From contig NZ_WEIC01000001.1 in NCBI RefSeq assembly GCF_009184395.1, positions 762,047 through 826,046 of the forward strand: a stretch of DNA of 64,000 bases. Direction: 5' to 3'. The notes below the pieces were generated by a model. That model was not told the DNA's origin and searched no databases. It saw nothing but the letters and a program-made list of their open reading frames with translations. The stretch comes from Amylibacter sp. SFDW26 (lineage in GTDB: Bacteria > Pseudomonadota > Alphaproteobacteria > Rhodobacterales > Rhodobacteraceae). Position numbers and translations under genes: made by a program. Below, in pieces: positions 1-64,000 of this stretch (its first letter is position 1; each line of letters opens with the position of its first letter).

Positions 1-2
1 TT

Positions 3-1217
3 GTTGTAGAACATGATGAAGAAGCCATTCGCACCGCTGACTATGTGCTGGATATTGGCCCAGGTGCTGGCGTACATGGTGGTGAAATCATTGCAAAGGG
101 CACACCATCACAAATTATAAAATCCAAGAAATCAATTACAGGTCAATACCTTACAGGCAAACGTGAAATTAGCATTCCTGCGGAACGTCGTAAAGGTAAT
201 GGTAAAGTTGTTTCCGTTGAAGGGGCAACTGGGAACAATCTAAAGAACATCACGGCTGAATATCCATTGGGTAAATTTGTGTGTGTGACTGGTGTTTCTG
301 GCGGCGGCAAATCGACACTGACGATTGAAACGTTGTTTAAAACGGCTTCTATGCGCCTAAACGGTGCAAAACAAACACCTGCACCTTGTGAAGCGGTAAA
401 CGGTCTGACTTTATTAGATAAAGTGATTGATATTGATCAACGTGCGATCGGTCGGACACCACGATCCAATCCTGCGACTTATACTGGGGCGTTTACGCCA
501 ATCCGTGAATGGTTTGCTGGACTGCCAGAGGCAAAAACGCGCGGTTATAAACCTGGTCGCTTTAGTTTCAATGTAAAAGGCGGACGGTGCGAAGCTTGTC
601 AGGGCGATGGTTTGATCAAGATTGAGATGCACTTCTTACCTGATGTTTATGTGGAATGTGAAACTTGTAAAGGTAAACGCTATAATCGTGAGACTTTAGA
701 GGTGCTTTTCAAAGGTAAAAGCATCGCTGACATCTTAGATATGACAGTTGAAGATGCCGAAGTTTTCTTTAAAGCAGTTCCAAGTATTCGCGATAAAATG
801 ACTGCATTGATGCGTGTTGGTTTGGGGTACATAAAAGTTGGGCAACCCGCGACAACATTGTCTGGTGGTGAAGCGCAACGCGTAAAGTTATCCAAAGAAC
901 TTGCAAAACGTTCCACGGGTAAAACTCTTTATATTTTGGACGAACCAACAACGGGTCTTCATTTTGAAGATGTTCGAAAACTACTAGAAGTTCTGCACGA
1001 ATTAGTGGATCAAGGTAATACAGTGATCGTTATTGAACATAATCTAGATGTCGTAAAAACAGCGGATCATATTATTGATATTGGGCCAGAGGGTGGTGAT
1101 GGTGGCGGGCAAATCGTTGCGACAGGCACACCTGAAGAAGTTGCCGAAGTAAAAGGCAGCTATACGGGTCATTATCTGAAAGACATGCTAAATTTACGGA
1201 AAATGGCTGCGCAATAG
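3..1217 (+). CDS. uvrA: UvrA excinuclease subunit A, C-terminal part (5' end outside window)
   Basis: DNA-damage recognition ATPase of nucleotide excision repair, acting with UvrB and UvrC. The open frame runs in from the window edge, so only the C-terminal 400 or so residues are present. Visible are the second-domain Walker A ([10 protein letters not shown]), a four-cysteine zinc module (CEAC...CETC), the ABC signature [11 protein letters not shown] and Walker [13 protein letters not shown] followed by the switch histidine in IEHNLD. A DIGPEGG block repeated near both ends is typical of UvrA. It stops at TAG just before a convergent Hint-domain gene. Identification is secure; full length cannot be judged. 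Confidence 0.96.
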
Positions 1218-1235
1218 CGCAACCATAACAGCACC

Positions 1236-2222
1236 TTAATGCACAGAGCGTTGTGCAGCGTTCAGTAATGCCGCTTCGTGCGCTTTTAACGATTGGCGCG
1301 CTGAACTTGAATAACATTCAGTGTTTTTCTTCAAATCAGGGAAGAGCCGCAACAATTCTTTGCGACTTTCATCAGAAACACTGTCGAATGATTGCGCACC
1401 TAGCTGAAAACTTTCGCTTGGTACATTTTCTGCAAAGACTATCTCGTGCCGATCAAACAGAATATGAAAATATTCCACATCACCACCACGTTTTATACAG
1501 ATATCATCATTGTTCACCAAATGCTTTGCTGCAACAAGCACAGATTGTTCCCCAAATAAGAGATGCGTATGCGTATTCGTGATCATCATTCTATGATTTT
1601 GCGATACATATAAGTCGCGCGTATTGCCGATAGCACCTGCTTTGAAATAAACTGGCGCTAAATTTTGACAAGCGGGAACTATGGTACTGCCAATCCATCT
1701 AATTGTTTGAGCACCGCGATCCAATGTTACAACACGATCCCCTTCACATAAGTCTTCAATAGCAACCTGACCTAAATCAGTCTGTATAAAGGTTCCCTTC
1801 GTAAAGCAGGGTACAAGAGAGGAATAGGGTACAGCACCGTCCGTATTAAAAGTTCCAAAGGTATATGTGACAGATGGATCTAACGGTGTATCAGAAACGA
1901 TGTTCGGACCATAATTAGCTGTGCCATTTGTCGCAATGAAGTATATTGTACCGCTTGAGCCATCAGACCCTGTAAATGTGTATTTATAGCGAAGATCGAT
2001 AGTATCCCCCACATTAATACCAGGAACCGTTGATGCAGTTACATCTTGATCAGCTACATCGAAGCCACCAGTATGAGTAAAGTCACCAAATATTGCATCA
2101 TCAGATCCGTTAGAATCATCAATGGATACTTGTCCGCCTACACTAATCGTGAAATTTCCAGAGTGGGGATATGTGTTATCACCAGACGCAAAATTATAAA
2201 CCAATACGTTTTCTAAAGCCAT
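1236..2222 (-). CDS. Hint (Hedgehog/intein) domain protein, roseobacter type
   Basis: 328-residue protein with two parts. Residues 1 to about 135 form an acidic, Gly/Asp/Thr-rich, beta-type region without clear homology. From about residue 139 a Hint_2-type domain begins with the CFTKGT motif, whose cysteine is the usual nucleophile, and continues with DLGQVAIEDLCEGDRVVT and a block-B-like SQNHRMM motif. Such proteins are numerous in Rhodobacteraceae and are often secreted by type I systems; their role is unknown. No classical signal peptide is seen. No C-extein follows the domain, so protein splicing is unlikely, while N-terminal cleavage is possible. The upstream gap 2223-2431 carries an inverted repeat (AACACAC around 2255, GTGTGTT around 2273) that may be regulatory. 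Confidence 0.85.
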   Translation of the reverse strand: MALENVLVYNFASGDNTYPHSGNFTISVGGQVSIDDSNGSDDAIFGDFTHTGGFDVADQDVTASTVPGINVGDTIDLRYKYTFTGSDGSSGTIYFIATNGTANYGPNIVSDTPLDPSVTYTFGTFNTDGAVPYSSLVPCFTKGTFIQTDLGQVAIEDLCEGDRVVTLDRGAQTIRWIGSTIVPACQNLAPVYFKAGAIGNTRDLYVSQNHRMMITNTHTHLLFGEQSVLVAAKHLVNNDDICIKRGGDVEYFHILFDRHEIVFAENVPSESFQLGAQSFDSVSDESRKELLRLFPDLKKNTECYSSSARQSLKAHEAALLNAAQRSVH

Positions 2223-2431
2223 TATTCTACTCGATACTATACTTACTACTACTCAACACACCCTAAGGTAGTGTGTGTTATAGTATGATTTATGGCAAGA
2301 ATATGAAGATTTAGTGTTCAAGACGATTATATTTTCATCTTCAGACAATAGGATCATCTTGTAAAATATTGCTTGGTTTATGATGTTATAAAATTATGAT
2401 AGAATAAGATAATAACAGGAGGTTTATATTT

Positions 2432-2869
2432 ATGCTCGTTCAAAAAATTCTAGATTCAAAACCAAAGACAACCATTTATACAATCACTAAGGATCATTCT
2501 ATCAGTGATGCCGCTGCAGATTTATCTGCTCATCGTATTGGTGTGTTGGTGGTTAGTGATGATGGGAAGACTATTGATGGAATTTTGTCCGAACGGGATA
2601 TCATACGAGAATTAGGCAAACGTGGCACAGGATGTTTAACCGAATCCGTATCTAAATTTATGACAGGAACAGTCATCAGTTGTGGGTTGTCTGATTCAGC
2701 GCAGACAATTTTAGAAACCATGACCGAAGGACGTTTTCGCCACATGCCAGTGATTGATGATAAGAAACGCTTAGTTGGTCTGATCACACTAGGTGATGTT
2801 GTCAAAGCTCGCCTTGAAGAAGTTTCTGGTGAAAACGCCGCTATGATGGATATGATCCGCGGCGTTTAA
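2432..2869 (+). CDS. CBS-domain pair protein
   Basis: 145-residue protein made almost entirely of two tandem CBS motifs (residues about 10-70 and 78-138), the Bateman module that binds adenosyl ligands. Landmarks are GVLVVSDDGKTIDGILSERDI and MPVIDDKKRLVGLITLGDV. No effector domain is fused, so it is probably a stand-alone energy or ligand sensor. A strong Shine-Dalgarno (AGGAGG, around 2418) lies just before the ATG. The gene converges on the DUF2892 gene with only two bases between the stops. Stand-alone CBS proteins of this length are common in Rhodobacterales; no specific partner can be named. Confidence 0.9.
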   Translation: MLVQKILDSKPKTTIYTITKDHSISDAAADLSAHRIGVLVVSDDGKTIDGILSERDIIRELGKRGTGCLTESVSKFMTGTVISCGLSDSAQTILETMTEGRFRHMPVIDDKKRLVGLITLGDVVKARLEEVSGENAAMMDMIRGV

Positions 2870-2871
2870 TA

Positions 2872-3072
2872 CTATTTCTTTATAGGGCAGGTGCTGACGC
2901 CGATCAGGGAATATAATCCGCAGTTGCCCATAAGCCCAGTCACTAATGGAATAATTCCAATCAGATAAAGCAAGCGCATCGATGCTTCTGGATTCAAGAA
3001 GAATGCTGCGAGTAAAGCTAGCCCTGAAATTACGCGGATGATGCGATCTAATGTTCCAACATTTTTGGTCAT
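2872..3072 (-). CDS. DUF2892-type small membrane protein
   Basis: 66-residue protein with two hydrophobic helices (about 14-30 and 33-52) and a C-terminal motif GNCGLYSLIGVSTCP, which matches the DUF2892/YgaP membrane-domain family, including its conserved cysteines. In other proteins this domain is often joined to rhodanese and linked to sulfur or thiol metabolism, but nothing here proves that. It lies 73 bp downstream of the Crp/Fnr gene on the same strand and may be cotranscribed with it. Confidence 0.85.
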   Translation of the reverse strand: MTKNVGTLDRIIRVISGLALLAAFFLNPEASMRLLYLIGIIPLVTGLMGNCGLYSLIGVSTCPIKK

Positions 3073-3145
3073 GCGTTTTCCTTTGCTGAGAGTTCAAAGG
3101 CGTTTTACAAAGCGTTTCTGGATGTTGTCTGTGACATGATCACGG

Positions 3146-3799
3146 TTAACTGGGATTGTTGGCCAGTTTTGACAGTGCTTGTGTATCTATAACTGCGATA
3201 TGTCCACGGCTGAGTTTTAAAATACCACGTTTGGCCAAGCTTTCTAGCCGGCGCGAAACAACTTCGCGCGCAGAACCGATCATCACAGCCAGCTCTTGAT
3301 GTGTGGCGTGTATTTCATTGCCTTTTGCGCGTTTTAGCAACGCTGCGGCCAATCTGGTTTCTATTTTGATAAAAGCAACTTGTTCTAGAACTTGTATGGT
3401 CGATTGCATTCGGTTCGCAAAAGCGCGGAAAACAAAATTTCGAAAGCCACCAGATTTATCCATGAGGGATAGGAACGTGTCACGTGGGATCATAATCACG
3501 CGGCATGGGCTGGTGGAAATTGCCTCGCCAGTGTAGTCATTACCGCCCATCAAACCGAGTGTGGATTGCACACACGACTGACCTGGTTTGATTGAGTATA
3601 GCAATAGTTCACGCCCTGATGACCCTATTAAAAACACATCAATTCGCCCATCCAAAAGAAGCGCAAAGCCTGATGCAGCATCCCCCGGTCTGAATAGAAC
3701 TGTGTCTTTGGGAACTTCGGTGATAGGCAAGGCCATCAACACTCTTTCGGTGTCTTTGTCCAAATCTGTTAAACCATATTTAGACAAAGATAGGGGCAT
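3146..3799 (-). CDS. Crp/Fnr family transcriptional regulator
   Basis: 217-residue regulator with an N-terminal cyclic-nucleotide-like sensor domain (residues about 15-125, with FRPGDAASGFALLLDGRIDVF) and a C-terminal winged helix; the recognition helix contains GSAREVVSRRLESL. The N-terminal cysteine cluster of oxygen-sensing FNR/FnrL is absent, so it is not a classical [4Fe-4S] FNR. The effector is unknown. Its start codon lies two bases after the mmsB stop, so it looks like the distal gene of the mmsA-mmsB operon, with the DUF2892 gene following. Confidence 0.9.
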   Translation of the reverse strand: MPLSLSKYGLTDLDKDTERVLMALPITEVPKDTVLFRPGDAASGFALLLDGRIDVFLIGSSGRELLLYSIKPGQSCVQSTLGLMGGNDYTGEAISTSPCRVIMIPRDTFLSLMDKSGGFRNFVFRAFANRMQSTIQVLEQVAFIKIETRLAAALLKRAKGNEIHATHQELAVMIGSAREVVSRRLESLAKRGILKLSRGHIAVIDTQALSKLANNPS

Positions 3800-3801
3800 T
3801 T

Positions 3802-4671
3802 TTATCTACTCATTTTTTCGAAACGTGGCAGCATGGCTGAAAAATCAGATCCTAATCCGTCTTCATCTTCAACAAACTGTTTATATAGCTCAGTCGCACG
3901 TTCCCCCATCGGCGTTGGAGCGTCAACAGATTCTGCAGCTTGTTGCGAAAGTCGCAAATCTTTGAGCATCAGTTCAGCGGCAAACCCTGGTTGGTAGTCA
4001 TTATCCGATGGGCTCTGTGGACCGATACCTGGAGCAGGGCAATAAGCATTCATTGACCAGCTGTAACCAGATGATGTGCTGACCACATCAAACATAGACT
4101 GACGTTCAAGGCCAAGTTTATCCGCCAAAGCAAAAGCTTCGCATGTGGCGATCATAGTGGCGCCAAGGATCATGTTGTTGCAAATTTTGGCCGCTTGTCC
4201 GTTACCAGATGGACCGCAATGCACAGCTTTTTGTCCCATAATATCGAAAAGAGGGTTAACATTGGCAAAAGCTTCATCAGACCCACCAGCCATAAACGTC
4301 AGCGTTCCCGCAGCTGCACCGCCAATACCGCCAGAGACAGGTGCATCAACCGCTAATAGGTCCGCGGCTATGGCATCATCTGCCACAGCGCGCGCACTTT
4401 GCACATCAACGGTTGAGCAATCCAAAAGGGTTGCACCCGCTTTCATGGCAGGGATGATTTCGCAGGCAACAGAGCGTAAGATCGCCCCGTTTGGCAGCAT
4501 TGTGATAACGACATCAGCATCCGTTGCCGCTTGGGCAGCTGTGTCTGCTTTTGAAACACCGTCAGGGCAGTCTGTGATCAAATCGAAACCTGATACTTCG
4601 TGTCCAGCTGCCGCCAAGTTGACAGCCATTGGTGTTCCCATATTTCCTAAACCGATAAATCCGATTTTCAT
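3802..4671 (-). CDS. mmsB: 3-hydroxyisobutyrate dehydrogenase
   Basis: 289 residues, the usual family length. NAD-dependent oxidation of 3-hydroxyisobutyrate to methylmalonate semialdehyde in valine breakdown. The N-terminus carries the Rossmann motif GFIGLGNMGTPMA, followed by the substrate-binding segment DAPVSGGIGGAAAGTLTFM and the catalytic-lysine segment GNGQAAKICNNMI (Lys about 169). It lies three bases after mmsA, whose product uses this reaction's product, so the pair works in sequence. Confidence 0.95.
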   Translation of the reverse strand: MKIGFIGLGNMGTPMAVNLAAAGHEVSGFDLITDCPDGVSKADTAAQAATDADVVITMLPNGAILRSVACEIIPAMKAGATLLDCSTVDVQSARAVADDAIAADLLAVDAPVSGGIGGAAAGTLTFMAGGSDEAFANVNPLFDIMGQKAVHCGPSGNGQAAKICNNMILGATMIATCEAFALADKLGLERQSMFDVVSTSSGYSWSMNAYCPAPGIGPQSPSDNDYQPGFAAELMLKDLRLSQQAAESVDAPTPMGERATELYKQFVEDEDGLGSDFSAMLPRFEKMSR

Positions 4672-4674
4672 GAC

Positions 4675-6174
4675 TTACTCCATCACTGGGATTGAGAACT
4701 CTCCGCCTTCTTTAATACCAGAAGGCCAGCGCGATGTCACAGTTTTGGTCCGCGTATAGAACTTAAACGCATCAGGCCCGTGTTGGTTTAAATCGCCAAA
4801 GACCGATTTTTTCCAACCACCAAACGTGTGATAGGCCAGCGGTACAGGGATTGGAACGTTGATGCCAACCATGCCAATGTTAATACGGTTGGCGAAATCA
4901 CGTGCAGTGTCACCGTCGCGTGTAAAGATCGCTGTGCCATTGCCGTATTCATGATCCATCGCCATTTTCAGGGCATCTTCGTATGTTTGTGCACGAACTG
5001 TTGAAAGCACAGGGCCGAAGATTTCTTTTTTGTAGATGTCCATATCCGTTGTAACGTGATCGAAAAGATGCGCCCCGACAAAGAATCCGTCCTCGTAACC
5101 TTGTAGATTGAAATCACGCCCGTCTACGACCAGTTTGGCCCCGTCTTTGACACCGCTTTCAACCAAGTTCAGGATATTTTCTTTGGCGGCACCAGTCACA
5201 ACAGGGCCGTAATCCACATCGTTGCCAGATGTGTATGGGCCGACTTTTAGCGCCTCCACTTTTGGTGCAAGCTTTTCGATCAAACGATCCGCTGTTTCAT
5301 CGCCCACAGGCACTGCGACGGAAATCGCCATGCAGCGTTCGCCAGCAGCGCCGTAACCAGCACCTAGTAGGGCATCAGCCGCTTGGTCCAAATCAGCATC
5401 CGGCATGATGATCATGTGATTTTTCGCACCACCGAAACATTGAACGCGCTTACCTTGTGAGCAACCCGTGCCGTATATGTATTCAGCAATTGGAGTAGAG
5501 CCAACAAAGCCAACAGATTGGATTGTGTCGTTAAATAGGATTGCATCCACGGCTTCTTTATCACCATTAACAACTTGTAAGATACCTTTTGGCAATCCTG
5601 CTTCTTCCATTAATTCAGCCAACATCAATGGCACAGATGGGTCACGTTCAGATGGTTTAAGGATGAATGCGTTTCCGCATACTATGGCAGGGGCGAACAT
5701 CCACATAGGGATCATGGCAGGGAAGTTAAACGGAGTGATACCAGCCGTAACGCCCAATGCTTGGCGCATAGAGTACATATCAATGCCTGGGCCAGCGCTG
5801 TCTGTATAATCACCTTTCAGCATTTGCGGCGCACCGATGCAGTATTCCACTACTTCAAGGCCACGTTGCACGTCACCAGCAGCATCTGGAAGGGTTTTGC
5901 CATGTTCACGACTTAACGCTTCTGCAAGTTTATCCATATCGCGGTTTAGAAGTGCCACAAAACGCATCATCACACGTGCGCGGCGTTGTGGATTCATTGC
6001 CGCCCATGCAGGTTGTGCAGCCGCAGCAACTTCAACAGCCTTTTCCATTTCAGTAGCATTTGCCAATGGCACCTTTGCCTGTACTTCACCCGTTGCTGGA
6101 TTAAAGACATCTGCGAAGCGTCCTGATGTGCCTTTGACGTGCTCGCCGTTAATGTAATGTGTTAATTCTTGCAT
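4675..6174 (-). CDS. mmsA: Methylmalonate-semialdehyde dehydrogenase (CoA-acylating)
   Basis: 499-residue aldehyde dehydrogenase family enzyme converting methylmalonate semialdehyde to propionyl-CoA in valine catabolism. Hallmarks: the NAD-binding GFVGSTPIAEYIY block, the catalytic cysteine in GAAGERCMAISVAVP, which is the MmsA-type signature, and GMVGINVPIPVP near the C-terminus. The start at 6174 (MQELTHYING) is chosen because GGGAGA precedes it at proper spacing; an upstream in-frame ATG at 6192 lacks this. First gene of the mmsA-mmsB-crp unit, divergent from a LysR regulator. Confidence 0.95.
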   Translation of the reverse strand: MQELTHYINGEHVKGTSGRFADVFNPATGEVQAKVPLANATEMEKAVEVAAAAQPAWAAMNPQRRARVMMRFVALLNRDMDKLAEALSREHGKTLPDAAGDVQRGLEVVEYCIGAPQMLKGDYTDSAGPGIDMYSMRQALGVTAGITPFNFPAMIPMWMFAPAIVCGNAFILKPSERDPSVPLMLAELMEEAGLPKGILQVVNGDKEAVDAILFNDTIQSVGFVGSTPIAEYIYGTGCSQGKRVQCFGGAKNHMIIMPDADLDQAADALLGAGYGAAGERCMAISVAVPVGDETADRLIEKLAPKVEALKVGPYTSGNDVDYGPVVTGAAKENILNLVESGVKDGAKLVVDGRDFNLQGYEDGFFVGAHLFDHVTTDMDIYKKEIFGPVLSTVRAQTYEDALKMAMDHEYGNGTAIFTRDGDTARDFANRINIGMVGINVPIPVPLAYHTFGGWKKSVFGDLNQHGPDAFKFYTRTKTVTSRWPSGIKEGGEFSIPVME

Positions 6175-6281
6175 GTGAGTTCTCCCAAACACTGTTTGGC
6201 AGCAGTATGCTCTTGCATTTTATCTTTTTAAACAGTCAATATAGCACATTCATTTTGCATTTATGCAATACGGAGCATGTA

Positions 6282-7169
6282 ATGAATTGGGATGATATAC
6301 GAGTATTTTTACATGTGGGGCGGGCGAATAGCCTGACCGCCGCCAGTAAACAGTTGAAAATGGATCCAAGCACCTTGGGGCGTAGAATTGCACGACTAGA
6401 AGAGCAGATGGCGGCACGGCTGTTTGTAAAGACACCACAAGGGTATGATTTAACCGATGCAGGACAACGGTTGATGGATCATGCATCAAACATGGAATTA
6501 TCATCACTTTCTGCGCAAGAGATTATGCAGGGCTCCACAGATCAATTAAGTGGTGTGATCCGTATTGGAGCACCAGATGGTAGTGCTAATTTTTTACTGC
6601 CTGAGGTATGCTCAGAAATTTCTGCGGAAAATCCAGATTTGGAAATCCAAATTCTAGCCTTACCGCGTGTTTTAAACCTGTCAAAACGCGAAGCCGATAT
6701 GGCGATTACAGTGTCGCCGCCAACTGCAGGGCGTTTGTTGGTGCAAAAAGTAACCGATTATCATCTGCATTTGGCCGCACATCGTGATTATATTGATCAG
6801 CATCCTGACCTTGCTGAGATAGATAATCTAAAGAACCACCCAATCATTGGTTATATTCCCGATCTGATTTTTGACAAAGAATTGGATTACTTATCCCATA
6901 TGGGGCTGCAACCATCACCCAGCTTAGCTTCTAATTCAGTCTCTGTTCAGATCAATATGATCAATCAAGGGGCAGGGATTGGGGTTGTGCATGATTTCGC
7001 GATGCCGAATTTCCCCAACATTCATTTTCTTCACAGGGCAAAACTCTCTTTAAGTCGTAGTTTCTACCTTGTTCGTCATGAAGGAGACCGCCGCGTGGGA
7101 CGTTTGAACCGCTTTGCGGACCGATTGGCGCAGGGTATGCGTGACATGGTGAAACGCAAAGAAGCGTAA
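6282..7169 (+). CDS. LysR-family transcriptional regulator
   Basis: 295-residue LysR regulator. The N-terminal winged helix is MNWDDIRVFLHVGRANSLTA with the helix AASKQLKMDPSTLGRRIARLE; a periplasmic-binding-like effector domain follows (residues about 90-290). The start at 6282 is supported by CGGAG six bases upstream and by the family N-terminus; the frame is open further upstream but reads as non-LysR sequence. It is transcribed away from mmsA across about 107 bp, so it is a plausible regulator of valine catabolism. That link is inferred from position only. Confidence 0.9.
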   Translation: MNWDDIRVFLHVGRANSLTAASKQLKMDPSTLGRRIARLEEQMAARLFVKTPQGYDLTDAGQRLMDHASNMELSSLSAQEIMQGSTDQLSGVIRIGAPDGSANFLLPEVCSEISAENPDLEIQILALPRVLNLSKREADMAITVSPPTAGRLLVQKVTDYHLHLAAHRDYIDQHPDLAEIDNLKNHPIIGYIPDLIFDKELDYLSHMGLQPSPSLASNSVSVQINMINQGAGIGVVHDFAMPNFPNIHFLHRAKLSLSRSFYLVRHEGDRRVGRLNRFADRLAQGMRDMVKRKEA

Positions 7170-7236
7170 ATCGCTCTTGACCTTAGGCTGTTGATATAGT
7201 TCCAGTGGTTTACCATAAAAAGCGATGGAGGTCGCA

Positions 7237-7731
7237 ATGCGCATAGGGCTTTATCCAGGGACATTTGATCCTGTCACTTTAGGGCACTTAGATATTATTG
7301 AACGTGCGTGCGTTTTAGTTGATCGCTTGGTTATTGGCGTTGCAATCAATCGCGACAAAGGTCCTTTATTCACACTTGAAGAACGTGTTGATATGATTGA
7401 ACGCAATGTAGAAAACATGCGAACAAATGGCACAGAAGTGGTTGTTGAGCCTTTTGAAAACCTGTTGATCGATAAAGCGGAAGAGGTTGGGGCCAAACTG
7501 ATCATCCGCGGTTTGCGCGCGGTATCTGACTTTGAATATGAATATGCATTGGTTGGTATGAACCGCGCTATGAACTCAAATGTAGAAACTGCGTTCCTTA
7601 TGGCAGAGGCCAAACATCAAGCTATCGCATCACGTTTGGTCAAAGAAATTGCACGCCTTGATGGCGATGTGTCAAAGTTTGTAACACCTGGTGTTCAAAA
7701 AGCTTTGATCGAGAAATTCACGAAATCCTAA
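7237..7731 (+). CDS. coaD: Phosphopantetheine adenylyltransferase
   Basis: 164 residues, the expected size. Transfers AMP to 4'-phosphopantetheine, the penultimate step of coenzyme A synthesis. It has the nucleotidyltransferase motif YPGTFDPVTLGH at the N-terminus, RGLRAVSDFEYE in the middle and the second ATP-contact block ASRLVKEIARLDGDVSKFV at the C-terminus. The start at 7237 follows a GGAGG five bases upstream; an in-frame ATG at 7225 is too early for that site. Confidence 0.97.
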   Translation: MRIGLYPGTFDPVTLGHLDIIERACVLVDRLVIGVAINRDKGPLFTLEERVDMIERNVENMRTNGTEVVVEPFENLLIDKAEEVGAKLIIRGLRAVSDFEYEYALVGMNRAMNSNVETAFLMAEAKHQAIASRLVKEIARLDGDVSKFVTPGVQKALIEKFTKS

Positions 7732-7797
7732 TATGCGGGCTTTTCCTTTGCGAATGCTAAGGATAGTGTACGCCGAACATTGAAAACGGAGACCGAA

Positions 7798-8304
7798 ATG
7801 GTTGAGATTAAAGATCCTGAAAACACAATCATCATGGAACTAAAGCATGGTAATGTGACAATCGAATTGCTGCCAGATGTGGCGCCTAAGCATTGTGAGC
7901 GTATGAAAGAATTGGCACGTGCTGGTAAATACGACAACGTTGTATTCCACCGTGTGATTGACGGCTTCATGGCGCAAACAGGTGACGTTCAAAACGGCAA
8001 CACTGGTGCTGATTTTGATCTACGCCGCGCAGGGACTGGTAGCTCTGATCTGCCTGATTTGCCAGCAGAGTTTTCAAAACTACCACATGACAAAGGCACA
8101 TTAGGTGCGGCACGTTCTGCAATGCCAGACAGTGCAAACTCTCAATTCTTTATCAACTTCAATGACAACCATTTCCTGAACAACCAATACACGGTTTATG
8201 GCCGTGTTGTTGAGGGTATGGAACACGTTGACAAAATCAAACGTGGCGAGCCACCAATGGAACCAGACACAATGATTTCCGTTAAAGTTGCGGCAGACGT
8301 ATAA
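7798..8304 (+). CDS. Cyclophilin-type peptidyl-prolyl isomerase, cytosolic
   Basis: 168-residue cyclophilin that isomerises Xaa-Pro bonds. Typical blocks are FHRVIDGFMAQTGDVQNGNTG, with the catalytic Arg, and NSQFFINFNDNHFLNNQYTVYG. No signal peptide, so cytoplasmic. The ATG at 7798 has GGAG at good spacing; an earlier TTG at 7780 is rejected. The stop overlaps the next gene's ATG by one base (TAATG), so the two isomerases are translationally coupled. Confidence 0.95.
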   Translation: MVEIKDPENTIIMELKHGNVTIELLPDVAPKHCERMKELARAGKYDNVVFHRVIDGFMAQTGDVQNGNTGADFDLRRAGTGSSDLPDLPAEFSKLPHDKGTLGAARSAMPDSANSQFFINFNDNHFLNNQYTVYGRVVEGMEHVDKIKRGEPPMEPDTMISVKVAADV

Positions 8305-8876
8305 TGCGGTTTTTCACAACTCTGATCGCAGCTGTTTCAATGGCGACTTCTGTATTTGCAGCGGATGCTGACAATACATTGGTGATTGAAGTGGCAGGTA
8401 AAAACACGGGCACAATCGAAATCGAATTGTTGCCTGATGTGGCGCCAAAACACGTGACACGCATCAAACGTTTGGCGCGTGAAGGTCACTATGACAACGT
8501 GACGTTTCACCGTGTAATCTCTGGTTTTATGGCACAAACAGGCGATGTTCAAAATGGCAAACTAGAGGGTTTTAACCCACGGTTTGCTGGTACAGGTGGT
8601 TCAAAACTACCAGATCTGCCAGCAGAGTTTTCAAGCATGAAGTTTGAAAAGGGCGTTGTCGGTATGGCCCGTTCATCAAGCCCAAACAGTGCAAACTCTC
8701 AGTTCTTTATCATGCTTCAAGATTACCCATCGTTGAATGGGCAGTACACAGTTCTTGGTCGTGTGAGTTCTGGTCAAGACGTTGTAAATAAAATCAAACG
8801 TGGTAGCCAAGCCAACAATGGCTCTGTTGCTAAGCCTGATTATATGAGTAAAGTTTACATCAAATCTGATAAATAA
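8304..8876 (+). CDS. Cyclophilin-type peptidyl-prolyl isomerase, exported
   Basis: 190-residue cyclophilin with a Sec signal peptide (MRFFTTLIAAVSMATSVFAA, cleavage near residue 20), so periplasmic. The mature domain carries FHRVISGFMAQTGDVQNGK and NSQFFIMLQDYPSLNGQYTVLG. It resembles the preceding gene closely, which suggests an old tandem duplication with division of labour between cytosol and periplasm. A strong terminator follows. Confidence 0.95.
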   Translation: MRFFTTLIAAVSMATSVFAADADNTLVIEVAGKNTGTIEIELLPDVAPKHVTRIKRLAREGHYDNVTFHRVISGFMAQTGDVQNGKLEGFNPRFAGTGGSKLPDLPAEFSSMKFEKGVVGMARSSSPNSANSQFFIMLQDYPSLNGQYTVLGRVSSGQDVVNKIKRGSQANNGSVAKPDYMSKVYIKSDK

Positions 8877-8895
8877 GATATTGATAAACCTAAAG

Positions 8896-8928
8896 AAAAG
8901 GCGGCCAATTGAGCCGCCTTTTTTATTT
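8896..8928 (+). terminator. Rho-independent terminator after the isomerase pair
   Basis: A 10-bp perfect stem (AAAAGGCGGC at 8896-8905 with GCCGCCTTTT at 8913-8922) with a 7-base loop, followed by a T-rich run. It ends beside the stop codon of the converging tyrS gene and, being A-rich on the left arm, may also serve tyrS. Confidence 0.85.
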
Positions 8929-10177
8929 AAACAAGCTTGATAAGTGCGTGTTTCTTTTTACTTGATGAAATCTTTGGCGTTGCTGCAATGTCATCTTTTG
9001 TAAGCATCAAACCTGCATCAGAAACAGTTTCATCATTCAGTTTTGCGCCACCGCCAGCGATTGCACGTTTGGCGTCTTTGCCGCTTGCAACGATGCCAGA
9101 ACGCACTAAGACTTGTGTAAAGCTGATACCATCGCCGATTTCATCTTCAGTCAGCTCCAGCGTTGGTAAGTCATCCCCAACTCCGCCTTTTTCGAATACT
9201 TCTTTGGCTGTGGCTTCGGCAGCAACAGCGGCTTCTGCGCCGTGGCAAAGTTTCGTGACTTCATTCGCCAAGGTGATCTTGGCTTGATTGATGTCAGAAC
9301 CTTCTAACGCACCAAGACGTTCGCATTCTTCCAGTGGAAGTTCAGTGAACAAACGCAAGAATTTAGCCACATCAGCATCCAATGTATTACGCCAAAATTG
9401 CCAAAACTCATAAGAGCTGAGCTTTTCTTCATTTAACCAAATCGCACCAGAAGCAGATTTACCCATTTTAGAGCCGTCAGCCTTGGTTAGAAGTGGGGTG
9501 GTTAGGCCATAAACCGTATTTTTGTTAATGCGGCGTGTCAGATCGATACCATTCACGATATTGCCCCATTGGTCTGAGCCACCCATTTGCAAAACCACAC
9601 CGTAGTTCTTATTTAAAGCCATGAAATCATAGGCTTGTAATAACATGTAGTTGAATTCTAGGAATGTCAGCGGCTGTTCACGATCAAGGCGCAACTTTAC
9701 GCTTTCCATCGCAATCATGCGGTTGATCGTGAAATGCTTGCCGTAATCACGTAAGAATTCGATGTAATTCAAGTTATCCAGCCATTCTGCGTTGTTTGGC
9801 ATAATCGCATCGTTTTCACCTGAATCATATGACAGGTATTTTGCAAAAACAGTCTTAATACCTGCAATATTCTCATCAATCTTTTCAGCAGTAATCAACT
9901 GACGAGATTCATCTTTACCAGACGGGTCGCCAATCTTGGTCGTGCCACCGCCCATAAGGGTCACAGGTTTATTCCCAGTTTTTTGCCACCAGCGCAGCAT
10001 CATGATTTGGATCAGTGATCCGACATGTAAACTGTCTGCTGTCGCATCAAAGCCGATATAGGCTGCGGCTGGTCCTTCGAGCAGGCGTTCATCGAGCCCC
10101 TCCAGGTCTGTGCAGTCCTGCAAGAAGCCCCGTTCCAACATTGCTGTTAGAAACTCTGATTTGGGCTTGTATGTCAT
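8927..10177 (-). CDS. tyrS: Tyrosyl-tRNA synthetase
   Basis: 416 residues, class I synthetase of the bacterial TyrRS type. The HIGH-like motif is DSLHVGSL (residues about 48-55), the tyrosine pocket includes the [28 protein letters not shown] region, and the KMSKS-like motif is KMGKSASGA (about 238). A C-terminal S4-like RNA-binding domain starts near residue 350 ([19 protein letters not shown]). Essential housekeeping gene; divergent from anmK across a 108-bp AT-rich promoter region. Confidence 0.97.
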
Positions 10178-10285
10178 GTGTTTATCGTCCTTTGATATGT
10201 AGTAAGTCTATAAATAAACATATACAAAAATGTTTGTGTACAGGTTTATCAGGGCTGTATACCGCATGTTTCGTGAAAGGAAAGA

Positions 10286-11389
10286 GTGTTGGCTGTATTT
10301 GACCCTATATGGGCCCTTGGTTTGATGTCTGGCACCTCTATGGATGGGGTGGATGGTGCTATGCTGATGACCGATGGAGAAAGGATACTTGCCTTTGGCG
10401 ATAGTTATTTCCGACCTTATAGTAATGAAGAACAAGCCACAATTTCAGCGGCACAAGGGTTGTGGCCAGATGAAAGTCCTAATTTACTGATCGCTGCGGA
10501 AAGTGTTGTGCGCGATGCGCATGCAGAAGTTATTGCAAAATTTCCAGATGCAGACGTTGTTGGCTTTCACGGGCAGACCCTAGCACATGATCCAAAAGGT
10601 GGACGCACACATCAATTGGGTGCAGGTGCACAACTGGCGCAAGATACCGGTAAAACTGTTGTTTGGGATTTTCGCACGGCTGATATGGAAGCAGGCGGCG
10701 AGGGTGCTCCTTTGGCTCCATTTTTTCATCATGCGTGTGCAAAACAGCTGGGCATGAAACGCCCAATGGCTTTTGTAAATTTAGGTGGGGTGGGCAATGT
10801 ATCATTGGTGAATGGGTCAAAACATGCTCCAGAACATCCAGAAGCTTTATTAGCCTTTGATACAGGGCCAGCAAATGCCCCAATCAATGATTTGTTGGAA
10901 AAACGTCTAGGGCAATTGTTTGATGAAAACGGTGCTGTAGCAGCCAAAGGCACTGTAAACACAGATGTGTTAGAGGCAGTCTTTGCAAATGAATACTTCT
11001 TAAGAGTGCCGCCTAAATCATTGGATAGGAATAGTTTTACTGAACTAGAGGATTTAATAAAACCGCTTTCAACAGAGGATGGGGCCGCAACATTGACAGC
11101 ACTAGCAGCATCTTGTGTTTATGCCTCTCAAATGCATTTCAGCACGGATCCATACCGTTGGCTAATCTGTGGCGGTGGGCGTAAAAACACATCCTTAATG
11201 AATGCTTTGAAACAACGTTTAGATGTATCGGTTGAACCTGTTGAAAACGTTGGTTTGGATGGGGATATGCTGGAAGCGCAGGCTTTTGCTTATTTGGCTG
11301 TACGTGTGGTGCGTGGTTTATCAACATCATCACCAACTACAACGGGCTGTAAATCGCCTGTTTGTGGAGGCATAATTTCAAAACCTTGA
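10286..11389 (+). CDS. anmK: Anhydro-N-acetylmuramic acid kinase
   Basis: 367-residue sugar kinase of the ASKHA fold that hydrolyses the anhydro ring and phosphorylates 1,6-anhydro-MurNAc during peptidoglycan recycling. Key segments are GLMSGTSMDGVDGA at the N-terminus, VGFHGQTLAHDP, FVNLGGVGNVS, AFDTGPANAPIND and WLICGGGRKN. The start is a GTG (10286) or the adjacent TTG (10289), preceded by an AAAGGAAAGA Shine-Dalgarno; no ATG fits. It diverges from tyrS. Confidence 0.95.
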   Translation: MLAVFDPIWALGLMSGTSMDGVDGAMLMTDGERILAFGDSYFRPYSNEEQATISAAQGLWPDESPNLLIAAESVVRDAHAEVIAKFPDADVVGFHGQTLAHDPKGGRTHQLGAGAQLAQDTGKTVVWDFRTADMEAGGEGAPLAPFFHHACAKQLGMKRPMAFVNLGGVGNVSLVNGSKHAPEHPEALLAFDTGPANAPINDLLEKRLGQLFDENGAVAAKGTVNTDVLEAVFANEYFLRVPPKSLDRNSFTELEDLIKPLSTEDGAATLTALAASCVYASQMHFSTDPYRWLICGGGRKNTSLMNALKQRLDVSVEPVENVGLDGDMLEAQAFAYLAVRVVRGLSTSSPTTTGCKSPVCGGIISKP

Positions 11390-11449
11390 AGTAATTTATT
11401 CACCACCATAACAAAAACAAATCTTATCCCCCTTATTTCAGGAGGCATT

Positions 11450-12130
11450 ATGCTCAAATCTATTGTTTTTTCCTTTTCTGTTGGCTTATTTGGCCTTTTT
11501 GCCCAAACCACCTTAGCTCAAGAGAAAGACAACTATGATTTCCCTGATATTAGCAAAATAAACCCCAACCAAAAATATGTGATTTATTCCCATGGCCTTA
11601 TTGTCGAAGGAACTGACCCAAGGCCAATTCATCCAAAGTTTGGATTATACGATTTTCCAGCGATTAAAGAGCAATTAGCAAAACGTGGCGATTTTGAACT
11701 TATTGCAATACAGCGTCCAAAAGGTGAAAAAATCCCAACCCAAGTAATGCAATTAGTGAAATGGGTGGAAAAACTAACAGAACATGGGGTACCAGCTGAA
11801 AATGTAACACTCATTGGTTTTTCACGTGGCGGAGATTTAACGGCAAGAGCGGCAAGTCAACTTAAGCCATTGCCGGTCAACACTGTATTACTTGCGACAT
11901 GTTGGGATGATGGTGTGAAAGATGATCCAGAAATCAATATTACTGGTCGCTTACTCTCTATCTATGAAGTGACTGACGGGCCGCAATCCTGTGTGAAAAT
12001 CAAAGAACACAGCCCAAAATTACAGTCATTTGAAGAAATAAAAATCAATACAGGCAAAAGTCATGGCGCATTTTACATGCCAGATTCCGCATGGATGGAG
12101 CCGTTGTTAATGTGGGTGACAGATAGGTAA
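11450..12130 (+). CDS. Exported alpha/beta-hydrolase-fold protein
   Basis: 226 residues with a signal peptide ending near TTLAQ (residues 1-24). The mature part has an oxyanion-side YVIYSHGL strand, a nucleophile elbow GFSRGGDLTA (Ser about 125) and a late histidine in KSHGAFYM, all expected of a serine hydrolase. The middle segment contains HPKFGLYDFPAI, not recognised. Substrate unknown; periplasmic location inferred. AGGAGG precedes the ATG. It converges on another alpha/beta hydrolase, which is not closely similar. Confidence 0.75.
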   Translation: MLKSIVFSFSVGLFGLFAQTTLAQEKDNYDFPDISKINPNQKYVIYSHGLIVEGTDPRPIHPKFGLYDFPAIKEQLAKRGDFELIAIQRPKGEKIPTQVMQLVKWVEKLTEHGVPAENVTLIGFSRGGDLTARAASQLKPLPVNTVLLATCWDDGVKDDPEINITGRLLSIYEVTDGPQSCVKIKEHSPKLQSFEEIKINTGKSHGAFYMPDSAWMEPLLMWVTDR

Positions 12131-12131
12131 G

Positions 12132-12157
12132 TCTTGCCCCAAATAATCGGGGCAAGA
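12132..12157. terminator. Bidirectional hairpin between convergent hydrolase genes
   Basis: Perfect 9-bp stem TCTTGCCCC / GGGGCAAGA with an 8-base loop in the 29-bp gap between two converging genes. The T-run is short on both sides, so efficiency is uncertain. Confidence 0.6.
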
Positions 12158-12159
12158 AT

Positions 12160-12819
12160 TTAACGTGATGTTTCGGTTAGGCGGCGCCGTACATATTCTT
12201 CGACAGTGTCCAGCATCAAGTCCATATGCTCTTCGCGTTTGAAGAAGTGATCTGCGCCCTCAAGAATTTCATGCGTAATCGTAATACCTTTTTGTTCGTG
12301 AAGTTTATTCACCAACTCTTCGGTATCTGCAGGTGGAGCTACACGGTCAGATGAACCGTTAATAATCAAACCTGATGATGGGCAAGGGGCCAAGAAGCTG
12401 AAATCATACATATTTGCAGGGGGGGAAGCACTGATAAAGCCTGAAATTTCAGGACGGCGCATCAAAAGCTGCATACCAATCCATGCACCAAAGCTGAAAC
12501 CGGCAACCCAGCAATGTTTTGCATTTGGGTTCATCGACTGTAGGTAATCCAAGGCAGATGCTGCATCTGACAATTCGCCAATACCTTGATCATATTCACC
12601 CTGAGAACGACCAACGCCGCGAAAGTTAAATCGCAGAACGTTAAAGCCCATATTGTAGAATTTATAATGCAGGTTATAGACAACCTTATTGTTCATAGTG
12701 CCGCCGAACTGAGGGTGCGGGTGCAATATGATTGCAATCGGTGCATCCTTGATATTCTTTTGCGGGTGGTAGCGGCCTTCTAGGCGGCCTTCTGGGCCTG
12801 GAAAAATAATTTCTGGCAT
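12160..12819 (-). CDS. Alpha/beta hydrolase (dienelactone-hydrolase-like)
   Basis: 219-residue cytoplasmic hydrolase. Motifs are HPHPQFGGTMNN near the N-terminus, FRGVGRSQG, the nucleophile elbow GFSFGAWIG (Ser about 107), the acid region NGSSDRVAPP and the catalytic histidine in GADHFFKR. Homologues often sit beside the iscR-suf operon in alphaproteobacteria, and here it shares the divergent, iron-operator-bearing upstream region with iscR. Substrate unknown. Confidence 0.85.
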   Translation of the reverse strand: MPEIIFPGPEGRLEGRYHPQKNIKDAPIAIILHPHPQFGGTMNNKVVYNLHYKFYNMGFNVLRFNFRGVGRSQGEYDQGIGELSDAASALDYLQSMNPNAKHCWVAGFSFGAWIGMQLLMRRPEISGFISASPPANMYDFSFLAPCPSSGLIINGSSDRVAPPADTEELVNKLHEQKGITITHEILEGADHFFKREEHMDLMLDTVEEYVRRRLTETSR

Positions 12820-12887
12820 TTTATCCTACGCTCCAAATCATAGTTGGCTCAAAGTTCTGTCTATTAGTTGACAGGAACGCTCAGAAA

Positions 12888-12906
12888 ATTTAGAACCATT
12901 CTAAAT
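12888..12906. promoter_or_regulatory. Irr-type (ICE) operator upstream of iscR-suf
   Basis: Perfect inverted repeat ATTTAGAA-CCA-TTCTAAAT. It fits the iron-control-element consensus TTTAGAA-N3-TTCTAAA described for the Irr regulator of Rhizobiales and Rhodobacterales. Located 82 bp before the iscR start and 69 bp before the divergent hydrolase gene, so either could be controlled. Confidence 0.8.
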
Positions 12907-12925
12907 TGAACGTTTGAACCATATT

Positions 12926-12943
12926 TTAGTCGTGTCTGACTAA
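12926..12943. promoter_or_regulatory. Second palindrome upstream of iscR (candidate IscR site)
   Basis: Inverted repeat TTAGTC-GTGTCT-GACTAA centred about 53 bp before the iscR start and 38 bp from the Irr-type site. Its position in the autoregulated promoter makes IscR (the predicted reader of the Rhodobacterales iron box) the natural candidate; this is inference. Confidence 0.5.
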
Positions 12944-12987
12944 GTGGTAATCACACGTTCGTCAACCAAAGACGTGAGGTTAGCCCC

Positions 12988-13449
12988 ATGAAACTGAGCA
13001 CAAAAGGCAGATATGCAATGATTGCGCTGGTGGATATTGCTTTAGAGAGCGATGGCGGTACAGTTTCTTTGGCTGAAATTTCAAAACGCCAGGATATTTC
13101 GTTGAATTATCTGGAACAACTCTTTGTAAAATTACGCCGCGCAGGATTCGTTGAATCTATTCGCGGGCCAGGTGGCGGTTATAAATTGGCGATGACAACT
13201 GACGCGATCCGTGTGTCAGAGGTTTTGGCCTCTGTTGATGAAACAATGGACGCATTATCAAAAGGAGCAGGAGCTTCGGGTGCTTTGTCTGGCAGCCGTG
13301 CGCAATCGTTGAACAATCGTTTGTGGGAAAGCTTGTCTGCACAAGTTTACGTGTTTTTACATCAAGCACGTTTATCAGATGTAATCGAAAACCAAATGGC
13401 GCCATGTCCTGCAGTCCCATCGTTATTCCAAGTGGTGGATGAGACATGA
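12988..13449 (+). CDS. iscR: Rrf2-family iron-sulfur regulator IscR, single-cysteine type
   Basis: 153 residues. The winged helix (MKLSTKGRYAMIALVDIAL, then RQDISLNYLEQLFVKLRRAG and RGPGGGYKLA) is standard for Rrf2. The three clustered cysteines that bind the cluster in E. coli IscR are absent; the only cysteine is at about residue 140. Rhodobacterales IscR proteins are known to be of this atypical kind, with R. sphaeroides IscR reported as a repressor of Fe-S genes. First gene of the suf operon; its stop overlaps the iscS start by four bases (ATGA). Confidence 0.93.
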   Translation: MKLSTKGRYAMIALVDIALESDGGTVSLAEISKRQDISLNYLEQLFVKLRRAGFVESIRGPGGGYKLAMTTDAIRVSEVLASVDETMDALSKGAGASGALSGSRAQSLNNRLWESLSAQVYVFLHQARLSDVIENQMAPCPAVPSLFQVVDET

Positions 13450-14489
13450 ACCGCGCCTATATGGATTGGAATGCAACTGCACCTTTAAGGCCAGAAGCAC
13501 GCGCTGCGATGATTGCGGCTATGGATGCTGTGGGCAACCCATCTTCGGTTCATGCCGAGGGTCGTGTTGCGACTGGTATTATCGAGAAGGCGCGCAAGCA
13601 GATTTCTGATGCTTTTGGTGCTAATGCTGCTGATATTGCGTTTACGTCAGGTGCTACTGAGGCAGCGGGTCTCGGTCTTGCAAACACCACGATTGAAGCA
13701 TCTGGCATAGAGCATGACTGTATCGCGGCTTGGACAGATAACTCTATTACTGCTGATGCAAACGGAATCGTCACTGTGAAGACACCTAATAAGGCTGCTT
13801 TACAGGCCGCAAATAGCGAAACAGGTGTTTTGCAGGATTTGCCAGCGGGTTTATATCTGTCTGATTATGTACAGGCATTCGGCAAGACATCTTGCGCTTT
13901 TGATTGGGCTGACACAACTGTTGGCTTGCTATCTGCGCATAAAGTCGGTGGCCCTAAAGGCGTTGGCGCTTTTGTTATTAAACAAAATGTAGAAATTGCG
14001 GCACAGATCAAAGGAGGTGGCCAAGAAATGGGGCGCCGTTCTGGAACTGAAAACGTTGTGGGTATCGCAGGATTTGGTGCTGCTGCAGAAACAGCTGCAA
14101 AAGACCTTGCAAATGGCGTTTGGGATGAAGTGGCAGAGTTGCGCGATTATCTGGAAAACCGTATTGCCGAGGTCGCATCTGACGCTATTTTCTTTGGTAA
14201 GGACGTAAAAAGATTACCCAACACCAGCAACTTTGCTGTGGCTGGTTGGAAGGGTGAAACCCAAGTTATGCAGATGGATTTGGCAGGCTATGCCATTTCA
14301 GCAGGGTCTGCATGTTCAAGCGGTAAAGTTAAGGCCAGCAAGGTATTGCAGGCCATGGGATATGATGACATCACGGCATCATCTGCCATCAGGATTTCAT
14401 TAGGCCCAACAAACACAAAAGATGAAATAGACGGCTTTGTTTCAGCATGGGGCAAAGCATATACGAAATACCGCGCTAAAGCGGCTTAG
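13446..14489 (+). CDS. iscS: Cysteine desulfurase, IscS/NifS-like (class V aminotransferase)
   Basis: 347-residue PLP enzyme that would release sulfur from cysteine as a persulfide. It starts with [17 protein letters not shown], has the PLP lysine in [10 protein letters not shown] (about 168) and the active cysteine loop [10 protein letters not shown] (Cys about 290). It is shorter than E. coli IscS (404 residues), as is usual for Rhodobacterales copies. It coexists with sufS at the end of the same operon, so the locus holds two desulfurases. [15 protein letters not shown] is a further family signature. Confidence 0.93.
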
Positions 14490-14499
14490 AGGACGAATT

Positions 14500-16005
14500 A
14501 TGAGCGACGTTATAGTCAAAGAAGGCGTAGAAGCAGAAACCGTTGAAGCGGTTCAAGCACTGGGTGGTAAATATAAATACGGTTTCGAAACAGATATCGA
14601 AATCGAATATGCACCATTGGGTTTGACCGAAGATATCGTGCGTTTGATTTCTGAAAAGAATGAAGAGCCAGAGTGGATGCTGGAATGGCGCTTGGAAGCG
14701 TATAAACGTTGGTTGCAAATGGAAGAGCCTGATTGGGCTATGGTGGATTACCCAAAAATCGACTTCCAAGACATCTATTATTATGCGCGCCCAAAATCTA
14801 TGGCAGAAGAAAAGCCAAAGTCATTGGATGACGTTGATCCAAAACTTTTGGAAACATATGCCAAACTTGGTATTCCGTTGAAAGAGCAGGCTTTGTTGGC
14901 TGGTGTCGAAGCGCCAGAAGAAGAGCGCAAAGTTGCTGTAGATGCTGTATTTGACTCTGTTTCAGTAGGAACGACATTCCAAGAAGAGTTAAAGAAAGCT
15001 GGCGTGATTTTCATGTCGATTTCAGAAGCTTTGAAAGAGCATCCTGATTTGGTTAAGAAATACATTGGCTCTGTGGTTCCACAGTCTGATAATTTCTATG
15101 CAACTTTGAACTCGGCTGTGTTCTCTGACGGGTCATTTGTTTACATCCCAGAGGGTGTGAAATGCCCGATGGAGCTTTCTACATATTTCCGTATCAACGC
15201 TGAAAACACAGGCCAATTTGAGCGTACACTTATCATCGCAGAAAAAGGGTCGTATGTGTCTTATCTTGAAGGCTGTACAGCCCCACAACGTGACGTAGCA
15301 CAGTTGCACGCAGCTGTTGTTGAGTTGGTAATTCAGGAAGATGCTGAGATCAAATATTCGACTGTTCAAAACTGGTATCCTGGTGATGAAGACGGCAAAG
15401 GTGGTATTTATAACTTTGTAACGAAACGTGCGGATTGCCGTGGAGACCGTGCTAAAGTGATGTGGACACAAGTTGAAACAGGCTCTGCTGTCACTTGGAA
15501 ATACCCATCTTGCATCTTGCGTGGTGATGACAGCCAAGGTGAATTTTATTCCATCGCGATTGCAAACAACATGCAGCAAGCGGATACGGGAACTAAGATG
15601 ATCCACTTGGGTAAAAACACCAAGTCACGCATCGTTTCCAAAGGTATCTCTGCGGGTAAAGCGCAAAACACATACCGTGGCTTGGTATCTATGCATCCGA
15701 AAGCCAAAGACGGTCGGAATTACACACAATGTGACAGCTTGTTGATCGGCGATAAATGTGGGGCGCACACTGTTCCATATATCGAAGTAAAGAACAACTC
15801 TGCCCGTGTAGAGCATGAAGCAACGACATCGAAAGTGGATGATGAACAACTGTTCTATTGCCGTCAGCGCGGCATGGACGAAGAAGAAGCAGTTGCTTTG
15901 GTTGTGAATGGGTTCTGTAAGGAAGTGCTGCAAGCACTGCCAATGGAGTTCGCGATGGAAGCACAAGCTTTGGTTGCTATCAGCCTTGAAGGTTCAGTGG
16001 GTTAA
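14500..16005 (+). CDS. sufB: Fe-S cluster assembly scaffold SufB
   Basis: 501-residue core scaffold of the SufBC2D complex on which clusters are built. Family hallmarks are [18 protein letters not shown], the [17 protein letters not shown] stretch, beta-helix repeats around [30 protein letters not shown] (residues about 240-270), [21 protein letters not shown] and a C-terminal [14 protein letters not shown]. The start at 14500 is preceded by AGAGGA; the upstream frame would overlap iscS. Cytoplasmic. Confidence 0.97.
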
Positions 16006-16013
16006 TTAAGTCT

Positions 16014-16364
16014 GTGGAAACCAAATCACACATACGTGGGCCGATAAACTACGGCGATTTGGAATTGAATATGGTGTTGCGGAAATTCCTGACACACCTT
16101 TCAACGCCAATTCGCTATGCATCGGGTTTGTTCGTTGGTTTGGTTCTTGGGGCTTTATACGCGCAATATTTCACGTTTTTCGCCATTGGCTTGATGGTAA
16201 TAATTATCGTGGCCATTCTTTGGGTGATGACCAGCCTTTATTTTAAATCAGTCGTTCGCACAGCCTTAACTAAGCATCTGCAAGACGGCGAGAAACTGTC
16301 TGATTTTCAACAGATGTATTCACGATCATGGATCGCAGCAGTGAGGGAAGCAGATGATAAATAA
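16014..16364 (+). CDS. Small two-helix membrane protein in the suf operon
   Basis: 116 residues starting at a GTG eight bases after sufB. Residues about 38-80 form two adjoining hydrophobic helices (LFVGLVLGALYAQYF and FAIGLMVIIIVAILWVMTSL); the ends are charged and cytosolic in character. No known domain. Its end overlaps the start of the next small reading frame (ATG at 16354). Tight packing between sufB and sufC suggests a linked role, but none is known to me. Confidence 0.7.
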   Translation: METKSHIRGPINYGDLELNMVLRKFLTHLSTPIRYASGLFVGLVLGALYAQYFTFFAIGLMVIIIVAILWVMTSLYFKSVVRTALTKHLQDGEKLSDFQQMYSRSWIAAVREADDK

Positions 16365-16534
16365 AAACACGCTGACTTATGGTGCTATAACCGCCATCGC
16401 CGCTTTTTTTCATCGGCTGGTCCACAGGGATGGGCGGCACTTGGCTGCCCAACCTATTATTCTCAATTCTTATGGGCGTCTTTGCGGCAGTGATGTTCGT
16501 CCTTGTAAAAAAATACGGCAAATCGAAAGAGTAA
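16354..16534 (+). pseudogene. Small membrane protein gene with a +1 frameshift in a T7 run
   Basis: The frame opens with MINKNTLTYGAITAIAAFF and should continue as FIGWSTGMGGTWLPNLLFSI and then LMGVFAAVMFVLVKKYGKSKE, but the two parts are in different frames. They meet at seven Ts (16404-16410); six Ts would give one intact product of about 59 residues with two membrane helices, ending at a TAA (16532) four bases before sufC. Either a real inactivation, a homopolymer sequencing error, or slippage-tolerant expression. The overall length of 181 bp (3n+1) fits exactly one extra base. Confidence 0.7.
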
Positions 16535-16538
16535 CGAC

Positions 16539-17294
16539 ATGTTAGAAATTAAAAACCTCCAAGTTGGCTTGGAAGAAGAAGACAAACAAATCCTTAAAGG
16601 CGTTGATTTGAAAATCGGCGAAGGTGAGGTTCATGCGATTATGGGTCCAAACGGATCAGGTAAATCAACAACATCTTATGTTTTGTCTGGTAAAGACGGT
16701 TACGAAGTGACTGGCGGTTCAGCTGAACTTTACGGCGAAGACTTATTAGACATGGAACCAGAAGAGCGTGCAGCAGCTGGTCTTTTCTTGGCATTCCAAT
16801 ATCCAGTGGAAATTCCGGGCGTTGGCAACATGACATTCTTGCGCACAGCAGTGAATGCTCAACGTAAAGCACGTGGCGAAGAAGAACTGTCAGCAGGCGA
16901 ATTCCTGAAGGTAGTACGTGAAAAAGCCAAAGCTTTGAAAATTGATGCAGACATGTTGAAACGCCCAGTAAATGTTGGCTTTTCTGGTGGTGAAAAGAAA
17001 CGTAATGAAATCTTGCAAATGGCGATGCTAGAGCCAAAGATGTGTGTTTTGGATGAAACGGACAGTGGCTTGGATGTTGATGCCATGAAATTGGTTGCTG
17101 AAGGTGTGAACGCTTTGCGCGATGGCAAACGTTCATTCCTTGTGATCACTCATTACCAACGCTTGTTGGATCACATTAAGCCTGACGTAGTGCACATCAT
17201 GGCAAACGGTAAGATCGTTAAATCTGGTGGTCCTGAGTTGGCGCTAGAAGTTGAAAACAACGGCTATGCTGATATCTTGGCTGAGGTTGCTTAA
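16539..17294 (+). CDS. sufC: Fe-S assembly ATPase SufC
   Basis: 251-residue ABC-type ATPase that powers the SufBCD scaffold; soluble, not a transporter. Walker A is GPNGSGKSTTSYVL, the signature GFSGGEKKRNEILQMA and Walker B CVLDETDSGLDVDAM, with the H-loop in VITHYQRLL. All are the SufC forms. It lies two bases before sufD. Confidence 0.98.
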   Translation: MLEIKNLQVGLEEEDKQILKGVDLKIGEGEVHAIMGPNGSGKSTTSYVLSGKDGYEVTGGSAELYGEDLLDMEPEERAAAGLFLAFQYPVEIPGVGNMTFLRTAVNAQRKARGEEELSAGEFLKVVREKAKALKIDADMLKRPVNVGFSGGEKKRNEILQMAMLEPKMCVLDETDSGLDVDAMKLVAEGVNALRDGKRSFLVITHYQRLLDHIKPDVVHIMANGKIVKSGGPELALEVENNGYADILAEVA

Positions 17295-17296
17295 TT

Positions 17297-18586
17297 ATGG
17301 CTGTGACTAATCCTAAATTTGAAGCTTCTGAGGCTTTGCTTGCCGCTTATACGACACCAGTTGGTGCAGCATGGGCGACTGAAGCACGCGCCAAGGCGGC
17401 TGCGCATTTGCGTGCGATTGGCGCACCAAGCAAGCGCGATGAGTATTGGAAATATACAAACCCTGCGGCGTTGACAGAATTGCCAACACCATCTGCGGCT
17501 TTGTTTACCTCTGATGAAGCCCCAATGTTCGATGCGATCGACCGTGTAAAAGTGGTTTTCGTTGATGGTGTTTTAGACGCAGCACAATCTGATGACTTGT
17601 CATTGGATGGTGTTGAGATTGAGACATTGGCAGAGGCCACATCAAAAGACATTCACTGGGCAAAAGAGTTGTTCGGTGTTTTGGAAGCAAATGGTCAAAA
17701 CCCTGTGGATCGTCCGTTGGCTTCTTTGAATACTGCTGTAGCAACAGAGGGTCTTGTGATCCATGTGAAAGCTGAAACGGCAAAGCCATTGGCATTGCGT
17801 TACATTCACACATCTGAGAGCTCTGATGCGATGGTACACCATGTCATCAAAGTGGAAGAGGGCGCAAAGTTCACATTGTTGGAAAGCGGCCCTGGTGCTG
17901 CGCGTTTCAACTCTGTTCTAGAGGTAGACGTAGCGGACAATGCAGAGTTCCACCATGTGCGCACGCAAGGGCGCGATCACGAACGTAAAACTGCTACACA
18001 TATGTATGGTCGTTTGGGTAAAGAGAGCATTTACCGTTCCTTCACAATGACAGTGAACGGCATGCTAACACGTAATGAAAGCGTTTTGGAATTCACTGGT
18101 GACGATGCACAGGCAACTGTTGGTGGTGCATCTGCGGGTGATGGCAAAGATTTCCATCACGATGACACTGTGTTTGTGACACATGACAGCGTGAACTGTG
18201 AAAGCCGTCAGGTGTTCAAAAAAGTTCTACGCAATGGTGCAACGGGTGTTTTCCAAGGTAAAATCCTGGTGAAAGCTGATGCTCAAAAAACGGATGGATA
18301 TCAGATTTCACAGGGTTTGTTGTTGGATGACGACAGCAATTTCCTAGCGAAACCAGAATTGGAAATCTATGCAGATGATGTTGCGTGTTCACACGGCTCA
18401 ACCGTTGGTGCGATCGACGAAGATGCAATGTTCTATATGACATCACGCGGTGTGCCAAAAGCACAAGCACAAGATATGCTGGTTTTGGCATTCTTGGGTG
18501 AAGCGATTGATGAGATCGACAATACTGATCTGGCTGATGACATTCATGCGCGTTTGGCGGCATGGATGGAGCGCAGACGCGGCTAA
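17297..18586 (+). CDS. sufD: Fe-S assembly scaffold partner SufD
   Basis: 429 residues, partner of SufB in the SufBC2D scaffold. It has the N-terminal helical part with RDEYWKYTNPAAL, the beta-helix core (residues about 170-350, with TATHMYGRLGKESIYRSFTM) and the C-terminal CSHGSTVGAIDEDAMFYMTSRG motif with the conserved histidine. Its TAA overlaps the next ATG by one base, so translation continues directly into the first YIP1-like gene. Confidence 0.97.
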   Translation: MAVTNPKFEASEALLAAYTTPVGAAWATEARAKAAAHLRAIGAPSKRDEYWKYTNPAALTELPTPSAALFTSDEAPMFDAIDRVKVVFVDGVLDAAQSDDLSLDGVEIETLAEATSKDIHWAKELFGVLEANGQNPVDRPLASLNTAVATEGLVIHVKAETAKPLALRYIHTSESSDAMVHHVIKVEEGAKFTLLESGPGAARFNSVLEVDVADNAEFHHVRTQGRDHERKTATHMYGRLGKESIYRSFTMTVNGMLTRNESVLEFTGDDAQATVGGASAGDGKDFHHDDTVFVTHDSVNCESRQVFKKVLRNGATGVFQGKILVKADAQKTDGYQISQGLLLDDDSNFLAKPELEIYADDVACSHGSTVGAIDEDAMFYMTSRGVPKAQAQDMLVLAFLGEAIDEIDNTDLADDIHARLAAWMERRRG

Positions 18587-19059
18587 TGTCATTAATAGGC
18601 GATATAGCAGGGGCGTACCGCGCCCCTAGCAACTCTATGCAGGTGCAAATAGAGCGTGGGATTACCGAGCCACAAACTTTGTTCTACGGAATGTTGTTTG
18701 GCGTAATCAACCTAATCGCAAGCTTTCCACGTGTTATGCTTTCCGCGCCTGACCAAGATACATTTACAGGTATGATGGCTGGGTTGTTTATATCTTATGT
18801 ATTCTTCTTACCACTCATGCTTTATGGCCTTGCTGGGTTATTACATTGGGTTTTATTGAAGTTTGACGGCCAAGCAAGTTATGCAGAAATGCGCCGTGCT
18901 TTAAATTGGGCTGCAGTGGTAACAGCGCCTTTTGTATTACTGTCAGGTGCTTCATATGCACTTAATAACAGCACTTTAACGTCCATTCTTAACCTAATAA
19001 CGGCTACCATTTTTTTATGGCAACTCCGTGAAACGGCCAAACAGGTCGAATACACTTAA
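18586..19059 (+). CDS. YIP1-like membrane protein 1 (suf operon)
   Basis: 157-residue polytopic membrane protein with about four to five helices: LFYGMLFGVINLIASFP, MAGLFISYVFFLPLMLYGLAGLL, ALNWAAVVTAPFVLLSG and TSILNLITATIFLWQL. The arrangement and the RRALNWAAVVTAP motif match the YIP1 superfamily. It is coupled to sufD by a TAATG overlap, so it is certainly in the suf transcript. Function unknown. Confidence 0.75.
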   Translation: MSLIGDIAGAYRAPSNSMQVQIERGITEPQTLFYGMLFGVINLIASFPRVMLSAPDQDTFTGMMAGLFISYVFFLPLMLYGLAGLLHWVLLKFDGQASYAEMRRALNWAAVVTAPFVLLSGASYALNNSTLTSILNLITATIFLWQLRETAKQVEYT

Positions 19060-19137
19060 GGTATACCTCATATTTTCGCCATATTTGCCGCGTATTTAAT
19101 GCAATTATTGGTATGAGTAAGCGTAAGGGATTCTTTT

Positions 19138-19797
19138 ATGAGTGTGCAACCTGAGATCTATGAAGGGTATACTGGGGTATTTTCTACAGAGCGAACATCT
19201 ATGCTGGAACGCATTTGGGATGCTTGGAAGGATATGCGCACGTCTGCACGCCGTTTGATAGATGAAGCACCAGATGAAGCTCGTCTCATTTTTATGGTTC
19301 TGTTGTCTGACTTGGTGTTTTTCCTGTCATGGAGTATCAAAACAGTAGTGGCACCTATGAGCAGTGCAACAGAGTTAATTCCAATTGAAGTCAGCTTATG
19401 GCTTGTTGCTGCTTTAATGGTTCGCACAGCTTTCATGTACCTATTTTCATTCATTGTTTATGGAGCCTGCAAACTCTTTAAAGGGCAGGGAACATGGTAT
19501 GAAACACGTGTTTGCGTTTTTTGGGCTGCATTGGTTTCAGCCCCATTTGGTTTTATAGCCGCTCTGGTAACCGTTAGCATGTATGGTCTTGAAGATTATG
19601 TACCATTATTCCGCGAAGAATGGATTTCACTGCCGCCTTATTGGTTGGGTTTGATCCCATTTGTTTGGTTTATTTCGGAAGGTATTTCTGAATCCCATAA
19701 ATTTAAGAATTCCTCGCCCGTTTTTATGGTGATGTCTTTGCTTTCTTTAATTGCCCTGCTAGGTGTATTTTACATGAAAGCAAACGGAGCATGGTAA
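19138..19797 (+). CDS. YIP1-like membrane protein 2 (suf operon)
   Basis: 219 residues. The N-terminal 45 are polar, then about five helices follow (LIFMVLLSDLVFFLSW, VSLWLVAALMVRTAFMYLFSF, CVFWAALVSAPFGFIAALV, YWLGLIPFVWFI, VMSLLSLIALLGVFYM). The GQGTWYETRVCVFWAALVSAP segment matches the YIP1 core motif of its neighbours. The 78-bp gap before it is the longest in this part of the operon; the stop abuts the next ATG with no spacer. Confidence 0.75.
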   Translation: MSVQPEIYEGYTGVFSTERTSMLERIWDAWKDMRTSARRLIDEAPDEARLIFMVLLSDLVFFLSWSIKTVVAPMSSATELIPIEVSLWLVAALMVRTAFMYLFSFIVYGACKLFKGQGTWYETRVCVFWAALVSAPFGFIAALVTVSMYGLEDYVPLFREEWISLPPYWLGLIPFVWFISEGISESHKFKNSSPVFMVMSLLSLIALLGVFYMKANGAW

Positions 19798-20415
19798 ATG
19801 CAACTCAATACGGCGAGCGATTGGATTAAGCTGGCGGCAGAGACTCTAATTGAGCCAAAGAAAAGTGTGCGCGTTGTTCTAAGTATAGGCATCACAACGC
19901 AACAATTGGTACTTACTGCAGCTTTTGTCATCGTCATCAGTATGATACCATCTACCCTTATGCTTTTAATGCAGCCAATTGAAGTTCAAGAACAGTACAA
20001 CGAGATATTTCCAGGCCCATTAACAATATTTTCCGTACATTTTGGTTTTCTTTTTTTCGCGTCTTTTCTGATGACCGCCATAGGCCGCTTCTTTGGTGGT
20101 CATGGGACATTTAATGATGCACTGTCTGCAATCGTATGGCTGCAGTTTATCTTATTCCTTCTACAAGTTGTTCAACTGATAACAGCAGTAATAAGTGCAC
20201 CCTTGTTTATCCTCGCTGGTTTAATTTCATTTATAATTTTAATGTATTTATTATTTAATTTCATCTCTGAAGTGCATGGATTTACAAGCATTATGAGTGT
20301 GGTATTTGGTACTATGGCCGTAATTATGGGCTTATTAATTGTCTTACCGCCTCTCTTAGCAGCTCTTGGAGTGCCAACAGAGATTTACGAAATAAAGGCT
20401 GCCCAAGATGTATGA
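19798..20415 (+). CDS. YIP1-like membrane protein 3 (suf operon)
   Basis: 205-residue polytopic membrane protein with five hydrophobic stretches and the YIP1-like GRFFGGHGTFNDALSAIVWLQ motif. It starts immediately after the previous gene and overlaps sufS by eight bases, so three YIP1-like genes bridge sufD and sufS without a break. The paralogues differ greatly outside the core motif. They may form a hetero-oligomeric membrane assembly; role unknown. Confidence 0.75.
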   Translation: MQLNTASDWIKLAAETLIEPKKSVRVVLSIGITTQQLVLTAAFVIVISMIPSTLMLLMQPIEVQEQYNEIFPGPLTIFSVHFGFLFFASFLMTAIGRFFGGHGTFNDALSAIVWLQFILFLLQVVQLITAVISAPLFILAGLISFIILMYLLFNFISEVHGFTSIMSVVFGTMAVIMGLLIVLPPLLAALGVPTEIYEIKAAQDV

Positions 20416-21628
20416 TGTAAACGAAATCCGTAAAGATTTCCCAATTCTTTCGCGTGATGTAAACGGCAAACCTTTGGTCTATTTGGATAATGGTGCGTCT
20501 GCCCAAAAACCTCAGGTGGTTATTGATGCGGTCACAACTGCATACAGTCATGAATATGCAAACGTGCATCGCGGCCTGCATTATTTGTCTAATCTTGCAA
20601 CGGATAAATACGAAGGTGTACGTAAGATTGTTCAGACGTTTTTAAACGCCAAACATGAAGAAGAAATCTTATTCACATCAGGCGGAACAGAAGCGTTAAA
20701 TTTGGTGTCTTACGCCTGGGGTGTGCCTAACTTAGAAGCTGGCGATGAAGTCATTTTAAGTGTTATGGAACATCATGCAAATATTGTTCCATGGCATTTT
20801 TTGCGCGAACGCCATGGCATTGTATTAAAGTGGGTTGAGACGGATGTGAATGGCGACCTAGATGCACAAACAGTGATTGATGCAATTGGACCGAAAACCA
20901 AAGTGATTGCGATTACACATATGTCCAATGTTTTAGGTACTGTGGTCGATATTAAAACAATCAGTGCTGCAGCTCGTGAGAAGGGCATCATAACAGTCGT
21001 AGACGGATCACAATCCAGCGTGCATGCGCCCGTGGATGTTCAAGATTTAGGGTGCGATTTTTTTGCAATCACAGGGCATAAATTATATGGACCATCGGGT
21101 TCAGGCGCACTTTATGTTCGCCAAGAGCGCTTAACTGAGATGCACCCCTTTATTGGTGGTGGTGATATGATCCGCGATGTATCGCGTGATGTGATCACCT
21201 ACAACGATGCCCCACATAAATTTGAGGCGGGAACGCCCGCGATTGTGCAAACCATCGGTATGGGGGTGGCACTGGATTACATGATGGGTTTGGGGATGCA
21301 AAACATTGCGGATCATGAACGTATATTACGTGATTATGCGCAAACAAAGCTGTCTGGTTTGAACTGGTTGAATATTCAGGGCAACTCGGCATCCAAAGGC
21401 GCCATTTTTAGCTTTACTATGGATGGTGCAGGCCATCCGCATGACATCTCTACAGTTGTTGATCAAAAAGGTATTGCTGTACGGGCGGGACATCACTGTG
21501 CACAGCCCTTGATGCAACATTTAGGTGTGACGGCCACTACACGAGCATCATTCGGATTGTATAACACAACCGAAGAGGTGGATAAGCTAGTTGATGCGTT
21601 GGAATTGTGCCACGATTTATTCGCTTAA
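20408..21628 (+). CDS. sufS: Cysteine desulfurase SufS
   Basis: 406 residues, group II desulfurase feeding sulfur to the SufBCD scaffold. It begins DIRKDFPILSR and YLDNGASAQKPQ, has the PLP lysine in TGHKLYGPSG (about 226) and the persulfide cysteine in VRAGHHCAQPLMQ (about 364). No sufE, sufA or sufT follows within the window, so the sulfur acceptor and A-type carrier must be encoded elsewhere or replaced. Confidence 0.97.
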   Translation: MYDVNEIRKDFPILSRDVNGKPLVYLDNGASAQKPQVVIDAVTTAYSHEYANVHRGLHYLSNLATDKYEGVRKIVQTFLNAKHEEEILFTSGGTEALNLVSYAWGVPNLEAGDEVILSVMEHHANIVPWHFLRERHGIVLKWVETDVNGDLDAQTVIDAIGPKTKVIAITHMSNVLGTVVDIKTISAAAREKGIITVVDGSQSSVHAPVDVQDLGCDFFAITGHKLYGPSGSGALYVRQERLTEMHPFIGGGDMIRDVSRDVITYNDAPHKFEAGTPAIVQTIGMGVALDYMMGLGMQNIADHERILRDYAQTKLSGLNWLNIQGNSASKGAIFSFTMDGAGHPHDISTVVDQKGIAVRAGHHCAQPLMQHLGVTATTRASFGLYNTTEEVDKLVDALELCHDLFA

Positions 21629-21631
21629 AAC

Positions 21632-21832
21632 TTACTTAGAAATGCTTTTTCTCGAATTATAACTATGCCATGGGCGTGTTCCATCTGCATCTCTGTTCAC
21701 ATTATACGGTTTTGAAGCGCTTGTTTTTTGCATATCTTCAAGTGCGCTTTTTGGCATAAATTTTTCTATGCCATCAATATTGTGATTATTTTTCAGAAAC
21801 TTCGCAAACCGCGAACAAGATAGGATACTCAT
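21632..21832 (-). CDS. Possible small protein, 66 residues
   Basis: Basic and polar, no membrane helix, ending DGTRPWHSYNSRKSISK. It converges on sufS with a three-base gap. No clear Shine-Dalgarno is seen before its ATG. The composition is plausible for a real small protein, but no family is recognised. Low certainty. Confidence 0.35.
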   Translation of the reverse strand: MSILSCSRFAKFLKNNHNIDGIEKFMPKSALEDMQKTSASKPYNVNRDADGTRPWHSYNSRKSISK

Positions 21833-21931
21833 TAAGACACACTTTTAGTTTTTACTAATTACGTAAATAATTTAAAAACATGATGAAATTATGGCAACTG
21901 ATTAAGAAAAACACAGTCCAAATTATTCTAG

Positions 21932-23350
21932 TCAGTTAAAATCAAAAACACTTAACCCTGTTGTCATTTCATCTAAGCCAAGCGGTCTGGTAATTGGGGC
22001 TTCTGCACGGGATAAACATCCTTGGCGTTCACATAATCGGCATGATGTACCTGTTGGTATTGGCTCCTTACCATCGTCTAAATGTTCACCATAAACAGTT
22101 TCTGACAAATGCTCAGCTGGACACCCCAGCAAAAGGGCTGTGCGTCTGATATGTTCGCCAAGTGCGGGCTGTGGGCCATCAACACTGCGTGTCAGTACAA
22201 AATATTCACTGCTATCTGCGGTTTCCACCAAGTCCAATTGAATTTGTCGTGGCTGGATAAGTGCCTGATAGACAGGTAATTTAGGGCAAGAGCCACCAAA
22301 CCGGGCTTTTGGATATCCCTTTACACCTGAGCGCCGCAAAATATTGCCAGCGTGATCAACCTCCATCAGGAAGAATGGCAAACCAGATTGATTTGGACGG
22401 TTAAGCGTTGTCATACGCATGGCAGCACGTTCAAAGCTGACACCAAAGCGGGCAGCTAAGGCAGATACATCACTTTTGAGCGTTTTAGTGGCGCGTAAGA
22501 AAGCACCATACGGCATTAACATCGCAAGCGCTGAATATCGCGCCAATTCGTTGCGAACTAAACGTAACGCTTCATCCGATGATAGCGTCAGTAAATTTAA
22601 CTCTTCTTGGATCGCTTCTGGAAACGCCAATAATGTAACCTCTGCAGCGAGCTCGTAAAGCTGTTCAACAGGTGATAGGCGGTCTGAAATAAAGAGACGT
22701 AAAGTATGTTTATCAAAACGGCGTAAATGCTGTGGCATCACGTGGACAGGCAGTTTTTGGACCGTGATATTATGATTTTTACGCAGCCAATCTAATAAAA
22801 ACACCCATAATTCAGGACCATAGGTGCGTTCTGGTATGAAATCTTGAACAGCGTCTTCAATCCAAGGAAAGCAATAGGGGCGGTTTTCAAAAAGCTCTCG
22901 CACTTCATCACTTGGCAAATGCTTCGTCGTAACACCTGTATCATGGCCTTCTTGAGCCAATAATGTACTGAGATCGGATAAACGATCTTGGGACTCGCGA
23001 TAAGCGCGGTACAACTTTAAAATACCAGACGATGCATTCGGGGCAGCTTCGGCAATTTCATAAAGTTCTTCATTGCCTGGCAATTCACCTGTGAGTAGGG
23101 GATCAGCGAACACTTCTTTTAATGCCGTTTGATCACCCGCAGCCTCGCCTTTAAGTGCCTCTAGGTCCAAATCATAAGTTGCAGCAAGCTTTAATAGTAA
23201 TTGTACGGTTAATGGGCGTTGATTGCGCTCTATCAAATTAAGGTAACTTGCAGATACACCAATTTCAGCAGCCATGGCAGCTTGTGTCAGTTCCAAACCA
23301 TTGCGAATACGTCTAATTCGCGGACCTGCGAATATCTTTTGCTCAGCCAT
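21932..23350 (-). CDS. XRE/IrrE-like short-chain acyl-CoA regulator (ScfR/PccR/RamB type)
   Basis: 472 residues. An N-terminal Cro-type helix-turn-helix (GPRIRRIRNGLELTQAAMAAEIGVSAS, residues about 8-65) precedes a domain related to IrrE-like metallopeptidases (about 180-290) in which the zinc motif HExxH is lost. A C-terminal DUF2083-type domain carries cysteines (CRLCERQGCLSR). This is the layout of short-chain acyl-CoA regulators such as PccR of R. sphaeroides and RamB, which control propionyl-CoA or acetate assimilation. Propionyl-CoA from mmsA in this window would be a fitting signal, but the ligand is not shown. The upstream region is crowded with TTTACA repeats. Confidence 0.88.
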   Translation of the reverse strand: MAEQKIFAGPRIRRIRNGLELTQAAMAAEIGVSASYLNLIERNQRPLTVQLLLKLAATYDLDLEALKGEAAGDQTALKEVFADPLLTGELPGNEELYEIAEAAPNASSGILKLYRAYRESQDRLSDLSTLLAQEGHDTGVTTKHLPSDEVRELFENRPYCFPWIEDAVQDFIPERTYGPELWVFLLDWLRKNHNITVQKLPVHVMPQHLRRFDKHTLRLFISDRLSPVEQLYELAAEVTLLAFPEAIQEELNLLTLSSDEALRLVRNELARYSALAMLMPYGAFLRATKTLKSDVSALAARFGVSFERAAMRMTTLNRPNQSGLPFFLMEVDHAGNILRRSGVKGYPKARFGGSCPKLPVYQALIQPRQIQLDLVETADSSEYFVLTRSVDGPQPALGEHIRRTALLLGCPAEHLSETVYGEHLDDGKEPIPTGTSCRLCERQGCLSRAEAPITRPLGLDEMTTGLSVFDFN

Positions 23351-23582
23351 TTACAAAACTTCACTAATTTTTCATAGCTATATATTTACAGAAATTTACA
23401 AATTTACAAGCCGTAATTTACATACCCTTTACAGCCTTACACGAAAAAACTGCATATTTTAAACCTCTTAGCTGGCTATTATGGCAAAACATAGCAATAC
23501 TGAATTCAGTTACACGGTGATGCTTCAAATTTTTACATCATATTTTACTACTGAGCTTCGCCGTTATGACAAAAATTTACAA
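23350..23582. promoter_or_regulatory. Cluster of TTTACA repeats between the acyl-CoA regulator and a small gene
   Basis: Eight TTTACA hexamers in the same orientation: six between 23350 and about 23435 and two more near 23533 and 23576, just before the small gene at 23604. They lie in the divergent control region of the ScfR-like regulator, whose family members bind TTTGCA-like repeats at their own promoters. Autoregulation is the simplest reading; binding is inferred. Confidence 0.45.
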
Positions 23583-23603
23583 CGTTGATCTTGGAGAAGA
23601 CAC

Positions 23604-23831
23604 ATGACAGATTCAGCAGAAATCAAAGCAATGCCAAGCGCAAAAGACAATGCAGATGCAGCAGACAGCGCAATCCGCATGTTGGCAAACGACCTACACC
23701 GCCTGAACCAATCGGTAAGCCGTGCTGTTGAAGCTGGTGTAACAGTCGAGTTGATCCGTTCATCACGCCATCACAGTGGCACTGGTAATTGGGGTGACCT
23801 TTTGGTGCCGGTTATCACGAAAAAAGGATAA
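23604..23831 (+). CDS. Conserved-looking small soluble protein
   Basis: 75 residues with a strong Shine-Dalgarno (GGAGAAG). The middle part LANDLHRLNQSVSRAVEAGVTVELIRSSRHHSGTGNWGDLLVPVI is predicted helix then strand, and good codon use suggests high expression. No domain known to me. It is followed by a strong terminator, so it is monocistronic, and shares the TTTACA-rich region with the divergent regulator. Confidence 0.75.
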   Translation: MTDSAEIKAMPSAKDNADAADSAIRMLANDLHRLNQSVSRAVEAGVTVELIRSSRHHSGTGNWGDLLVPVITKKG

Positions 23832-23873
23832 GTTTTTCAAGCAATGGAACCGGAACAGTCCGCTTGAAATCTT

Positions 23874-23905
23874 AAAACCTCGCCCTTGGGCGGGGTTTTT
23901 TTTGA
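23874..23905 (+). terminator. Rho-independent terminator
   Basis: Stem CCTCGCCC / GGGCGGGG (one G-T pair) with a TTG loop, flanked by AAAA on the left and eight Ts on the right. Terminates the small gene at 23604. Confidence 0.9.
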
Positions 23906-23955
23906 TTTTCAATAAATGATATGCTAAAAGAAGTGTGTTATTTGGGGGAATAATC

Positions 23956-24225
23956 ATGAAAACAAAACACACTATATTTATTTTTGCCTTACTCTCGTCT
24001 GGCATAAACTCAGCATCAATAGCATTTGCAGGGGCTGCAGCAGCCGATCCGGCGGCAGGAGGTGGTGGCGGCAATGAAGGCGCACTTGTCGTTGGAATCA
24101 TTCTGTTTCTTGCCATAATATTTGGATACGGTGGTGGTTCTGCAGGCGGAAATGGATCAGCCGGTGGGAATGGCTCAGCTGGCGGAAATGGATCGGCTGG
24201 TGGGAATGGTTCTGCTGGTTTCTAA
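23956..24225 (+). CDS. Small exported Gly-rich repeat protein
   Basis: 89 residues: a signal peptide (cut near SIAFAGA), a Gly stretch, one membrane helix (ALVVGIILFLAIIFGYG) and a tail made of GGNGSA repeats, encoded by 18-bp units alternating in codons so that a 36-bp period appears (24138-24215). GGGGGAA precedes the ATG at 23956. A likely membrane-anchored or small envelope protein; no function is known. The repeat array is prone to length change. Confidence 0.65.
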   Translation: MKTKHTIFIFALLSSGINSASIAFAGAAAADPAAGGGGGNEGALVVGIILFLAIIFGYGGGSAGGNGSAGGNGSAGGNGSAGGNGSAGF

Positions 24226-24237
24226 AAATCAGTTTTC

Positions 24238-25194
24238 CTACTTCTTTAAAGAACGCCAAGATTTAGTAACTACAGACCACATATCAAAAATAGGTACGAT
24301 CATAACCGTAATTACCCCAGTGTGTTTCTGGGGTAATTTTTTGCCTGCTTCATCAGCAATACCAACCGTAAGTTTTTGCTCCTCTAAAGGAATATACAAA
24401 GTTCCAAAAATCCAATCCCAAATAGCCAGCATTTCGCCAAAGTTCTTATCATGATGCTCAATAGCAATGCTGTGGTGTATTTGGTGCTGAGCGGGAGAAA
24501 TAAACATCTTGCTCCAGAAGGGGCCAAAATTTATCCAGATATGACTGTGATGAAAATTATGGATAAGGATTAAGAAGCCAAAATAGAAAGCATTGATCCC
24601 AAAAATCTCTGCGGTTGTGAACTCCGTCGCGAACAACCCTAAGAAAATGCCTTGGACCGAACCATAGAAAACACTTTGGACAAAGGTTGATATGAATATC
24701 GCAAAAGGATGTTGGCGATACGTGGTTGCCGGCGTCAGCACTTCTGCACTGTGGTGAACAGAGTGAATTGGCCAAAGCAATTTGGAATCATGATAAATAC
24801 GGTGCAGCCAATATGCGATAAAGTCTGAACCCAGAAATATAATTCCAGCAATTATAAATGGATTGGTGAAGATATTTGATGTCAGACTGCTGCTAAATTG
24901 CCCCGATAAAAAACTGGCAATGAATGTGGTCAATACGACTTTATTCAGCAAACCGAATATCGATAAAAACTTACCGATGAAAAACAGTTTTATATCAAGA
25001 AACGTCGAAGAATGCGTATAGATATGCTTAGGAACCGCCCACGTCCAAAAACCCGTTTGAATTGCTTTGGATTTGTAAACGATAAATGCAATCAGCAATG
25101 TGATGAGAATATACTCAGGTGCTATGACAGTGCTCGATCCAAAGAAACGAACATATATATCGTATAAGGATAGTGATTGTAATTCTTCCATCAT
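24238..25194 (-). CDS. Sterol desaturase/fatty-acid hydroxylase family membrane protein
   Basis: 318 residues with several membrane helices and the eight-histidine di-iron motif set: HRIYH (about 147), HSVHHSAE (about 163), HNFHHSH (about 232) and HQIHHS with HHDKNFG (about 257-270). Such enzymes hydroxylate or desaturate lipid chains using O2. Substrate (hopanoid, ornithine lipid, carotenoid or fatty acid) cannot be told from sequence alone. It has no close operon partner. Confidence 0.88.
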   Translation of the reverse strand: MMEELQSLSLYDIYVRFFGSSTVIAPEYILITLLIAFIVYKSKAIQTGFWTWAVPKHIYTHSSTFLDIKLFFIGKFLSIFGLLNKVVLTTFIASFLSGQFSSSLTSNIFTNPFIIAGIIFLGSDFIAYWLHRIYHDSKLLWPIHSVHHSAEVLTPATTYRQHPFAIFISTFVQSVFYGSVQGIFLGLFATEFTTAEIFGINAFYFGFLILIHNFHHSHIWINFGPFWSKMFISPAQHQIHHSIAIEHHDKNFGEMLAIWDWIFGTLYIPLEEQKLTVGIADEAGKKLPQKHTGVITVMIVPIFDMWSVVTKSWRSLKK

Positions 25195-25248
25195 ACTTTG
25201 GTAAAAGCATAGGGGTTTAAAGTCAATTTGTGCTGGCTTATGATTTGA

Positions 25249-26394
25249 CTACCCTAGTAGGTCTCTGGCAATCCGTTCAAATATAGACGCACCAACGGGG
25301 ATTAAGTCGTCGTGGAAGTCGTAATCTGGGTTATGTAAAGCTGCATAGTTTTCACCAGAGCCTAAGCATAACATGGCTGCTTTAGCATCCCAGCCAAATA
25401 CGCCAAAATCTTCTGATGCGCGCATTGGTAAGCCTTCGTTGCCATTTGGAACCCCAATCGCATTCATTGCTGATACCGCCACATTCGTAGCCTCTTCATC
25501 ATTTATAGAGGCCGCGAAATCATCAAAGGTTTCGAATTCAACTTTTAAACCAAATTCATCCGCAATTGTTTTTGCCAGATTACAGGCATCATCATGAATT
25601 ACAGACATTGGCCCGTCATGTGCCGTACGTAGGGTTGCATATATCACGGCATCTGCTGGGGCGATGCCAAATGTGGGTTCACCGACATTAACATGTGTTA
25701 CGGTCACAAGACGAAAGCCATCGTCTAAAGTGCCACCTGTTCCTAATGCGCTTAAGGCAGGGATAAGTTTAGATACTGCAAGGGTAGGCGATACACCATC
25801 TTCGGGAGATGCTGCGTGGGCTGTTTTACCTGTTAGCCTGATTTGCAACCCTTGTGACGCGCAGTTGATCAAGCCAGTTCGCGTTGAGACATAACCAAAA
25901 GGGCGTCCCGGTTCGTTATGAATGGCAAAAGCCCAATCTGGTTTGATCTCTTGGAATGCAGGATCTGCGACAACCGCGCGGGCGCCACTGCCGTCTTCTT
26001 CGGCTGGTTGGAACATCAAAACCACACGACCTTTTGCAATGGGCTCACGTGATAACATGCGACCCAAAGCTAAAAGCATTGTCATATGCCCATCATGGCC
26101 GCAAAGGTGGCCTTTGCCATCCATTTGTGAGACCCAATCATTATCAGATAATTCTTGGATAGGGAGAGCGTCTAATTCAGCGCGAAATAATACCGTAGGA
26201 CCATCTGCACCGCTGTCAAAGACTGCGGCAACACCGTGACCACCTAAGCCTGTCAAAACCTTAGTTAGTTTAAGTTTATCCAGCGCTTTGACGATTGTTT
26301 TGGCTGTTTGTTCTTCTTCACCTGAAATCTCTGGATAGCGGTGCAAATTACGCCGAAATGCTGTGAGTTCAACAAGGTCAGAATTGGATAGCAT
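25249..26394 (-). CDS. M20D family amidohydrolase (hippurate hydrolase/IAA-amino-acid hydrolase type)
   Basis: 381 residues, two-zinc hydrolase of N-acyl amino acids. Metal-binding and catalytic motifs are CGHDGHMTMLLALG, QPAEEDGSGA, HNEPGRPFG, the ASEDFGVFG motif and LHNPDYDFHDDLI at the C-terminus. A dimerisation domain sits at about 180-290. Cytoplasmic. It lies three bases after the DoxX-like gene and is probably cotranscribed with it. Confidence 0.93.
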   Translation of the reverse strand: MLSNSDLVELTAFRRNLHRYPEISGEEEQTAKTIVKALDKLKLTKVLTGLGGHGVAAVFDSGADGPTVLFRAELDALPIQELSDNDWVSQMDGKGHLCGHDGHMTMLLALGRMLSREPIAKGRVVLMFQPAEEDGSGARAVVADPAFQEIKPDWAFAIHNEPGRPFGYVSTRTGLINCASQGLQIRLTGKTAHAASPEDGVSPTLAVSKLIPALSALGTGGTLDDGFRLVTVTHVNVGEPTFGIAPADAVIYATLRTAHDGPMSVIHDDACNLAKTIADEFGLKVEFETFDDFAASINDEEATNVAVSAMNAIGVPNGNEGLPMRASEDFGVFGWDAKAAMLCLGSGENYAALHNPDYDFHDDLIPVGASIFERIARDLLG

Positions 26395-26397
26395 ATA

Positions 26398-26742
26398 TCA
26401 CCGTGTGAGAGTGTAGTTTGAAATTACCAGCATCACTAAGAAGAAGATGTTCACCAGATGCAATACAAAGGGATCCCCATGTGCGTAATGAGCGATGATC
26501 GCTGTTATCAAGAACAGCGCAACACCAGCATAAGCCCATTCTTTGACTTGGACTGGTATTTGTGGGGACAGCAACACAACGACTGCAATCAATTTTAGGA
26601 TCGCCAATTCTATTCGAAAGAAATCAGGAAACCCAAGATCTTTGAAACCATCGATTGACGCCTTATGAAAAAAGTAACTGCCTGCACTTAGTGTCAGCAT
26701 CGCTGAAACCAAGCCTGTTGATATCCAATATAAAATGCTCAT
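26398..26742 (-). CDS. DoxX-like small membrane protein
   Basis: 114 residues with four hydrophobic helices (TGLVSAMLTLSAGSYFF, IELAILKLIAVVVLLSP, EWAYAGVALFLITAIIAHY, LVNIFFLVMLVIS), matching DoxX-like proteins of four helices. Upstream partner of the M20 hydrolase gene. Function unknown. Confidence 0.75.
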   Translation of the reverse strand: MSILYWISTGLVSAMLTLSAGSYFFHKASIDGFKDLGFPDFFRIELAILKLIAVVVLLSPQIPVQVKEWAYAGVALFLITAIIAHYAHGDPFVLHLVNIFFLVMLVISNYTLTR

Positions 26743-26838
26743 GCCGTCACTCTATTTACGCTTAAGCATAAGCGCAAACGGAAACGACCCACATCTTTCG
26801 ATGCAGGCCGTTAGAACTGAAACAGTCCATTGGGATAA

Positions 26839-29049
26839 TTATGCAGCGTCTGCTTTTGCTTCTGGGCCAAAACGACCATAGAATGTTTCGCCGTTTTTCG
26901 ACAACTCGCGCAATAGAGCAGGGGTTGTGAAGCGTTCGCCGAATTTCTCGGTCAGGTCGTCACAGATTTCAACAGCTTTATCAGCACCGATGATGTCCAA
27001 CCAGCTGAATGGGCCACCTGACCATGGCATAAAGCCCCAACCAAGGATTGCGCCAACATCACCTTCGCGGATGTCTTCCAATACGCCGTCCTCGAATGAA
27101 CGCACAGCTTCTAGAACCTGTTGCATCGCTAGGCGGTGTTGGACTTGAGCAAGGTCAGGTTGTTCATCTGAGACTGGCCAGTTTTCACGCAAACCTTCCC
27201 AGATACCCGTGCGTTTGCCTTTTTCATCGTAAGCGTAGAAGCCAGCGCCGTTTTTACGGCCCATGCGGTCCTCATCGAACAATTTGAACAGGATTTCTTC
27301 GGCATTTGTACCTTTGTAATCGTCACCAAGTGCAGCTTGAGTGGCTTTTACAATTTTCACGGACAAGTCGATAGAAACCTCATCTGCCAATTGCAGTGGG
27401 CCCAAAGGCATCCCCAACAATTTTGCAGCATTCTCAATAAGTGCTGGCTCCACGCCTTCGGCCAACATTGTGATGCCCTCATTAACATAAGGCAGGATAC
27501 AACGGTTGGCGTAGAAAAAGCGTTCATCATTCACAACGATCGGTGTTTTCTTGATCTGGCGCACAAAGTCCAAAGCTTTTGCAACCGCTTCTGGGCCTGT
27601 ATTTGCACCCTTGATGATTTCCACCAAGTTCATTTTATGCACAGGGCTAAAGAAGTGAATACCGATAAAGCGTGTGTCGTCACGAGAGGCTTTTGCAAGC
27701 TCTGTGATTGGCAATGTCGATGTGTTTGTCGCAAAGATTGCTGATGGCTCTAGCTGTTCTTCTACAGCCTTCGTTACAGTTGCTTTGATCGCTGGATCTT
27801 CGAACACGGCTTCAACAATAAGATCACAACCTTTTAGAGCGTCATAATCTGGTGTTGCGTTGATGTGAGATAGGATTTCAGCCTTTTTCTCTTCAGTAAC
27901 CTTCTTACGTTTGATGCCTTGATCCAAGATATCTGTAACAGACGCTAGACCACGGTCACATGCTTCTTGGTCACGGTCCACAAGAACCACATCGATGCCA
28001 ACTTTGGCAGATACGAATGCAATACCTGCACCCATCATGCCAGCGCCCATAACACCCACTTTTTTCACAGACATATCTGCCACGCCTTCAGGACGCACAG
28101 CGCCTTTTTCAAGGGCCGTCTTGTTTGTGAAGATCGTTTTAATCATCGCTGATGATGATGGGTTCATCAGAACGTTTGTAAACCAACGCGCTTCGATTTT
28201 AATCGCTGTATCGAATGGTACTTGCGCACCTTCGTAGATAGCAGACAACATCGCACGTGCCGCAGGGTATACACCCTGTGTTTTACCGTGGATCATTGCA
28301 GATGCGCCAACATAGTTCATGAAACCAGCGGGGTGGTACGGTGCACCACCTGGCATTTTAAAGCCTTTTTGATCCCATGGTTTTACGATGTCCGCATCAG
28401 TTGCGTTTTTCACCCATTCTTTGGCTGAAGATAACAATTCATCCGCTGGAACAACTTCGTCGATAAGGCCAAGTCGCTTTGCAGCTTGTGGATCAGACAA
28501 TTTACCGTTCATTAGAACAGGCGAACCTGTCATCATGTCCAACTTACGGCTGATACGTGTTGTACCACCAGCACCTGGGAAAATACCCACTAGGATTTCT
28601 GGAAGGCCAATTTTTGCTTTTGGATTGTCAGCAGCAAAGATGCGGTGACAGGCCAGAGGGATTTCAAAACCAATGCCCAAAGCAGTGCCGGGTAGGGCAG
28701 CAGCAATCGGTTTGCCACCTTTGTTTGTTTTTGCATCCATACCTGCACGCTCGATTTTGCGTGTCATTTGGTGGAAACCCATGATGCCGTCAAAAAGACC
28801 TTTGGCAGGGTTATCGCCAGCCATTTCTTTCATCTTTGCGATCACGTTCAGGTCCATACCACCAGCAAAGTCAGCTTTGCCAGATGTGATCACAGCACCT
28901 TTAACAGCGTCGTCAGCCAGAACTTTATCAACAAGCGCTTCTAGTTCTTGAGAGGCTTCGATGTTTAGAACGTTCATAGATTTGTTTGGAACGTCCCATG
29001 TGATTGTTGCGATGCCGTCTGCATCTACGTCGTATTGAAAATCAGCCAT
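26839..29049 (-). CDS. fadB: Fatty-acid oxidation multifunctional protein (enoyl-CoA hydratase/3-hydroxyacyl-CoA dehydrogenase)
   Basis: 736 residues. An N-terminal crotonase domain (1 to about 190, with ALGIGFEIPLACHRIFA and GLPEILVGIFPGAGGTTR carrying the two catalytic glutamates) is followed by the NAD-binding 3-hydroxyacyl-CoA dehydrogenase domain (GVMGAGMMGAGIA, about 332) and its C-terminal domains, with IHFFSPVHKMNLVEII containing the catalytic histidine. Works with the thiolase and acyl-CoA dehydrogenase encoded just upstream. Last gene of the operon; a five-base gap separates it from the thiolase. Confidence 0.96.
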   Translation of the reverse strand: MADFQYDVDADGIATITWDVPNKSMNVLNIEASQELEALVDKVLADDAVKGAVITSGKADFAGGMDLNVIAKMKEMAGDNPAKGLFDGIMGFHQMTRKIERAGMDAKTNKGGKPIAAALPGTALGIGFEIPLACHRIFAADNPKAKIGLPEILVGIFPGAGGTTRISRKLDMMTGSPVLMNGKLSDPQAAKRLGLIDEVVPADELLSSAKEWVKNATDADIVKPWDQKGFKMPGGAPYHPAGFMNYVGASAMIHGKTQGVYPAARAMLSAIYEGAQVPFDTAIKIEARWFTNVLMNPSSSAMIKTIFTNKTALEKGAVRPEGVADMSVKKVGVMGAGMMGAGIAFVSAKVGIDVVLVDRDQEACDRGLASVTDILDQGIKRKKVTEEKKAEILSHINATPDYDALKGCDLIVEAVFEDPAIKATVTKAVEEQLEPSAIFATNTSTLPITELAKASRDDTRFIGIHFFSPVHKMNLVEIIKGANTGPEAVAKALDFVRQIKKTPIVVNDERFFYANRCILPYVNEGITMLAEGVEPALIENAAKLLGMPLGPLQLADEVSIDLSVKIVKATQAALGDDYKGTNAEEILFKLFDEDRMGRKNGAGFYAYDEKGKRTGIWEGLRENWPVSDEQPDLAQVQHRLAMQQVLEAVRSFEDGVLEDIREGDVGAILGWGFMPWSGGPFSWLDIIGADKAVEICDDLTEKFGERFTTPALLRELSKNGETFYGRFGPEAKADAA

Positions 29050-29054
29050 TGTTC

Positions 29055-30269
29055 TTACACTCTCTCAATAATCGTTGCTGCACCCATGCCAGAGCCGATG
29101 CACAATGTTGCCAAACCAGTTTCTTTGTCGTCGCGCTCCATCTCGTCCAGCAATGTACCCAAGATCATCGCACCTGTTGCACCCAATGGGTGACCCATAG
29201 CGATTGCGCCGCCGTTTACGTTTAGTTTGTCACGATCAACGTTGAAGTATGTTTGGAAGCGCAGCACCACAGATGCGAATGCTTCGTTTACTTCGAACAG
29301 ATCGATGTCGTTGATGTTCATGCCTGTTTGAGCCAGAATTTTTTCTGTTACAGGAACTGGACCAGTCAACATGATTGTTGGATCAGTCCCGATTTTAGCT
29401 GTTGATTTGATACGTGCGCGCGGTTTCAAACCATTTGCTTCGCCAAATTCTTTGTTGCCGATCAAAACAGCCGCAGCCCCATCAGAGATGGCAGAAGAGT
29501 TACCAGCATGGTGTACGTGATTAATACGCTCAAGCTCTGGGTATTTCATCAATGCAACCGCATCAAAACCTGGCATCACTTCGCCCATAGCTTTGAAAGA
29601 TGGGTTTAATGAGCCCAAACCTTGCATGTTTGTGCCTTCGCGAATTTGTTCATCCACACGTGAAATTTCCAAACCGTTTTGGTCGTTTACAGCAACACGT
29701 GATTTGTCAAAGTGACCCGCTGCAGTTGCAGCAACGGCACGTCTATGACTTTCAACAGCATATTCGTCGCACATATCACGGCTGAAACCGTATTTCGTAG
29801 CAATAATGTCTGATGAAATACCTTGAGGTACGAAATAGGCTTTCATAGCCAAGTAAGGGTCAACAGCGATTGCGCCGCCATCCATGCCCATTGGCACACG
29901 GCTCATGCTTTCAACACCGCCTGCGATGTAAGCATTACCAGCACCACCACGCACTTGGTTTGCGGCCATGTTCACAGCTTCCAAACCAGATGCACAGAAA
30001 CGGTTTACAGATACACCAGGTACACGCTCATCAAGGTCAGAATAAAGAACCGCTGAACGTGCCAAACACGCGCCTTGTTCACCAACTTGGGTCACGTTGC
30101 CCCAAATCACGTCTTCGATTTGTGATGTGTCTTCTAGGTTATTGCGATCAGCAATACCGTTTAGAACGTCTGCGGATAGTTTAACGGCTGTGACTTCGTG
30201 CAAAGCACCGTCTTTTTTGCCTTTGCCGCGTGGTGTGCGGATCGCGTCATAAATATAAGCTTCAGTCAT
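29055..30269 (-). CDS. fadA: Acetyl-CoA C-acyltransferase (thiolase)
   Basis: 404 residues. Cleaves 3-ketoacyl-CoA in beta-oxidation. Active-site cysteine in NRFCASGLEAV (about 93), the VNEAFASV motif, the GGAIAMGHPLGATGA histidine loop and the C-terminal cysteine in CIGSGMGAA. Sits between the acyl-CoA dehydrogenase and fadB genes. Confidence 0.96.
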   Translation of the reverse strand: MTEAYIYDAIRTPRGKGKKDGALHEVTAVKLSADVLNGIADRNNLEDTSQIEDVIWGNVTQVGEQGACLARSAVLYSDLDERVPGVSVNRFCASGLEAVNMAANQVRGGAGNAYIAGGVESMSRVPMGMDGGAIAVDPYLAMKAYFVPQGISSDIIATKYGFSRDMCDEYAVESHRRAVAATAAGHFDKSRVAVNDQNGLEISRVDEQIREGTNMQGLGSLNPSFKAMGEVMPGFDAVALMKYPELERINHVHHAGNSSAISDGAAAVLIGNKEFGEANGLKPRARIKSTAKIGTDPTIMLTGPVPVTEKILAQTGMNINDIDLFEVNEAFASVVLRFQTYFNVDRDKLNVNGGAIAMGHPLGATGAMILGTLLDEMERDDKETGLATLCIGSGMGAATIIERV

Positions 30270-30281
30270 TTTCTATTCTCC

Positions 30282-32057
30282 TTAAAACGCATCTGCGTCG
30301 AGGGCCATAACAGTGTCTGCACCAGACATAATACGTGCTTGGTGCGCTTTCGTAGCGGGTAGCATGCGGGCCATATAGTAACGGCCAGTTGCGATTTTAT
30401 TTTTGTAGAAGTCAGGATCAGAATGATCACCCGCTAAGGCTTCATTGGCTGATTTTGCCATCATGGACCACATCAAACCAAGGCAAACATGACCGAACAT
30501 GTGAAGGGCATCTGTTGAACCAGCAAGAGCTGCGTTCGGGTTCTTCATGCCTTCTTGCATGAAATACATCATCACAGCTTGCAGGTCTTTTGATGCTTCT
30601 TTCAATGGATTTGTGAAATCTGCCATATCTTCATTGTCTTTGTTTTCACCAATGAAGTTTTTGATCATTTCAAAGAACGCCATCACGTGCTTACCGCCGT
30701 CTTGCGCCATTTTACGCCCCACAAGATCAAGCGCTTGCACACCGTTTGCACCTTCATAGATCATTGCAATACGTGCATCACGTGTGAACTGAGACATACC
30801 CCATTCTTCGATATAACCGTGACCACCATAAACCTGTTGCGCCTGAACAGTCATGTCGTAGCCAACATCTGTTAAGAAACCTTTGATCACAGGTGTGAGT
30901 AGGGAGATGATGCCCATAGCTTCTTTGTCATCCGCCAAATGGCCTTTGTCCAACATCATTGCGCCCCAAAGAACAAATGCGCGTGCACCTTCAACAAAGC
31001 TTTTCTGGTTCATCAACATACGGCGAATGTCTGGGTGTACGATCAACGGGTCAGCAGGGCCATCAGGGTTCTTAGTACCCGTCACATCACGACCTTGCAG
31101 GCGATCCTTGGCATAAATCACTGCGTTTTGGTAGGCTGCTTCGGCTTGAGACAAGCCTTGCATGCCAACACCAAGACGGGCTTCGTTCATCATTGTGAAC
31201 ATCGCGCGCATGCCTTTATGCTCTTCACCAACCAGATAGCCTTCGGCCTCATCGTAGTTCATCACACAGGTTGCGTTGCCATGGATACCCATTTTTTCTT
31301 CGATATTACCAACACTTACACCGTTACGCTCACCTAAAGAACCGTCATCTTTGACGATAAACTTAGGAACGATGAACAATGAAACGCCTTTAATGCCTTC
31401 TGGTCCACCAGGGATTTTCGCCAGAACCAAGTGAATAACGTTTTCTGTCAAATCTTGGTCACCCGCAGAGATGAAAATCTTTTGACCTGATACTTTGAAA
31501 GTACCGTCGCCCTGAGGTTCCGCTTTCGTACGCATTAAACCTAAATCAGTACCACAATGTGGTTCAGTCAAGTTCATTGTACCAGACCATTTCAGATCAA
31601 CCATATTAGGCAAGAATTTCGCTTTCAGCTCGTCAGATGCATGTGCATGAATGGCAGAGTAGGCACCGTGTGTCAGGCCTGGATACATTGTAAAGGCCAT
31701 GTTTGAGCCGCTGAATAACTCGCCAGTTGCTGTTGCCAATGTATACGGCATGCCTTGGCCACCGTATTCTGGATCACAATCTAGACCGTTCCAACCACCA
31801 GCAGCAAATTCATCAAATGCTTCTTTAAAACCAGCTGGAGTGCGCACAACGCCGTTTTCCAGTGTACAACCAGCTTTATCGCCAACCTCGTTCAATGGTT
31901 GTAATACGTTTGTGGCGATTTTACCTGCTTCTTCTAGAACAGCTGATGTGAAATCAGGTTCTAACTCATTAAATCCAGGAATATCAGCATCTTGTACTTT
32001 TAACATTTCGTGCAAAACAAATGACATGTCTTTTGCGGGTGCTGTATAGCTTGGCAT
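30282..32057 (-). CDS. Acyl-CoA dehydrogenase, 590-residue type
   Basis: 591-residue FAD enzyme, first step of beta-oxidation. The architecture is an N-terminal extension, acyl-CoA dehydrogenase N/M domains ([27 protein letters not shown]), a C-terminal FAD domain ([23 protein letters not shown], containing the catalytic glutamate region) and an extra C-terminal domain. This long form includes DmdC (methylthiopropionyl-CoA dehydrogenase of DMSP breakdown) as well as general fatty-acid enzymes; the fadA-fadB context favours fatty acids. Promoter-proximal gene of the operon, with a palindromic operator upstream. Confidence 0.92.
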
Positions 32058-32167
32058 TTTTCTCTCCCGTTTGCATCACATGGGCCAACATGTGAAATAA
32101 ATTAGTAAATTCCAAATCAGTTTGCCGTGAAATTACTGAAACACAAGAGGAACGTAGGGTCACTGAC

Positions 32168-32196
32168 AGTTTACGTCACGTCGAACTACGTAAACT
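32168..32196. promoter_or_regulatory. Palindromic operator upstream of the fad operon
   Basis: Perfect 9-bp inverted repeat AGTTTACGT / ACGTAAACT separated by 11 bases (CACGTCGAACT), 111 bp before the acyl-CoA dehydrogenase start. Half-sites with ACGT cores are common for acyl-CoA-responsive TetR or MerR regulators. The regulator itself is not in the window. Confidence 0.55.
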
Positions 32197-32238
32197 TATA
32201 AACTCCACATTAATATCGTTATTTTACACTTTATAGGT

Positions 32239-32736
32239 TCATGTGGTTGTTTCAGGTATAACAGCGGTTGTAGTGTAAAATCCATTACAAAACACCAGAC
32301 CATCACCATCTGCCGTTGTTAAGCCTTTAACATGCCCAACAATGATCCAATGATCACCACCTTCATAGACAGCCCAAGTTATGCAATTAAAACGTACTAA
32401 GGAGTTTGTAATCTGTGGAACATTGTTTTGATCAACCGTATAATCAACATTTGCGAACTTATCGTGACCGCTGCGCGCAAATTGATTAGACAGTTCTTTT
32501 TGATCTGCAGAAAGAATGTGAACAGAAAAATTCTTTGTGGTTTTAAATACCTCAGCAGAAAGCGCATTTTTTCGAACGCTCCATAAAATCAAAGGAGGGT
32601 CCATAGATACTGAATTAAAACTGCTTGCCGTCATACCAACTTTTTGACCATCAGCATCACAGGCTGTCACGATAGTCACACCAGTTGCAAACTTTGATAA
32701 AGCATTGCGCATATCTTGATCGGTAAAATTTTGCAT
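32239..32736 (-). CDS. Flavin reductase-like FMN-binding protein
   Basis: 165 residues. Matches the HpaC/flavin-reductase-like domain: MRNALSKFATGVTIVTACDADGQKVGMTASSFNSVSMDPPLI, then NFSVHILSADQKELSNQFA and the terminal NGFYTT. It either supplies reduced flavin to a monooxygenase or acts as an FMN oxidoreductase; no partner monooxygenase is adjacent. The start at 32736 (MQNFTDQDM) is chosen by family alignment; the frame opens 25 codons earlier with AT-rich, unlikely sequence. Confidence 0.88.
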   Translation of the reverse strand: MQNFTDQDMRNALSKFATGVTIVTACDADGQKVGMTASSFNSVSMDPPLILWSVRKNALSAEVFKTTKNFSVHILSADQKELSNQFARSGHDKFANVDYTVDQNNVPQITNSLVRFNCITWAVYEGGDHWIIVGHVKGLTTADGDGLVFCNGFYTTTAVIPETTT

Positions 32737-32894
32737 TTGATGCTGAGTCCAAATCTTATTTAATATGTTATATAATAAATTAGGTTTAAAACGCATAGGG
32801 TAAAGTATCATTAAAGTAGTTTGCGTAACTTATTGTTATCATTTAATTACAATTATTTAACATAATATATATTATACGATTTATATGTATTAGA

Positions 32895-33562
32895 AGTTAC
32901 CAATGTCGGAACCTTTATATAATGAGACTGATATAATAGGATTCATTGTAAAAACAAACGCCCCTATTGTAAAATCTTTAAATCGCAAGAGTTTTAGATA
33001 GAAATGCTCTTAGTAGTATTTAGAGCCCATCAGAACAAAGCTGGCAACGCCATACCGTGTTATAACAACGGGTTCTAACTCTGCTGCTGCATAGACCAGT
33101 TTTGGCATACGCCTGAGTTTCGTTATCGTAAATTCTTTCATATCATCATCCTAGTTGTAATTTTTATGCTTAGAATGCACTTGCTGGAAATTTTACAAAC
33201 AAAGCATCGAGTTCTGAGTTTTGACCTGGAGACATCTCATCACGCAGGTTTTGCATAGTAGGTGCCCTACTCCAGATGTTTTTAACTGGAGCACGAGCTG
33301 TAAAGAGATTTGTACAGCCTTTTAAGAGAGCCACGATCAGCGCATGTGTTTTACGTTTAGTCGCTACAGAAGTCGCTCTGTATGGCCTGTGAAGCTTCAT
33401 GACATTTGCTGGATCAGGCCGGTTTGGAAATGCTGCGCTAGAAAAATGTTCAATCATTGGCATATACCCACGGCTTGATTTCAACAAAATATTAGAAAAT
33501 TCGATAATGAATGTTCTAAACAAGGTAAGCCTCTTATCAGTTATCTTTGAAGCAAGTGAACG
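32895..33562. repeat. Left copy of a dispersed repeat (tniQ 3' part and flank)
   Basis: Segments 32895-33055 and 33376-33562 recur, diverged but clearly alignable and in the same orientation, at 39929-40075 and 40071-40252. The intervening 33056-33375 is deleted in the right copy. The 273 bp from 32737 to 33009 hold no other gene and are strongly AT-rich. Confidence 0.8.
33010..33141 (-). CDS. Phd/YefM-like mini antitoxin, possibly truncated
   Basis: 43 residues: MKEFTITKLRRMPKLVYAAA, then ELEPVVITRYGVASFVLMGS and KYY. The core 'EPVVITRYGVASFVLM' is what the Phd/YefM antitoxin family shows at its conserved strand ('PvvIT+hG+p.avL'). AGGA lies seven bases before the ATG. It follows tniQ by 28 bp. 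The decayed right copy (39999-40075) reads through this stop to ...MGAKCYLEHFSQNLED, so the gene here may have lost its last residues. No toxin gene is next to it. Homology is weak because the protein is so short. Confidence 0.5.
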   Translation of the reverse strand: MKEFTITKLRRMPKLVYAAAELEPVVITRYGVASFVLMGSKYY

Positions 33563-34252
33563 TCTGAGTGTATTTTCCAACCGCACAACAGCATTCCATG
33601 CCATTTTAACACTACGATCACTTAAGATACCCAATGCATTTCTGTCTGAGATATTCTGCAAACCAAGTTGAGAGCCTAAGTTAGCCCCACATCGGCTACA
33701 AATGATGACCGATTGCTTCCCATCATACGCAAATTGTGGTTTTGCAGCCCTATCAAAGCAATTTAAGCAGTGTGATGTCAGAGGTAATCGATGCTTAGGA
33801 CAAAATGTATTGGTCCCTAAAGACCAGAGAAGTCGCATATATTGATCCCTACCCTTCGATTGATCCTCCATGAGACATCGTCCACACCACGCATGCTTTA
33901 GCGGTCCAGAATACAAATCCTCATATGTATCGATATTACTAACCCCTCCTGAGTATCTTAACTCTTCATCTGAAAGTACAGAAAACGAATGTGATAGAGT
34001 TAAGCTGAGTAATCTATTTTTTGTTGTATTTAACTCATTAGGAAGCCGTTTCAGTATTATTGGTTCAAGTTGATGATCGCAAAAATCAAAATCTGTGTAA
34101 GCCTCACCAATTGCACCATCATTGATAACTTCCATTAAAAAAGAATTGGCATCCATATCGTAGAAACATGCATTACGGCCTACGAAGGAGGAAAATACTT
34201 CACCTCTTATGGTTTTAAACAATATTGGAAGACGTTTAGGAGTTGTCTGCAT
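33170..34252 (-). CDS. tniQ: TniQ-like transposition protein, solitary
   Basis: 360 residues from the ATG at 34252 (MQTTPKRLPILFKTIRGEVF). TniQ/TnsD-type features are the N-terminal 'P..GE.FSSFVGR' region and zinc-finger blocks CGRCLMEDQSKGRDQYMR, then CPKHRLPLTSHCLNC and CSRCGANLG (residues about 130-200). Family members pick the target site for Tn7/Tn5053-like transposition together with TniA and TniB, both absent here. The frame is open upstream to 34411 but that part crosses an insertion-sequence remnant at 34314-34522. Likely a stranded piece of a larger transposon. Confidence 0.75.
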   Translation of the reverse strand: MQTTPKRLPILFKTIRGEVFSSFVGRNACFYDMDANSFLMEVINDGAIGEAYTDFDFCDHQLEPIILKRLPNELNTTKNRLLSLTLSHSFSVLSDEELRYSGGVSNIDTYEDLYSGPLKHAWCGRCLMEDQSKGRDQYMRLLWSLGTNTFCPKHRLPLTSHCLNCFDRAAKPQFAYDGKQSVIICSRCGANLGSQLGLQNISDRNALGILSDRSVKMAWNAVVRLENTLRRSLASKITDKRLTLFRTFIIEFSNILLKSSRGYMPMIEHFSSAAFPNRPDPANVMKLHRPYRATSVATKRKTHALIVALLKGCTNLFTARAPVKNIWSRAPTMQNLRDEMSPGQNSELDALFVKFPASAF

Positions 34253-34313
34253 ATCACGACACCGCACCTGGGCGAATATATGGCAAACTGCATCGCGCGG
34301 CTCGGCACTAGAC

Positions 34314-34522
34314 GGGAGTGGGTAAAACCTGTGGGTGTTGGGGTAAGCTGCGCCAAAACATAAACAGGCCGGACAGACGACAGTACTGACGAACATGACC
34401 GCAAATATCACCAGAAAACACTTGCAATGCAGGAGCCACCCACAAACGCCGTTCTTGATGGACGTTTGTCAGTTTCAAATGCCAAGACAGCGTCATGAGA
34501 CCCCCAAGTTTTGCCCACTCCC
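34314..34522 (-). mobile_element. 209-bp internally deleted IS remnant (MITE-like) with terminal inverted repeats
   Basis: The ends are GGGAGTGGGTAAAACCTGTG (34314 onward) and, on the other strand from 34522, GGGAGTGGGCAAAACTTGGG, i.e. imperfect terminal inverted repeats. Inside, the minus strand encodes a 62-residue frame (34496 to 34308) beginning MTLSWHLKLTNVHQERRLW, apparently the start of a transposase. No target duplication is evident. The first 75 bp from the right end recur inverted at 39517-39591. Family not recognised. Confidence 0.65.
34448..34522 (-). repeat. Left 75-bp IS end, inverted partner of 39517-39591
   Basis: Reading the minus strand from 34522, 73 of 75 bases agree by eye with the plus strand from 39517. 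Both include the GGGAGTGGGCAAAAC end, GGGGGTCTCATG start region and SWHLKLTNVHQER coding segment. The IS ends point toward the cargo operon and the IS bodies lie outside it. The 440-bp gene-free stretch 34253-34692 consists of this element and the operon leader. Confidence 0.85.
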
Positions 34523-34692
34523 TTACCGAAGTCCTGACCCAAAAAAATCAAGTGATCGCATGATTTCGCCGATTTCTCAGCGCGCGTTCATAAATGCTTT
34601 CCAAAGAAACATTCTAAACGTAACTAACATTAAACGAGATGAACACTTCAAGCCATTTACAACTTTAAATTGTATTAGGAGAAAAATACATC

Positions 34693-35421
34693 GTGAATAT
34701 TGACACTCCCCAGATATCTAAGCCGTTCTTAAAAAATGATATGAAAGAACTACGAAAACAGGTTTTGCGAAACAAAAATCTACTACCCGATAGTCTGCTC
34801 AAAGGCGACGGTATATTTCTAAAACTAAACGAAACTGGAGAAAATTTTCCGATTTTTTGGTGCTTCGATAATTGGATTGAACCTTATTCACTTGCATTCC
34901 GTATTGGTTCAAGCCAACCGCTCTATGCGGCTCGCTCCTTTAATTGTAAAATAGGTGACGACCCAGAACAATCAGTTCGCTTAGCGAAGTTATTTGTTGA
35001 AGAACTCTTGGAATGTCATGGGACTGGTCCCCTGATATTAGGTGGAGACAATCAAGCTACTGCAATAGTAGAAGCAATGGCGCGTATACTTCTAGAGCAT
35101 AAAATAGACATCCCTGCCTTGATCGTTTTAGATTGTCAGTTTGTAAGTGATTATCCTGGTTATGTTTTTCAAATATTTGATCAGGCAGGTGACCCATATG
35201 AGCGTTTTATTGCGGAAGCCTTGGAGATACGCCAAGGCCAGTCAGGTACCTCAGCCTGGGGGGCGATTGAAGTACAGCAAGGCCAGTTCTTTAGGGCGCC
35301 AGCAATCGATCAGCTATCTCAATATATTAAACTGATTTCGAACGCGATTAGCGCCGGAGAAAATTTGCCGATTGGTGAGGTCGTTCTCGGCAACCAATTC
35401 AGCGATGGTGATCAAGCGTGA
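34693..35421 (+). CDS. Thioesterase-like protein lacking the catalytic serine
   Basis: 242 residues from a GTG preceded by AGGAGA eleven bases upstream. Residues about 75-135 read like a type I/II thioesterase of NRPS/PKS systems: PLYAARSFNCKIGDDPEQ, then LAKLFVEELLECHGTGPLILGG and AIVEAMARILLEHKIDIPALIVLD. The nucleophile elbow (normally GxSxG) is GGDNQ at 117-121, with Asp where Ser should be, and no C-terminal catalytic histidine is evident. Hence a pseudo-thioesterase, an Asp-nucleophile variant, or a carrier-protein-binding factor. First gene of the five-gene operon; its TGA overlaps the next start by four bases. Confidence 0.6.
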   Translation: MNIDTPQISKPFLKNDMKELRKQVLRNKNLLPDSLLKGDGIFLKLNETGENFPIFWCFDNWIEPYSLAFRIGSSQPLYAARSFNCKIGDDPEQSVRLAKLFVEELLECHGTGPLILGGDNQATAIVEAMARILLEHKIDIPALIVLDCQFVSDYPGYVFQIFDQAGDPYERFIAEALEIRQGQSGTSAWGAIEVQQGQFFRAPAIDQLSQYIKLISNAISAGENLPIGEVVLGNQFSDGDQA

Positions 35422-37049
35422 TTCAGTTTTCAGATGGTTGTAGTATCCTCGAACGTGTTGAGAGGCATGCTATTGAACGACCAGATGAAAACGCTTTTGT
35501 CTACATCAGTGATCGTTCTAATCCTGGTCAAGCGCTTAGTTGGTCGGAGCTTTGGGCTAGGAGCGCGTTTATATCTGACTCTCTTCCAGTATCTAGTGTG
35601 AAACAACCTCTTGGTGTTTTGCTCTTTTGCCGTAACGACTTGCACTTTATTATAGGGCTACTGGCGATCTGGATGCGTGGAGGCTTCGCCATTCCTGGAA
35701 CGGGTAGCTTAAATCGCAAGATCCTTGAACGAAATATTCATATTCTCGATGCTAGCAGGCCAAATATCATCCTTCATGACTTAACGGATTTCGAGCTTGA
35801 GAAACTCCGCCCCAATGCGGGCGGTGCGGTTTTTCAAAGAATTGAACCGCTTTCGTCAGACAAAGCACGCTCAAGCCACGCATTATGTCAACGAGGTGGA
35901 GGGGTAGTACAGTTTTCATCAGGGACAACCTCCGCGCCGAAAGCGATTGTGCTTACGGAACAGATGATCGTGGAAAACTGCAAGGCAATTGCCAGTAGCT
36001 ATAATTTATCTCCGGAATCCGTTGGCGTGAATTGGTTACCACTTCATCATGACATGGGGCTTGTTGGCAGCGTTATATCTGCACTTTGGAGCGGTGCATT
36101 GTCCGTACTGCTCAAGCCAACATTATTTATCCAAAATCCGCTAAGCTGGCTTTCGACCATTAACAATTGGCGCGCCACCAGCATCAGCGCGCCCAATTTT
36201 GCCTACGCAAGTTTGGTTCATGCAGCACAAAGTGGACTACCGGACGACATAGATCTTTCTTGTCTTAAGACCGCCGTAATTGGTGGCGAGCCTGTCCGGA
36301 GAGCTACAGTTGAGGGCTTAATTGAGACATTTGAAACTGTCGGCCTTTCTCCTGACGCGCTCGCCCCCTGTTACGGACTTGCGGAAGCGACGTTACTTGT
36401 CAGCAGCGGACAACGCCGCGGAGGTCCGGTATTTGATAACGATGACACTGCGCTCTTGGGTTCGCCTATTGATGCATTGAAAGTTGAAGTTTGGAGAGAT
36501 GGTTTGCAATGCGCTGATGGCGAGGAGGGCGAAGTGGTCTTATCTGGACGTAGTGTTGGTCACATTGTTCCAATCGGAAAAGATTGGCGTAGTTTTGCAA
36601 ATCAGCACACGGCCCCACCCGTCTTTTCTGGCGATTTTGGCTTTGTCAAAGATGGTGAGCTTTGCGTCACGGGTCGCAAAGCCAACAAAATCATTCTCAG
36701 AGGTAGGAATATCTTCGCGGAAGATGTCGAGGGAATAGCTCAAGCCGCGGTGCCAGAGATGGTTCCAGGTGGTGTAGCCGCCTTTGGTATCGCACAAGAT
36801 TCAACAGAAGGTCTGTGTATACTCATCGAAGTACGCAAGTCCCAGGAATTCAATCATTTGTCAGAACTCAATTCGCAAGTTGGTTCAAGGTTAGGAGTCA
36901 AGTTGTCTCGAATAGTCATTCTACGAAATGCAAGCTTACCAAGAACAAGCAGTGGCAAAGTAATACGCGCCGCCGCCCGAGATCTGCTGATCAAAGGGGC
37001 CCTGAAAGAAAGGACCAGAGAAGATGTCATTCAAACCAACCACCGATAG
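35418..37049 (+). CDS. Fatty-acyl-AMP ligase-like adenylating enzyme
   Basis: 543 residues of the ANL superfamily. The P-loop is FSSGTTSAPKAI (166-177); the WLPLHHDMGLVGSVISAL motif, FIQNPLSWLSTINNWRAT and SAPNFAYASL are FAAL-type features shared with FadD32-like and DIP2-like ligases rather than CoA ligases. GDFGFVKDGELCVTGR and the C-terminal catalytic-lysine motif LPRTSSGKVIRAA are intact. Such enzymes make acyl-AMP and transfer the acyl group to a carrier protein; the ACP three genes on is the natural acceptor. Starts at GTG within the preceding stop (GTGA). Confidence 0.85.
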   Translation: MIQFSDGCSILERVERHAIERPDENAFVYISDRSNPGQALSWSELWARSAFISDSLPVSSVKQPLGVLLFCRNDLHFIIGLLAIWMRGGFAIPGTGSLNRKILERNIHILDASRPNIILHDLTDFELEKLRPNAGGAVFQRIEPLSSDKARSSHALCQRGGGVVQFSSGTTSAPKAIVLTEQMIVENCKAIASSYNLSPESVGVNWLPLHHDMGLVGSVISALWSGALSVLLKPTLFIQNPLSWLSTINNWRATSISAPNFAYASLVHAAQSGLPDDIDLSCLKTAVIGGEPVRRATVEGLIETFETVGLSPDALAPCYGLAEATLLVSSGQRRGGPVFDNDDTALLGSPIDALKVEVWRDGLQCADGEEGEVVLSGRSVGHIVPIGKDWRSFANQHTAPPVFSGDFGFVKDGELCVTGRKANKIILRGRNIFAEDVEGIAQAAVPEMVPGGVAAFGIAQDSTEGLCILIEVRKSQEFNHLSELNSQVGSRLGVKLSRIVILRNASLPRTSSGKVIRAAARDLLIKGALKERTREDVIQTNHR

Positions 37050-38214
37050 CTTTATCAGACGACCGATTAATACTGCTGATCCCGGCCGTGTCTATGACAA
37101 TGTTCGCGCGGAAGGAGATATCCTTTGGTCTTCTTCCATGCGAATTTGGCTTGTTCTTTCAAAGAGCGCCGCCACGGAGGCACTAAGAAACCGAGATTTA
37201 CACACATTCAACCTGAGCAATCTATATAATCGCCTGGCCCGACAAACAGAGTATCAGCTGGAAGCTCTTGCGCATCTCGCTACATTCTTACCGATTGTGC
37301 AAGAGGGGGAGCGCCATAAGAAATTGCGCAGCCTTTTTGGCAGATTCTTAGCGGATAACCAGGATGCTTATCTAAGTGCATACGCTCAATCATCCCGAGA
37401 GCTTCTTGATACCTTAAAGGAAAACGGTGGGGGGGACTTTGCAACAGAATACGCGGACCGTATTCATAGCGACGCTATTGGTAGAATCTGCGATATTGCG
37501 CCCGAAAGGCGAGCCTGGATGGCGCAAAAGACGTTTGCCGAAGGCATCTTGGGTGTCGACATGCACTTATCCTCTGTCCAGAACGCCACAATCCGGGTTC
37601 GAGAGCTTTTTTCTCACTATGACGAGGTTCTTAGAAGTTCTGCTGAGAATGACATCTTGGCTAATATGGGGCAACACTTCGAAGCAGCAGGCATGCCAGC
37701 CGATCACGACTCCAAGGCATCATTTTTGACAGCTCTGACAGTACTTGGTGGAGACACGACGGCGGGAACGCTCAGCTTGGGGTTGGGGCGGCTCCTAGAC
37801 GCTTTCGAGGGTCGAATAAGTGCACAACAATGGCCCGATCAAAAAAACCTAGTTGAAGAGTTTCTCAGATTATCTGCTGCGATCCAGACCGTCTATCGTG
37901 TTGCAAACAAACCCACGATGATTGCCGATCAAAATATCGCAAAAGGCGAAACGGTCCTGATAAATCTATCAGCTGCGAACCGCGACCCAACCGCTTATGA
38001 GTGCCCTCATCAGTTCAACGAAAACCACCAGGCTGGTATACAATTTGGTACTGGCCGGCATTTCTGTAGCGGTATGACATTAACACGTAAGGCGGTTGCG
38101 ATATCGCTGGAGCATCTTTCTGAGTTCTCAGAGATCGTTGCGCGTGAAGGACGGTCATTCAGTGAAGACCGAATTGCTACGAAATACTCAAAATTCCCTA
38201 TCACACTGGAGTAA
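37024..38214 (+). CDS. Cytochrome P450
   Basis: 396-residue soluble bacterial P450. Heme loop FGTGRHFCSG with the ligand Cys at about 348, I-helix LGGDTTAGTLSLG with the acid-Thr pair, and K-helix ExxR in VEEFLRLS; the VINLSAANRDPTAY region is also typical. It starts inside the end of the ligase gene (26-bp overlap) and stops three bases before the ACP gene, so the carrier-bound acyl chain is the obvious substrate, as in NovI-type and BioI-type P450s that act on thioester-tethered substrates. No ferredoxin or reductase partner is encoded in the island. Confidence 0.93.
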   Translation: MSFKPTTDSFIRRPINTADPGRVYDNVRAEGDILWSSSMRIWLVLSKSAATEALRNRDLHTFNLSNLYNRLARQTEYQLEALAHLATFLPIVQEGERHKKLRSLFGRFLADNQDAYLSAYAQSSRELLDTLKENGGGDFATEYADRIHSDAIGRICDIAPERRAWMAQKTFAEGILGVDMHLSSVQNATIRVRELFSHYDEVLRSSAENDILANMGQHFEAAGMPADHDSKASFLTALTVLGGDTTAGTLSLGLGRLLDAFEGRISAQQWPDQKNLVEEFLRLSAAIQTVYRVANKPTMIADQNIAKGETVLINLSAANRDPTAYECPHQFNENHQAGIQFGTGRHFCSGMTLTRKAVAISLEHLSEFSEIVAREGRSFSEDRIATKYSKFPITLE

Positions 38215-38217
38215 ACA

Positions 38218-38451
38218 ATGAACAAGCAGGAACTTATTGATCTTTCCTTAGAAAGATTGCAAAAATTTCTAGGTCGCGAAGTAAGCGAAAAAGACCTCGA
38301 CATCGGATATGATAGTTTAGGAGCGGATTCGATGGACATGGTGGTGTTGGCGTTTGATCTTGAACAACACCTTGGCAAGCCGATAGCTCCAGAAATCTTT
38401 CTAGAACATGAGACACTCCGGGCAGCGCTAGAAGATGTGATAGCTCGATGA
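38218..38451 (+). CDS. Acyl carrier protein
   Basis: 77 residues, acidic, four-helix ACP with the phosphopantetheine site Ser38 in SLGADSMDMV (the family pattern is DSL). Distinct from housekeeping AcpP by its sequence around the site and by its place in the operon. Its TGA overlaps the next ATG by four bases. Likely loaded by the upstream adenylating enzyme. Confidence 0.93.
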   Translation: MNKQELIDLSLERLQKFLGREVSEKDLDIGYDSLGADSMDMVVLAFDLEQHLGKPIAPEIFLEHETLRAALEDVIAR

Positions 38452-39329
38452 ACGACCTCACCAGGATAGACAAGCAATCGCGCATTTTTCTGATTTTCCA
38501 AATGGCAAAGGTTGCGTCGCGGTCATGGTATCAATTGTTGAGTCATAACTTTCCTGATGCGATGATAAGTCACTTTCATGTCATTTCGACCAAACGAACT
38601 ACTAAGTACCACGAACTTGCCGCGGCCAAGCCCCCTTCGCAGACCATAAAGCACTTAGTAGACCGCGGCTTGAGCTGTCCAGATGCCCGAGCGACGGAGT
38701 TTATAGAAGAGGGGTGCTGGGTTGGCCCACCGGCAACCATAATTACTGGTGTCCGCGATCCGGTCGCTCGGGCAATCTCAGCCGTCACCTTTTTGGGAGA
38801 TCGATATGGATATGAGAGACTTCCAATAGCTCAGCGGGATAATGCTACACCGGAGAATGTACTCGAAGTATTTCACCGAGCTCTTGCAGTAGCTCGCGGA
38901 CAGGACGCTTGTGACGACACTTTCGTTACTCTTTTGGCTGAGATGATTGGGAGCTATGATCTATGGCTCGAAGAAGAGCTGTCTCCCGCATTTGGATTTA
39001 ACTTTGAATCAGTAGCCTTTGACCGAAATGCAGGCGCAATTCTGCTTGATAATATACACAAGGCACTTGTTTACCGAATGGAGGATCTCAAAGTACCTTT
39101 GGCACATGAACGATTGATGAGAACGGCCAGCATGTTTATTGGAAAGTCTTTGTCCCATTTTCCGTCTCCTAACCAGGGTAATGAGACACGTTACCAGGCA
39201 TTTTATAAGCAAGTGGTCTCTCAGTTGTGTCTTTCGGATGATGAGTTGGATTGGTTCTATAACAACGACACAGTCAAGAAATTCTATACTGAGGAGGAAG
39301 TGGGTGTTTTTCGAAAGCGGTGGAGCTAG
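38448..39329 (+). CDS. Sulfotransferase-fold protein (NKWYS/capsule-synthesis-like)
   Basis: 293 residues. An N-terminal P-loop-like IFLIFQMAKVASRSWYQLL (residues 12-30) and the internal ITGVRDPVARAISAVTF (about 98-114) match the 5'- and 3'-phosphate-binding segments of PAPS sulfotransferases. The C-terminal NDTVKKFYTEEEVGVFRKRW resembles the NKWYS family of putative capsular polysaccharide proteins, which share this fold. No membrane helix. It might sulfate a hydroxyl made by the P450, but donor use is not proven. Last gene of the operon. Confidence 0.7.
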   Translation: MNDLTRIDKQSRIFLIFQMAKVASRSWYQLLSHNFPDAMISHFHVISTKRTTKYHELAAAKPPSQTIKHLVDRGLSCPDARATEFIEEGCWVGPPATIITGVRDPVARAISAVTFLGDRYGYERLPIAQRDNATPENVLEVFHRALAVARGQDACDDTFVTLLAEMIGSYDLWLEEELSPAFGFNFESVAFDRNAGAILLDNIHKALVYRMEDLKVPLAHERLMRTASMFIGKSLSHFPSPNQGNETRYQAFYKQVVSQLCLSDDELDWFYNNDTVKKFYTEEEVGVFRKRWS

Positions 39330-39516
39330 GTAGAGGCCAGCTTCTACGCAGCTATGGAAAGATCAGACATGACCCCATCGGAAGGGGTTCGTTCGTAGGA
39401 TGCCGCTAAGGCAGAATAATATGGGAACTTCTGAAGGTCTGATGAATTTTCCCCAAACGTCATAACCGACCTATTCCCCGTTCAGCCCGTGTGGCCAGTT
39501 GCGTTGATCTGACTTC

Positions 39517-39591
39517 GGGAGTGGGCAAAACTTGGGGGTCTCATGCCGCTGTCATGGCATTTGAAACTGACAAACGTCCATCAAGAACGGC
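39517..39591 (+). repeat. Right 75-bp IS end, inverted partner of 34448-34522
   Basis: Begins GGGAGTGGGCAAAAC and encodes MPLSWHLKLTNVHQER from 39543, then diverges and hits a stop (TGA at about 39600), so the IS body is lost. Opposite orientation to the left copy, thereby closing a 4,994-bp cargo (34523-39516). Confidence 0.85.
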
Positions 39592-39876
39592 CGCTCGGGT
39601 GACTGCCACGTTATGTGCCCCGCGCGGAGACCATCTCATCTGGCGGCGTTTCCCCAAGTACCTACCCATTTTGAATTTCTACCTCCACTTGTTTTACGCA
39701 TGTGTTTGGCTTCAGGTGATTATGTAGACTTTTTTACAGATGAAACTGACTATGAAGCGGTAATATTAGACTTCGGAATTAAAGATGGAAGCATTGTAAT
39801 GGAAATCTTTTAAATGTCCGCTTTGTCCGTCATAGCGGACATTCGACCCCTCTACTCACAGTCTTATAATTGAAAA

Positions 39877-39933
39877 AACTAAGTAGTTGTTTTTATTTGA
39901 TTTGAAATCCCATTAATTACGTGATCCGACAAC
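39877..39933. repeat. 57-bp repeat, copy A
   Basis: Matches 46270-46326 at 52 of 57 positions, same orientation, including 22 identical bases at the right end (..TTACGTGATCCGACAAC). It directly adjoins the tniQ-flank copy that begins near 39929. Confidence 0.85.
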
Positions 39934-40252
39934 CAATATCGGAACTTCGATATAATGGGATTCCGAGTACAGATAAAATCCCCCTATTTGATAATCCTTC
40001 AATCTTCGAGATTTTGAGAGAAATGCTCTAAGTAGCATTTAGCACCCATCAGAACGAAGCTAGCAACACCATATGGCCTGTGAAGCTTCATGACATTCGC
40101 TGGGTCAGGTCAGCTTGGAAATGCTGTGCTAGAAAAATGTTCAATCGTCGGCATATAGCCACGACTAGATTTCAACAGTATATTAGAAATTCGATAATGA
40201 ATGTTATAAATAAGGTAAGCATCTTATCTGGTATCTTTGAAGCAAGTGAACG
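39929..40252 (-). pseudogene. Decayed copy of the tniQ/mini-antitoxin region
   Basis: 39929-40075 aligns with 32895-33055 and 40071-40252 with 33376-33562; about 320 bp are missing at the junction. It keeps the end of the Phd-like frame (minus strand, GVASFVLMGAKCYLEHFSQ to a TGA at 39999-40001) fused to an internal piece of tniQ whose reading frame is broken. Clearly non-functional for transposition. Confidence 0.75.
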
Positions 40253-40314
40253 ATGGATCGCCAGCTACAATTAGAGCAGCTGACGAAGCTTTACTGATTT
40301 ATCATATACGAGAA

Positions 40315-41289
40315 TTAAGGTTTGTCTGTTTCTCGTAATTTACCAAAGAATAGCTCACGAGGCCGCTGGAGTATATTTACAAATTGAAAAACTTGGCCAC
40401 CAGAATAGCGAATTAATACTGCAACGGCTGCAAGATATGCAATTTCGCGTTTTATAGCATTCAAATTATCCCATAAAGTTTTGTCCAGACTGAATTTATT
40501 TATGCAATAAAATATAATAACCACACAACATATACTTGCCGCTATACGAACACCGTGCCCCAATATTAGTACAATTCCTAATATGGTCAGGATGATTGGA
40601 AAGTTAGTCCAAGACTTTACATGATCAAGGCCATAAAATGCTCCCCCTGCAAGTAAGACCACAGCAATAGAAATACGGATCGTAAACCTAGAGAGAACTA
40701 AGTTTGGAAGATTAGCGGGGGCCCCCCTACTCATTACGCTCCTATCAAAACTATATGTACCAGAGCCCATTAAAGCTAAAACAAAGCAGAAGCCAGATAA
40801 GCCAATATCACGTATCTGAACTATCATTGCTGGTGTTAAAAAGGTGCTGTTTTCTATATTTTCGCCTGGCGTTGTTAAAACTGGTAAGGCGGCAACAAAT
40901 GACCACATTAATAAACCAAATACGATTGCTAACGGTCTTACAAATAGCCCGGAAACAAGTGCGATACCCGCAAATAATTCAAATGCGGAAAGTGTTGTCA
41001 TAAACATCCAAGGCGAAAGTATGCCATTTGAAAAAAGGTAATCTTGAAAGAAGGCATTTATATAACCGTCGGGTGCTAGGTATTTGTTAACTAGCGCATC
41101 TGCGCGTAATGGATCTATTGCGCGTGAAAGCTTCCACCAACCACCTATTATAAATACGGCTCCTAAGCCTATGCGCAATATTAATGCAATAAGATCTGCA
41201 TCTTTATTTGTTAATTGTGTTGAACCACTATTCGATATTTTTTCCCATAGTGTCTGAGTTTCAACGGAATGTGTTGAACGTTGTGTCAT
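40315..41289 (-). CDS. DoxX/DoxD-like polytopic membrane protein
   Basis: 324 residues with about eight hydrophobic helices. The first half matches DoxX-type proteins: LRIGLGAVFIIGGWWKLSRA, a loop with YLAPDGYINAFFQDYLF, then helices with GIALVSGLFVRPLAIVFGLLMW. The second half has four more helices without a clear family. DoxD/DoxX proteins include the thiosulfate:quinone oxidoreductase membrane subunit and redox-linked proteins. The ATG at 41289 follows GGAGAA; an earlier in-frame ATG at 41334 does not. Downstream of the small exported protein on the same strand. Confidence 0.75.
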   Translation of the reverse strand: MTQRSTHSVETQTLWEKISNSGSTQLTNKDADLIALILRIGLGAVFIIGGWWKLSRAIDPLRADALVNKYLAPDGYINAFFQDYLFSNGILSPWMFMTTLSAFELFAGIALVSGLFVRPLAIVFGLLMWSFVAALPVLTTPGENIENSTFLTPAMIVQIRDIGLSGFCFVLALMGSGTYSFDRSVMSRGAPANLPNLVLSRFTIRISIAVVLLAGGAFYGLDHVKSWTNFPIILTILGIVLILGHGVRIAASICCVVIIFYCINKFSLDKTLWDNLNAIKREIAYLAAVAVLIRYSGGQVFQFVNILQRPRELFFGKLRETDKP

Positions 41290-41345
41290 TTGGATTCTCC
41301 AAAAATTGAATTGAAATGTTTTTTTTGCGCTCAATCGCGCTTAGT

Positions 41346-41699
41346 TTAAATTCGTCTTTTTGGAGGTTTTGGTTCTAACTTGACTGTTGTTCCTCTTAAT
41401 GGGTCTTTTTCATATTGATGGTTGTTTTGTTCTGTTGAACCATATGCAAAAATTTTACCTGAATAAAAAAGAGCATTGGAACACAGCTCCGCACATCTGT
41501 TTCCACTATTTTCATACTGTCTATCTTGTTTTGATTTTAAATTCTGCTCATCACATGCGTATGAGGTACATGAGAGAGAGTTTATCTGGATTGCAGCATA
41601 ATTAGTCTTCAACGTAAAATCCCTGACCAAGCTGCTGCTAGTTAGGATACTGAGAATAATCACTAGGTGTAAAAAGACATAAATCGACTTGTTTAACAT
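41346..41699 (-). CDS. Small exported Cys-containing protein of unknown function
   Basis: 117 residues with an N-terminal signal-like helix (SIYVFLHLVIILSILTSSSL). The mature part contains four cysteines (SCTSYACDE and RCAELCSN), which could form disulfides, and a very basic C-terminus (KLEPKPPKRRI). No family recognised. 56 bp upstream of the DoxX-like gene and probably cotranscribed. Confidence 0.5.
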   Translation of the reverse strand: MLNKSIYVFLHLVIILSILTSSSLVRDFTLKTNYAAIQINSLSCTSYACDEQNLKSKQDRQYENSGNRCAELCSNALFYSGKIFAYGSTEQNNHQYEKDPLRGTTVKLEPKPPKRRI

Positions 41700-41726
41700 T
41701 ACTTTAACTTGCTCTATCTGCCATCA

Positions 41727-41936
41727 TCAAGCCAGCACGCCAGTGCATAATGGACGCCGGTAAACCTTGCCAATACCTAATGACCCCAATAACCCTAAAC
41801 TGACAATAAAACCCACATAGGAGACGGGTAAATCAAAGCTGCTTTGAATGATGAGTACTAGTGCCAATAATACAGATTGATGAAAACCATTTCCCATCAA
41901 TCTGAACCTTATTGCGATAGCCGTTGAGGTATTCAA
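41727..41936 (-). CDS. Possible membrane-protein fragment, 69 residues
   Basis: One strong hydrophobic segment (SVLLALVLIIQSS, then YVGFIVSLGLLGSLGIG) in a short frame with no clear Shine-Dalgarno. It may be the relic of a transporter interrupted at both ends. Included because the hydrophobic pattern is protein-like; low certainty. Confidence 0.25.
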   Translation of the reverse strand: MNTSTAIAIRFRLMGNGFHQSVLLALVLIIQSSFDLPVSYVGFIVSLGLLGSLGIGKVYRRPLCTGVLA

Positions 41937-42062
41937 AGTGGAAACTTTCTGTTTAAAAACAAGGGTTATGTTAAATCTTATTGTTTTAGTAAGATATATA
42001 GTTGGTTTTACTTTTCAGAATTAATTAGCTGTCGTCAATATGATAATTGAGAGGTTTTCAAA

Positions 42063-42185
42063 ATGAGCGAATTACCCCCACAATTGCCCGAACATGGTAT
42101 TACAACAGCACTTATTTTTACTCCCTGTGCTTTGGATAACGAATGGCAACGCACCAAGCCAATACGGCCTCAGAAGCTATTATAA
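42063..42185 (+). CDS. Possible 40-residue peptide
   Basis: ATG preceded by GAGAGG at eight bases. Reads MSELPPQLPEHGITTALIFT and ends RPQKLL. No family recognised. It could be a degraded gene start, because the following sequence is non-coding. Low certainty. Confidence 0.25.
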   Translation: MSELPPQLPEHGITTALIFTPCALDNEWQRTKPIRPQKLL

Positions 42186-42313
42186 AGACTCCTCAATTTT
42201 GCTTTTGAAGATCACAGAGCTAGAGCACAATCTCAGAATTCTGATCAGAAGATATTTAAGTATGAGCCCTGCTCTACAACTAAGTAGCAATCTTATTCAT
42301 AACCTTAGATAAT

Positions 42314-42430
42314 TAAAAACTGGTGATCACAATCCTTGTTAAGTGATCACCAGTTACGTCCAATAAGAAACACTCAAAGAGGAGTTTCATCTCTTACATC
42401 GCAGGGACGATCAGGGATAAGAAATTCGCA
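42314..42430 (-). ncRNA. Candidate small RNA with terminator hairpin (module B)
   Basis: On the minus strand a hairpin (GAAACTC, loop, GAGTGTTTC, near 42400-42365) is followed by a perfect 13-bp stem (42343-42355 with 42318-42330) and TTTTTAATT. The layout, 5' hairpin plus CTCCTC-type loop plus terminator, resembles stress sRNAs of Rhodobacteraceae. A related module lies at the 3' end of the gbcB-like gene. Promoter not identified. Confidence 0.35.
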
Positions 42431-42617
42431 TCAATTCATACGTATGTCTTGGGATTGAGAATAGTACATAAGTGGTTGATCCACTAATTATTTAACGACA
42501 TAAATTTTATCTTTTCGACATAAAATCTCCAATTTCTCCTTCAGAATTGGCCATAAGTATAAATGTATCAATGCGCCAATTAATTGATAAGCCGAATAGA
42601 GTTTTTAACTTAATATT

Positions 42618-42671
42618 AATTAAAAAAAATAATGCTGGTGATCATCAAACTTGTCAGATGACCACCAGCTA
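42618..42671 (-). terminator. Terminator of the gbcA-gbcB unit (module A)
   Basis: Minus-strand stem GCTGGTGGTCATC / GATGATCACCAGC, which pairs fully only in minus-strand RNA thanks to a G-U pair, followed by ATTATTTTTTTTAATT. It starts about 66 bp after the gbcB-like stop. The stem is related in sequence to that of module B at 42318-42355. Confidence 0.8.
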
Positions 42672-42736
42672 CCTGCTGCTAGATATTACCACAGGAAGGT
42701 TCTAATACCTACAGCACAGGAGGTATCTTTATACCT

Positions 42737-43819
42737 TTAAGCTTCTATCGAGATTTTCCCAATTGGGTTTGAACAGCACGCAAGTATATAGCCTTTTTCA
42801 ATATCGCTTTCTGTAATGCCGCCGTTGTGAACCATATGTACATCGCCAGTCAGCTTCTTGACCTTACATGTGCCACAGACACCAAAGGTACAGCCTGATG
42901 GGATGTTTAATCCCGCTGCTTTAGCCGTCGCCAATACAGTATCGGTTTCAGCGCATTTATATCTGACATCAGATTTATGGAAATAGACCTCAGCTTCTGT
43001 ATCATCATCCAGAACAACATCATCAGATATCTGTTCATCCACGCTCATTTCTAATGGGGCGCCAAAGCTTTCTTGATGGTATCTTTCCATATCAAACCCA
43101 AGGCCAGAAAGCGCATCGCGAACAGCCTGCATGAATGGTTCTGGGCCGCAGCAAAAGACTTCTCTTTCAAGATAATCAGGTGCCATAAGGCCAAGCATTA
43201 ATTGATTTAACACCCCCTGATAGCCTGTCCATGGGCTGTATGCGTCTGGCTCGTCCACAACGAATTTAAGCTCTAAACCCGAGGTTCGACTCGCCATTTG
43301 TTCAAGCCGCTGACGGAACAGAATTTCTGATGGGCGGCGTGCGCAATTGATAAACACGACATCCATATCTTTTCCTTCATCCCAAAGACAGGTGGTCATA
43401 GACATCATTGGCGTGATGCCAGATCCAGCGGAGATGAACAAAAACTTTTTGTTTTCATGTGACGCGTTTGTGAATGATCCCGCAGGACCAATTGCTTTTA
43501 GACGCATCCCAGTCTGCAGATTATCCAACATCCAACGTGTTCCAATACTCGTTGGTTGCGCTTTCGCAGTAATGGTTATGGTTCTAGGACGCGAAGGTGA
43601 CGATGAAATCGTGTAAGTTCTATGAACCGTTCCAGTTTCTGTTGGTATTTCCAACGTCAAAAACTGCCCAGGATCAAAATCGAAAAATGCCCCAGAAGGC
43701 GCGCGGAATGAAAAGCTGGCCGTATTGGGCATTTCTGGAATAACAGACACACATTCCAGCATCTCGGAATCTGACCATACAGATTGTGACCGTTTACGGT
43801 CTGTTTCAGTATTGTTCAT
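42737..43819 (-). CDS. gbcB: Ferredoxin-reductase subunit of a Rieske monooxygenase (GbcB-like)
   Basis: 360 residues: an FAD/NAD(P)H reductase module (residues about 20-250; RTYTISSSPS for FAD and SAGSGITPMMSM for nucleotide binding, CGPEPFMQAV) plus a C-terminal plant-type [2Fe-2S] ferredoxin with CTFGVCGTCKVKKLTG and ILACCSN. Passes electrons to the adjacent Rieske oxygenase. Glycine-betaine demethylation is the best-known role of this pair; stachydrine or carnitine are alternatives. Start at 43819 follows AGGATAAAA. Confidence 0.88.
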   Translation of the reverse strand: MNNTETDRKRSQSVWSDSEMLECVSVIPEMPNTASFSFRAPSGAFFDFDPGQFLTLEIPTETGTVHRTYTISSSPSRPRTITITAKAQPTSIGTRWMLDNLQTGMRLKAIGPAGSFTNASHENKKFLFISAGSGITPMMSMTTCLWDEGKDMDVVFINCARRPSEILFRQRLEQMASRTSGLELKFVVDEPDAYSPWTGYQGVLNQLMLGLMAPDYLEREVFCCGPEPFMQAVRDALSGLGFDMERYHQESFGAPLEMSVDEQISDDVVLDDDTEAEVYFHKSDVRYKCAETDTVLATAKAAGLNIPSGCTFGVCGTCKVKKLTGDVHMVHNGGITESDIEKGYILACCSNPIGKISIEA

Positions 43820-43908
43820 GGGTTTTATCCTAATTTGTACAGAGTACAGAATTTCCAACTTAGACAAGGCTAATGGTTACTCAGTATCCACCAGCCTTGT
43901 TCATTTAT

Positions 43909-45138
43909 TTATTCTGCAGCGATGCTTTGAACATGCAGACGCTTTTCCATCGTTTCAGCATACCAATCGACAAAGCCTCGGACACTAACCTCATGCTCAG
44001 GTGAGTAAGGGCCAGGTACATATGCCGGGGAATTCACGCCAATCTGGTTATCCTCTACAACACGACGATCTTCCTCATTTGTAGCAACCCAAACTTCGGT
44101 TAAGTGATCGACGTCATAGTCTTTACCTTCCACAGCATCTTTGTGTACAAGCCAGCTTGTCACCAATTCTGTTTCTGTTGGGCTAATTGGCGTGACACGG
44201 AATGTCATACAATGATCTGGTAAGAAGTACGCCCATGTGCTCGGGTAATGGAATTTATTAAATACCCCAGAATCTTCTTTCTGAATATTGCCCAAACGTT
44301 TGGTTGGAACAGCAAATTCACCATCCATCGTGAAACTTTTCGTGCCTTCAACCAGCGGCATTCTTGACAGTCTATAATGACCATCTTCTGGTACTTTATA
44401 ATATGCTGGGAGCCCTGCTGCCTCGCATGCTTCAAAGTGTTCCGCAATATAATCAGGAATATTCCCATTCCCAAGGTAAGACACGCGAGGATCCTCTGGA
44501 AAGGATCTAATGAGGCTTGGGTGGTTGGCAGCACAGTGGTAGCATTCGCGGTTGTTTTCCCAAACCAACTTCCAATTCCCGTTTTCAATGATACGTGATT
44601 CAACTGCAACTTTTGCATTCTCCAAATCATGCGGTGCCAAGTAAGGGCGCACCACATCTGAGAATGCATCAAAATCAGGCGCATCATCAGCAAGGCAAAT
44701 ATAAATAAGACCTTCCAGATTGCGGCAATGTACAGATTTCAGACCATGATCTTCTGGTTTAAAATCTGGCCCCATGTCACGTGCCCAGGCTAACGAACCA
44801 TCAAGATTGTAAGTCCAAGAGTGGTAAGGGCACACAAGTTTAGCAGCATTGCCTTTGGCGGCCTTACAAATAATTGAACCACGGTGGCGGCATGTGTTGT
44901 GGAATGCTCGGATTTCATTGTCTGCACCACGCACAACAACAATCTGATAATCGCCAACTTTATAAGTTACATAGCTTCCAACTTCGGGAAGTTCACAAAC
45001 TGGCGTCACAAACAGCCAGTCTTTGTAATAAATGTTTTCCAGATCATCCTGAAATATCTGTGGATCGCTATAAAACGACCGCTCAAGTGCATGGCCTGGT
45101 TGGCGACGTCCCAAAAGGTCTTGTATGTTTTGGTTCAT
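43909..45138 (-). CDS. gbcA: Rieske oxygenase, glycine-betaine demethylase type (GbcA-like)
   Basis: 409 residues. The Rieske [2Fe-2S] site CRHRGS...CPYHSWTYNLDG (about 84-110) is followed by the catalytic domain with NWKLVWENNRECYHCAANHPSL, in which the bridging Glu/Asp and iron-binding His residues of the GbcA family lie. Oxidative N-demethylation of a quaternary amine such as glycine betaine is expected. Start at 45138, nine bases after GGAG; an in-frame ATG at 45156 is less likely. Operon with gbcB, divergent from a LysR gene. Confidence 0.88.
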   Translation of the reverse strand: MNQNIQDLLGRRQPGHALERSFYSDPQIFQDDLENIYYKDWLFVTPVCELPEVGSYVTYKVGDYQIVVVRGADNEIRAFHNTCRHRGSIICKAAKGNAAKLVCPYHSWTYNLDGSLAWARDMGPDFKPEDHGLKSVHCRNLEGLIYICLADDAPDFDAFSDVVRPYLAPHDLENAKVAVESRIIENGNWKLVWENNRECYHCAANHPSLIRSFPEDPRVSYLGNGNIPDYIAEHFEACEAAGLPAYYKVPEDGHYRLSRMPLVEGTKSFTMDGEFAVPTKRLGNIQKEDSGVFNKFHYPSTWAYFLPDHCMTFRVTPISPTETELVTSWLVHKDAVEGKDYDVDHLTEVWVATNEEDRRVVEDNQIGVNSPAYVPGPYSPEHEVSVRGFVDWYAETMEKRLHVQSIAAE

Positions 45139-45261
45139 GATGGCTTTCTCCAGCATAGGGTTTCTTAAAAATCAGGCTTCCTAGAATCTTAGGAAGAACC
45201 AAAATTATGAAAAACGTATAATTCACACAAAAAAACTTGTACAATCGATTGTAAATCGATC

Positions 45262-45284
45262 ATCAATCGCCTATAGCGATTGAT
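45262..45284. promoter_or_regulatory. Palindrome at the gbcA/LysR divergent promoter
   Basis: Perfect repeat ATCAATCGC-CTATA-GCGATTGAT ending one base before the LysR ATG. A second related element, ACAATCGATTGT, lies at 45241-45252. LysR-type proteins typically bind such sites between divergent genes; lying on the start codon it would also block the regulator's own expression. Confidence 0.6.
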
Positions 45285-46130
45285 ATGGAGATTAAACTTA
45301 TAGAAACATTCCTGGATGTCTTAGAAAGCAGAAACTTTAACCTTTCTGCTGAACGATTGAATATTACCCAATCAAGCGTTAGCGCTCGGATAAAGGCATT
45401 GGAAACAGCCATAGACGCCACCTTATTTGAAAGAGGCCGCGCAGGTGCTACACCCACTGTTGCGGGGTTTCGTTTTGAGCCACACGCACGCCTTCTTTTG
45501 GCGACATGGGATCAAGGGCGCAGAGATGCAGGCGCAGGCCCAAACAGGGATGGTTTACTGCGTTTGGCTGGACAATTTAGTTTGATGCGATCCGTACTTG
45601 TGGATTGGGTGATTGAGTTACGCAGGCATTACCCACGAAAGGCTATTGATTTACAAGCAGACTATTCCAACCAAATCGTTCGAGACTTGTCACTTGGTGT
45701 CGTTGACATCGGCATTTTATATTCCCCCCAATATTTACCAGACATTGACATACAACAGGTTGGATCAGAGCAATTTGTAATGGTTTCTACGGAAAGTAAT
45801 ACTATAAACAAAATCTCCAAAGAGACATATATCAATACTGGCTACACATCATTCTTCAACCAGTGTCATCAGTCACTCTTACCAGAATTTTCTAACGGCG
45901 CACTTTCAGTTGGCTTCGAAGAGTTATCAGTCGAACTTTTGAAACGTATTGGTGGAAGTACATACCTTCCTAAAAGATTTATACCCGACCTTATGCTGAC
46001 GCTTCCTAGCATTCGATTTGTAGAGGATGCGCCAGAAATTTTGCATCCGGTTTTCTCTGCTGTGCATATAAGAAAACGGCACTATGCTGAAGTTGCACAT
46101 GCTTTAAAAGTGTTACGGAATACTTTATAA
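45285..46130 (+). CDS. LysR-family regulator, divergent from gbcA
   Basis: 281 residues. The N-terminus MEIKLIETFLDVLESRNFN, then SAERLNITQSSVSARIKALE and LFERGRAGATPT resemble the HdfR/LrhA-like branch. The effector domain follows from about residue 95. No Shine-Dalgarno is visible before the ATG because the palindrome occupies that space, so leaderless or weak translation is possible. Likely controls gbcAB (position-based). Confidence 0.88.
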   Translation: MEIKLIETFLDVLESRNFNLSAERLNITQSSVSARIKALETAIDATLFERGRAGATPTVAGFRFEPHARLLLATWDQGRRDAGAGPNRDGLLRLAGQFSLMRSVLVDWVIELRRHYPRKAIDLQADYSNQIVRDLSLGVVDIGILYSPQYLPDIDIQQVGSEQFVMVSTESNTINKISKETYINTGYTSFFNQCHQSLLPEFSNGALSVGFEELSVELLKRIGGSTYLPKRFIPDLMLTLPSIRFVEDAPEILHPVFSAVHIRKRHYAEVAHALKVLRNTL

Positions 46131-46269
46131 TTATGTCAATCGAAGTGCACTATGCCATACCAGTTGTGCATTCTTTAGATATACAACTCATATAAATTAA
46201 TTTTAATTTGATTACCTTTTGCTGGTAATAAACATTTTTACAACTTTATTCTCAACCTCACAATTTAAG

Positions 46270-46326
46270 AACTAAGTGTTTGTTTTTATTGGATTGGAAA
46301 TCTCATTAATTACGTGATCCGACAAC
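46270..46326. repeat. 57-bp repeat, copy B
   Basis: Same orientation as 39877-39933, 52 of 57 bases equal; ends in TTACGTGATCCGACAAC. Followed by TACGATATAA where copy A continues CAATATCGGAACTTCGATATAA, so a short internal loss is likely. Confidence 0.85.
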
Positions 46327-46385
46327 TACGATATAAAACACCCCAGTAATAACCAGAACACAGACATAATTCATTATCTCACCTT

Positions 46386-46404
46386 ATTGCGAGTAATTCG
46401 CAAT
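46386..46404. promoter_or_regulatory. Mur/Fur-like operator 1 upstream of sitA
   Basis: Inverted repeat ATTGCGA-GTAAT-TCGCAAT, 66 bp before the sitA start. It fits the alphaproteobacterial manganese-responsive Mur (Fur-family) box, which controls sit operons in this class. Confidence 0.7.
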
Positions 46405-46414
46405 AAGCTTTACA

Positions 46415-46433
46415 GTTGCGAGTAATTCTCATA
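46415..46433. promoter_or_regulatory. Mur/Fur-like operator 2 upstream of sitA
   Basis: Imperfect copy (GTTGCGAGTAATTCTCATA) of operator 1, spaced 29 bp centre to centre. Shares TTGCGAGTAATTC with it. Confidence 0.6.
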
Positions 46434-46469
46434 AGCAGCTTTCAACCCTTATTTAAAATGGAAAGATAA

Positions 46470-47378
46470 ATGTCAGCCTTAAAAAACATTCTATCAGGTA
46501 GTTTTGCACTGATACTAACATTTATACCTGCAAGTCTTGTTCATGCAGAAGATAAATTGAAAGTCATCACAACCTTCACAGTTATCGCTGATATGGCCTC
46601 TAATGTTGCGGGTGACACAGCAATTGTGGAATCTATCACGAAACCAGGTGCTGAAATTCATGGGTACTCCCCTACTCCGCGTGATATTCTAAAGGCTCAA
46701 GATGCTGATCTAATACTATGGAATGGTATGAACCTCGAATTGTGGTTCGAGCAATTCTTTTCCAATCTTAAAGATGTCCCAAGTGCAACTTTGACAAGTG
46801 GTATTGAACCGATGAGCATCACCGAAGGATCATATAATGGCAAACCAAACCCACATGCGTGGATGTCTTTGGATAATGCACATATATATATAGACAATAT
46901 TCAGAAAGCTTTTACAAAAGAGGACCCAGAAAATGCAGCTATTTATTTAGCAAACGCTGAGAAATACAAAGCTGAATTAACAAATCATATTGCGCCCCTA
47001 CGCGAAGCAATATTAGAGGTTCCTGCCGAAAATCGTTGGTTGGCATCATGTGAAGGTGCGTTCAGCTATCTCGTGCGTGATTTTCAGATGCAAGAATTAT
47101 ACCTTTGGCCTATGAATGCAGATCAAACGGGTACACCGCAACAAGTACGTAAAGTTATTGATGGTATACGTGAAAACAACATTCCTGCCGTGTTTTGTGA
47201 AAGTACGGTCAGCAGCGATCCAGCCAAACAAGTCGCGCGTGAAACAGGCGCCGCCTTTGGAGGAATATTGTATGTAGATTCGCTGACTTCGGCTGATGGC
47301 CCTGTACCAACTTATTTAGACCTACTACGTGTCACATCAGAAACCATTGCTACAGCCTTGACAGCAGCAACTGATTAG
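46470..47378 (+). CDS. sitA: Manganese/iron ABC transporter substrate-binding protein
   Basis: 302 residues with a signal peptide (ends near LVHA) and the cluster A-I ZnuA/SitA/MntC fold. Metal ligands lie at the His of GAEIHGYSPTP (about 64), the His of NPHAWMSLDN (about 130), the Glu of FCESTVSSDP (about 225) and the Asp of YVDSLT (about 276); the Mn-type ESTVSS segment favours manganese over zinc. First gene of sitABCD and directly under the Mur-like operators. Confidence 0.95.
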   Translation: MSALKNILSGSFALILTFIPASLVHAEDKLKVITTFTVIADMASNVAGDTAIVESITKPGAEIHGYSPTPRDILKAQDADLILWNGMNLELWFEQFFSNLKDVPSATLTSGIEPMSITEGSYNGKPNPHAWMSLDNAHIYIDNIQKAFTKEDPENAAIYLANAEKYKAELTNHIAPLREAILEVPAENRWLASCEGAFSYLVRDFQMQELYLWPMNADQTGTPQQVRKVIDGIRENNIPAVFCESTVSSDPAKQVARETGAAFGGILYVDSLTSADGPVPTYLDLLRVTSETIATALTAATD

Positions 47379-47387
47379 GATTTCACA

Positions 47388-48260
47388 ATGAAGGATATCA
47401 CATCCAACTTTGGTATTCGCGCACGTAATGTAACTGTGACCTATAAAAACGGTCACACAGCATTGCACGATGCAAGCTTTGAGATACCAACGAGTACGAT
47501 CACAGCTTTGGTCGGAGTGAATGGTTCTGGTAAATCCACCCTTTTCAAAGCCTTGATGGGCTTTGTTCCAGCATCTTTGGGTGATATATCTATATTAGAT
47601 ATGCCCGTAAAGTCTGCACTTAAGCAAAACATTGTGGCTTATGTTCCCCAAGCCGAAGAAGTTGACTGGTCATTCCCCGTTCTGGTTGAAGATGTGGTTA
47701 TGATGGGGCGTTACGGCCATATGAACTTCATGCGTATCCCAAAGCGTTCTGATCATAAAGTTGTGACAGACGCCCTGACCCGAGTTGGTATGAATGATTT
47801 TCGCGATCGCCAAATCGGCGAATTGTCTGGTGGGCAACGCAAACGCGTGTTCCTAGCGCGAGCACTAGCGCAAGAAAGCAAAGTGATCTTGCTGGATGAG
47901 CCCTTTACAGGCGTTGATGTAAAAACCGAAGACGCGATTATCGAATTGCTGCGTGATATGCGTGATGAAGGTCGTGTCATTCTAGTCGCCACGCATAATC
48001 TTGGTTCTGTACCAGAATTCTGTGATCGTACAATCTTGGTCAAAGGTACGGTTCTGGCACACGGGCCAACCAGCGAAACGTTCACCCAATCTAATCTCGA
48101 AGAAGCCTTTGGCGGTGTATTACGTCATTTTGTTCTAAGCGGCAAAGATTTACATGATGATGACGATACGCGCCAAGTGACAGTTCTGACTGACGACGAA
48201 CGCCCATTCGTTCTGTACGACGATAAACCAAAAGGCAGTAAAGCTGGAGGATCGAAGTGA
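47388..48260 (+). CDS. sitB: Manganese/iron ABC transporter ATPase
   Basis: 290 residues. Walker [14 protein letters not shown], signature [15 protein letters not shown], Walker [13 protein letters not shown] and H-loop ATHNLG are intact. A short acidic and basic C-terminal tail (DDDDTRQVT...KGSKAGGSK) extends past the usual domain. Overlaps sitC by four bases. Confidence 0.96.
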
Positions 48261-49123
48261 TCGAAACCATACTCCTACCCTTTAGTTATGGCTATATGAC
48301 CAATGCCATGTGGGTAAGCGCATTGGTTGGCGGCGTTTGCGCGTTTCTATCCGCATACTTAATGCTCAAAGGGTGGTCCTTAATCGGGGATGCCTTAAGC
48401 CACTCAATCGTTCCGGGTGTTGCAGGCGCTTATATGCTTGGCCTACCCTTTGCATTAGGCGCTTTTGCCGCTGGTGGTTTGGCTGCTGGTGCGATGTTAT
48501 TTCTAAACCAACGGTCGGGCTTAAAAGAGGATGCTATCATTGGTTTGATCTTCACCTCATTCTTTGGGCTCGGCCTGTTCATGGCATCGATTTCCCCAAC
48601 ATCCATCAATATTCAAACCATCACATTGGGAAACATCCTAGCCATTACACCTTATGATACATTACAGCTTGCAATCATTGGTTTTGTATCATTAGCGATC
48701 CTGTTGCTGAAATGGAAAGATTTGATGGTCGCTTTTTTTGATGAAAGCCATGCACGCTCTATTGGGATCAATCCTGACCGCCTGAAGGTGCTATTTTTTA
48801 TGCTATTATCTGCATCATGTGTGGCAGCTTTGCAAACAGTAGGCGCCTTTCTAGTGATTGCTATGGTCGTTACTCCTGGTGCAACGGCATATTTGCTTAC
48901 AGATCGTTTTCCACGCTTACTACTTTTAAGTGTGGCCATTGGATCAATCACAAGTTTTGTGGGTGCATATATCAGCTTTTTTCTAGATGGCGCCACAGGA
49001 GGGATCATTATTTGTTTGCAAACATTGCTATTTTTATTAGCTTTCTTTTTCGCTCCTAAACATGGTTACATCGCGGCCCGTCAAAAGAAAGCCGCAGTCA
49101 TAAAGGAGCCAAATGATGGATGA
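48257..49123 (+). CDS. sitC: Manganese/iron ABC transporter permease 1
   Basis: 288 residues, ABC-3 family permease with about eight helices. Contains [23 protein letters not shown] and the coupling region [17 protein letters not shown], both typical. Overlaps sitD by about eleven bases. Confidence 0.95.
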
Positions 49124-49943
49124 GATATTACTTCCCTTCCAATTAGGTTTTATGATCAACGCCTTTATTATCACTGCAATCATTTCTGTTCCAACAGCCC
49201 TGCTATCTTGTTATCTGGTTCTAAAAGGGTGGTCTCTAATGGGCGATGCAATCAGTCATGCTGTTTTACCAGGTGTTGTGATTGCATATATTATCAATAT
49301 CCCCCTCATTATTGGTGCTTTTACTGCAGGCATGATCTGCGCTTTGGCAACGGGATTTTTAAAAGAAAATAGTCGCGTAAAACAAGACACAGTCATGGGT
49401 GTTGTGTTTTCTGGTATGTTTGGTTTGGGGATCGTCATGTACACGAAAATCAATACCGATGTACATTTAGATCATATCCTGTTTGGGAATATGTTGGGGA
49501 TAACGCGCTCTGATATCTTAACCACGGGACTGATATCACTGGTTGTTGCATTGGTAGTGTTTCTAAAACGCCGTGATTTACTCTTGCATGCCTTTGATCC
49601 TGCACAAGCAAAAGCGGCGGGCTTGCCTGTCTTTGCTCTACATTATGGTTTATTGGCTATTTTATCCCTAACCATTGTTGCGACACTAAAAGCTGTTGGT
49701 ATCATATTGGCTATTGGATTGTTGATCGCACCTGGTGCAATTGCGTTCTTACTAACCAAACAGTTTGAAAAAATGTTGCTTATCTCTGTTGCCGTCACAT
49801 TTATTTCTGGTGTGAGTGGTATCTACTTAAGTTTCTTTATAGACAGCGCCCCTGCCCCAACGATAATTCTGATCCTTACATTCATTTTTATAATAAGCTT
49901 TATTTCACAGACGCGAAAAAAATCTAAATTCTTAGACCTCTAA
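49113..49943 (+). CDS. sitD: Manganese/iron ABC transporter permease 2
   Basis: 276 residues, ABC-3 permease paralogous to the preceding gene: LKGWSLMGDAISHAVLPGVVIAY and FDPAQAKAAGLPVFALHYG. Two tandem ATGs (49113, 49116) are both possible starts. Last gene of the sit operon; no clear terminator follows. Confidence 0.95.
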   Translation: MMDEILLPFQLGFMINAFIITAIISVPTALLSCYLVLKGWSLMGDAISHAVLPGVVIAYIINIPLIIGAFTAGMICALATGFLKENSRVKQDTVMGVVFSGMFGLGIVMYTKINTDVHLDHILFGNMLGITRSDILTTGLISLVVALVVFLKRRDLLLHAFDPAQAKAAGLPVFALHYGLLAILSLTIVATLKAVGIILAIGLLIAPGAIAFLLTKQFEKMLLISVAVTFISGVSGIYLSFFIDSAPAPTIILILTFIFIISFISQTRKKSKFLDL

Positions 49944-50048
49944 AATTTTCAATAAACTATTCAATCAATACGTGTTGAAAATCGTCTTAATTAATATTTC
50001 TTTTGCCACTCTACCCTATTCCTACCGTATACCAGTCAGGAGATGGAA

Positions 50049-52625
50049 ATGGCCGATAGCGCTGCGACTTCAAAAGTAGAAAAATCAAATTTCAATACAA
50101 TTATAGGCTCCACAGAGGACGATAATATATCAAGTGAACCTGCAAATGATGCTCCTTTATCAGAAGCAACGGACATTGATAAGATAAATGGTAATATTGG
50201 GAATGATACTATTGATGCGGGTTCCGGAAATGATTTAGCAGCTGGCGACACAGTTGGGAATGAATGGACACTGGTGGATGGTAAATGGGTTTATGACCCA
50301 AGTAAAATCTCCGCAAATGTATCAGATGAAGCGCCAAGTTATGATGACACAATCATTGCAGGTGATGGCGATGACGTTGTATTGGGCAATGGTGGGCAGG
50401 ATCAACTTTTCGCAGGGAGTGGTGATGATACAGTCAATGCAGGTACAGGTGATGATGTTGTATTTGGTGGGGCTGGTGATGACCTACTTAATTTAGAAGA
50501 CGGGAATGACACAGCCGAAGGTGGCGCAGGCGATGATGTTATCAATGCAGGTGATGGCGATGATATTGTTTATGGGGATGCAAAAGACGAAAATATCTTA
50601 CAAAAAACACAAAATGGAGAAACACCTACAAGTTTTGCACAGTATGAAAAATCTGAAGCATGGGATTTAATCGAAGAAGATGGTCATTCATGCATTTCCC
50701 AATCTGTCACAACACAAGCGGATGAAACCTATACCATTTCTTTTGATCTTGCCGCCAATTTATCAAGCGGAGCAACATCAGGCACAGTTGAAGTACTTTG
50801 GAATGGTCAAGTTGTCGGCGAAATCAGCACCAATTCTGGTGTTTATGAAACTCACACGATTGATGTACCTGGTTTAGGTGGCGAAGGAGACTTAACGTTT
50901 CGCGAAGTTGACCCGACACCAAACACTGGACCAGAAATAAACACAGAAGGCCCAATCTTTTCATATGAAAAAGACGTCAATATCGGTGGCGAAGATATAA
51001 GTGTTTCTGCTTTTGCACCAGGTCAAGCAAAACTGTATCAAGTCATTGATGGCCAGTTAAAAGTTTTTGACACAACCCAGAACGAATATATTGATGCGGG
51101 TGATCCCACGGGGCTGAAATTAAATGCTATTGGTTTCAATGTAGAAGATGACCTGATCTACGGTATTGCAAAAAAAGACGGCGTAGATGCTCTTGGCAAT
51201 CCTGTATCTGTGAAAGATTTGGTGATGATAGACGCAGATGGTAATGCCTATCGTGTTGGTGAAGCGCCATATGGCGATTATGTTGGTGACTTTGACGACA
51301 GTGGCAATTTATGGAGTTTTCACAGCTCTCTAAACCGGGTTACAAAAATTGACATCGATAATCTGGATGCTGATGGCAATCCAACGACAACAGTTTACAA
51401 CCTGCCAAACAACCTATTCAACGGCCGTGCTTATGACATTGCCTATAATGCAGCAGACGATGTCTTTTATGCTGTTGAATCCCCCAAAAGCAATGGAGCC
51501 GAAGGCATAGTACACCGAATTGATATCTCTGATATCGAAAATGGCGGCACCCCAATAATTACATCTGTTCCAATTACAGGAACACTATATGGCGATGAGA
51601 TGCAATCTGGCTTGGCAAAAGGCGCATATGGTGCTGTATTCCTCGATGGGGATGGTAATCTTTATTATGGTTTAAACAAAGGCGATCATGATCTGGATGG
51701 CACAACAACATCAAATGGAGCCATATATAAGGTAAACGTGGATTGGGAAGATGGATCCGCTTATTCAGAATTTATGTCTACATCAGAAGCAACTGGATCA
51801 AATGACGGTGCTGTTGATCCAAGGTCTGCCAATGCATTTGATGAAGTTGATACCGAAGCGCCATTTTTACTGCGAAACCCAGAAGTAATCCCCAAAAGTG
51901 GTGGAAATGATGATTTACGCGGAGGGGACGGAAACGATATCCTCTTTGGTGGCGGCGGAAACGATATTTTATATGGCGGCAATGACAACGATCAACTTTC
52001 AGGAGATCACGGGGATGATCGGTTATATGGTGGAACTGGGGATGATATTCTTTCAGGTGGGTCAGGTGATGACAAAATCAAAGGGGGCGCTGGGGATGAC
52101 GGCTTATCTGGTGGTGACGGCAAAGATAACCTGAGTGCTGGTGCTGGGGATGATATTATTGATGGAGGCGCAGGAAATGACAAAATTAGAGGCGGTTCTG
52201 GAAATGATGACTTATCTGGTGGTGATGGCAAAGATTACTTGAATGCTGGAGATGGTAATGACGTAATTTATGGAGGTGATGGTAACGACAAAATCGTCGG
52301 TGGCACTGGTTCAGATACAATAGAAGGTGGTGCCGGGAACGATCACATGTGGGGTGGAAATTGGTGGAAAGATGGTTCCAGCGACACATTCATTGTCTCA
52401 GCTGGCAGCGGCAAAGACATGATCCATGACTTTGAAACGCAAAACGACCAAATCGATTTGTCATCATATGGCTTGGAGTTCTCAGACCTCCAAAATCTTA
52501 TTAACGACAAAGGGTGGGCTACAGAAATTGATCTAAGCGGTTTAGATGGCGCAGGGTCAAATGACAAAGTGATCATAAAATCCGTTGATCCTGACGACTT
52601 AGATGAAACAAATTTCATTCTGTAG
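50049..52625 (+). CDS. RTX-repeat calcium-binding protein, type I secreted
   Basis: 858 residues, very acidic. Two blocks of Gly/Asp nonapeptides (GGxGxDxLx) occur at about 25-180 and 610-790, for example GGGGNDILYGGNDNDQLSGD. Between them (about 300-580) is a beta-propeller-like region resembling DUF6923 domains (DDLIYGIAKKDG, GDYVGDFDDSGNLWSF, YDIAYNAADDVFYAVES). The C-terminal 60 residues (FIVSAGSGKDMIHDFETQNDQIDLSSYG) form the uncleaved type I signal region. The ATG at 50049 is chosen since AGGAG directly touches the earlier ATG at 50043. Exported by the next two genes' products; adhesion or surface-layer function is a guess. Confidence 0.88.
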   Translation: MADSAATSKVEKSNFNTIIGSTEDDNISSEPANDAPLSEATDIDKINGNIGNDTIDAGSGNDLAAGDTVGNEWTLVDGKWVYDPSKISANVSDEAPSYDDTIIAGDGDDVVLGNGGQDQLFAGSGDDTVNAGTGDDVVFGGAGDDLLNLEDGNDTAEGGAGDDVINAGDGDDIVYGDAKDENILQKTQNGETPTSFAQYEKSEAWDLIEEDGHSCISQSVTTQADETYTISFDLAANLSSGATSGTVEVLWNGQVVGEISTNSGVYETHTIDVPGLGGEGDLTFREVDPTPNTGPEINTEGPIFSYEKDVNIGGEDISVSAFAPGQAKLYQVIDGQLKVFDTTQNEYIDAGDPTGLKLNAIGFNVEDDLIYGIAKKDGVDALGNPVSVKDLVMIDADGNAYRVGEAPYGDYVGDFDDSGNLWSFHSSLNRVTKIDIDNLDADGNPTTTVYNLPNNLFNGRAYDIAYNAADDVFYAVESPKSNGAEGIVHRIDISDIENGGTPIITSVPITGTLYGDEMQSGLAKGAYGAVFLDGDGNLYYGLNKGDHDLDGTTTSNGAIYKVNVDWEDGSAYSEFMSTSEATGSNDGAVDPRSANAFDEVDTEAPFLLRNPEVIPKSGGNDDLRGGDGNDILFGGGGNDILYGGNDNDQLSGDHGDDRLYGGTGDDILSGGSGDDKIKGGAGDDGLSGGDGKDNLSAGAGDDIIDGGAGNDKIRGGSGNDDLSGGDGKDYLNAGDGNDVIYGGDGNDKIVGGTGSDTIEGGAGNDHMWGGNWWKDGSSDTFIVSAGSGKDMIHDFETQNDQIDLSSYGLEFSDLQNLINDKGWATEIDLSGLDGAGSNDKVIIKSVDPDDLDETNFIL

Positions 52626-52652
52626 TCTAAGATAATAAACCAAGGTTATATT

Positions 52653-54731
52653 TTGTCACAAACTGCACCCCTAACAAGCTTAAAACAACTCATTGCACCA
52701 ATGCTGATGTTCAGTTTTGTTACAAATCTAGCAATCCTTGTCAGCCCGATTTTCATGATGCAAGTTTTAGATCGGGTTGTTCCAAGTGGAAACCTAAGCA
52801 CTTTGTTATTACTTCTTTGTTTAGCTATCTTGATCACCTTTACACATTCAATTGTTGAAATGTACCGAGATATGACATTCGATAAATCAGCCCGCTGGAT
52901 TGAAATGACCGGAGCGCAATCCGCATTAAATATTGAAATCACCAAACGTGAAAATATTATTCAAAATATAGGGCATTGCAGTGCATTTTTTAGATCATCG
53001 CAAGCGTCAACCGCTTTAAACATTCCTTGGATCCCAATATTTTTAATTGCTTTAAGCTTTATACACCCCCTCTTTTGCCTCCTTATTGGTGGCATTATCG
53101 CCTGTATGTTTACTGTCAAAGTATTTGCAAAAGTCGCTATAGCTGACACGCAAAAAAATACTCAAAATGTTATGCAAAAAGAAACGGAAACATTACGCGA
53201 TATACATGACAATGCAGTTATTTCAGGCATGCGTGCTGTTGCCGTAAATTTAGCACAGCTTTATTTTAGTTTACAATCTCAAAGACACCGCTTTGAAGAC
53301 CAAACAAGCTTAAGCAGAAGCGCACAAACAGCAAGCCTAAGTTTTTTACGTACCTCGACGCAACTATTGGCCTTAAGCCTTGGAGCATATCTTGTAGTGA
53401 ATGGTAGTTTAACTGCGGGTGGCATGATTGGGGCCTCCATAATAACAGCCAAAACAGTTTCAAGCATTGAGAGCTGCGTTAATGCTTTCAAGGATATCAA
53501 GGTATCGTTACAAGCATACAAGGCACTTAATATAGATTTAACCAAGCCAAATACAGTGCCCACCGAGATCGTTTCATTAAATGGTCAGATAAAATGCGAT
53601 GGTTTGATATTTCCACGTGGGAATGGCGCTCCCCCAAGGCTGGACCGTGTATCATTCCATTTAGATGCTGGTCAATGTTTGGCAATCATTGGGGATTCTG
53701 GAAGCGGGAAAACCACTTTGCTTCATGCCTTATGTGGTATTGCTCCCTGCCCGATTGGATCGGTTATACTTGACGAAAGTGAAGTGAAGACACTTGGGCC
53801 AAAGACGTTACAAACGGAGGTTGGCTATTTAGCTCAACAAGCACGTATTGTGAAAGGTACAATCGCACAGAACATCTCGTGTTTTCAAAATACTCCTGAT
53901 GACGAGAAAATTATCGCGGCAGCTAAATTGGCAGGTGTTCACGGCCTGATATCTGCATTACCGCAAGGATATGATACAGAAATGGGAACACAATCCTATT
54001 TACTTTCCGCGGGCCAAAAACAACGTGTTGCCCTGGCCCGCGCAGTGTATGAGAGCCCCAAATATCTGTTCTTGGACGAGCCTAATGCCTTGTTAGATGC
54101 CGTTGGCGAACGTCAATTATGCGACACGCTTTCTATTCTTAAAAAACGTGGCACAACCATTATAATGGTTCTACATCGCTCCGGTATAATGAGCATTGCC
54201 GATAAGGTGTTATTTTTGGACCAAGGCCGCATGGCAGATTTTGGCCCGCGTTCAGAAGTCCTAAGTCGCATGAACGATGGCAAACAACGCATCACCCTAC
54301 CCTTACAACCTGCTTCTCTGTTAGATTTAACAGACTGGATTGTTGCGCAATTTGTACGCCACTCAGATAAAGCGTTTTGCCAAAATGCTGTTATGGTCGC
54401 CAATGAGATGTTTAATGTTGCCGATCTAAATGGTCCAAATGATCAAAAGCGCCAAGTAACATTAATTTTTAGATTCATCGATGAGAAACGATGCGAAGTC
54501 ACATTGCGCGAAGAACACCCAACACGCGCCGCACAAAAGATGCAAAAAATACGCTCGCTTGTCATCCACCCAGAAGTCAGCATGGTTGATTTACCCGATG
54601 ATGAGATCGGTTTAGCCGTTATTTCACAAATGACGGATAGCTTTGATATTCAGAATATCGATAATGCGTCTCTGTTTTCAGCCCGCCTTTCTGGAAAGGC
54701 AAATCATAAAGCGGGGGTTACACTACAATGA
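52653..54731 (+). CDS. Type I secretion ABC transporter (PrtD/HlyB-like)
   Basis: 692 residues from a TTG start. N-terminal membrane domain with about six helices (LIAPMLMFSFVTNLAILVSPIFM first), then the ATPase: Walker A GDSGSGKTT (about 345), signature LLSAGQKQRVALARA, Walker B YLFLDEPNALLD. After the ATPase (from about 560) there is a 130-residue soluble extension, LPLQPASLLDLTDWIVAQFVR onward, not usual for PrtD. No C39 peptidase domain at the N-terminus, as expected for RTX exporters. Overlaps the adaptor gene by four bases. Confidence 0.92.
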   Translation: MSQTAPLTSLKQLIAPMLMFSFVTNLAILVSPIFMMQVLDRVVPSGNLSTLLLLLCLAILITFTHSIVEMYRDMTFDKSARWIEMTGAQSALNIEITKRENIIQNIGHCSAFFRSSQASTALNIPWIPIFLIALSFIHPLFCLLIGGIIACMFTVKVFAKVAIADTQKNTQNVMQKETETLRDIHDNAVISGMRAVAVNLAQLYFSLQSQRHRFEDQTSLSRSAQTASLSFLRTSTQLLALSLGAYLVVNGSLTAGGMIGASIITAKTVSSIESCVNAFKDIKVSLQAYKALNIDLTKPNTVPTEIVSLNGQIKCDGLIFPRGNGAPPRLDRVSFHLDAGQCLAIIGDSGSGKTTLLHALCGIAPCPIGSVILDESEVKTLGPKTLQTEVGYLAQQARIVKGTIAQNISCFQNTPDDEKIIAAAKLAGVHGLISALPQGYDTEMGTQSYLLSAGQKQRVALARAVYESPKYLFLDEPNALLDAVGERQLCDTLSILKKRGTTIIMVLHRSGIMSIADKVLFLDQGRMADFGPRSEVLSRMNDGKQRITLPLQPASLLDLTDWIVAQFVRHSDKAFCQNAVMVANEMFNVADLNGPNDQKRQVTLIFRFIDEKRCEVTLREEHPTRAAQKMQKIRSLVIHPEVSMVDLPDDEIGLAVISQMTDSFDIQNIDNASLFSARLSGKANHKAGVTLQ

Positions 54732-56002
54732 AAGACCAAAACACACTCCCAAATAATATAATGCGCCCATTAAACTGGGCCGCTTTAACACTTGCCTGCA
54801 CAATTTTCTTCATCGCGCTGTGGTCTGTATATGCCCCTCTTGCGACCACAATTAAAGCAGATGGTACATTGGTATCGTCACGGCCAAATTACGAAATCCA
54901 ACATGTATATGGTGGTGAAATCCAAAAGGTATATGTCAAAGCACAAGATAACATTCAAAAAGGTCAAAAATTACTGCGCCTAAATACAGATACACAATCT
55001 GAAAGCCTTACATATATTAAGCAACAAATATTGAGGTTATCTACCGAAAATGAAATCATCACCAACATATTAGGAAGGAACCCTCCCGACCCTAATTACA
55101 AAAATCACGCGCTCTACCACAAACACCAAACTTTAATCGCTGATTTGAAATTTAAGACGCAATCTTTAACTCAAACGATTTCTACAAAAGAAGATCAAGT
55201 CATTTTGGTTAGAGGTGGAATTGATCTTTTGAAAAAGAGACGTGATTACATGAAACAACGCTCTGAAAGTTATGATCACCTCATCACTAAAGGTGCAGTG
55301 GCAGCAATACAAGCAGAAGCGCAGGCAGATCAGTGGCTGGAATTAGAGGGCGAAATTAACGATGAATACGCGCAACTTGAAACCAATTTGAATGATATTG
55401 AACAAGCTAAAATCGATCAGCAAAGGTTAAAAACCGAATACCACCTTTCTCTGCTAAATCAGCTAGGGCAGAATAAATCACGCTTACCCGAGTTGCATAG
55501 ACAAGCTTTAATTTTGCAAGATGAGATAAACAAAGCTTTCGTTCTTTCCCCGATCGATGGTGCCGTTCAATCTTTGAATTTTGACACTGAGCAAATGTAT
55601 GTAGCAAAAGGCACAACACTTTTAACTCTATCACAGCCACTTCAAAAACCACGTGTTAAGACCACCATTCCCGCATCTTCGGTGGACCAAATTTATATAG
55701 GCATGATTGGCAAACTTATTATTCCCAGCCTACCTCAAAGGAATTTACCATCTGTTCATGTCACATTAAGCTCTCTCGCGGCTGAAGCTGTTAAGGATGA
55801 GATGGGGCAAACCGTTGGGTATCAGGCATATGCTGATATAAATACTAAAGACTTAAAAAAACTGGAGAATGCTATGGGCGGCAGCTTGAACTTAGCAACA
55901 GATATGCCAGTTAACCTTTCTATGGTTGGGAATACGACAACATTATATCAATATCTGATCGTCCCCTTCTTTTCCGCCTTTGATGGCGCTATTCAAGATT
56001 AA
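54728..56002 (+). CDS. Type I secretion membrane-fusion protein (HlyD family)
   Basis: 424 residues: one N-terminal membrane helix (ALTLACTIFFIALWSVYAPL), a biotinyl-lipoyl half-motif (NYEIQHVYGGEIQKVYVKAQD), long coiled-coil helices (about 85-260) and a C-terminal beta region (SPIDGAVQSLNF and AYADINTKDLKKLENA). Bridges the ABC exporter to an outer-membrane TolC not encoded here. Last gene of the RTX operon. Confidence 0.94.
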   Translation: MKDQNTLPNNIMRPLNWAALTLACTIFFIALWSVYAPLATTIKADGTLVSSRPNYEIQHVYGGEIQKVYVKAQDNIQKGQKLLRLNTDTQSESLTYIKQQILRLSTENEIITNILGRNPPDPNYKNHALYHKHQTLIADLKFKTQSLTQTISTKEDQVILVRGGIDLLKKRRDYMKQRSESYDHLITKGAVAAIQAEAQADQWLELEGEINDEYAQLETNLNDIEQAKIDQQRLKTEYHLSLLNQLGQNKSRLPELHRQALILQDEINKAFVLSPIDGAVQSLNFDTEQMYVAKGTTLLTLSQPLQKPRVKTTIPASSVDQIYIGMIGKLIIPSLPQRNLPSVHVTLSSLAAEAVKDEMGQTVGYQAYADINTKDLKKLENAMGGSLNLATDMPVNLSMVGNTTTLYQYLIVPFFSAFDGAIQD

Positions 56003-56019
56003 ATCCATAATACACTTTA

Positions 56020-56571
56020 TCAGGCTTCTATATTACCCAGTTTAACCAAAAGAGCTGTTGCATTTTTGACCTTGAATTTCTTTAGTAATCTTGCCCTTAC
56101 ATCTTCAATTGTCCTTGGAGATAAGGATAGATTTTTCGCAATTTCTTTACTGGTTTGCCCAAGGCTCAAATATCCCACGACCTGACGTTCACGGGATGTC
56201 AGTATCACTTTTGCATCAGCTTCAGATAATTTAGAAAAACTTAAGACAGTTTGGGCCAATGGGTTTTCAGGGCTTAATGTTTGCGCTCTGAAACGACACC
56301 AAAACCACGTGTCATCCCTGTGTTGCATAATGCGTTCATCTGAATACACACCTTTTTGCTCTAATGTACCAATACCAATATCTCTAATACGATCGAATTC
56401 TTTTTGTGAACCGTAAAGCATACGAAATGACTGATTATATAGCTCATGCTTCTGGTAACCAAACAAATCAGCAAATGTCTGATTACATGATCGGATGATC
56501 CGATTTTCTGTCAAAACTATACCAACAGGAGCATAATCATAAGCAAGTATTGTGTAGTCTATGTCATTCAA
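56020..56571 (-). CDS. PAS-LuxR transcriptional regulator
   Basis: 183 residues: a PAS-like sensor (about 5-105: YAPVGIVLTENRIIRSCNQTFADLFGYQKHEL) joined to a LuxR helix-turn-helix (LTSRERQVVGYLSLGQTSKEIAKNLSLSPRTIEDVRARLLKKF, about 122-170). The usual autoinducer domain is absent, so it is not a quorum-sensing LuxR. Converges on the secretion operon and is divergent from the aldehyde dehydrogenase gene, so it may control the latter. Confidence 0.88.
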   Translation of the reverse strand: MNDIDYTILAYDYAPVGIVLTENRIIRSCNQTFADLFGYQKHELYNQSFRMLYGSQKEFDRIRDIGIGTLEQKGVYSDERIMQHRDDTWFWCRFRAQTLSPENPLAQTVLSFSKLSEADAKVILTSRERQVVGYLSLGQTSKEIAKNLSLSPRTIEDVRARLLKKFKVKNATALLVKLGNIEA

Positions 56572-56672
56572 ATCCTGTCCCCTTTAAAAACGAACACCGT
56601 ATCACTACGGTATTGATACCGTATATTGTACAACTTACCCTGACAATAGAGGACACTAAAAGGATGAGATTA

Positions 56673-58130
56673 ATGACATTGAAAGATTACATTTGGTTTG
56701 ATCCAACCAAATGCCTTATTGGTGGAAATTGGGTCTCGCCTCAAAATGGGGACTATATTCCGTTGATAAACCCATCAACTGGAGAAGAATTATGTAACAT
56801 TGCACGTGGACAATCGGGCGACATAGATGCAGGTGTTTCAGCCGCTCGATCCGCTTTGGATGGTGAATGGGGTCGTATGGCTGCACCTGAACGTGGGCGT
56901 ATGCTGTTAGAGCTTGGACGTCTTGTTCTGACAAAAGTAGATGAATTAGCACATCTAGAGGCCTTAGATGTCGGTAAACCACTAAAACAAGCACACGCAG
57001 ATGTTATCGCATTGGCGCGTTACATGGAATTTTATGGCGGTGCTGCGGATAAGTTGCATGGAACGACAATTCCATATTTAGACGGATACACAGTTTATTC
57101 GTTACGAGAACCCCATGGTGTAACAGGACATATAGTTCCTTGGAATTATCCAATGCAAATTATTGGCCGTTCAGTGGGCGCAGCTTTAGCAGCTGGTAAT
57201 GCTGCTGTCTTAAAACCAGCAGAAGAAGCCTGTTTAACCGCATTAGCTTTTGGTGATCTGGCGATGCAAGTCGGCATACCTTCTGGCGCCATCAATATAA
57301 TCCCAGGTTTAGGCGCAGAAGCAGGTGCAGCACTCTCATCCCATAAAAATGTTGAACATATCTCATTCACCGGATCGGTTGACGTAGGTAGCTTAATACA
57401 AACAGCAGCGGCCCAAAATATTGTACCTGTCACGTTAGAATTGGGTGGGAAGTCACCTCAATTGGTGTTCGAAGATGCTGATTTAGAGGCCGCATTACCC
57501 TTTCTCGTGAATGCAGGCATTCAAAATGCAGGGCAAACGTGCTCAGCATCATCGCGCATATTAGTACAAAAATCACGGTATGCAGAAGTACTATCACTTA
57601 TGGCAGACCGCTATAACGCTTTACAAATTGGGCCTGCTTTATCGGATCTAGATGTTGGGCCACTTATTTCACAACGTCAGAAAAAAATTGTCGATGGCTT
57701 TATTGAAAAAGGCAGCGATTTAGAAAAAATTGCATCAGGAAAAATTATTGCCGATGCGCCATTAGGTGGATCGTATGCTGTGCCAACATTATTTGCATCG
57801 CATGATTGCACTCATTGCCTTGCACAAGATGAAATCTTTGGGCCAATACAGGTTGTTATCCCATTTGAAGATGAAACCGAGGCTTTGGCAATAGCAAATG
57901 GGACTGATTATGGGTTGGTTGCTTCTGTTTGGACACAGGACGGAGCACGCCAGATGCGAACAGCAAAAGCAATCAGGTCTGGCCAAGTTTTTATCAACAA
58001 TTACGGCGCAGGTGGTGGTGTTGAGCTTCCCTTTGGTGGCGTTGGGAAATCAGGGCATGGCCGCGAAAAAGGCTTCGAAGCTTTATATGGCTTCACTAAA
58101 TTAAAAACAGTTGCAGCCTACCACGGTTAA
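56673..58130 (+). CDS. Aldehyde dehydrogenase
   Basis: 485-residue NAD(P)-dependent aldehyde dehydrogenase. Motifs: PWNYPMQIIGRSVGAALAAGNAAVLKPAEEA, FTGSVDVGSLIQ, the catalytic glutamate in VTLELGGKSPQ, catalytic cysteine in NAGQTCSASSRI and the C-terminal LPFGGVGKSGHGREKG. Betaine-aldehyde-type members look similar, but the substrate is open. The start at 56673 has AGGA ten bases upstream; earlier in-frame starts lack support. Followed by a short-chain dehydrogenase gene 10 bp away. Confidence 0.93.
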   Translation: MTLKDYIWFDPTKCLIGGNWVSPQNGDYIPLINPSTGEELCNIARGQSGDIDAGVSAARSALDGEWGRMAAPERGRMLLELGRLVLTKVDELAHLEALDVGKPLKQAHADVIALARYMEFYGGAADKLHGTTIPYLDGYTVYSLREPHGVTGHIVPWNYPMQIIGRSVGAALAAGNAAVLKPAEEACLTALAFGDLAMQVGIPSGAINIIPGLGAEAGAALSSHKNVEHISFTGSVDVGSLIQTAAAQNIVPVTLELGGKSPQLVFEDADLEAALPFLVNAGIQNAGQTCSASSRILVQKSRYAEVLSLMADRYNALQIGPALSDLDVGPLISQRQKKIVDGFIEKGSDLEKIASGKIIADAPLGGSYAVPTLFASHDCTHCLAQDEIFGPIQVVIPFEDETEALAIANGTDYGLVASVWTQDGARQMRTAKAIRSGQVFINNYGAGGGVELPFGGVGKSGHGREKGFEALYGFTKLKTVAAYHG

Positions 58131-58140
58131 GGAGAGACAT

Positions 58141-58887
58141 ATGAGATTAGAGGGTAAAACAGCCATTGTGACAGGCGGCGCGTCAGGATTTGGTCTGGGA
58201 ATTGCGCAAAAATTTATTGATGAAGGCGCCCATGTTATGATCGCAGACATCAATGGCAATGCAGCACAAGCAGCGGCAAATCAACTCGGCAACAGAGCGA
58301 TGGCCTTTGCGGCAAATATGGCCGTCAATAAAGACGTAGCACAACTTGCCACAACAGCATTAGATGTTTTTGATCATATTGACATACTCGTAAACAATGC
58401 TGGCATTACGCATCTTCCATCAACAATGGAAGACGTAAGCGAAGAAGACTTTGATAACGTTCTTGCCGTAAATACTAAATCCGTCTTTCTAACCGCAAAG
58501 CATATTGTTCCACACATGAAATCGCGCAAGGCAGGTGTGATCTTAAATGTGGCTTCTACAGCAGGCATTAGTCCTCGCCCCCGTTTAAGTTGGTATAATT
58601 GTTCAAAGGGTTGGATGATTACAGCAACGAAATCAATGGCCATTGAATTGGCACCAGAAGGTGTGCGTGTAAATGCCATCAACCCCGTTGCAGGAGAAAC
58701 ACCATTATTAAAATCTTTCATGGGGGAAGATACACCCGAAATACGTGCTAAATTCATTTCAACGATACCAATTGGTCGCTTTTCCACACCCGAAGATATG
58801 GGGGCTGCCGCATGTTTCCTATGTTCCGATGAAGCAAGTATGATCACTGGCGTTTGTATGGAAGTTGATGGAGGCCGTTGTATCTGA
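58141..58887 (+). CDS. Short-chain dehydrogenase/reductase
   Basis: 248 residues, classical SDR. Cofactor motif TGGASGFGLG near the N-terminus, DILVNNAGITHLPS, catalytic Ser in NVASTAGIS, YxxxK as YNCSK, and the terminal GVCMEVDGGRCI. The aspartate after the second strand (MIADINGN) suggests NAD rather than NADP. Operon with the aldehyde dehydrogenase, suggesting alcohol to aldehyde to acid oxidation of one substrate, perhaps that taken up by the TRAP transporter downstream. Confidence 0.93.
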   Translation: MRLEGKTAIVTGGASGFGLGIAQKFIDEGAHVMIADINGNAAQAAANQLGNRAMAFAANMAVNKDVAQLATTALDVFDHIDILVNNAGITHLPSTMEDVSEEDFDNVLAVNTKSVFLTAKHIVPHMKSRKAGVILNVASTAGISPRPRLSWYNCSKGWMITATKSMAIELAPEGVRVNAINPVAGETPLLKSFMGEDTPEIRAKFISTIPIGRFSTPEDMGAAACFLCSDEASMITGVCMEVDGGRCI

Positions 58888-59060
58888 AAAACTCTAGCTA
58901 CGTGTTTATACCTATATTGTTTGAATATCTTGCATAAGAAAGAATGTTGTGTTTGGTTACTATTGTTGACCAATTCAATGCAATTAACGTATACATTGAG
59001 TTGCACCTAAGCAAAAGCTTAGGAATCACCGCTGTAAAAGCACACTTTTGGGAGGAAGTA

Positions 59061-60098
59061 ATGAAGAAAACTATAACTGGCGCACTTGTAGGCGCTACAA
59101 TGATTGCGGGCACGGCTAGCGCGCAACAAACAATTGAAATGACATCATCATTCCCACAAAATCTACCAATTTTAGGAACGGCTGCATTGGATTTCGTCGC
59201 AAAGATGAATGGCATTTCCGAAGAAGTAGAATTTGAACACTTCGATCCAGGTAAATTGGTTCCAACATTGGAAGCACTTGATGCCGTATCAAACGGTTCT
59301 GTTGACTCTGCTTATGCAACATCTGGCTATTGGCAAGGTAAGCTAAATTCGGCATCATTATTTGCAGCTGTGCCTTTTGGCCCAGAAGCTGGTGAGTTTT
59401 TAGGTTGGATTTTGTATGATGATGGTGCGAAATACTGGCAACAAATGTATGACGACAATGGTTATAACGTAAAAACATTACCTTGTGGGATCATCGCGCC
59501 AGAAACATCAGGCTGGTTCAAAAAAGAAATCAACACAGTCGAAGACCTTAAAGGGTTGAACATGCGTTTCTTTGGCCTTGGCGCTAAAGTTATGGATAAG
59601 CTAGGCGTATCAACGTCCCTATTAGGTGCCTCTGATATTTTCCCAGCACTTGAGCGTGGCGCAATTGATGCGACAGAATTCTCAATGCCGAAAATTGACG
59701 CTCGTTTGGGCTTCCACAAAATTGCAAAATACAACTACTTCCCTGGCTGGCACCAACCATCAACATTGTTTGAGTTGATCATCAACAAAGATGTTTACGA
59801 AGGTCTTGGCGAAAAAGCACAAAACCAAATCGAAACAGCTTGCTTGGCAAACATCACAACAAACTTAGCTGAAGGCGAAGCAACAAACTTTGCTGCGATG
59901 GTTGAGAACACAGAAAAGAATGGCGTAACAATCAAACGCTGGTCTCCTGAAATTCTTGATGCGTTCCAATCAAACTGGAATGAAGTTGCTGCTGAACTGG
60001 CTGCTGATGATCCATTCTTCAAAGAAGTATGGGACGATTTGCAAGAATACCGTGCAGGTTATAAAGTTTGGTCTCAAATCTACCTACCACGTGACTAA
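59061..60098 (+). CDS. dctP: TRAP transporter substrate-binding protein (TakP/DctP-like)
   Basis: 345 residues with a signal peptide (MKKTITGALVGATMIAGTAS-AQQ). The mature protein has the TRAP fold with MTSSFPQNLPIL, the conserved arginine in GLNMRFFGLGAKVM and YNYFPGWHQPSTLFELIIN, a pattern close to TakP-type proteins binding 2-oxoacids. Start at 59061 follows GGGAGGAAG. A hairpin follows, then the two membrane subunits. Confidence 0.93.
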   Translation: MKKTITGALVGATMIAGTASAQQTIEMTSSFPQNLPILGTAALDFVAKMNGISEEVEFEHFDPGKLVPTLEALDAVSNGSVDSAYATSGYWQGKLNSASLFAAVPFGPEAGEFLGWILYDDGAKYWQQMYDDNGYNVKTLPCGIIAPETSGWFKKEINTVEDLKGLNMRFFGLGAKVMDKLGVSTSLLGASDIFPALERGAIDATEFSMPKIDARLGFHKIAKYNYFPGWHQPSTLFELIINKDVYEGLGEKAQNQIETACLANITTNLAEGEATNFAAMVENTEKNGVTIKRWSPEILDAFQSNWNEVAAELAADDPFFKEVWDDLQEYRAGYKVWSQIYLPRD

Positions 60099-60116
60099 TT
60101 CAGTCATCTATTAATT

Positions 60117-60146
60117 AAAGGGCGGCGATTATAGCCGCCCTTTTTT
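60117..60146 (+). terminator. Attenuator-like hairpin between dctP and dctQ
   Basis: Perfect 10-bp stem AAAGGGCGGC / GCCGCCCTTT with a 7-base loop and six Ts. It would end most transcripts after the binding-protein gene, giving more dctP than dctQM, as is often found in binding-protein-dependent systems. Confidence 0.85.
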
Positions 60147-60175
60147 CACGAATACATTGGGAGGCGCAGCTTTAA

Positions 60176-60961
60176 ATGCCTGATAGAACACTAGAGATTG
60201 CTGAGCAATCGATCGCAATTTCTGATCCAGGAGAAAAGAACCGCGAAAATCATCTTTGGGGTGACCGATTGATGATCAATGTTGGCAATATAGTTGCATG
60301 GATATTCCCTATTCTCATGGTAGCAATCGTTACGCAGGTCATTATTCGTAAAGCCGGTTTTAACCAAGCTTGGTTAGACGATGCACAATGGTGGATGTAT
60401 GGCTTGGCTATGATTGTTGGATTTGGATATGCCATTACAACAGACAGCCATGTTCGTGTTGATATCCTTCACCAAAATTATTCTCCTGAACGTAAAGCCC
60501 GTATAGAAGTGTTTGCAATTGGCTGGCTATTACTGCCATTTCTTGTGATTATGTCTGATATTATGATCCACTACGCATATGCCTCTTGGAAAGCTGGCGA
60601 AGGATCAGACAGTGCAAACGGCTTACACAGGCTTTATCTTTTGAAAATGGCTATGCCTGTGATCTTCATTTTATCTGGTATTGCTGCATGGTCTGTCATG
60701 TACCGCAATATGATGCAATTCATGAACCCAAAAATGTGGCGTCTCTTTATTGCTGCGGCCCCTGCTATCTTATTTATTTCAGAGCGTTTGATCCATTACG
60801 GCCTATGGTGGATCGTGCGCATTACACAACCAGACCTAAACCCAAGGCGTATTTCAAGAGAACCACTACTGGAAAACTCTACATGGTTAGCAGTCGGCTT
60901 TATGGCCTTCGTGATTATGATCAGTTTTATCATGAACCGTAAGAACGCAGCGAAAGTATAA
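60176..60961 (+). CDS. dctQ: TRAP transporter small permease subunit
   Basis: 261 residues, four core helices: NIVAWIFPILMVAIVTQVII, WMYGLAMIVGFGYAIT, IGWLLLPFLVIMSDIMI and MPVIFILSGIAAWSVMY. The AQWWMYGLAMIVGFGYA and DSHVRVDI motifs are typical for DctQ. It is longer than most, with an extra C-terminal helix (STWLAVGFMAFVIMISFIM), as in the TakQ group. Five bases before dctM. Confidence 0.92.
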   Translation: MPDRTLEIAEQSIAISDPGEKNRENHLWGDRLMINVGNIVAWIFPILMVAIVTQVIIRKAGFNQAWLDDAQWWMYGLAMIVGFGYAITTDSHVRVDILHQNYSPERKARIEVFAIGWLLLPFLVIMSDIMIHYAYASWKAGEGSDSANGLHRLYLLKMAMPVIFILSGIAAWSVMYRNMMQFMNPKMWRLFIAAAPAILFISERLIHYGLWWIVRITQPDLNPRRISREPLLENSTWLAVGFMAFVIMISFIMNRKNAAKV

Positions 60962-60965
60962 ATTT

Positions 60966-62414
60966 ATGGAAATTCTATCACTATTCGGTGCTCTTTTAGA
61001 CATGAACCAATGGATGGTGCTGCTTATGTTTGGCACGTTCATTATTATGTTATTTCGTGGCATCCCTGTGGCCTTTGCACTTGTCGGTGTTAGCCTGATC
61101 TTTGCTATGGTTGGTGAATTTCTTTTGGATCCCTTCCGAAAAACCATCAACACCTATATCGAATTTGATCGCACTGGCATCACCTATGTAAAACTATTTG
61201 CAAACGGCGGTCGTTTCTTTGGTGGTATTATCAAGAATCCAGTGCTCGTTGCCCTACCAATGTTTATTTTCATGGGACTAATGCTGGACCAGTCTGGCGT
61301 TGCACAGCGTATGATGAAATCTATGCAGGTACTTTTTGGCGCTCTAAAGGGTGGTCTTGCACTTGCTGTAATGCTTATTGGCATCATACTTGCTGCCTCA
61401 ACAGGTGTGATTGGCGCATCAGTAGTTCTATTGGGTGTGATGGGCATTCCAACCATGATGAACCAGAACTACGCAAAACCTATCGCAACCGGCACGATTG
61501 CCGCTTCGGGTACTTTAGGTATTTTAATCCCACCATCTATTATGCTTGTTATAATGTCAGACCAGCTGGCGATTAGTCTAGGCGACTTGTTCATGGGCGC
61601 CCTCTTCCCAGGATTAATTCTTGGTGCTTTATACATCATATTCATCATCGTATATGGCCTAATCAACCCTTCTGCTATGCCGCTTCCAGAAAACCGCGAA
61701 CCGGTTACAATGAAAGTTGTCCGTGATGTTGCGTTGTCAGTTGTACCACCAATGGCACTTATCTTATTGGTGCTTGGCTCGATCTTTTTTGGGCTCGCAA
61801 CACCTACAGAGGCCTCTGGTTTAGGCGCTATGGGCGCTACTCTACTAGCACTCGCAGCACGTAACTTGAACTTGAAAGTGTTTAAAGACGTAATGCGCCA
61901 AACACTTAACACCTCTGGTTACATTGTTGGTATTTTCATTGCAGCTAATTTCTTTGCCTTTATTTTACGCCGTTTTGGTGGTGATGAAATTATCGAAAAC
62001 ATGGTTTTAGGATCGTTTGATAACCCATATATGGTAATCTGCTTTATCTTGTTCATCATCTTCTTATTGGGTTTCTTGTTGGATTGGATTGAAATCACGT
62101 TAATTATTATGCCCCTCATGCTTCCGGTTATCCTTGGTTTGGACATTGCTGTAGAAGGTTATGGCATCGTGGATAATCCATCAATTGTATGGTTTGCGAT
62201 TTTGGTGGCTGTGACGCTACAAACCTCTTTCTTGACCCCTCCTGTAGGTTTTGCGCTATTCTACCTAAAGGGCGTTTGCCCACCTGAAATCAGTCTCAGC
62301 CATATCTACAAAGGTGTTATCCCATTTGTATTGTTACAGATAACCGGTCTGGCGATTGTGTTCTTTTTCCCGGAACTGACCACGTGGCTACCAGCCCTAG
62401 CATACGGGAACTAA
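60966..62414 (+). CDS. dctM: TRAP transporter large permease subunit
   Basis: 482 residues, about twelve helices. Landmarks are LPMFIFMGLMLDQSGVAQRMM, the GGLALAVMLIGIILAASTGVIGASVV block, TGTIAASGTLGILIPPSIMLVI and TSFLTPPVGFALFYLKGVCPPE. Couples sodium flow to substrate uptake with DctP and DctQ. A hairpin at 62420-62443 follows. Confidence 0.95.
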   Translation: MEILSLFGALLDMNQWMVLLMFGTFIIMLFRGIPVAFALVGVSLIFAMVGEFLLDPFRKTINTYIEFDRTGITYVKLFANGGRFFGGIIKNPVLVALPMFIFMGLMLDQSGVAQRMMKSMQVLFGALKGGLALAVMLIGIILAASTGVIGASVVLLGVMGIPTMMNQNYAKPIATGTIAASGTLGILIPPSIMLVIMSDQLAISLGDLFMGALFPGLILGALYIIFIIVYGLINPSAMPLPENREPVTMKVVRDVALSVVPPMALILLVLGSIFFGLATPTEASGLGAMGATLLALAARNLNLKVFKDVMRQTLNTSGYIVGIFIAANFFAFILRRFGGDEIIENMVLGSFDNPYMVICFILFIIFLLGFLLDWIEITLIIMPLMLPVILGLDIAVEGYGIVDNPSIVWFAILVAVTLQTSFLTPPVGFALFYLKGVCPPEISLSHIYKGVIPFVLLQITGLAIVFFFPELTTWLPALAYGN

Positions 62415-62419
62415 ATTTT

Positions 62420-62443
62420 AGCAGCCTGATTATTCGGGCTGCT
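62420..62443. terminator. Hairpin after dctM
   Basis: Stem AGCAGCC / GGGCTGCT region with a 9-base loop between dctM and a convergent small gene. T-runs are poor, so termination strength is uncertain. Confidence 0.45.
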
Positions 62444-62627
62444 ATACCACAGTAGATCTTTTGGGCATTTTATCTTTAGACATCGTTTTTACCAAAGATA
62501 ATTTCTGCCCTGCACGAACACCTGATAAATCAAGAACCAATTCTGTAACAGCAAGTATTGAAAGCATGGCTGCAACTTGAAAGATGCATATACCGAATAT
62601 CTTTCTAGATCCGATTTTCGTAGTCAT
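62442..62627 (-). CDS. Small single-helix membrane protein
   Basis: 61 residues from the ATG at 62627, which has GAGG five bases upstream. One hydrophobic helix (IFGICIFQVAAMLSILAVTELVL) and a basic C-terminus (KTMSKDKMPKRSTVV). An upstream in-frame start at 62705 is less likely. No family recognised. Confidence 0.5.
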   Translation of the reverse strand: MTTKIGSRKIFGICIFQVAAMLSILAVTELVLDLSGVRAGQKLSLVKTMSKDKMPKRSTVV

Positions 62628-62899
62628 TTTAGCCTCAATAGTGATATTAGCATTTTGCTTTTCATAAAAAAGAAATAGAAACTTGAAGCAATACAAACAA
62701 CGCATATCTCGCCATATTTGATATGCAATAAATGCATAGCGATGCTAAAAACCAAACATCACGCCAAGAATACGGCTGTAATAAATTAATATAATAGCTT
62801 GTTATATAAAGGTAATATATAAATATATTGATTTACAACTTTTCAATGGTTGCAATTATTTTCAAAGCGCCACTATTTTAAAACGACTATTCAAACTCA

Positions 62900-63850
62900 T
62901 TGAAAAGCAGCATCGGACACCCATTGCATATAAACTTAAAACAACTAGAAGCCTTTATTTGGGTTGCTGACTTGGGCAGCTTCCGCGGCGCAGCTGATAG
63001 GTTGAATACCACCCAGCCAAATATTTCTTCGCGCATCTCAGCTTTAGAAACAAATCTGAATGTTATCCTTATGGAACGCGATGCAGGATCTGTCAGGCTA
63101 ACAACAAAAGGACAACACCTTCTTATACATGCTAGGCAAGTTATACGAGAAGCTGAAAGCTTTATCGAAGCCGCGGATAACACATCTCTTTTCGATGGAG
63201 TTTTACGTTTAGGCGTTACAGAAATGGTTGTGCACACATGGCTGAATGATTTCTTAAAAGCTTTAAACGACCAATTTCCAAAAATCAGCGTCGAACTCAA
63301 TGTAGATTTATCTATAAATCTAGAAAAAGAATTATCAGAACGGTCCCTAGATCTAGCTTTGCAATACGGTCCTTTCAAAGGAAAAACATCTGGATCGGCA
63401 GACTTGGGAACATACCCAATGATATGGGTCGCATCACCAGAATTAAACATCGATACCTCCAGAAAAATGGGTATAGAAGATATCGTGAAACATCCAATCT
63501 TGACCCATTCACGTGTTACGCATTCTTTTGAAGAAATCACGCAACATTTTGCAATGCGCCGCGATCTCTCGGCACGGTTGGTTCCATCTAGCAATTTAGC
63601 AGCATGCCTTTATATGACCATGAATGGCATGGGGATTGGGATTATGCCTGATGTCATGGTGGCAAAAGAATTGAAGAATGGTGAACTGATACAAGTTCAA
63701 TATGACTGGACGCCAGAACCATCTCATTTCTTAGCACGCTATGATGCTGATAAATCCGCTAAATTCGTGGCAAGTGCAGCAAAAATTGCAAGCGACATTG
63801 CAAAAAACTACGCAATCGATTTTTCCCGCGAAGCAATTATTCCAGTATGA
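62900..63850 (+). CDS. LysR-family regulator
   Basis: About 308-316 residues; no ATG fits, so translation begins at TTG 62900 or TTG 62924. The helix-turn-helix is INLKQLEAFIWVADLGSFRG then AADRLNTTQPNISSRISALE; the effector domain follows. It lies downstream of the TRAP genes, reading the same way, and is a candidate regulator of them. The 272 bp before it are AT-rich with no gene. The final 150 bp of the window (63851-64000) show nothing recognisable. Confidence 0.85.
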   Translation: MKSSIGHPLHINLKQLEAFIWVADLGSFRGAADRLNTTQPNISSRISALETNLNVILMERDAGSVRLTTKGQHLLIHARQVIREAESFIEAADNTSLFDGVLRLGVTEMVVHTWLNDFLKALNDQFPKISVELNVDLSINLEKELSERSLDLALQYGPFKGKTSGSADLGTYPMIWVASPELNIDTSRKMGIEDIVKHPILTHSRVTHSFEEITQHFAMRRDLSARLVPSSNLAACLYMTMNGMGIGIMPDVMVAKELKNGELIQVQYDWTPEPSHFLARYDADKSAKFVASAAKIASDIAKNYAIDFSREAIIPV

Positions 63851-64000
63851 TATTTATTTTACCGATACTCTGATATGTAGTTTACAACAACAAAGTAGGA
63901 TAAATTTTTATTATACAATACATCCAATAAAGTAATTTGCTCTTATCAAACAAATACTCCAACGTGTTCGCATTAGCTTCATGTGAAAGAGAGCGGAATC

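Follow-up and report, generated by a model that had tools for sequence, protein, structure and literature searches.

The window analysed here, a stretch of 64,000 nucleotides from Amylibacter sp. SFDW26, contains a five-gene operon that on balance we read from its gene content as a stand-alone acyl-tailoring cassette: a fatty acyl-AMP ligase (FAAL) would load an acid onto an acyl carrier protein (ACP), a cytochrome P450 would hydroxylate it, and the last enzyme would cap the hydroxyl. The initial annotation had considered that these genes might never co-occur outside this strain; the core and its order do recur elsewhere, while the exact five-gene set was found nowhere else. We know of no product of cassettes of this order.

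Operon architecture and mobile flanks

All five genes are located on the + strand and form a single operon with overlapping or almost touching junctions. They encode a pseudo-thioesterase (gene 1, 34693..35421), a probable FAAL (gene 2, 35418..37049), a P450 (gene 3, 37024..38214), an ACP (gene 4, 38218..38451), and a remotely sulfotransferase-like, NKWYS-type protein (gene 5, 38448..39329). Genes 1 and 2 overlap by 4 bp and genes 2 and 3 by 26 bp, genes 3 and 4 are separated by a gap of 3 bp, and genes 4 and 5 overlap by 4 bp; the ORF coordinates agree exactly with the operon and junction lengths of the initial annotation. The tight junctions together with the same order at other loci rule out a chance neighbourhood. 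The earlier statement that the operon has no ketosynthase or NRPS module was borne out by a domain scan, which found no KS or NRPS domain in the five operon proteins and 14 neighbouring proteins.

The operon was also described as bracketed by insertion sequences, and its span of 34523-39516 is precisely the interval between the two arms (34448..34522, - strand, and 39517..39591, + strand) of an inverted repeat of 75 nt and 97%. The repeat and the likeness to plasmids identify these arms as IS end remnants with ISKra4-type termini at 34522 (interior leftward) and 39517 (interior rightward). There are no further copies of the arm in the own genome. Similar ends are present on seven plasmid records, and on the two of these that were inspected, from Gemmobacter and Roseovarius, an ISKra4 transposase gene adjoins the end. 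By the plasmid comparison both IS interiors face outward, so the two ends look like two solo IS remnants and not like one operon-carrying element; on the same ground we rejected them as the borders of one transposable unit. Outside the operon, a TniQ-like transposition gene (33170..34411, - strand; PF06527, 1.6e-11) is about 40% identical to TniQ of Leisingera and Aliiroseovarius plasmids. At 40008..40252 (- strand) the 3' portion of the TniQ region and the sequence behind it recur as an incomplete direct copy (direct repeats D1-D3, 85-92%).

A search of 32 further genomes of the genus did not find the operon, which rules it out as a genus-wide trait. Completeness is 90% or more, with contamination of 5% or less, in 22 of the 33 genomes. 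At 1e-20 only three of the 33, one of them the own genome, have a FAAL match, and in the other two no P450 was seen beside it. The IS remnants on either side and the failure to find the operon in congeners make it probable that it was acquired. The GC3 ranges of the operon genes (0.36-0.48) and of 16 other genes in the window (0.28-0.45) coincide to a large extent, with the P450 and gene 5 (0.476) just above the highest of the latter.

The five proteins

Gene 1 has no significant Pfam family match. Its tblastn matches are NRPS/PKS-annotated genes and a standalone protein of Phaeobacter G2, and its AlphaFold model (pLDDT 73) has the alpha/beta hydrolase fold of thioesterase (TE) domains. In the PDB this model best matches TE domains, among them those of Vlm2 and Pks13 and a bifunctional NRPS TE, with E from 4e-7 to about 1e-6 and TM of roughly 0.5-0.6. 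In the alignments the motif reads GGDNQA instead of GGNCQG or similar in the relatives: the nucleophilic cysteine is replaced by Asn120 and the catalytic histidine by Gln196, whereas the cysteine is kept in all 12 aligned relatives and the histidine in 10 of them. The designation as pseudo-thioesterase can thus be retained. Judged by these residues, the product cannot be a normal hydrolase in Amylibacter sp. SFDW26; a binding or gating role, or the status of a relic, is more likely.

Gene 2 belongs to the adenylate-forming enzymes of PF00501 (4e-39). It matches 18 PDB sequences at E<=1e-20, whose deposits are PKS domains, fatty-acid-AMP ligases, FadD enzymes, an "acyl-CoA synthase", and NRPS domains; the unnamed entries among them we take to be FAAL-type. 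The top NCBIfam model, PRK07768 (3e-75), carries a CoA ligase label, which speaks against our preferred reading; it is followed by FAAL and NRPS models from 6e-66, and all scores are below the model cut-off among the best 25 of 94 matches. The stretch between the YG..E and GE motifs, presumably the site of the FAAL-specific insertion, comprises 52 residues in the window and 53-64 in 20 other cassette FAALs, in a comparison with 15 of 49 rows unmeasured and L166, L167, L173, and L174 mis-measured. In six other FAALs it comprises 68-77 residues, yet 58-62 in three non-cassette FAALs, so that a shortened insertion is not confined to the cassettes.

The P450 (PF00067, 1.7e-15) keeps the haem cysteine C348 and E279xxR282, as found by a motif pattern check; the I-helix acid-alcohol pair D244-T245 in GGDTT was missed by the script's pattern and recognized by eye. 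Its closest PDB relatives include the BioI entry 3ejb in third place (2e-16), next to other P450s at 6e-17, 2e-16, and 7e-16. No relative was found with the window P450 as query against the contigs of the genome collection, and in 101 related genomes there are, besides itself, distant P450s only. The operon encodes no electron-transfer partner. The ACP (PF00550, about 1e-10) carries its phosphopantetheine serine as Ser38 in LGADSMD and is 38% identical to the Phaeobacter G2 ACP over 60 residues. The motifs of ligase, P450, and carrier protein are hence all kept, and the core is intact as had been noted before.

The last gene had been called sulfotransferase-like, and this description can be held up only remotely. 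Gene 5 has no sulfotransferase match in Pfam or NCBIfam at E<=1, no sulfotransferase match in the PDB at E<=10 and no PDB relative, and its single-sequence structure model has a pLDDT of 41. What points to a sulfotransferase is one relative, a Methylosinus C49 protein with 28-30% identity (E 7e-14) that itself matches PF10364 at 6.6e-10, and the two loops AKVASRSW and VRDPVARAIS, which we take to be the 5'-PSB and 3'-PB motifs; K21, S26, R103, R108, and S111 are common with one aligned relative. Searches found no relatives of gene 5 in viral contigs and phages and none but itself among 394 genomes of the family, and 190 genomes of the class contain one partial match besides itself. Across these family and class genomes, viral contigs, and phages, no locus has a relative of gene 5 in a FAAL-P450-ACP setting.

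Cassettes of the same order in other genomes

The genes at other loci support the core and its order. Phaeobacter sp. G2 encodes a thioesterase, a FAAL, a tandem P450, an ACP, and a carbamoyltransferase, which is a five-slot match to the window, and SC52 has a B12-radical SAM gene followed by FAAL, two P450s, ACP, and carbamoyltransferase. A scan of a genome collection returned 51 loci, of which 17 (L096-L112, from 16 genomes) are strong; the other 34, with distant and for the most part incomplete P450 matches, were not counted as cassettes. The queries were two peptide patterns from the tandem P450, and the scan is therefore biased to that type. The order P450-ACP-carbamoyltransferase is found at all 17 strong loci. 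A FAAL is directly upstream at 16 of them (missing at L097), a TE is present at six, and a relative of the B12-radical SAM protein at ten. Where the TE is present it has the cysteine, and both haem motifs of the tandem P450 are found in 15 of the 17 cassettes. The I-helix motif is absent from these tandem P450s, and ExxR is absent at the aligned place in the four that were aligned; because of this, they may not be monooxygenases.

Among 394 genomes, which are a sample of the larger family, there are at least 17 FAAL places (the window counted), and six of these have a P450 and an ACP adjacent; places may be missed, because first-look candidates were scored for at most 3, 2, or 7 per genome. 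A group-transfer gene follows P450-ACP at each of the six: the sulfotransferase-like gene in the window, carbamoyltransferases at two places, glycosyltransferase-2-like (GT2) genes at two, and GT2 together with a TylF methyltransferase at one. The GT2 cassettes L077, L165, and L166 consist of a FAAL, a single P450 with standard motifs, an ACP, and the GT2-like gene. Like the window, they retain ExxR and the haem cysteine, and their I-helix pair was found by pattern. L077 adds methyltransferases, TylF among them, as well as a TE with the cysteine of GGNCQG, and in L165 a polysaccharide pyruvyl transferase gene and the beginning of the FAAL gene share 4 bp. In SC52 and in four of the 17 loci (L098, L102, L105, L112) the carbamoyltransferase is followed by an MBOAT-like gene, hyp1, which was not seen in the flanks fetched for the remaining 13; SC52 also has a gene annotated as MBOAT and an SGNH protein downstream. 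Hyp1 stays under the MBOAT cut-off of Pfam, and hyp2 matches no family.

The window proteins are about 21-38% identical to their cassette relatives and have long branches. AU tests of a common clade of window and cassettes gave p values of 0.166, 0.41, and 0.357 for the FAAL and of 0.671 and 0.783 for the P450, with 15 of 49 FAAL rows and 9 of 69 P450 rows omitted as long or distant branches. The control, in which the window P450 was grouped with ordinary P450s of the family, was not rejected either (p 0.482). The trees give the window FAAL and P450 no firm place, and a common clade is neither rejected nor shown. The window operon may have a common ancestry with the other cassettes or may have been assembled separately, and the trees cannot decide between the two.

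Proposed pathway and known systems

In the proposed pathway the FAAL would adenylate a free carboxylic acid and attach it to the phosphopantetheine that the small ACP carries, as expected from the enzyme family. The ACP-bound acyl chain could then be hydroxylated by the P450, whose motifs are present. The recurrent last slot suggests that the last enzyme would transfer a group to the hydroxyl so formed. In the window this group is probably PAPS-derived sulfate, and the other cassettes would add carbamoyl or glycosyl. The decorated acyl would finally be released via another enzyme or passed to an acceptor. The initial annotation had proposed the same logic of tethering, oxidation, and transfer, which gains indirect support from the carbamoyltransferase or GT2 genes after P450-ACP at other loci. 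Gene 1 without TE catalytic residues leaves the release step without explanation, which speaks against this reading, as do the missing electron-transfer partner, the weak case for gene 5 as a sulfotransferase, the low identities and undecided trees, and the tandem P450s of the carbamoyl loci with their missing motifs.

P450BioI and NovI act on a carrier-bound acyl or aminoacyl group, and the window P450 resembles them by its proposed carrier-bound substrate, but the score of 3ejb is near those of other P450s, and there are no biotin or NRPS genes among the scanned window neighbours. The carbamoyl cassettes of Phaeobacter sp. G2, SC52, and the 17 loci share the order FAAL-P450-ACP-transferase with the window, and sometimes a TE-like gene, but differ by the tandem P450, the carbamoyltransferase, the TE with cysteine, and the B12-radical SAM relative. 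The GT2 cassettes have a window-like order with a single standard-motif P450 and differ by their last gene, and L077 also by its methyltransferases and intact TE cysteine. In the JamA-type unit of jamaicamide, a small ACP is charged with a free acid by a stand-alone FAAL, and the ACP-bound chain is then modified by an oxidative enzyme (PMC11837247). FAAL, oxidase, and ACP are likewise combined in one operon in the window, whose P450 would act on the acyl-ACP. The oxidase is a desaturase there and a P450 in the window, which adds a group-transfer enzyme and a TE-like gene and has no PKS or NRPS in the 19 proteins scanned. The cyanobacterial olefin synthases and the CurM ST-TE bring FAAL, ACP, sulfotransferase (ST), and thioesterase functions together (PMC11837247, PMC6274090). 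In contrast, no KS, AT, or KR was seen in the window, which has a P450 and has lost the TE residues, and gene 5 is not recognisably related to PDB sulfotransferases.

Alternative explanations

The likeness to the olefin synthases could mean that the operon is a KS-free route to terminal alkenes. The P450 would generate a beta-hydroxyacyl-ACP, gene 5 would sulfate this intermediate, and a 1-alkene would arise by hydrolysis as CO2 and sulfate are lost, as in CurM and the olefin synthase ST-TE. P450 beta-hydroxylation on carrier proteins has precedent in NovI-type enzymes. The operon also has a FAAL, an ACP, and sulfotransferase-like and thioesterase-like members, and olefin synthases combine FAAL, ACP, ST, and TE (PMC11837247). 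The ST-TE mechanism includes a hydrolysis catalysed by the TE (PMC6274090), whereas the window TE has neither nucleophile nor histidine. Gene 5 moreover has no detectable similarity to any PDB sulfotransferase, and the carbamoyl- and glycosyltransferases of the other cassettes would be unsuited to elimination. We regard this route as improbable.

Somewhat less doubtful, but still unlikely, is that the decorated acyl-ACP is a donor for acylating a surface polysaccharide or lipid in a Dlt-like manner, with the acceptor enzyme of the window encoded elsewhere. The Dlt system consists of an adenylating enzyme, a carrier protein, an MBOAT, and an SGNH-like protein. The hyp1 genes, the MBOAT and SGNH genes of SC52, the pyruvyl transferase gene of L165, and GT2 with the TylF methyltransferase of L077 would all fit such a donor. 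MBOAT, SGNH, and polysaccharide genes were not found among the scanned window neighbours, and hyp1 below the MBOAT cut-off, hyp2 without family, and the 13 loci without hyp1 in their fetched flanks also argue against it. The operon might further be a decaying import on mobile DNA, in which at least gene 1 is a relic and the set may yield no product in this strain. The flanking IS remnants and TniQ sequences to the left and right, the lost catalytic residues of gene 1, and the failure to find the set in the 32 congeners searched are consistent with decay; five open frames, tight junctions, intact ligase, P450, and ACP motifs, and GC3 values largely within the range of the other window genes make it a poor explanation in our view.

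Implications

The acyl-tailoring reading can be extended, more tentatively, to a general one. FAAL-P450-ACP-X may be an undescribed type of assembly-line-free pathway, so far found mainly in Rhodobacterales, with an exchangeable hydroxyl cap (sulfate, carbamate, or sugar) and a decorated acyl-ACP that may serve as cell-surface donor; the window would be the sulfate version with a dead TE as binding protein. The literature matches listed, from a search whose terms did not include glycosyltransferases, contain no paper on a FAAL-P450-ACP-transferase operon in Rhodobacterales, and by term count "P450" occurs zero times in the main text of a 2025 FAAL review (PMC11837247). Orphan operons in several Alphaproteobacteria would be joined into one recurring design, which predicts a class of small hydroxylated and group-capped acids made without ketosynthases. 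The variable last gene makes the logic of the cassette directly testable by swapping that gene.

The operon and its mobile-element flanks

The window, which covers positions 762047-826046 of contig C1 in a genome of 3.14 Mb, contains five open reading frames at 34693-39329, all on the + strand: genes 1 and 2 overlap by 4 bp, genes 2 and 3 by 26 bp, and genes 4 and 5 by 4 bp, and 3 bp separate genes 3 and 4. Together with the inverted arms on both sides and the Pfam assignments of gene 2 (AMP-binding enzyme), gene 3 (P450), and gene 4 (carrier protein), this confirms the five-gene operon described in the initial annotation; genes 1 and 5 do not significantly match any Pfam family. The span described there as bracketed by insertion sequences (34523-39516) coincides exactly with the interval between two 75-nt inverted arms. 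Similar ends are found in seven plasmid records, and an ISKra4 transposase gene adjoins the end in both records inspected; by comparison with these two, the interiors of the window arms are directed away from the operon. Outside, the operon is flanked at a spacing of about 6.7 kb by a TniQ-like gene (33170-34411) and, in direct orientation, an incomplete second copy of that gene's 3' region (40008-40252); similar pieces are present in a congener (G032). The window also encodes an oxygenase of Rieske type paired with a reductase (42737-45156); the pair resembles glycine betaine monooxygenase, with the reductase scoring below the model cut-off, and is divergent to a LysR-type regulator gene at 45285.

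Genes of the operon

The 242-aa product of gene 1 does not contain the C-terminal part found in longer standalone relatives. Its matches are genes annotated as NRPS or PKS and a single standalone protein, from Phaeobacter sp. G2, and a structure model built with six relatives (pLDDT 73) matches thioesterase domains such as those of Vlm2 and Pks13. Across the three alignments made, 12 of 12 relatives have the Cys of GGNCQG or of a close variant (the loci L033 and L096 are near-copies), and 10 of 12 the catalytic-site His, with Tyr in L034 and L107. The window gene has GGDNQA in place of GGNCQG and Gln in place of the His, so that the name pseudo-thioesterase was well chosen. Loss of these residues rules out ordinary hydrolysis by gene 1, which leaves the release step in the window without an explanation. 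GGNCQG, with Cys at the usual Ser nucleophile position, is also present in NRPS-embedded thioesterases (L034:8695-14751, L038:6605-10708, L040:6776-10663), near which glycosyltransferase or glycoside hydrolase genes are annotated.

At E<=1e-20, gene 2 matches 18 PDB sequences; their deposited descriptions are PKS/NRPS domains, fatty-acid-AMP ligases, FadD enzymes, and acyl-CoA synthase. The top NCBIfam model carries the label CoA ligase (3e-75) and FAAL and NRPS models come next; none of the best 25 of 94 NCBIfam matches reaches its cut-off. FAAL is the most fitting name, resting in part on background knowledge of the family. The stretch behind the YGLAE motif measures 52 residues in the window FAAL and 53-64 in 20 FAALs from other cassettes. 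Six further FAALs have 68-77 residues here, but three from outside the cassettes (L143, L149, L170) have 58-62, so this length is not diagnostic (of 49 rows tabulated, 15 are without measurement and four mis-measured). The P450 contains E279xxR282 and C348 and, judged by eye, D244-T245, and the ACP contains Ser38.

No relative of gene 5 was found in Pfam, NCBIfam, or PDB. At E<=0.01 one relative was found among 72,556 plasmid records (28% identity across 97% of the query), a 737-aa protein whose residues 147-247 match PF10364 (NKWYS; 6.6e-10) ahead of a GT2 domain. Both proteins share two loops resembling PAPS-binding motifs. The designation sulfotransferase-like is a lead on a putative function.

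A recurrent gene layout with a variable last gene

The Phaeobacter sp. G2 plasmid CP104105 has the order of the window, TE–FAAL–P450–ACP–carbamoyltransferase, its P450 being a tandem protein of 728 aa; pairwise identities to the window are 26% (TE), 32% (FAAL), 28% (P450, part only), and 38% (ACP). A plasmid of Rhodobacteraceae bacterium SC52 encodes B12-radical SAM–FAAL–tandem P450–ACP–carbamoyltransferase followed by MBOAT-like genes, and no TE was recognised at this locus. Scanning a genome collection of 84,980 species with patterns drawn from the tandem P450 alignment yielded 51 loci, of which 17 strong ones were tabulated. These belong to 16 genomes of Rhodobacterales, Roseibium, Aurantimonas, and Methylorubrum. 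By ORF ends, P450–ACP–carbamoyltransferase follow in order in all 17 (L096-L112), and FAAL is directly upstream in 16; the genome of the exception, L097, has a full cassette at L103. TE is present in 6/17, a B12-radical SAM relative in 10/17, and MBOAT-like hyp1, together with hyp2, in 4/17. L046 (G283 C244) has a fragmented copy of the tandem P450–carbamoyltransferase pair, whose P450 match is interrupted by an in-frame stop.

Both haem motifs are present in the listed P450 ORF at 15 of the 17 loci, and one only in L107 and L110. The two halves of the tandem P450s (L033:17884-20070; L096-L112), which precede ACP and carbamoyltransferase, are sister groups in the P450 tree. Four aligned tandem P450s do not have ExxR at the aligned place and keep the haem Cys; ExxR-like words 5' of a haem motif, counted regardless of exact place, occur at 9 of 17 loci. 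The I-helix pattern is found in none of the tandem ORFs scanned, a pattern that also misses the window's own GGDTT. Tandem P450s may, judging from these motifs, be non-canonical haem enzymes.

Searching the window FAAL against 394 family genomes (E<=1e-40; up to three candidates scored per genome among the matches listed) gave at least 17 places in 16 genomes, window counted. P450 and ACP adjoin FAAL at six of 17, and the gene after ACP encodes the sulfotransferase-like protein in the window, GT2 plus TylF methyltransferase in G118, GT2 in G305 and G106, and carbamoyltransferase in G258 and G412, the latter also being L098 of the tandem-P450 scan. Among the other 11 places, a P450 was found, non-adjacent, at G366 (L169) only, and three of them (L149, L170, L175) are either short or truncated at a contig end. 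Tandem P450s at E<=1e-20 are present in 3/394 genomes, one being a fragmented copy. At L165, a polysaccharide pyruvyl transferase gene (6772-8055) overlaps the start of a FAAL–P450–ACP–GT2 operon by 4 bp. In the congener G020, an 841-aa ligase–carrier–thioesterase fusion (L082:9267-11792) adjoins a D-lyxose isomerase gene, and the retrieved sequence around it showed no P450 relative. In two family genomes (L084:7405-11644, L085:7606-11756), a P450 gene and a gene for a ligase–carrier fusion are arranged tail-to-tail; the L084 fusion includes a thioesterase domain, and this arrangement could be a fused counterpart of the cassette.

The window is on long branches in both the FAAL and P450 trees. 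In AU tests of FAAL, neither a single clade of all cassettes (p-AU 0.166) nor grouping with the carbamoyl type (0.41) or the GT2 type (0.357) was rejected. For P450, placing all cassettes together gave a likelihood 5.3 above the free tree (p 0.671), window plus GT2 type one 8.2 above it (p 0.783), and grouping with ordinary family P450s was likewise not rejected (0.482). The window cassette may share common descent with the others or may have been assembled separately.

Function and novelty

Most likely, FAAL would load a free acid onto ACP and the P450 would hydroxylate the bound acyl group, as their families suggest, and the last enzyme, judging from its recurrent slot, would cap the hydroxyl. 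The rivals to this scheme are a ketosynthase-free alkene route resembling that of CurM ST-TE (PMC6274090), a Dlt-like donor serving envelope acylation, and a decaying import. The earlier proposal of a compact pathway that oxidises and may sulfate an ACP-tethered acyl group holds in part: the recurrent layout lends it indirect support, sulfation by gene 5 is a lead, and the exact five-gene set was found, within the sequences searched, in this genome alone.

A 2025 FAAL review (PMC11837247) covers stand-alone FAALs such as JamA as well as olefin synthases, and its main text contains no word starting with P450, carbamoyl, or glycosyltransferase. Our literature search, mostly at the level of listings, found no description of the FAAL–P450–ACP–transferase architecture. 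We count the window cassette as a variant among known FAAL–oxidase–ACP units rather than a separate kind, one that belongs to a recurrent and apparently undescribed layout in which the last gene varies.
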